Virus record (IMG/VR): IMGVR_UViG_3300020473_000156
Location: 1 to 20,825 of that record
Origin: a virus
Direction: 5' to 3' (one strand)
DNA: 20,825 bases
In this document: in pieces, positions 1-20,825 of the stretch
Layout: each line of letters begins with the position of its first letter
How positions within the stretch are numbered: position 1 is the first letter of the stretch
Made by a program: the position numbers and the translations under genes
The notes under the pieces: generated by a model
The model's input: only the letters and a program-made list of their open reading frames with translations
Told to the model about the DNA's origin: nothing
Database searches by the model: none

Positions 1-203
1 TCGATTTGAGGCATTACAGCTGCCAATTTATCCAATGGATTACCTTCATAAGCAACACCACTGATATCATTTTTAACAAGCCAATCACAGGCTGCTTTTA
101 ATTCATGAGCAGAAGCTTCTCCACTCTTTATTCTTTTAAGGAATTCAGTTGTAACGAGCCGATGTAGCTCGTTAAACTGTTCTTCCGTAGCTCTTTTAGC
201 CAT
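1..203 (-). CDS. gp18: Small terminase subunit (DNA maturase A, T7 gp18-like), partial
   Basis: The first 67 residues are visible, starting MAKRATEEQFNELHRLV; the C-terminus lies beyond the left edge. The sequence is mostly helical, and the stretch KSGEASAHELKAACDWL followed by NDISGV is the pattern I know from small terminases of T7-like marine phages. The protein would recognise concatemeric phage DNA and guide the large terminase to it during packaging. The ATG overlaps the stop of the gene before it as TAATG, so translation is probably coupled. The position downstream of the tail genes matches gene 18 in T7, and the large terminase (gene 19) would be expected next, outside the window. Assignment rests on recalled family patterns and gene order. 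Confidence 0.8.
   Translation of the reverse strand, partial: MAKRATEEQFNELHRLVTTEFLKRIKSGEASAHELKAACDWLVKNDISGVAYEGNPLDKLAAVMPQI
152..174 (-). repeat. Perfect 8-bp inverted repeat inside the terminase gene
   Basis: TAACGAGC and GCTCGTTA flank a 7-nt loop within codons about 10 to 17 of the small terminase gene. The repeat is seen directly; no T-run follows it, so it is not an ordinary terminator. It may be chance or a local mRNA fold. Confidence 0.35.
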
Positions 204-364
204 TATGTTTTAGGAAATAACTGTTTCTCCAGAAATTCTACTGCTTTATCATCCACAGTGTTATCGGTAGTGGAAACAAGCTTCTTTAAAATATCAACAA
301 TCAGTCTTTTAACTGATTCAGAAGTTGCGAATTTGAGTAGGATAGGCTTAATTAGTAGAATCAT
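203..364 (-). CDS. Conserved-type 53-aa phage protein, function unknown
   Basis: Starts MILLIKPILLKFATSESV and ends FLEKQLFPKT. The first 12 residues are hydrophobic and the rest is a Lys-rich amphipathic helix followed by an acidic turn around TTDNTVDD. The ATG overlaps the TGA of the upstream exported-protein gene (ATGA), and its TAA overlaps the terminase ATG (TAATG), so it is translationally linked on both sides. That tight coupling is good evidence that it is real despite its size. I recall similar small proteins in cyanophages but know no function. The amphipathic, membrane-seeking N-terminus would suit a lysis accessory or membrane-surface role, which is only a guess. Confidence 0.75.
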   Translation of the reverse strand: MILLIKPILLKFATSESVKRLIVDILKKLVSTTDNTVDDKAVEFLEKQLFPKT

Positions 365-1047
365 TTCTTCTTAGTGGGTTGTTTTTGTTTATCTTGTGCT
401 GATAAAACAGCAATTGGCACTACATCATTACAAAGTGAGACAAAATCAGTTCCCGGTTTAAGTGTAAAACCTCTTTGCATGAATCTTGTGCAGTTATCTA
501 TGCGAACAAGCTCATAATCGAGCCGTTGTTTTTGTAATTCCTTCTCAGCAATCTTTTTACATATATCAACAGACTTTCTATCTAGTGGTACCATGAAAGA
601 CATCTGTACTCCCCAGTTATGAGTTATATTATAAGACTCAGGATCGTACGGTTTACCTTCAGTACCTAGATAATAAGGGGAAAGGCTCATAACGGGACCG
701 TTACAAACCACTCCCCTACCGTATTGTTGCCGTGAAACTCCAGAATTGTTCTGGAATTGAACAGCTTGATTGGTTACATTTCCTGTCGCAGCAGCTGAAG
801 TCTGAGGGTTTAACACTGTATTCCCATCTTCAGCTTTAACTGGTACCCCTGCTCCTATTGAGAGAAGACTGACAAGGAAGTAGTTAGCGAAGTTGTGTCT
901 ATTGTTCTGTTTATATCTGTCACTTCGATTACTCCTGCAGCTCTGTTCACTATTTCTAGTTGAAAGTTCTGACCGGGAGTTGTTATATCGAAATTGGTTG
1001 CATGATCGTTTATATGACCTGAAGGGGTTATATTGTGACCAGTCCAA
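361..1047 (-). CDS. Exported Cys-containing phage protein; start codon unresolved
   Basis: The reliable part begins near residue 52. NYFLVSLLSIGAGVPVKAED looks like a signal peptide with cleavage after VKA. Next comes a polar stretch around ATGNVTNQAVQFQNN, and then a domain with Cys at about 115, 162, 186 and 206; the C-terminus is Lys-rich. Proteins of this pattern follow a second small exported protein in marine cyanophages, as here. The first about 64 codons overlap the upstream gene in a frame one base back. The only standard start in this frame is TTG at 1047, preceded 12 nt away by GGAGG. There is no ATG, GTG or TTG close to the signal peptide. Residues 1-50 are rich in Arg, Asn and Ser and look like an out-of-frame reading of the neighbour. 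The true start may be that TTG, a frameshift product, or a start lost by an indel. Confidence 0.6.
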   Translation of the reverse strand: MDWSQYNPFRSYKRSCNQFRYNNSRSELSTRNSEQSCRSNRSDRYKQNNRHNFANYFLVSLLSIGAGVPVKAEDGNTVLNPQTSAAATGNVTNQAVQFQNNSGVSRQQYGRGVVCNGPVMSLSPYYLGTEGKPYDPESYNITHNWGVQMSFMVPLDRKSVDICKKIAEKELQKQRLDYELVRIDNCTRFMQRGFTLKPGTDFVSLCNDVVPIAVLSAQDKQKQPTKKK

Positions 1048-1211
1048 CTGGAATAATCGCCTCCGTATACTGTGGTTTGTATGGTTTCTACGATTTGTTG
1101 TGTAGAGTTTGTAGTACTATTCATACTACCTTGGGTGAAAGCAGGGGTGACTGTATTTGCTCTAGCTGCAGCTGGAAATAGTAGCAGCAAAAATAGTAAA
1201 TACTTGTTCAT
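855..1211 (-). CDS. Exported 118-aa phage protein
   Basis: MNKYLLFLLLLFPAAARA is a textbook signal peptide: Lys at position 3, a Leu-rich core and a cleavage site after ARA. The mature part is polar, rich in Thr, Ser and Asn, and probably beta-structured. It contains SWTGHNITPSGHI and ends in TSLSVFSQ, a C-terminal pattern I recall from small cyanophage proteins. Its ATG overlaps the TGA of the holin-like gene (ATGA), showing coupled translation. The 3' end is overlapped by the next exported protein's frame over 193 nt, which is unusual in this otherwise tightly but shortly overlapping operon. Function is unknown. Export and location next to a holin-like gene suggest a role in the periplasm or outer envelope, in lysis or adsorption. 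Confidence 0.75.
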   Translation of the reverse strand: MNKYLLFLLLLFPAAARANTVTPAFTQGSMNSTTNSTQQIVETIQTTVYGGDYSSWTGHNITPSGHINDHATNFDITTPGQNFQLEIVNRAAGVIEVTDINRTIDTTSLTTSLSVFSQ

Positions 1212-1510
1212 TCTGGTTTCTTTTTAGCCATGGGACAATTTACTGGACCTTTTTTATTGTTGTTGCCTGTAGTGAGGCCAAAGGTCGCTAGTGCTCCAGT
1301 AAACACACTAGCAACGAACGTAATATCAGAATTACCTGACTTCTTAACCATAGGTATTTCTACATAGTTCATTGTGATTATAAAACCACTCCAAACTACA
1401 ACACCTAAACGTACAAATGTACCAAGAATTTGTATTTGATGTTCTTGATCCTCTGCCGCATCCTTCAATTTACCCAGAAGGTTCTTTGGTTTTTCCTGTG
1501 GGGTTTCCAT
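1208..1510 (-). CDS. Two-TM small protein, holin candidate
   Basis: 100 aa from the ATG at 1510; an upstream TTG would add nine residues but lies deep in the preceding gene and is less likely. A charged N-terminus (METPQEKPKNLLGKLK) is followed by a hydrophobic segment at about 28-49 (LGTFVRLGVVVWSGFIITM) and a second at about 62-81 (ITFVASVFTGALATFGL). The tail is short and Lys-rich, ending AKKKPE. Small size, two membrane spans and a basic tail fit class II holins. T7 has its holin (17.5) in the same interval between fibre and small terminase. It overlaps the Pro-rich gene upstream by about 41 nt and the exported-protein gene downstream as ATGA. No endolysin is in the window, so the holin role is inferred from topology and position. 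Confidence 0.65.
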   Translation of the reverse strand: METPQEKPKNLLGKLKDAAEDQEHQIQILGTFVRLGVVVWSGFIITMNYVEIPMVKKSGNSDITFVASVFTGALATFGLTTGNNNKKGPVNCPMAKKKPE

Positions 1511-1958
1511 TAAGTTTCTTTTGTATCCGTTTTGCAATCTGCATAATGATAGGTTTCATTACTTTAACAGTTTGCTTAAATAACGAAGTCACAGTAAGGG
1601 TGGCTATAACGCTCACTGACGCTGTAGTTCCTGCAGTCACGAGTATCTCTTCTTTGGGAACTGGAAACGTTAGGTCAGTGAATGGTATATCTATACGTTT
1701 AACTTCAGCAGCTTCTTGCTTTGGTTTGGGTGGCTTACCTTCTTGTTTTCTTGCTAGTTCTTCTTCCATAATCTCTTCCAAATCAGCTGTAATAACACCT
1801 GTAGGTGGTGCTAAAACACTTGGAGCTACAACTATAGTCGGAAAACTAGGTATATCTGCTGTAGGTTGCTCTAATGTTGGTGTTGCTATATCTATAGCAC
1901 CCGGAATAGTTAAAGCATCAGGTAGAGTTATAGAAGGAAAGAGTGGTTCATCTCCCAT
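1470..1958 (-). CDS. Pro-rich protein with a C-terminal membrane segment
   Basis: 162 aa. Residues 1-58 are a Pro-rich, Ile/Thr-rich stretch with short repeats such as ITLPDALTIPGAID and PSFPTIVVAPSVLAPP. Residues 59-85 are a charged, Glu/Lys-rich linker. After a second Pro-containing beta-like part (IDIPFTDLTFPVP) there is a hydrophobic span at about 104-127 (ILVTAGTTASVSVIATLTV) and a basic amphipathic tail (KRIQKK). This layout suggests an extended, perhaps fibrous N-terminus held at a membrane or virion surface. It sits 5 nt after the halogenase-like gene and overlaps the holin-like gene. I recall proteins of this type in cyanophages listed as structural or hypothetical, but can assign no activity. 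A role at the envelope together with the holin-like and exported neighbours is inference. Confidence 0.65.
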   Translation of the reverse strand: MGDEPLFPSITLPDALTIPGAIDIATPTLEQPTADIPSFPTIVVAPSVLAPPTGVITADLEEIMEEELARKQEGKPPKPKQEAAEVKRIDIPFTDLTFPVPKEEILVTAGTTASVSVIATLTVTSLFKQTVKVMKPIIMQIAKRIQKKLNGNPTGKTKEPSG

Positions 1959-1963
1959 ATTTA

Positions 1964-3025
1964 TTAAGTATTATTTTCCCAAATATCAAATGAAGGTCTC
2001 CCCCATTGTCCGTAAGTTTCATCACCTACAGGTGGTTGGATAGGGGTAAAATCTAGAGTGTTCACATACGACCAAAACGGACTATTAAATTTTGAGCCTG
2101 TTTTGTAATGCCATAAGACAAAGTTTGCAATTGAATCAACTTCTTTATGTAGCAAATGCAAGCATTGAGGAATATCTACTTTATTGATAAAACGATCATA
2201 TCCAACCCTTGCAATATATAAATATAGACCTGTAGCTGTTGCCTCAAGTGGTTCAATAAATGCACATTGATTACCATTTAATAATGTACGTTCACCAACG
2301 AATGGATTGAAAGAACAGTAGTTATCAAACTTCATTGAATGTTCTATTTCATTTACTCCAAAGCGTTCTTGAAAGTCTTTTGTTGCTTCTTCTTTAGAAG
2401 TTAACTCACAATTATATAAATAACCTAAGCTTAATTTATCTTCAATAGGAACTACAAAAGTCCAACCATTAGGAGTTGCTTGTGCTTCTGTCCAAAGCAT
2501 TTCTTTTTTTGGAAGGCTTGCAAGTAAAACAGAATTAATAGGGTTGACAATAGTATCTAAGTTCTCTTTGTCTCTAGCCTTTCGACCACGACAATCAATA
2601 ATAAAATCAGCGTCAATCTCTTTTTCTGGATCAGTTATTTCTTGTTCTATAACATTAAACTTTCCACTAGATAAAACAGCATCACTTAATTTTTTCGGAG
2701 TGTAGTGAATCGATACTTGATCCATTGAGTAGAAGTCATGAAAAAATTCTTCTTTCTTTGTTCCCCATCTTTTATATAATATTCCTGTTTTTAATGTTGC
2801 TCCAATCTTGTTGTTGTACCAATTACAACCTAAAGAATTAGATAATAATTTAGCTACAGGAATAGTTGTTCCCTGACCTACTCGTTCAATTGGGTGGTGC
2901 TCTGAATCGTGATATAAATCAATCTCTAACTCTGGTAAATACTGCCTAAAATGTAATGCACTTAGACAACCAGCATTTCCTGCACCAATAACAGCTAATT
3001 TATAAGCCTTTTGCTGCTGGATCAT
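1964..3025 (-). CDS. FAD-dependent (tryptophan-type) halogenase-like protein
   Basis: 353 aa. An N-terminal dinucleotide-binding motif, AVIGAGNAGCLSA with G14, G16 and G19, binds FAD. ERVGQGTTIP at about 47-56 matches the family's VGEgt-P motif. Lys79 in LKTGILYKRW lines up with the catalytic Lys of PrnA-type halogenases. GWTFVVP (187-193) stands where the family has GWxWxIP, with the second Trp changed to Phe. EPLEAT with Glu261 matches the PLE-S-T active-site motif, and a SPFW motif follows near 315. Flavin halogenases turn FADH2, O2 and halide into HOX, which a Lys directs onto a substrate. Classical members are about 500-540 aa, so this one is compact and may lack part of the substrate domain. 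The VirX1 halogenase of a marine cyanophage is a precedent. The start overlaps the 44-aa gene. Substrate is unknown, and a non-halogenating flavoprotein of the same fold is possible. Confidence 0.8.
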   Translation of the reverse strand: MIQQQKAYKLAVIGAGNAGCLSALHFRQYLPELEIDLYHDSEHHPIERVGQGTTIPVAKLLSNSLGCNWYNNKIGATLKTGILYKRWGTKKEEFFHDFYSMDQVSIHYTPKKLSDAVLSSGKFNVIEQEITDPEKEIDADFIIDCRGRKARDKENLDTIVNPINSVLLASLPKKEMLWTEAQATPNGWTFVVPIEDKLSLGYLYNCELTSKEEATKDFQERFGVNEIEHSMKFDNYCSFNPFVGERTLLNGNQCAFIEPLEATATGLYLYIARVGYDRFINKVDIPQCLHLLHKEVDSIANFVLWHYKTGSKFNSPFWSYVNTLDFTPIQPPVGDETYGQWGRPSFDIWENNT

Positions 3026-3134
3026 GTTGTTTTATATATTTTTCGTAGAAATCACTAATCTCTTTAGCAGTAGGATTGTATAGATCCAGTCTATGTTTTT
3101 TACTATCTGAATCTGTATATTCAACTTGTGGCAT
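3000..3134 (-). CDS. 44-aa hydrophilic protein, function unknown
   Basis: Starts MPQVEYTDSDSKKHRLDLY and ends HDPAAKGL. It is charged, with a helical stretch TAKEISDFYEKYIKQ and no membrane segment or signal peptide. The ATG follows directly after a run of nine A bases and no Shine-Dalgarno is visible. The last 26 nt overlap the start of the halogenase-like gene in another frame, so translation of the two is probably coupled. It fills the space between the Gly-rich protein and the halogenase exactly, and the codons are like its neighbours', so I think it is real. A helper of the flavoprotein is conceivable from the overlap alone; nothing in the sequence proves it. Confidence 0.6.
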   Translation of the reverse strand: MPQVEYTDSDSKKHRLDLYNPTAKEISDFYEKYIKQHDPAAKGL

Positions 3135-3148
3135 TTTTTTTTAGTTAA

Positions 3149-4171
3149 TTAAGATACGGGTAATGCATTGCTTGGGAATGTTCTGGTATTCCCTGGCCAT
3201 ATTATTCTAATTGCTCCTCCAGTACTATCTACATTTTGACCAGAACATTGAGCCGGAACAGCTACTGATCCGAATCCTCCACCGTAGGCATTGTCAGCAT
3301 TTGTGTAAAAATCATGATTATTATTAGGATCCATTTGACTTCTATTATTTGGTTCACCGTATTGCCCAGCATCTCCATCTCTACCACTTTGTCCATTTCC
3401 GCCTTGCTGACCGTCAACAGTACCGCCGGTTCCATTACCAGTACCAGTACCCTCAACTGAAGGATTTGCACCTCCTCCTGTTCCATATAAATGAGAGCCA
3501 CCGCCCCCACCAGAAGTAGTGCAAGCAGCGTGGTTACTTGCGTAATACATAGAAGATCCACCGCCAGCACCGTCATTTTGTCCATTACTCCCGTCTACTC
3601 CTTGGCTGCCACTTTGTGAGCCACCGGCACCAGCTCCACCATTACCAGGTTGAACAGTACCATTTCCGTCTATATATCCATACCCACCAGCTCCGCCACC
3701 AGCACCTCTTGAATAACTCCCCCAAGCAGAGGAAGTTGACCCACCAGCACCACCAGCACCTCCACCATCTCCAGTCCAACTACCACCAGTTTGGGCATTA
3801 CCAGATTGACCTTCAACAAGTATGTTTCCTGCTGCATCTTTGAACCATGTGTGACTTGGATTAGTGTTTTGAGCAAGGTTGGTTGTTTGGATTGCCGCTG
3901 CAACCTGAACAGCATAACTTGTGCCAGGAGAGACAGTTATATTATTCTTCCACCCTAATCCGGCACCACCTCCACCGTGAGGTGTTCCGTAGTTTCCATA
4001 CATTGCACCTCCACCAATACAGACAACCGAAATAGAAGTTACACCAGCAGGACATACCCAAGTAGTTGTATCACTAACCCATGTGTAATCTGAATGTCCA
4101 GAAGTAATAATGGCTTCAGTTCCTACATCTGGACCCCCACCCGCACCTAAGAGCATTTGTTGCATTGGCAT
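3149..4171 (-). CDS. Gly-rich tail-tip/adhesin-like protein
   Basis: 340 aa. The N-terminal domain, about residues 24-95, contains DYTWVSDTTTWVCPAGVTSISVV, a beta-sandwich pattern common at the start of Gly-rich phage tail proteins. About residues 120-270 are loaded with GGG, GAGG and GGAG runs mixed with Asn, Ser and Tyr, as in polyglycine-II type receptor-binding tips. The C-terminus, GGAIRIIWPGNTRTFPSN, is a closing motif I know from marine phage Gly-rich proteins. The ATG overlaps the fibre stop (TAATG), so it is made with the fibre, as T-even gp38-type adhesins follow gp37. It most likely tips or assists the fibre and recognises the host surface. A family match to gp38 is not claimed. 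Confidence 0.7.
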   Translation of the reverse strand: MPMQQMLLGAGGGPDVGTEAIITSGHSDYTWVSDTTTWVCPAGVTSISVVCIGGGAMYGNYGTPHGGGGAGLGWKNNITVSPGTSYAVQVAAAIQTTNLAQNTNPSHTWFKDAAGNILVEGQSGNAQTGGSWTGDGGGAGGAGGSTSSAWGSYSRGAGGGAGGYGYIDGNGTVQPGNGGAGAGGSQSGSQGVDGSNGQNDGAGGGSSMYYASNHAACTTSGGGGGSHLYGTGGGANPSVEGTGTGNGTGGTVDGQQGGNGQSGRDGDAGQYGEPNNRSQMDPNNNHDFYTNADNAYGGGFGSVAVPAQCSGQNVDSTGGAIRIIWPGNTRTFPSNALPVS

Positions 4172-6846
4172 TAGCTTAACCCCGCACCTGAGATGTAACA
4201 GGTAGTTCCATTAACAAATAATAGCGTTGCCATTCCCTTTTGAGCCAAAGTTCGATTACCTGTAGTTGCATCAGCTGAATTGTACATAGTTACACCACTT
4301 CCTTGAGTAATAGTTATGTTAGAAGTTCCGTGATTTAAAATAGTTACAGCATCACCCCCTGACGAATGAAAAACATTAGCTGGAACCGTTACATTGCCGT
4401 TGCAGCCAACATGCTTACCCGCATCTGATGCTACAAGCGTATAAGCTGAAGTTTGCCAATTCTGGGGTATACGTCTTACATCACCCTTATCATCGGTAAC
4501 TGATCCAGTTACGGTTACACCCGCCGCTGTAGTCGTTAATCTGATATTCCCCGAATTGTATAAATAAAGAGTACCCGCTGCCGTTCTATAAATGTCATAA
4601 ACAGAAGTGGTTCCATTATGTGAAGCTATAGACCAATCTCTATATTCTGCATTTCCATAATGGGTGAAGTGAGCATCCCCATCATCAGCTACATAAAATC
4701 TAAAACCAGTACCGACATTATCGTGATATGTCTCATTACCTATTCGACCATACCAGACATTACCATCATCACCAGAAATATTAATGACTGGTCCTGCACT
4801 ACCGTTGTCTGTGAATGAAGCTGAATTAGCGGAAACTGCACTAGCGGAAACTGTACCTGACACCGTAGCTCCAGCCGATGTGGTTTCTATTTTTTTAGTT
4901 CCGTCGTGATATAGCTCTACGGCTCCATCTTTTATAAAACTAGCAGCCGAATCATTTCCAAACTTTATATCAATATTTCCAGAAGCTCCAGTCTTATCAA
5001 TAGTAAAATTAGCTAGTCCGTTATGTTTTACATAAGTATGACCAGGTACACCAGTTAAATGATAAACCTCTAGATCTAAATCATTACCAAATCTAGCGTA
5101 AATATTATCGTTAAAAGCAATGCTTCCACTGAAGGTGCCACCACTTTTAGGCATCAAATTACCAACAGCTGTTACACCACCTTGCCAAGCACTACCGTTA
5201 TAAACTTGTAATTCATTAGAAGATGTATTAAAATATAAATCCCCAGCAGCTAGTGAGTTACTACCACCATCTGTAGAAGGAGCTGAAGAAGCTATTTGAT
5301 ATAAATCATTGAAATTATTAACGCTAGTAAGATTACCTGCAACTGTATTAACATTTGCTATTGAACCTCCAACGTTAGTAACATTAGTATTGTTATTAGC
5401 AACAGTTGTTACGTTAGCTGAAATACCAGCGACTGTAGTTACATTTGCAGAGATACCAGCAACTGTAGTTATATTCCCTGCGATACCTGCAACTGTTGTA
5501 ACTTCAGTTGCTTTAGGTGTTAATCTATGGAATGTATATTCATTTAATGTAGTAGTTGTTTCTACTAACATTCCAAAACCAGCTGCATAAGTAGTGTTTT
5601 GTGTTAAACCAGTTATGTTAACAGCCGTACCACCTACTGTCTGAGCAATACTATTATTACTTGTTACACCGCTTCCTGTAACTATATTTTCAGAAAGTGC
5701 TTTAATACTAACAATAGTGCCAGTACCATTATTTACATCAGGGTTAGCGTTTGGGAAATGATTTTCACTTGCTATTGCAACAAAACCACCTACATCATCA
5801 ACAAGATCAATAATTCTATCATTAATAGCAGCAGTTGTAGCTATTGTTGTATCATTATCAGGAAAGGTATCACCATCTTTAATGGTATCCCCTGTGCTTA
5901 CATTAAAGTATCTAGCATCAGAAGCTGATGTTGTAAAAAATGTAGAATCATCAACACTATGTGCAGCTTGTTCAGCATTAGTTACTGCAATTGATGCATC
6001 CAAAGAAGTAGCTGTAGCATTACCTTGTAGATCACCAACAAATCTGGTAGCACTTAAATAACCTGTTAAAGGGTTATAGGTAAAAGTATTGTCAGTTTCT
6101 CCAGCTAATGAACCTGTAGCAGAACCTACAAATAAAGGATAATGTGTTGCATCTGTGCTAGTATCTTGCGTAACAGTAACAGTAGCCGCATTACCAGTTA
6201 GATCACCTGTAAATGTAGAAGCTGTGACTGTACCATCAAAAGTAGCTGCACCAGTAACATCTAATGTACCGGGTATATCTATATTACTAGTCCATTCAAC
6301 ATCACTACCATTTGAAGCTGTTTGTATTATTTGTCTAGCAGCACCATCTTGTAAATTACTTACTGGTAGTTCTGTAATCTTTGCAGTTATTCTATTCTCA
6401 ATTGCTTTAGTAGTAGCAATTCTAGTATCATCTGTTGTATACCACGTTTCGGTACTCTCTATTGTTTCATCACCTTCTGACCAAGCCTTACCTAATTTGT
6501 CATGTGCTTCTTGTGTTACATATAAATTCTGTAAAGCATTTTCATTTAAATCATTAGCTCGTATAGCTGAACCGGGGTAGAAAGTAGCTCTTAAAGCTTC
6601 ATCGTTTGTATCACGATAAAGCCTTATAGCTACTGAACTTTTTGGTGCTCCACCAGCTTCTTGATAAGTTGTAGCACCTCCTGAAGGAGCACTAAATCTT
6701 ATTGTAGTGGCATTATGTAAGGACCAGTTAGTTGTAATAACGCCTCCAAGACTTACTTTAATGTCTGTTTCGGCTAAATATGGGAATGTAAAAGAGTAAT
6801 CGACGGTGGAACCGTTACCCGTAAAAAGATTTTCAATTGTTGCCAT
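4171..6846 (-). CDS. gp17: Tail fibre protein (T7 gp17-like N-terminus)
   Basis: 891 aa, against about 553 in T7. Residues 1-135 carry the T7-type fibre attachment domain: ENLFTGNGSTVDYSFTFPYL, then RLYRDTNDEAL and the helix NENALQNLYVTQEAHDKLG. The shaft has several beta repeats, including a VxGDLxGNA type near 212-275 and a tandem 10-residue array at 450-509. A DLYFNTSSNELQVYNGSAW box lies at 536-554, and LYHDGTKKIETTSAGATVSG at 645-664 is typical of marine phage fibres. The last about 110 residues (from RRIPQNWQTSAYTL) form a separate terminal domain, probably receptor-facing. AAGG upstream of the ATG acts as a Shine-Dalgarno, 15 nt after the gp16-like gene. A Gly-rich adhesin-like gene follows with TAATG overlap. 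Confidence 0.9.
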   Translation of the reverse strand: MATIENLFTGNGSTVDYSFTFPYLAETDIKVSLGGVITTNWSLHNATTIRFSAPSGGATTYQEAGGAPKSSVAIRLYRDTNDEALRATFYPGSAIRANDLNENALQNLYVTQEAHDKLGKAWSEGDETIESTETWYTTDDTRIATTKAIENRITAKITELPVSNLQDGAARQIIQTASNGSDVEWTSNIDIPGTLDVTGAATFDGTVTASTFTGDLTGNAATVTVTQDTSTDATHYPLFVGSATGSLAGETDNTFTYNPLTGYLSATRFVGDLQGNATATSLDASIAVTNAEQAAHSVDDSTFFTTSASDARYFNVSTGDTIKDGDTFPDNDTTIATTAAINDRIIDLVDDVGGFVAIASENHFPNANPDVNNGTGTIVSIKALSENIVTGSGVTSNNSIAQTVGGTAVNITGLTQNTTYAAGFGMLVETTTTLNEYTFHRLTPKATEVTTVAGIAGNITTVAGISANVTTVAGISANVTTVANNNTNVTNVGGSIANVNTVAGNLTSVNNFNDLYQIASSAPSTDGGSNSLAAGDLYFNTSSNELQVYNGSAWQGGVTAVGNLMPKSGGTFSGSIAFNDNIYARFGNDLDLEVYHLTGVPGHTYVKHNGLANFTIDKTGASGNIDIKFGNDSAASFIKDGAVELYHDGTKKIETTSAGATVSGTVSASAVSANSASFTDNGSAGPVINISGDDGNVWYGRIGNETYHDNVGTGFRFYVADDGDAHFTHYGNAEYRDWSIASHNGTTSVYDIYRTAAGTLYLYNSGNIRLTTTAAGVTVTGSVTDDKGDVRRIPQNWQTSAYTLVASDAGKHVGCNGNVTVPANVFHSSGGDAVTILNHGTSNITITQGSGVTMYNSADATTGNRTLAQKGMATLLFVNGTTCYISGAGLS
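5320..5499 (-). repeat. Six tandem 30-bp (10-residue) repeats in the fibre shaft
   Basis: Residues 450-509 of the fibre repeat TTVAGISANV. The two central copies are identical at protein level and the outer four (TTVAGIAGNI, TTVANNNTNV, TNVGGSIANV, NTVAGNLTSV) have drifted. The regular Val/Ile spacing suits a beta-helix or trimeric beta-prism shaft. The DNA copies differ at third positions, so this is an old expansion, not a recent one. Confidence 0.8.
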
Positions 6847-6861
6847 AATACCTTGTGTTGT

Positions 6862-9800
6862 TTAATACTTAAGTAGTTGTTCTAACTCCTTTCTACCCTC
6901 TAAACTATCTAATGAATTAGGTATATTACCCATTCTTAAAGCATTTTTAACTTGTAAATTACGTTCACCGATAGAAGAATATTGTTCGTGGAATCTCTCT
7001 AGAGCAGAGCAAGCAAACCTCATAGCATCTCTATGGATTCTATCTAATTCTTGATGCACTACTAATTCTTTAATTGCATAATCGGATTGTTTTTTCCAAC
7101 CTCTTGCTTTTTTATACTCCTTCAATTTTTTGTTCCAAAAATCATCTGGAGCTGTCATCATGCCTTCTATTTGTCCAGCTAAATTCATATTATTAGCTAT
7201 CCAGTTATTAATCCATTGACGATCTGTAGGTGTAATACGCATCTTTGTGATTGGATTAGATTTCATACTAGGTAAACTATCCCAACCAGTACTTAATAAC
7301 CATTGTCTCCAAGGTTCCATATCACCATTAGATTTAAAGAATGGCATAAATGCATTGGTTGCAGCTGTTAAAGGCTCATGGAATCTAATTGGTTTACCAG
7401 TATACATATCTACTTGATCAACCAAATTAGCAGGATTCATAAACTTCCATTTGTTCGCCATTAAAGATCCCCAATCATTTTGTACATCCTTTAACTGTGG
7501 AGCGATTGCATTGTTCAATACACTCCTCATCCCAGATGGAGCAAAAGGTATTAATGAATCAGCTTGTCCAGCAACAAAACGTTTAAATGCACCTTCATCA
7601 CCAGAGAACATAGACACAAGAGGTTCAAATCCACTAAGGAATGTCTTGTTAGCTACATTCATACTAATAGAAAACGCTAACTTCTGATACATTTGTTCAG
7701 TAGCAGCTTGATCAATACGATCAGAATAGTAAACTAGATCTCCTACTGTACTTAATAGACTATCAAATGGTTCAAATCCTTTATAACTATGCCATTCGCC
7801 TGTGATAGGGTTTTTAATTGAGTTAAATTTAGCACCCATATCTTGCATACGTTTACGCTCACCAGCACTATGAGGACCATTACCAGTAAGATTACCTTCT
7901 AATGCCCATAAACCAGCAGCTGTAACTACAGAACCACCCATTAACTGACGACCAATATACTCAGATTTCAGACTATTAAATGCATCTATACTGTAATCTA
8001 ACCCATGCTCAGCTAAAGCTTCGGTCATAGTCTCAACTGTATTAGCAGTTAAAACTTTACGTGCTTTAGTATAGGCTGGTAATAAACTACTACCGGGTGT
8101 GAATGACCAAGCAACTTGTAATGAATTAATACCAGTTCTTGGGAACATGAATAAAGCTCTAGCAGCTGGTACTTTTTCAATGACTTGGTTAACTCTATTA
8201 ACTAAATCATTATCTAAGTTTAGTGCTATTTCTTGTGCAGAATGTTTAGCTGCTTTATCTCTTAATAATCCAGTGTGATCAAATGCATCATCATATAATC
8301 TACGTTGTAGTTTATTAAAAGCATCTTTACTGAATGCACCATTTGTTTCTTCCATCAATTGTGCATAAGCCTTAGCTCTAGCACTACCACTAGCCATCAT
8401 AGAGTTAGTGAAACCATCAATAGAATACATGGCATTAATACCCCATTTAGTAAATGGATTATTATTATACCAGTGCATACCTTTAGCAAAGTTCCATAAA
8501 GCAACTTTACCGTTTTCACCTTCAGCTCGCCAAACATCAGACATAGCTTCTAATGCTTCAAAGTTATCCATCTTAGCTGAACGTAGGTCTGCACGACCAC
8601 GCATCATAGCTTCTTCTGGTTTTAACTTAGCTAGTTTCCATTCCTCTCCCATCACTTTAAAAGCACGTTTAATATTCTCAGAGAAACCTCCATATGTCCA
8701 CAATGCTTTTTGGAATGATTTTGCATCACCTGTAAGTTTTGAACCTACTAATACTGTAGCTGGTTTAAGTGCAGTCAACATAGAGTTACCAGTGATTGCA
8801 CGTAAAGGTGCAAGACCACTTAACATATGATTATAACGTACACCGTTTAGACCTTGTACTACTAAACTAGGTACTTCAGGTTCGGCATCATAGAATGCTT
8901 TTTTAACTAAACCTATATTATTTTCTGTCCATCTATTTAATTTATGGATTTGATCTACTTCACCATTAGTAGCTTCAATAGCTAAGACAATTGGTTTTAA
9001 ATATTCAGGATTAGCTTTAGCTATCTTATCTAAAGTATCATATGTTCTATGACCTTTCCATTGAGCAGCTTCTAATCCTTCAGCAAATTCATCAGCTTGA
9101 TTTAATAACCATTGGTTAATAGCAGATTGATCACCAGCTTTAGCTATTTGTTTAAATTCTTGAGCTTTGCTAACAACATATTTATTAGCATTAACTTCTT
9201 TATTTAAAAGCCTAAGCTTTTCAATCATTATTTCTTGTTGCCTACCTGTATCTGCTATATCACCTATAAGACTAACAGCTGATGCTGTGTCTGCTGCATC
9301 CCCAGCTACTTGGTTTGTAACCATAGCTGATGCTCGCATAGTCTTAGGATTATATATATCAGAAAAAGCTTTAGAGAACGCTTCTGCTAAAACAGGTCCA
9401 TGCCTATAATCTACTTTGGCAGCATTATAGATATTACCTTTCATCTCATTGACAATAGTTTCAACTTGTTTTATACTAACTTCAGGTTTGAAAACATCAT
9501 CATATAATCTAGTAACTGCTTTATTTATTTCAGTAGGTGGTATTACTTGACCATTAATTTTAGCTCCTACAGAAGCAGTAAGATCCTGTTCAAATAATTC
9601 ACGTAATTGTGAAGCTCTTTCTTGAGCAGGTGCTTTAGCTAACTTCTTAAGGAATACTGTATCTACAACAGGTCTAGCTCTACCATTTGTAGTGCCTATA
9701 TTATTTTGAATTCTATAATTATCAATTTTAGATTTAACTGGATTAGGTTGTAAATCTGTTACAACTCTAGCGTTAGGTCCAATTGGAGGATCATTGACAA

Positions 9801-10665
9801 ATGAATCGTATTTAGTATTCTGTGGATCTTTTAATATCCTTGAAGCAGTTTCTCGTTTAACTTCTTTTGCTCTTGCAGCTCTACGTGATAATACCGATTC
9901 AGATATAGGGTCTTGACCTTCAAAACCTGTAGCATGTTTAGCTAAAGTTTTCTCAGCTGCTTCATCAGCAGGTATGAATTTTAAAGCCTTTCCTAATGCA
10001 AACGAAGCTAGTAGTAAATCTACACCAGCACTTAAGCCAGCTGCTTCCATTACATTCTTTTTCCTTATAATATCTGGACTATCTGTATCTCTAGTAGCCC
10101 AAGGTAGATCCCAACCTAACCAATCATTTAATGCAGCAGCTATATTATCTTGGTCTTTTGAATGGGAAGAGATAGCAGTCACACCAGCATCTACACCTGC
10201 ATGAGCAGCTATAGTACCTAAAATACGTGTAACTTGTGGTATACTTCTAGCAGCTGTAGCGGCTTTTAAAGAACCAGTTACGATACCACCTGTTGCTAAT
10301 GTAGGTACAATAACAGAGGAAGCATCTCTAATAACTTTATGTGCTGGGTGATTAGATCGTGGTGAGTTTTCATCCCACCATTCATCAACAGGTTTTAACC
10401 ATGGAACTAGACCAGCAGTATCAGTAATGAAATCAGCTGTACCTAATGGTATTGCAGCTGCAGCATGGCCTATATTATATACAGCACCTTTATCTTCTGT
10501 AGGTGCTGCTTCCTCCACAGGAGCCTCAGATTCAGTAGAAGCTGCTGCTTTAGCATCTTCTTCAGATTTCCATTTCAAATACTTTTGATTATGTTGTTGC
10601 TCAACACGTTCTTGATCTGTCTGAGGTATATAATCTTGATTTATATCACTTGAAAAATCAGACAT
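6862..10665 (-). CDS. gp16: Internal virion (ejection) protein, T7 gp16-like by position and size
   Basis: 1267 aa, close to the 1318 of T7 gp16. Residues 36-59 are Ala/Glu-rich low complexity. Hydrophobic or Gly/Ala-rich segments follow at about 66-90 (GHAAAAIPLGTADFITDTAG), 116-132 (SSVIVPTLATGGIVTG) and 208-228 (AAGLSAGVDLLLASFALGKAL), which could enter the inner membrane. The rest is long and largely alpha-helical, ending EGRKELEQLLKY. In T7 the largest core protein leaves the virion and forms the channel that carries DNA across the cell envelope. I see no transglycosylase active-site region at the N-terminus, which T7 gp16 has. Translation starts in a TAATG overlap with the gp15-like gene, helped by a strong GGGAGGTGG sequence inside that gene's end. 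Function is from gene order, size and composition. Confidence 0.8.
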   Translation of the reverse strand: MSDFSSDINQDYIPQTDQERVEQQHNQKYLKWKSEEDAKAAASTESEAPVEEAAPTEDKGAVYNIGHAAAAIPLGTADFITDTAGLVPWLKPVDEWWDENSPRSNHPAHKVIRDASSVIVPTLATGGIVTGSLKAATAARSIPQVTRILGTIAAHAGVDAGVTAISSHSKDQDNIAAALNDWLGWDLPWATRDTDSPDIIRKKNVMEAAGLSAGVDLLLASFALGKALKFIPADEAAEKTLAKHATGFEGQDPISESVLSRRAARAKEVKRETASRILKDPQNTKYDSFVNDPPIGPNARVVTDLQPNPVKSKIDNYRIQNNIGTTNGRARPVVDTVFLKKLAKAPAQERASQLRELFEQDLTASVGAKINGQVIPPTEINKAVTRLYDDVFKPEVSIKQVETIVNEMKGNIYNAAKVDYRHGPVLAEAFSKAFSDIYNPKTMRASAMVTNQVAGDAADTASAVSLIGDIADTGRQQEIMIEKLRLLNKEVNANKYVVSKAQEFKQIAKAGDQSAINQWLLNQADEFAEGLEAAQWKGHRTYDTLDKIAKANPEYLKPIVLAIEATNGEVDQIHKLNRWTENNIGLVKKAFYDAEPEVPSLVVQGLNGVRYNHMLSGLAPLRAITGNSMLTALKPATVLVGSKLTGDAKSFQKALWTYGGFSENIKRAFKVMGEEWKLAKLKPEEAMMRGRADLRSAKMDNFEALEAMSDVWRAEGENGKVALWNFAKGMHWYNNNPFTKWGINAMYSIDGFTNSMMASGSARAKAYAQLMEETNGAFSKDAFNKLQRRLYDDAFDHTGLLRDKAAKHSAQEIALNLDNDLVNRVNQVIEKVPAARALFMFPRTGINSLQVAWSFTPGSSLLPAYTKARKVLTANTVETMTEALAEHGLDYSIDAFNSLKSEYIGRQLMGGSVVTAAGLWALEGNLTGNGPHSAGERKRMQDMGAKFNSIKNPITGEWHSYKGFEPFDSLLSTVGDLVYYSDRIDQAATEQMYQKLAFSISMNVANKTFLSGFEPLVSMFSGDEGAFKRFVAGQADSLIPFAPSGMRSVLNNAIAPQLKDVQNDWGSLMANKWKFMNPANLVDQVDMYTGKPIRFHEPLTAATNAFMPFFKSNGDMEPWRQWLLSTGWDSLPSMKSNPITKMRITPTDRQWINNWIANNMNLAGQIEGMMTAPDDFWNKKLKEYKKARGWKKQSDYAIKELVVHQELDRIHRDAMRFACSALERFHEQYSSIGERNLQVKNALRMGNIPNSLDSLEGRKELEQLLKY

Positions 10666-13049
10666 TATTGACCACCTCCCATTGCGTTAAAAATCTCCAA
10701 TGCTGATGGACTGAATTTATTCCCATTATCTGGACCTTTATAGTTTTTAACTAATTCTTTTTTAGAAGCTGAAGTGTTTGGATGTTCTTGTATCACATTA
10801 TTATACAACAATATACCTAACGTACCTTCTTTAGTTGCATGTGTACTATATAAATGTCTATGGTATTCTGGTGGGATTTTACTAGAATTTGCTTCTTCTA
10901 TTGTATCTAAATTTTCTGGGATATCTATACCTAAGAAACGAGCTTGTGCTTCTAAAGCTTCTCTAGGTGTATATTTTAAAGTACCATCTGAATTGATTCC
11001 AAACTTAGTAACAAAATGTAAAACTGCAGGTGGGTACTCATGTTTATTATGAGCCAACCCTTTATAATAATCTTCTACCATTTTCATTGGGAAAACAGCT
11101 TGAGTAGATAATATATCAGGATTAGCTTGTACATCTTTTGATGTTATATTACTATAAGGATATGGTTCTCTGCCAGTATCAACACCAGCTGAAAAATCTT
11201 TAAATTCAGGTGATTGTACTGTTATCTCTCTACCATCTTTTGTTATTATTTTACGTTGAGATATTGAATAAGCACCATCAGCAATGTCTTTATCTATCTG
11301 CCCTTTAGCCCATATTAATGCATCTTCTCTACCTTTCCCATCTATAATAGCCATTTTAAAATATTGACCCAGTTCTCTTTTAACTCGCATTTTAGCTAAA
11401 GTAGAAGAACTAACATTCTTACCTTCTGAACCATGTTGTTTTAAAATATCTTCTACAATAGTACTGGCTTGTGATGTTACTACTTTGTTTTCCTCACTAG
11501 TAAAATTAAAAGGACTTGCTTCATCAGCACGCTTTAACCAGTCATTAGTTTTCTTTGGACTTAACTGCATTCGTATGACATCACTCCTAGTCAACGTTTT
11601 ATTGTTCAACATGTCCCATAAAAATGGTTCTCCTATTTTATCGTTCATTGCTGAACCTGAAGTTAATCCATATAGTTCTAATAACATGCTTCTAGCTGAC
11701 TCGTTTTTATTATTTTTAGTATATTCACCTAATAAGAATTCTTTTTTATTAGGTATGTTTTCCCAGTTATTTAATATATCAGTCCTTATAAGTTCAGCTT
11801 CGTTTTTCTCTTCAGATACTCTTTTAACTCTTTGTGCATCTAATACAGCAGCTCTTTCACGTACAAATTCAGTATATGCAGCTTTATATTCATTGAATTT
11901 TTTATCATTCCTTTCATACCAAAGAACAGGTTTACCACCGTCTCGTGGTTTCATTTCGTAATTAACTAATTCATTTAAAAACCTTTCATCTAACACACCA
12001 GTTTTTAATAAAGCTACAGTTGCTCTATGTCTATTAGCTTCTGCACCGATAAAATTAGTTTTACCAGCTTGTAAAGCAGTCATATCAAACATAGCTCTTA
12101 CACCACCTGTTTTAAATTTGGTAGCTAAGATATCTTGAAATTTTGCATCTTCAGCTTTTTGAAAATCTTTAGAAATCTGTTGACGTAAGGTTGCAATACC
12201 ACGTCCATTAACTAAAGCTACCTTTTTTTGTATATGTTCAGAAACTAAGTTCTCACTTATATGACCTACTCCCGGTTGGTTTATATATTGATTAGATAAA
12301 AGATCTTGTAACTGTTGGAATCTTACAATATCACCATTACTCCAAGCAGCACCTAAAGACATAGTTGTGCCGTCAGGTAGTTCTAGTGGAGTGTTATATT
12401 TACTCCAATAGTATCCTTCATACTTTTCACCTGCTTTTACAGCTTCGCCTTCACGTAAACCTTTTAGCGACCAACCGCTTAGGTTTCTTATATTTTTTAT
12501 CCTATCCCAACTAGCACCTTTAGATCTAAGTTCATTGATCAGTTCATTATTCTTACCTTCGTAATCTTCAATCTGACTATCTAGATTTTTTAAATGTTTT
12601 ACATCTGTTGAATCTAGATCATAACGTAAAGCTAAATTCCTTCCGTATGCTATTCTACCATCTTTATAACCCTCTATTCCTTTTGTAAGACTTTGTTTAA
12701 TAAGATCAGAAAAAGGTGCAAGAGCTTGTAATCTTTCTTTACCAGCTGATTTAAGTTCAGCTGCATTATTTAATAAGACTTTGTGGTTTTGATCTAAAGC
12801 TTGTTTAAATGTACCAGCAAAAGCTTGACGTAATTTAGTAGCTTGGTTGCGTTCTTGTTCTTCTTTTTTAAAATTATTCTCTAGTTTGGAAAGGAATCTT
12901 TCTCGATTAGCATCTTCCTTGGCTGATACTTCTTTCCATTGTTGTAGATACCTTCTGCCTTCTTGTAAAAATTTAGAAGAAACATCAGGAGTTTTTATTA
13001 AATTAGATTGAACACTACTTTTCTGGGCGTACCCTCGAAATTGGCTCAT
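10665..13049 (-). CDS. gp15: Internal virion (ejection) protein, T7 gp15-like by position and size
   Basis: 794 aa, against 747 in T7 gp15. The protein is rich in Lys, Glu and Gln and predicted to be almost wholly helical. Its N-terminus (MSQFRGYAQKSS) is followed by long coiled-coil-like runs at about residues 36-110, for example QERNQATKLRQAFAGTFKQA. No signal peptide or clear membrane span is visible. It would form the middle part of the internal core and, after ejection, the periplasmic part of the DNA conduit. The C-terminus (NAMGGGQ) encodes the Shine-Dalgarno of the next gene, with TAATG overlap. It is separated from the gp14-like gene by 37 nt. The assignment rests on order, length and composition more than on sequence motifs. 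Confidence 0.78.
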   Translation of the reverse strand: MSQFRGYAQKSSVQSNLIKTPDVSSKFLQEGRRYLQQWKEVSAKEDANRERFLSKLENNFKKEEQERNQATKLRQAFAGTFKQALDQNHKVLLNNAAELKSAGKERLQALAPFSDLIKQSLTKGIEGYKDGRIAYGRNLALRYDLDSTDVKHLKNLDSQIEDYEGKNNELINELRSKGASWDRIKNIRNLSGWSLKGLREGEAVKAGEKYEGYYWSKYNTPLELPDGTTMSLGAAWSNGDIVRFQQLQDLLSNQYINQPGVGHISENLVSEHIQKKVALVNGRGIATLRQQISKDFQKAEDAKFQDILATKFKTGGVRAMFDMTALQAGKTNFIGAEANRHRATVALLKTGVLDERFLNELVNYEMKPRDGGKPVLWYERNDKKFNEYKAAYTEFVRERAAVLDAQRVKRVSEEKNEAELIRTDILNNWENIPNKKEFLLGEYTKNNKNESARSMLLELYGLTSGSAMNDKIGEPFLWDMLNNKTLTRSDVIRMQLSPKKTNDWLKRADEASPFNFTSEENKVVTSQASTIVEDILKQHGSEGKNVSSSTLAKMRVKRELGQYFKMAIIDGKGREDALIWAKGQIDKDIADGAYSISQRKIITKDGREITVQSPEFKDFSAGVDTGREPYPYSNITSKDVQANPDILSTQAVFPMKMVEDYYKGLAHNKHEYPPAVLHFVTKFGINSDGTLKYTPREALEAQARFLGIDIPENLDTIEEANSSKIPPEYHRHLYSTHATKEGTLGILLYNNVIQEHPNTSASKKELVKNYKGPDNGNKFSPSALEIFNAMGGGQ

Positions 13050-13086
13050 AATTAGTTGTTGTTAAAATTATTTGAGACCCCACTGT

Positions 13087-14379
13087 TCAGCTACTTAAGT
13101 AGCTAGCTACTTTATCTCCAGCTGCAGCTGCAATTGGATTTGCAGCAGCCAGTGCTAAATCTGCACCAGCACCGAATAGATTAAGCATCTGATTACCACC
13201 TGCTTGGTTGATACCACGTACAGGTTTTGGTCCCATCTGTGCTTTAGGTATTGCGGCTTGTGACATCTTAGGTGTTTTGAATGGTAACTCTTCCATAGGT
13301 GGGTCTATAGGTTTGATAGGTACATTACCCCATGCACTAAGATCTGCTTGGTATTTGTCCATAAGAATCCTTTGTTGATCTGCTGCATATTGAAGCTCAG
13401 CACTATCTCTAGAAGCTTGTACTTGTTCTCTACCAAACTCAGTTCTTGTACCAAGTTGTGAGAATTTTAAACCAATACCTTCTTGAGCACGTTCAGCTTG
13501 TTGAACTGTGTGCTCTAAGTTTTTAGAAATTTCTTCATATCTTAGATTTGTCTTCTTAGCTGTATCCATTAAACCTTCTGAAATTCTTCTAAAGTTTAAT
13601 GCTTCAGATGCATCAGCTCTAGTAATAGAATCAACAATAGCAGCTTGTGTAGCCCCGTGGGACGCTAATAAAGCTTGTAATGCCTTACCTGCTGAACGAC
13701 CTGCTTGACCTAGATTTCTTTGAGCACCTTCTTTTTGAACATACTCTCTTCTTAAGTCTTGCATTTTAAAACCAGCCTTAGCTCTAGTTTCATCTAATCC
13801 TTGCCTTAAACCTGCTTTATCTAATGCAGCTTGGGCTTGAGCAATTTCTTTATTTAGTGCTGTACCTTTAACTTGTAATGCAGCAATTTCATCTGCTTGT
13901 ACTATTCTATCAGTTAAAGAACTTGTTTCATATGCAGCTGTTTGTCCACCTTCATAATACTTTAAAAGTAAATCTCTATCTTGGAAACCAAGTGAAGTTA
14001 AAGTATCTTCATAAGATCTGGCTGTATCATTTAAAGCTATTAAACCAGCAAGACGATTGAAATCCATTTGAGATGAATAACTATCTAAAGCTTTTTCATA
14101 AGCAGTATCTTGAAGTTGCATAGTATACTGTCTATTTCTTTCTCTTCCAGTCCAGCCTTTAATAGCATTTGCATCAGCATACATTATTTGCATATCTTCA
14201 TCAAGTGAAGTGCGATACTGATCCCATTCTTTTTCAGCTATTTTACTTTCTAGATTAGCATAAGCAAATCCAAAATTATCTGCATTTACTTTATCTTGTG
14301 CATTTAATAATGCTTCTTGTCTGTCATAAGGTGTAGGACCAAACCAACCTGTATTGTCTAAAAAATCTTTAAGACTCAT
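13087..14379 (-). CDS. gp14: Internal virion core protein in the T7 gp14 position
   Basis: 430 aa, more than twice T7 gp14 (196 aa). Residues 1-345 are helical and coiled-coil-like, rich in Gln, Glu and Ala (for example AQAQAALDKAG and HTVQQAERAQEG). A Pro-rich linker at 352-386 follows (VPIKPIDPPMEELPFKTPK). The C-terminal 30 residues are hydrophobic, with LFGAGADLALAAANPIAAAAG, a likely membrane-inserting helix. That suits the outer-membrane part of the ejected DNA channel. It begins in a TAATG overlap with the nozzle gene; a perfect AGGAGG lies 5 nt before the ATG and serves as the last Arg-Arg codons of that gene, so coupling is strong. The large size suggests added domains relative to T7. 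Confidence 0.75.
   Translation of the reverse strand: MSLKDFLDNTGWFGPTPYDRQEALLNAQDKVNADNFGFAYANLESKIAEKEWDQYRTSLDEDMQIMYADANAIKGWTGRERNRQYTMQLQDTAYEKALDSYSSQMDFNRLAGLIALNDTARSYEDTLTSLGFQDRDLLLKYYEGGQTAAYETSSLTDRIVQADEIAALQVKGTALNKEIAQAQAALDKAGLRQGLDETRAKAGFKMQDLRREYVQKEGAQRNLGQAGRSAGKALQALLASHGATQAAIVDSITRADASEALNFRRISEGLMDTAKKTNLRYEEISKNLEHTVQQAERAQEGIGLKFSQLGTRTEFGREQVQASRDSAELQYAADQQRILMDKYQADLSAWGNVPIKPIDPPMEELPFKTPKMSQAAIPKAQMGPKPVRGINQAGGNQMLNLFGAGADLALAAANPIAAAAGDKVASYLSS
13089..13110 (-). repeat. Overlapping perfect palindromes over the gp14-like stop codon
   Basis: A 16-bp perfect palindrome (AGCTACTTAAGTAGCT, 13089-13104) overlaps a 12-bp one (GTAGCTAGCTAC, 13099-13110). In the minus-strand mRNA AGCTAC-TTAA-GTAGCT forms a hairpin that includes the last codons, Ser-Tyr-Leu-Ser-Ser, up to the stop. 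No U-run follows, so it is not a terminator. A cleavage, stability or translation-insulating hairpin, as at RNase III sites between T7 genes, is possible. Confidence 0.55.
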
Positions 14380-17372
14380 TATGTCCTCCTATAAAATCGT
14401 GGTGAGTAGTTTCCTTCCCACATCATTGAAGTCAAAGAGACTGGAAAAGGTGAGTCACTAAAGACTCTTAATAAAAAGTTATCTGTACGTTGATGTATAG
14501 GTACTGTGTATATGTTTTGATCTGTCATAGGAACGTCATCTGCTAAGTACTCATTTGCTTCTTGTACAGGTTGTATATCATACCAGTTATCTATATAAAT
14601 TTCAATTGAATCTGCAGCTGTTGTAACATTAGCAGCTGTACTAGCAGCAGCTGGAGCTGAGTTAAACGTAACTGTAATTCTATCTGGTAATGTAGCATGA
14701 TCAGCTATTGTAAAACCTGTTGTTTGAATCTCACCGTTCTTTTTAATTTTTATATTAGCTCTATCTTGTACAGTAAAATCAGGTGAAAATACTGTATTAC
14801 TACCATCCCCTGTAAATGTCTGTGTACTACCTTTGTAACCATCAGATTTCAATTTAAATCCAATAGTACTAGATCGACCAACAGAAAACTTCATACGTGC
14901 AATTGTTAAAGCAGCTGTATAATCAGCTATACCTTTATCTATTTGATAGTAAGTTTTAGGTAATGTTATATCATAATTATATCTAAATCCTACAATAACT
15001 TTAGTTGCAATAGAACTGAAATCTTTATTTTTTATAGCGAAATAAGGACCAACACCATCTGAACCTCTATCAGCTGCTTGTGTAAAACCTGAATCAGTAT
15101 CACCAACACCACCAGCAATTACAATGATGGGTTCTAGTGAACTTATATCAGCATAAGGAAGGTAACATCTAGAGCCATTAAATACTTCAGCCGTAGCTGC
15201 TGCATTAGACCCTCCACCTCCGCTAAATGTGACTGTAGCACCATGTAAATAATCCTTACCGGGATTGGTAATAGTAACACTAGCCACAGCACCAGAATTA
15301 AGAACTGCTGTACCTGTAGCATTTGTACCACCATTTATAGCTGTTATAGTTACAGTTGGAGGACTACTATATCCAGATCCGCCTGCAGTAACTGTTATAG
15401 ATTCAATAGGAAGATGTGATACTGAAGAAGCTTTTGAATACATATCCATATAAGGATTTAATTGTATCCCACTCTGAGTGACAAGAATTTCATCCTCAGG
15501 TGTAGCACTTAAGTTACCACTTACTAATTGATACCCATTAGATACTTTAAGTATAGCATATATAACATCTGAATCAACAACAAACTCTAACACTTTACCA
15601 GCTAGTTGCCAGTTAAACCAAGCTTGTAATACTTCTTGCTCACCATCTGTATGAGTACGATAGAAATATACTTTCTCAGAATCAGCACCAAACATTGCAA
15701 TGAACGAGTTCTGAGGACTAGCTACTAGGTTGTCTATACTCTCTGGTATATACTCAGCTACAACTTTACCTACATCTCTTACTAAAGGTACCTGACCTTC
15801 ACCTCTAGGGGTCATGCCAAATACTTTAGAATAAGCAGGTGTTTTACTAATAAAGTTTACTGTAGTACCCACATCAACAGGGTCTATTTTAGTGTCCATC
15901 TCATAGTTAGAGAGTCCACGTATCAGAGCTGTAGTTGGTGATAGATTACCATCAGCAGAATACATAATAAACTGTTGATTCTCAGAGAATAGAATTAAAC
16001 CAGATGCTACAGGTATAATACCATGCAGTACAGCAGGTCTAATACTAGAACAACTAAGGTCAACAGGGTCAGCTGCACTAACAGTTTGAGCTGTAATGTG
16101 GTAGAAATTATAAAACTCACCAGACTGACTCATAGATACATTATCTTCAGTCAAGAAACCTAGTCTATTATTATAGAAAAATGCTTGTTGAATCTTAGCA
16201 TCTTTAAATGAAGGATGTGAGTTAGTAGAATCATCACCAACTAATCTTGCAGTCCATGTAATAGGTCTAAAAGTAAACGCATTTGTACCCGTATTAACTA
16301 ATTCATGTGGCATGGTAGAGTCAGTCAAACCGGGAGACATACCATAACCTAATGCTTCTTCCCAATAACCGGGACCAGAGACACCATTAGTTGCTACAAA
16401 TGTAGAATAATAAGTATCGTTTGCATTAGCTGTATTAATAATCTTTACCTTTCTACCGTTTATAGATTCTGTAGGTAGATCAGCTACACTATTAACTGAG
16501 TCTTGGAAACTAACTAGCTCTGTACCAGAGGTACCACCTTTAGCACTAAGAGTAAAAGCAGTGTTATGTGTTATTTCTAAGGTTGTAGAAGTAAGAGTCA
16601 CTGACATATTACTATTAAAACCATCAGCATTAGCTGCTATTTTATTTTCAATTAACTGTTTTAAACCAGCTGTCTGTGGACTATCTACTGCGTCTGAAGT
16701 GTTACCTAAAATATGCCAAGCATTTAGTTTAGGATCAGTAGTAGTTGTACTACCAAATGAATCAGATGCATAGGTAGGTCTTGAAAATGTTATCTCAGAA
16801 TTACTACCTACTTTAATTTTAATTTCATATGGTGAGCTATACTCAATACCTTTTAGTCTAACAGTTGCATTTTTATTTGCAGTATAAGAAGGATCTGCTT
16901 GTGTAGTAACAGTCTTCTGTTTGTTAGTTATAATAGAAGTATCTTGTACAGTTAGTATATGGTAGTCATCTTTTGCAACAGCACTTAAGTAAGCTTTGTG
17001 AGTATTAGTAGCTGTTACAGCACACTTAACATAATCACCATTACCATCAGCTGTAGCATTCCAGATATGTATAGCTGCACTTGCTGCTGAAGCATTACCT
17101 AAAATACATCCTATATATTTTTCATCATTAGCACGATGGATGTAAAACCATTTAGCATTATCTAAAGATGTACCTGTAAATTCGGAACCACCAGTAGGTA
17201 CACCATCTTTAAGTTTCGTAAGGAATTTAGTTCCGGGTCTTTTTTGTAAACCAAAGGTAGGGTCAGGGTAAGCGTTTAAAGCCTCTCGAACTTGACCGGG
17301 AAACTTCTTATCATCTGGTTGCTTAGATACCCCACCTGTATAACTTTGGACACGTTGTGTAACACTTGCCAT
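14379..17372 (-). CDS. gp12: Tail tubular protein B / nozzle (T7 gp12-like) with inserted domains
   Basis: 997 aa, about 200 longer than T7 gp12 (794). The N-terminus (MASVTQRVQSYTGGVSKQPD, then NAYPDPTFGLQKRPGTKF) is diagnostic for the T7-type nozzle. A beta-propeller-like middle includes FFYNNRLGFLTEDNVSMSQ and SGLILFSENQQFIMYSADG. The C-terminus (LLRVFSDSPFPVSLTSMMWEG, NYSPRFYRR) is also typical. Two stretches look inserted: residues 656-732 (ITVTAGGSGYSSPPTVTIT and a second imperfect copy) and 851-918 (TFTGDGSNTVFSPDF), the latter like the fibre's own start. The protein forms the hexameric tail tube end through which DNA leaves and to which fibres bind. Its ATG overlaps the gp11-like stop (TAATG). 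Confidence 0.92.
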   Translation of the reverse strand: MASVTQRVQSYTGGVSKQPDDKKFPGQVREALNAYPDPTFGLQKRPGTKFLTKLKDGVPTGGSEFTGTSLDNAKWFYIHRANDEKYIGCILGNASAASAAIHIWNATADGNGDYVKCAVTATNTHKAYLSAVAKDDYHILTVQDTSIITNKQKTVTTQADPSYTANKNATVRLKGIEYSSPYEIKIKVGSNSEITFSRPTYASDSFGSTTTTDPKLNAWHILGNTSDAVDSPQTAGLKQLIENKIAANADGFNSNMSVTLTSTTLEITHNTAFTLSAKGGTSGTELVSFQDSVNSVADLPTESINGRKVKIINTANANDTYYSTFVATNGVSGPGYWEEALGYGMSPGLTDSTMPHELVNTGTNAFTFRPITWTARLVGDDSTNSHPSFKDAKIQQAFFYNNRLGFLTEDNVSMSQSGEFYNFYHITAQTVSAADPVDLSCSSIRPAVLHGIIPVASGLILFSENQQFIMYSADGNLSPTTALIRGLSNYEMDTKIDPVDVGTTVNFISKTPAYSKVFGMTPRGEGQVPLVRDVGKVVAEYIPESIDNLVASPQNSFIAMFGADSEKVYFYRTHTDGEQEVLQAWFNWQLAGKVLEFVVDSDVIYAILKVSNGYQLVSGNLSATPEDEILVTQSGIQLNPYMDMYSKASSVSHLPIESITVTAGGSGYSSPPTVTITAINGGTNATGTAVLNSGAVASVTITNPGKDYLHGATVTFSGGGGSNAAATAEVFNGSRCYLPYADISSLEPIIVIAGGVGDTDSGFTQAADRGSDGVGPYFAIKNKDFSSIATKVIVGFRYNYDITLPKTYYQIDKGIADYTAALTIARMKFSVGRSSTIGFKLKSDGYKGSTQTFTGDGSNTVFSPDFTVQDRANIKIKKNGEIQTTGFTIADHATLPDRITVTFNSAPAAASTAANVTTAADSIEIYIDNWYDIQPVQEANEYLADDVPMTDQNIYTVPIHQRTDNFLLRVFSDSPFPVSLTSMMWEGNYSPRFYRRT

Positions 17373-17995
17373 TAGCGTTGTAAAGCGTTGTAAGGTTTGT
17401 AACTTGTCTTATACCTCTGTCCTTGTGGGTGTCCAAAGAATGAGAAATCACCTTGGTTGCACTCATATTCTAAAGCGTTGGCTCTAGCTAGTGCTTCTCT
17501 TTGTTGTAAGGTTTGAATTAATTGTGGATCTCCTACAATACGTTGAGCTGTAATTGTAGCAGCTTTAGATACAATATAGTTTTGCACTGGTTGAGGTAAG
17601 TCTACCCAATCAAAAAACCATACTACATCTGTTTCATACTTAGTGTTTGCAGTATTACCTAAAGCATAAGTATGATTATATCTATCATATAATTTACCTG
17701 ATCTTCTGACAACATCTATGTCACCAGTATAAGAATCAGAGAAATCTATCTGTAATATATTATTTGGTATTGCATATTCTTTATCAGCATCAGTAGTTAT
17801 TTCATATTCAAATTCTTGATTGAAAGTCCAACCTTCTGCTTGTACTTCTTTAGAGACCTGTAACAATGTATCGTATGCAATCGCAACGTCTGGGTTGGTT
17901 TGGTCTAACGTAGTTACAGGAGCCTGACCCACTGATGCGAGTATTTGATTAACAGCAGGTAATTCTTCCGTAGCATTAGTGGTAGGTATAGGCAT
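17372..17995 (-). CDS. gp11: Tail tubular protein A / gatekeeper (T7 gp11-like)
   Basis: 207 aa, close to the 196 of T7 gp11. Recognisable features are LPAVNQILASVGQAPVTTL near the start, VSKEVQAEGWTFNQEFEYEI, and the later WFFDWVDLPQPVQNYIVSKAA with AQRIVGD. This protein forms the 12-fold ring between portal and nozzle and closes the DNA channel. The ATG lies 16 nt beyond the U-run of an intrinsic terminator and has no Shine-Dalgarno in an A/T-only leader, so its mRNA probably comes from read-through past that terminator. It overlaps the nozzle gene as TAATG. The start is secure because the preceding sequence is the terminator. Confidence 0.92.
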   Translation of the reverse strand: MPIPTTNATEELPAVNQILASVGQAPVTTLDQTNPDVAIAYDTLLQVSKEVQAEGWTFNQEFEYEITTDADKEYAIPNNILQIDFSDSYTGDIDVVRRSGKLYDRYNHTYALGNTANTKYETDVVWFFDWVDLPQPVQNYIVSKAATITAQRIVGDPQLIQTLQQREALARANALEYECNQGDFSFFGHPQGQRYKTSYKPYNALQR

Positions 17996-18011
17996 AATAA
18001 TATTTGTAAAT

Positions 18012-18035
18012 AAAAAAAAGGGAACCGAAGTTCCC
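18012..18035 (-). terminator. Intrinsic terminator after the capsid genes
   Basis: In the minus-strand transcript GGGAAC, a UUCG tetraloop and GUUCCC are followed at once by eight U residues. UUCG is an exceptionally stable loop. The site lies 8 nt after the 63-aa gene and just before the gp11-like gene, the position of Tphi between genes 10 and 11 in T7. Partial termination here would make capsid transcripts outnumber tail transcripts. Confidence 0.92.
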
Positions 18036-18043
18036 CCTTGTGT

Positions 18044-18235
18044 TTATCTGGATACTGTTGGAGTATCACATTCTACGCCTGTATAAGCAAAGCGTAGGTT
18101 TTTTGTTTCAGACTTTACATCTGATCTTGAAAAACTACCACCTTCAGTCTGTGCTACAGAAGCACGAAGAGCTGTGGTAGTAGAAGATGCACCAGAAACA
18201 CCATTGTTTCCAGCGGCTGTAGCAGCATTAGCCAT
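18044..18235 (-). CDS. 63-aa Ala/Ser/Thr-rich protein next to the capsid gene
   Basis: Begins MANAATAAGNNGVSGASSTT and ends ECDTPTVSR. The N-terminal half is Ala/Ser/Thr/Gly-rich and probably disordered; the second half (SFSRSDVKSETKNLRFAYTG) looks more folded. Residues 11-23 (NGVSGASSTTTAL) resemble residues 17-31 of the 51-aa protein encoded just upstream, which suggests a shared role or a duplication. The ATG lies 14 nt after that gene's stop, without a clear Shine-Dalgarno. It is the last gene before the strong terminator, so it belongs to the capsid transcription unit. A minor capsid, decoration or head-tail joining role is a guess from location. I do not recognise the family. Confidence 0.7.
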   Translation of the reverse strand: MANAATAAGNNGVSGASSTTTALRASVAQTEGGSFSRSDVKSETKNLRFAYTGVECDTPTVSR

Positions 18236-18249
18236 AATTAAATTCTATA

Positions 18250-18405
18250 TTAAGCTTCTCCTCTAGCAGATAGACCATCCGATTGGACTTGTCTACCGTA
18301 TTCTAAAGGTGTTAACGCATTAGTTGTAGTAGAACCTACTCCACCGCTAATACCATTAGAAGCAGAGATAGTTCTAGTTGTTGAAACTCCGGGTTTAACT
18401 GACAT
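18250..18405 (-). CDS. 51-aa Ser/Thr/Gly-rich protein directly after the capsid gene
   Basis: Begins MSVKPGVSTTRTISASNGIS and ends QSDGLSARGEA. It is polar, without signal peptide or membrane segment. The ATG lies 8 nt after the capsid stop, and a GAGGT Shine-Dalgarno that overlaps that TGA is spaced 5 nt from it, so the start is well supported and translation follows capsid synthesis. The motif NGISGGVGSTTTNAL at residues 17-31 is echoed in the neighbouring 63-aa protein. The C-terminal part (TPLEYGRQVQSDGLSARGE) is more charged and could be helical. High expression together with the capsid protein is expected. Role unknown; a small capsid-associated protein is the simplest idea. Confidence 0.72.
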   Translation of the reverse strand: MSVKPGVSTTRTISASNGISGGVGSTTTNALTPLEYGRQVQSDGLSARGEA

Positions 18406-18413
18406 AGTTTACC

Positions 18414-19427
18414 TCAAGCAGTTTGAATTTCAATAGCAGCAGCAGGGTTAAGTGTGCCAACGCCCATCGCTAAGCGTCCAACGATTAAATCGCCTTGGTA
18501 CATTGTCTTAATATCCGCACCACTAGTTTGTACTTGTGGTCCAATAGCTTCGACAACGCCAGCTGCGTCCTTCTGGTAGATAAGACCAGCATGTTGTGAG
18601 AAGTCGCCATTGTATGCGTTGTTCTCACCAGCTTGTGAATTAACTGTACCAGCTTTGAAAGGTAGGTTGTTAGAACGCTTGATGTCGATACCTGCAATAG
18701 ATACAAGGCCATCACCAGAGTTCAAGTTACCTTGTGTATTACCATAGTCACGGTTCAAGATGTTTGAATCAACTTGAGAGACCAGTGCGTAGTACTGTCT
18801 TGGAGATAGTACCGCTGTTCTACCAGACTTAGGTAGGTTTTTTTCATCAAGGATAGAAGCTGCTTCGAAGAATGCATCAACTAGGCGTTGAGCATCATAC
18901 TCATTATTAGCTCCAATCTTAATGATAGAACCACCAGGCTCTGGGCCAGGTGATGCTGTGATAGGATGTGCTTCACGAGCTGCTAATGCAACTGTACGGA
19001 AGACCTTCTTGTCATATGCCTCAGCTAGAGCGTGTCCAATCTTCTTGGAGATCTCTGATCTAAGTGAGTAATGAGCAAGTGTTTCGTCTAAATCATATAC
19101 GAATGCTGAGCTGATTAGAAGGTCATCGCATACGATGGTCTTCTCAGCTACTGGAGGATCACCAGATCCTAAGATTGGTTCTCCGGGTGTGTGGTATGCG
19201 GCTTGCATACGACCTGTAAAGATGAACTGTAGTGACTTACCGTTCTTTAGTTGACGGTTCTGTACAGTACCCTTTGCAATTGTTGCTGACTCATAAGCTT
19301 TAAATAGCTCACCTGAGAACAGCTTAAGATATGTTGCGTATTTAGTATCATAAGCTACACCTAAACCCAATGGGGTTTGGCTGGTATTATTAATACTACC
19401 AATACTGGTTGCTAAAGTATTAGCCAT
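18414..19427 (-). CDS. gp10: Major capsid protein (T7 gp10-like)
   Basis: 337 aa, close to T7 gp10A (345 aa). The order of blocks is that of T7-like capsid proteins: FSGELFKAYESATIAKGTVQ, then KSLQFIFTGRMQAAYHTPGE, DDLLISSAFVYDLDETLAHY, an Arg/Lys-rich helix through EISKKIGHALAEAYDKKVFR, and later VDAFFEAASILDEKNLP with GRTAVLSPRQYYALV. It has the HK97 fold and builds the icosahedral head. No signal of a 10A/10B-type frameshift extension is obvious at the C-terminus (AAAIEIQTA). It is preceded by a leader of about 200 nt with its own terminator upstream, and by no clear Shine-Dalgarno. Codon use is slightly more G/C-rich than in the tail genes, as expected for a highly expressed gene. Confidence 0.95.
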   Translation of the reverse strand: MANTLATSIGSINNTSQTPLGLGVAYDTKYATYLKLFSGELFKAYESATIAKGTVQNRQLKNGKSLQFIFTGRMQAAYHTPGEPILGSGDPPVAEKTIVCDDLLISSAFVYDLDETLAHYSLRSEISKKIGHALAEAYDKKVFRTVALAAREAHPITASPGPEPGGSIIKIGANNEYDAQRLVDAFFEAASILDEKNLPKSGRTAVLSPRQYYALVSQVDSNILNRDYGNTQGNLNSGDGLVSIAGIDIKRSNNLPFKAGTVNSQAGENNAYNGDFSQHAGLIYQKDAAGVVEAIGPQVQTSGADIKTMYQGDLIVGRLAMGVGTLNPAAAIEIQTA

Positions 19428-19636
19428 TTCAATAGAGAGTGTGTATAGTTTACTAGCTCTCGAACGTTCAAGATATTATTCAATTGTGGTTGTGGTCTTT
19501 TCCCACCGTCGACGGCTGAGGGTATCCAAACTGTTCTCCGTAGATAGTTGTTTGGGCCAGAGCCAATTACAGAGAGGTCCGACACTGAGGTGCCTCTCTG
19601 CTATGGAAGTTAACGTGGAGTACTTCTATATGTATG
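19428..19636 (-). promoter_or_regulatory. Structured leader and promoter region of the capsid gene
   Basis: No gene is found in these about 209 nt. They contain several inverted repeats: CAGAGAGG/CCTCTCTG (19570-19577 with 19593-19600), enclosing a small CAC-TGAG-GTG hairpin; CCAAAC/GTTTGG (19526-19531 with 19550-19555); the perfect palindrome CCGTCGACGG (19506-19515); and GAACGTTC (19462-19469). Because a terminator closes the preceding unit, the capsid promoter should lie here, as phi10 does in T7. The folds could stabilise the capsid mRNA or control its translation, since no Shine-Dalgarno is obvious. Confidence 0.6.
19442..19471 (-). promoter_or_regulatory. Weak sigma70-like promoter candidate before the capsid gene
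   Basis: TTGAAC and TATACA are separated by 18 nt on the minus strand. The -10 match is only partial (TATAca). Transcription would begin within about 10 nt of the ATG, which is very short, so a phage-polymerase promoter further upstream in the leader may be the real one. Confidence 0.2.
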
Positions 19637-19667
19637 AAAAAGGCTAGAGCCATAAAGACTACTAGCC
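19637..19667 (-). terminator. Intrinsic terminator between the 179-aa gene and the capsid leader
   Basis: In minus-strand RNA GGCUAG and CUAGCC pair around a 14-nt loop, and five U residues follow immediately. It lies 22 nt after the stop of the 179-aa gene. The stem is short (6 bp) and the loop long, so termination may be partial. Confidence 0.6.
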
Positions 19668-19689
19668 ATAGTTCATTGAGCTTCTTCAC

Positions 19690-20229
19690 TTAGAACTTCA
19701 TGTATTCAATATATGAACCAGCCTTTAGAACAAGGTCAGCAGCATTACTTGTGTTCTGAGCAATTTGAATAGCTAGATCACCAGCTGTAGCACCGTTTAC
19801 TACACTACCATCGATAGCATATAGAACTGTACCATCAGAAGAACCTGTTAAAGTTGCTTCTGCTACACCAGTAGCTGTAGTTTCAAATGCTGTTGTTAAA
19901 GCATCAGTTCCACCAGCTGCAGGTAGTGCAGAGATGTGTGATACGCCACGGAATGCGGAAGCACCACTAGGTGTTGTAATCTTATACTTAAGATCGCAAT
20001 CAGCATCAACAACAAAGTCAAGCCAAACTCTAAATACAAGGCGTTCGTACTTGCCTAAAGAAACACTCAAAGGTGTTCTATAAGTAGCACCATCAGAACC
20101 ACCGCTAGGAAGGTTACCACCAGTATCAGCTGAGTCAATTATGTAGTCATTAGCAACTACTTTACCAGAGAAAAATTCACCGGGAGAATATACAACTGTA
20201 CCAGCTGCAGTATTTTGATTAAAAGGCAT
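19690..20229 (-). CDS. 179-aa beta-rich presumed virion protein
   Basis: Begins MPFNQNTAAGTVVYSPGEFF and ends LVLKAGSYIEYMKF. There is no signal peptide or membrane span. Alternating hydrophobic/polar runs such as YERLVFRVWLDFVVDADCDL and GDLAIQIAQNTSNAADLVL, with many Gly, Thr and Ala turns, suggest a beta-sandwich. The AGSYIEYMKF ending reminds me of small structural proteins of marine phages. It is followed by a terminator and then the capsid gene, where a scaffold or head protein would be expected; the composition, poor in charged helices, argues against a scaffold. Head decoration or head fibre is the best guess. The ATG follows an A/T-rich leader without a Shine-Dalgarno. Confidence 0.65.
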   Translation of the reverse strand: MPFNQNTAAGTVVYSPGEFFSGKVVANDYIIDSADTGGNLPSGGSDGATYRTPLSVSLGKYERLVFRVWLDFVVDADCDLKYKITTPSGASAFRGVSHISALPAAGGTDALTTAFETTATGVAEATLTGSSDGTVLYAIDGSVVNGATAGDLAIQIAQNTSNAADLVLKAGSYIEYMKF

Positions 20230-20257
20230 TGTTTTAAATGTTTATAAAATTAATTGT

Positions 20258-20276
20258 GGGACAGTTCCGCTGCCCC
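20258..20276 (-). terminator. Hairpin between mini-porin and 179-aa genes, possible weak terminator
   Basis: In the minus-strand transcript GGGGCAG pairs with CUGUCCC (one G-U pair) around a CGGAA loop. The sequence after it is ACAAUUAAUUUU, a broken U-run, so it is either a leaky terminator or an mRNA-protecting hairpin. The 59-nt gap holds nothing else. Confidence 0.4.
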
Positions 20277-20288
20277 AACCGTGGGTGT

Positions 20289-20651
20289 TTAGAAACTAAA
20301 CTTAGCTCCTAGCTTTGTGCCATAGTTACGATCTTCATCACCATTAGTGACGGTAGATACTTCACCATACACACCAAGACTTTGAGATACATTAAAAGTA
20401 CCTCCAAGCTTTCCAGATAATTCAGTCTCTGTACCGTCGATACCATCAACGGCTACAAGAGCTGGACCACCTTGTACGTAGTAGTCAACATTACCTGCAG
20501 TACCTTCATATCCAACGTGAAGATCTACTGTTCTACCTTGGTATTCAGATCCTGTGTAACCGTCATTAGACTCAGCGTTCAGATAAATACCAGCGGATGC
20601 AGGTGCAGACGCTAATGTGGTGGCTGCGAGAGCAAGTGCAATTGTTTTCAT
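20289..20651 (-). CDS. Exported small beta-barrel (mini-porin-like) protein
   Basis: 120 aa from the ATG at 20651; a GTG 39 nt upstream is unlikely because it lies within the 35-aa gene and would bury the signal peptide. MKTIALALAATTLASAPASA is a clear signal peptide with cleavage after ASA. The mature 100 residues alternate beta strands (TVDLHVGYEG, DYYVQGGPALVAVDG, SLGVYGEVSTV, YGTKLGAKFSF) with acidic Gly-rich turns. The last residue is Phe, as in outer-membrane proteins handled by the BAM machinery. Similar small porin-like proteins occur in marine cyanophages in my recollection. It would be placed in the host outer membrane late in infection, perhaps to block superinfection or alter permeability. 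It may instead be virion-associated, given its place among structural genes. Function is unproved. Confidence 0.75.
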   Translation of the reverse strand: MKTIALALAATTLASAPASAGIYLNAESNDGYTGSEYQGRTVDLHVGYEGTAGNVDYYVQGGPALVAVDGIDGTETELSGKLGGTFNVSQSLGVYGEVSTVTNGDEDRNYGTKLGAKFSF

Positions 20652-20655
20652 TAAA

Positions 20656-20763
20656 TTAGTTTTTGTAAGATTTGTAGTAAGCGATGCCACGATATTTAAG
20701 TTTCTCTGATCTCTCTAAAGCTTTCTGCTCTTTAACACGAGCTTGTAGTTCTAGTTGAGTCAT
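20656..20763 (-). CDS. 35-aa YRG-motif protein (DUF4278-like)
   Basis: MTQLELQARVKEQKALERSE forms a charged helix and is followed by KLKYRGIAYYKSYKN. The K-L-x-Y-R-G-x-x-Y core is the hallmark of small cyanobacterial DUF4278-type proteins, where it usually sits at the very N-terminus. Here it is at residues 21-29, after a helical extension. A GAGGT Shine-Dalgarno stands 8 nt before the ATG. The stop lies 4 nt before the start of the mini-porin gene, so the two are coupled. Role unknown. The motif supports a cyanobacterial host, though the match is by eye only. Confidence 0.65.
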   Translation of the reverse strand: MTQLELQARVKEQKALERSEKLKYRGIAYYKSYKN

Positions 20764-20774
20764 AATAAAAAACC

Positions 20775-20810
20775 TCAATACCTAAGCCCCGTTCCATGCT
20801 TAGGTTTCAT
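20775..20810 (-). other. Micro-ORF overlapping a hairpin, ahead of the YRG-motif gene
   Basis: An 11-codon frame, MKPKHGTGLRY, has its TGA built into the GAGGT Shine-Dalgarno of the next gene. Within it CCTAAGC and GCTTAGG (20781-20787 with 20798-20804) form a perfect 7-bp stem around a 10-nt loop. Upstream, its ATG is part of an ATGA that also ends an open frame reading ...SFWDA. A leader peptide, a coupling device or a leaky terminator (a T-run follows 8-9 nt after the stem) are all possible. Confidence 0.35.
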
Positions 20811-20825
20811 GCGTCCCAAAAGGAT

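Follow-up and report, generated by a model that had tools for sequence, protein, structure and literature searches.

A compact flavin-dependent halogenase gene paired with a glycine-rich tail-tip gene in marine phages, and a candidate tryptophan substrate in the tip protein

The window analysed here comprises the 20,825 bases of IMG/VR record IMGVR_UViG_3300020473_000156, in which the virion genes recognised by PHROG searches indicate a T7-like phage. Genes for the capsid, tail tubular proteins A and B, an internal virion protein and a tail fibre were recognised near the halogenase, in agreement with the T7-like assignment of a first-pass annotation, and the terminase small subunit was also recognised in the window. 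The capsid gene is closest to that of Prochlorococcus phage NATL1A-7 (76% DNA identity, 81% protein identity), the annotation of which shows no halogenase, and no cultured podovirus occurs among the halogenase matches listed. The halogenase open reading frame is intact, running for 353 codons from ATG to stop and filling positions 1964-3025 (3025 to 1964); the first-pass description of the gene is upheld with one correction, that it lies on the minus strand, the strand having been left unstated. The genes, the candidate substrate site and the residues of interest are as follows.

4171..6846, minus strand: tail-fibre gene, 891 aa, first of the module tail fibre, glycine-rich tip, halogenase (phrog_21412 tail fiber protein, 2.8e-40)
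3149..4171, minus strand: glycine-rich tail-tip protein, 340 aa, beginning MPMQQMLLG, directly upstream of the halogenase and its proposed substrate (phrog_4474, 4.7e-23)
3680..3739, minus strand: candidate substrate loop STSSAWGSYSRGAGGGAGGY, tip residues 145-164 (Trp/halogenase co-occurrence)
3722-3724, minus strand: codon of tip W150, candidate halogenated residue (Trp/halogenase co-occurrence)
1964..3025, minus strand: compact flavin-dependent halogenase gene, 353 aa (Pfam, PHROG, alignment and predicted structure)
2789-2791, minus strand: codon of halogenase K79 (alignment)
2738-2740 and 2732-2734, minus strand: codons of halogenase H96 and F98 (alignment)
2447-2467, minus strand: halogenase GWTFVVP, with G187, W188, F190 and P193 (motif)
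2252-2254 and 2243-2245, minus strand: codons of halogenase E258 and E261 in the EPLE motif (motif)
2003-2005, minus strand: codon of halogenase W341 (possible PrnA W455 counterpart)

The first-pass annotation had placed the enzyme among virion and lysis genes. The virion genes were recovered with PHROGs, but the small genes at 361-1958 matched only families of unknown function, which does not bear out the lysis label. Two open reading frames in this region (361-1047 and 855-1211, minus strand) share 193 bases, read in two frames that are both conserved in relatives, and the start of the shorter one resembles a signal peptide; the pair at 361-1211, which also matches only unknown-function families, could possibly be an embedded lysis pair of the Rz/Rz1 type. 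At the far end of the window (20781-20825, minus strand) a glutamine-II riboswitch aptamer (RF01704, 33.6 bits against a gathering threshold of 33) is cut by the contig end, and a 48-base stretch of this region is 94% identical to unannotated DNA in Prochlorococcus phages NATL2A-133 and P-SSP10. Judged from gene order, the halogenase would be expressed late.

Assignment of the 353-aa protein to the flavin-dependent halogenases was based on profile searches, motifs and a predicted structure. Pfam Trp_halogenase (PF04820) matched at 1.6e-32, scoring 113 bits where the cut-off is 21, and PHROG 2928 ('tryptophan halogenase') matched at 5.4e-67. Every motif named in the first-pass annotation was found: the GxGxxG motif for FAD (G14, G16, G19), K79, GWTFVVP and EPLE. 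The GxGxxG glycines are invariant across 48 aligned relatives, as are K79, W188, F190, E258 and E261. The canonical WxWxIP reads WTFVVP, with the first Trp and the Pro retained and the second Trp replaced by Phe; since this replacement, already seen in the first pass, occurs in all 48 relatives, Phe190 is a fixed trait of the clade rather than an oddity of one sequence. The residue after the PLE Glu is Ala, at the position of Ser347 in the EPLES motif of PrnA, in which the Glu is E346. The gene is under purifying selection (dN/dS 0.12-0.20 against relatives).

Relatives in IMG/VR numbered 22 by close pattern and at least 450 by profile, and halogenase genes were present in at least 82 phage records, for the most part of cyanobacterial phages. 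The small size of the protein, which the first-pass annotation had treated as unusual, is not new, because prnA genes of 1104-1167 bp are listed for cultured cyanomyoviruses (PMC3037559). The T4-GC212 'PrnA' genes of S-ShM2, S-SSM7 and S-SSM5 are likewise annotated as compact (1080-1167 bp), and the S-ShM2 halogenase (1080 bp) is 38% identical to that of the window. These cultured compact-halogenase phages differ in that a search with the tip protein, run without a positive control, gave no match in them, and in that the position of the gene varies: in S-ShM2 talC and fibre genes are close by, in S-SSM7 plastocyanin and nrdA. Recent capture of a cellular gene was also considered and rejected; cellular genome contigs gave one relative only, 37% identical and with unclear neighbours in an archaeal MAG, so no host source was found. 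That relative, L198 (PAZU01000039.1), lies on a contig of Euryarchaeota MAG SP67 which may itself be viral. A longer halogenase open reading frame of 548 aa was seen in L142 (2004-3650), where the Trp_halogenase match ends at residue 357 and the roughly 190 extra residues beyond it have no Pfam match.

A structure was predicted with AlphaFold2 from an alignment of 48 relatives (pLDDT 92.4, pTM 0.91). All 50 of the PDB matches listed for the model were flavin-dependent halogenases, to which residues 5-353 aligned over the full chain; Z was 38.0 for AbeH, the highest value, about 34 for PrnA and 30.3 for VirX1, over 336-348 residues, and 33.9 for MibH, over at least 336. In BFVD two halogenases were matched and the remaining matches were generic flavoproteins. 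The closest relatives are not plain flavin oxidoreductases, the outcome that the first-pass annotation had named as one that would refute its reading, and fold and conserved catalytic residues together support a flavin halogenase. K79 aligns with K79 of PrnA, and H96 and F98 with H101 and F103, which, with W455, we take to be the residues that hold the indole in PrnA. W341 would be the counterpart of W455 if the final 12 residues are aligned without gaps (the alignment ends at 353 and 467). PrnA, RebH, PyrH and AbeH belong to biosynthetic clusters and have free tryptophan as their substrate; they share with the phage protein the fold, K79, the H101/F103-like indole residues and the PLE Glu, and differ from it in sequence (18-21% identity) and in size, being longer by about 150-185 residues. 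The 353-aa protein lacks a large share of the C-terminal region with which PrnA holds the amino acid.

The nearest phage comparison is VirX1 of cyanophage Syn10 (PDB 6QGM), which shares the marine phage source, the catalytic Lys and Glu motifs and the fold (Z 30.3, 2.7 A over 336 residues, 21% identity). VirX1 differs in its length (530-531 aa), in the presence of the second Trp (GWVWNIP) and of Ser after PLE, and in gene context, since the Syn10 gene lies in a tandem halogenase pair with no annotated tail-fibre neighbour within 5 kb. According to a review (PMC8407142), VirX1 has an open active site, prefers iodide and accepts bulky substrates and many small aromatics. About 70 residues ahead of the DCRG strand, together with a large part of the C-terminus, are present in VirX1 and missing from the compact clade, from which we infer that the active site of the clade is more open.

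Gene neighbourhoods were compared across the halogenase clade, close relatives being defined by at least 65% identity. A glycine-rich open reading frame (22-37% Gly) lay directly upstream on the same strand in 19 of the 20 close-relative loci with coverage. In the distant clade (46-52% identity) a glycine-rich protein was encoded within 3 kb upstream at 22 of 33 loci, about a third being without one. By the same measure, none of 42 control loci (purM, 0/16; talC, 0/26) had such a neighbour, and the proposal that any gene near tips follows glycine-rich frames was rejected. The pairing was found across T7-like genomes, genomes in which the tail genes are of other kinds and the downstream genes are reversed, and L008, in which the tail-fibre protein is fused to the same glycine-rich domain; it was not found in the T4-like L015, where the halogenase is 70% identical and has no glycine-rich neighbour. 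The halogenase is up to 90% identical where the flanking genes drop to about 25%, so exchange of the halogenase/tip module between phages is likely. The start of the partner (MPIQQMLLG) recurs in numerous proteins whose genes come straight after those of tail fibres; among tips with this N-terminus and enough downstream sequence, a halogenase followed 17 of 30 glycine-rich ones and none of 11 others (p 8e-4).

In the window the glycine-rich protein adjoins the tail fibre, at 3149-4171 directly after the fibre gene, which is a feature of gp38-type adhesins. The gp38 adhesins of phages S16 and PP01 have glycine-rich motifs parted by loops, which in PP01 make the contact with the receptor (PMC12892980). 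The tip protein resembles them in being glycine-rich and encoded beside the tail fibre and differs in that its sequence matched no solved structure in the PDB; by analogy, its glycine-rich strands would carry receptor-contacting loops. Several features of the region are recorded separately. Where relatives have no halogenase, different genes occupy the position behind the tip. In L016 (6932-7375, phrog_7759), L017 (7559-7996), L094 and L118 a small gene of about 145-184 aa lies between tip and halogenase or replaces the halogenase; its likeness to a tail-fibre assembly chaperone is one of position only. Cys is higher in halogenase-bearing glycine-rich tips (1.28% versus 0.53%, p 0.003). A greater overall content of aromatic residues in halogenase-bearing tips was rejected, W, Y, F and H content showing no difference with and without the enzyme.

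Alignment of tips with and without a halogenase revealed one place at which Trp tracked the enzyme, at most 14 residues ahead of a GGGGAGGY-like motif that is itself conserved. The window for Trp was chosen on a discovery set, in which 16 of 18 tips with a halogenase and 1 of 13 without had Trp there (permutation p 0.0005 for the best Trp window across the entire tip alignment), and held-out and replicate sets agreed. Among held-out tips, Trp was present in all three with a halogenase (L133, L012 and L105) and, of those without, in 2 of 27 in one set, from which L058 had been removed as it does carry a halogenase, and in 1 of 13 in the other. Pooled glycine-rich tips had Trp at the site in 19 of 21 cases with the enzyme and 4 of 47 without. 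The statistics control for relatedness in part only: the counts were 11/13 versus 4/42 in clusters at 60% identity (p 8e-7) and 5/6 versus 1/20 at 50% (p 5e-4), and at 45% the test lost power (p 0.15). Exceptions were L008 and L011, which have a halogenase and no Trp at the site, and L072, L395, L044 and L067, which have the Trp and no detected halogenase; the records, some of the halogenase-free ones included, are fragments. The tip of L113, a record without a halogenase, is nearly the same as that of L008, and L368 has a Trp-bearing tip and no halogenase in a record that apparently ends after the tip. The tips contain further Trp and Tyr residues besides the candidate site.

The partner of the distant halogenase clade is a different glycine-rich protein of the MAIKxSGxxLSFSEI type, for which no relation to the first tip family was detected. 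All 21 halogenase-linked tips of this second family have Trp in a loop between two polyglycine runs (e.g. AEQNDWGDKNSA). Five halogenase-free relatives (L325, L326, L327, L399 and L400) have a loop of the same kind with no Trp in any of them, and several retain the conserved Trp of the domain preceding the loop. A halogenase profile search of the whole of these five records found none, with the positive control detected. At the loci inspected, 2OG-Fe(II) oxygenases usually lie between the second-family tip and the halogenase. One or more such genes (PF13640) occur beside glycine-rich tip genes and halogenases in L140 (2127-3908), L155 (2780-3998), L016 (9415-10008) and L017 (9501-10073), and by sequence resemblance also beside the halogenase-free tips of L325-L327. 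These oxygenases may hydroxylate or otherwise modify the same tip proteins, a hint of further tip modification beside the second family.

The reading that we prefer, with a probability of roughly 0.55, is that the compact flavin halogenase is functional and halogenates, post-translationally, the loop Trp (W150 in the window) of the glycine-rich tip encoded upstream. That several kinds of marine tailed phage use a dedicated protein halogenase to modify a Trp of their own receptor-binding tip is given about even odds from the comparative sequence evidence. Under the proposed mechanism, both proteins would be made late; with FADH2 from the host, the halide, whichever is used, would be oxidised by flavin and O2 to hypohalite, which K79 would relay while E261 aided activation of the indole. 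The active site, proposed to be open because the roughly 70 residues that precede the DCRG strand in PrnA and VirX1 are absent along with much of their C-terminus, would take a protein loop in place of free tryptophan, and the halogenated Trp might alter contact between tip and receptor or stabilise the tip. There is precedent for flavin halogenases acting on ribosomal peptides in MibH (Z 33.9) and in SrpI, which modifies a ribosomally made peptide (PMC10858898); these differ in belonging to peptide natural-product pathways with leader-bearing precursors and in acting on no virion proteins.

For cyanophage halogenases, a role in antibiotic protection or in altering the metabolites of the host has been proposed (PMC2984593, PMC10452541, PMC9964418). 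Along these lines the protein could be an auxiliary metabolic enzyme that halogenates free tryptophan or a small host metabolite during infection, with adjacency to the tip gene incidental. The tryptophan-halogenase fold, the catalytic residues and the range of small aromatics reported for VirX1 agree with such a role; it does not lead one to expect the glycine-rich neighbour or the Trp that accompanies the enzyme in two tip families, and the loss of much of the region by which PrnA holds the amino acid also argues against it, so that we regard it as unlikely. A second alternative, which we find similarly doubtful, is that recombination at a tail-fibre hot-spot moves the halogenase gene as a unit with a tip allele that has the Trp, and that the substrate is elsewhere, for example a different virion protein or a molecule on the host surface. 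The status of tail-tip regions as hot-spots of recombination, the varied occupants of the slot after the tip and the loss of significance at 45% clustering are consistent with this, but it is opposed by the persistence of the Trp rule at 50% and 60% clustering, by the same rule in an unrelated-looking second tip family whose halogenase clade is about 48% identical, and by the lack of a halogenase behind tips that are not glycine-rich at the same site. It is very improbable that the protein no longer halogenates and serves instead as a flavin enzyme of another kind or as a partner in the structure or assembly of the tip. The Phe in WxWxIP and the Ala at the PrnA Ser347 position would suit this, but it is hard to see why a protein that does not halogenate should keep K79 and E261 in all 48 relatives, and the top structural matches are halogenases throughout.

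The proposed halogenation of the tip Trp by the neighbouring enzyme is a narrower form of the first-pass interpretation, which is supported in part: its suggestion that a virion molecule might be halogenated gains strong comparative support and a specific candidate residue. For over 10 years cyanophage halogenases have figured among the auxiliary metabolic genes without identification of a natural substrate, and the question is now narrowed to one protein and one tryptophan that can be checked by mass spectrometry. The enzyme family is known, and the proposed job, halogenation of the phage's own tail-tip Trp, would be new; the literature searched on phage halogenases contained no link between the enzyme and a virion protein, and no such virion modification. 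If the proposal is true, this would be a natural case of a flavin halogenase acting on a virion protein, and phages would vary, by chemical modification, the residues in contact with the host, adding a new layer to host recognition.
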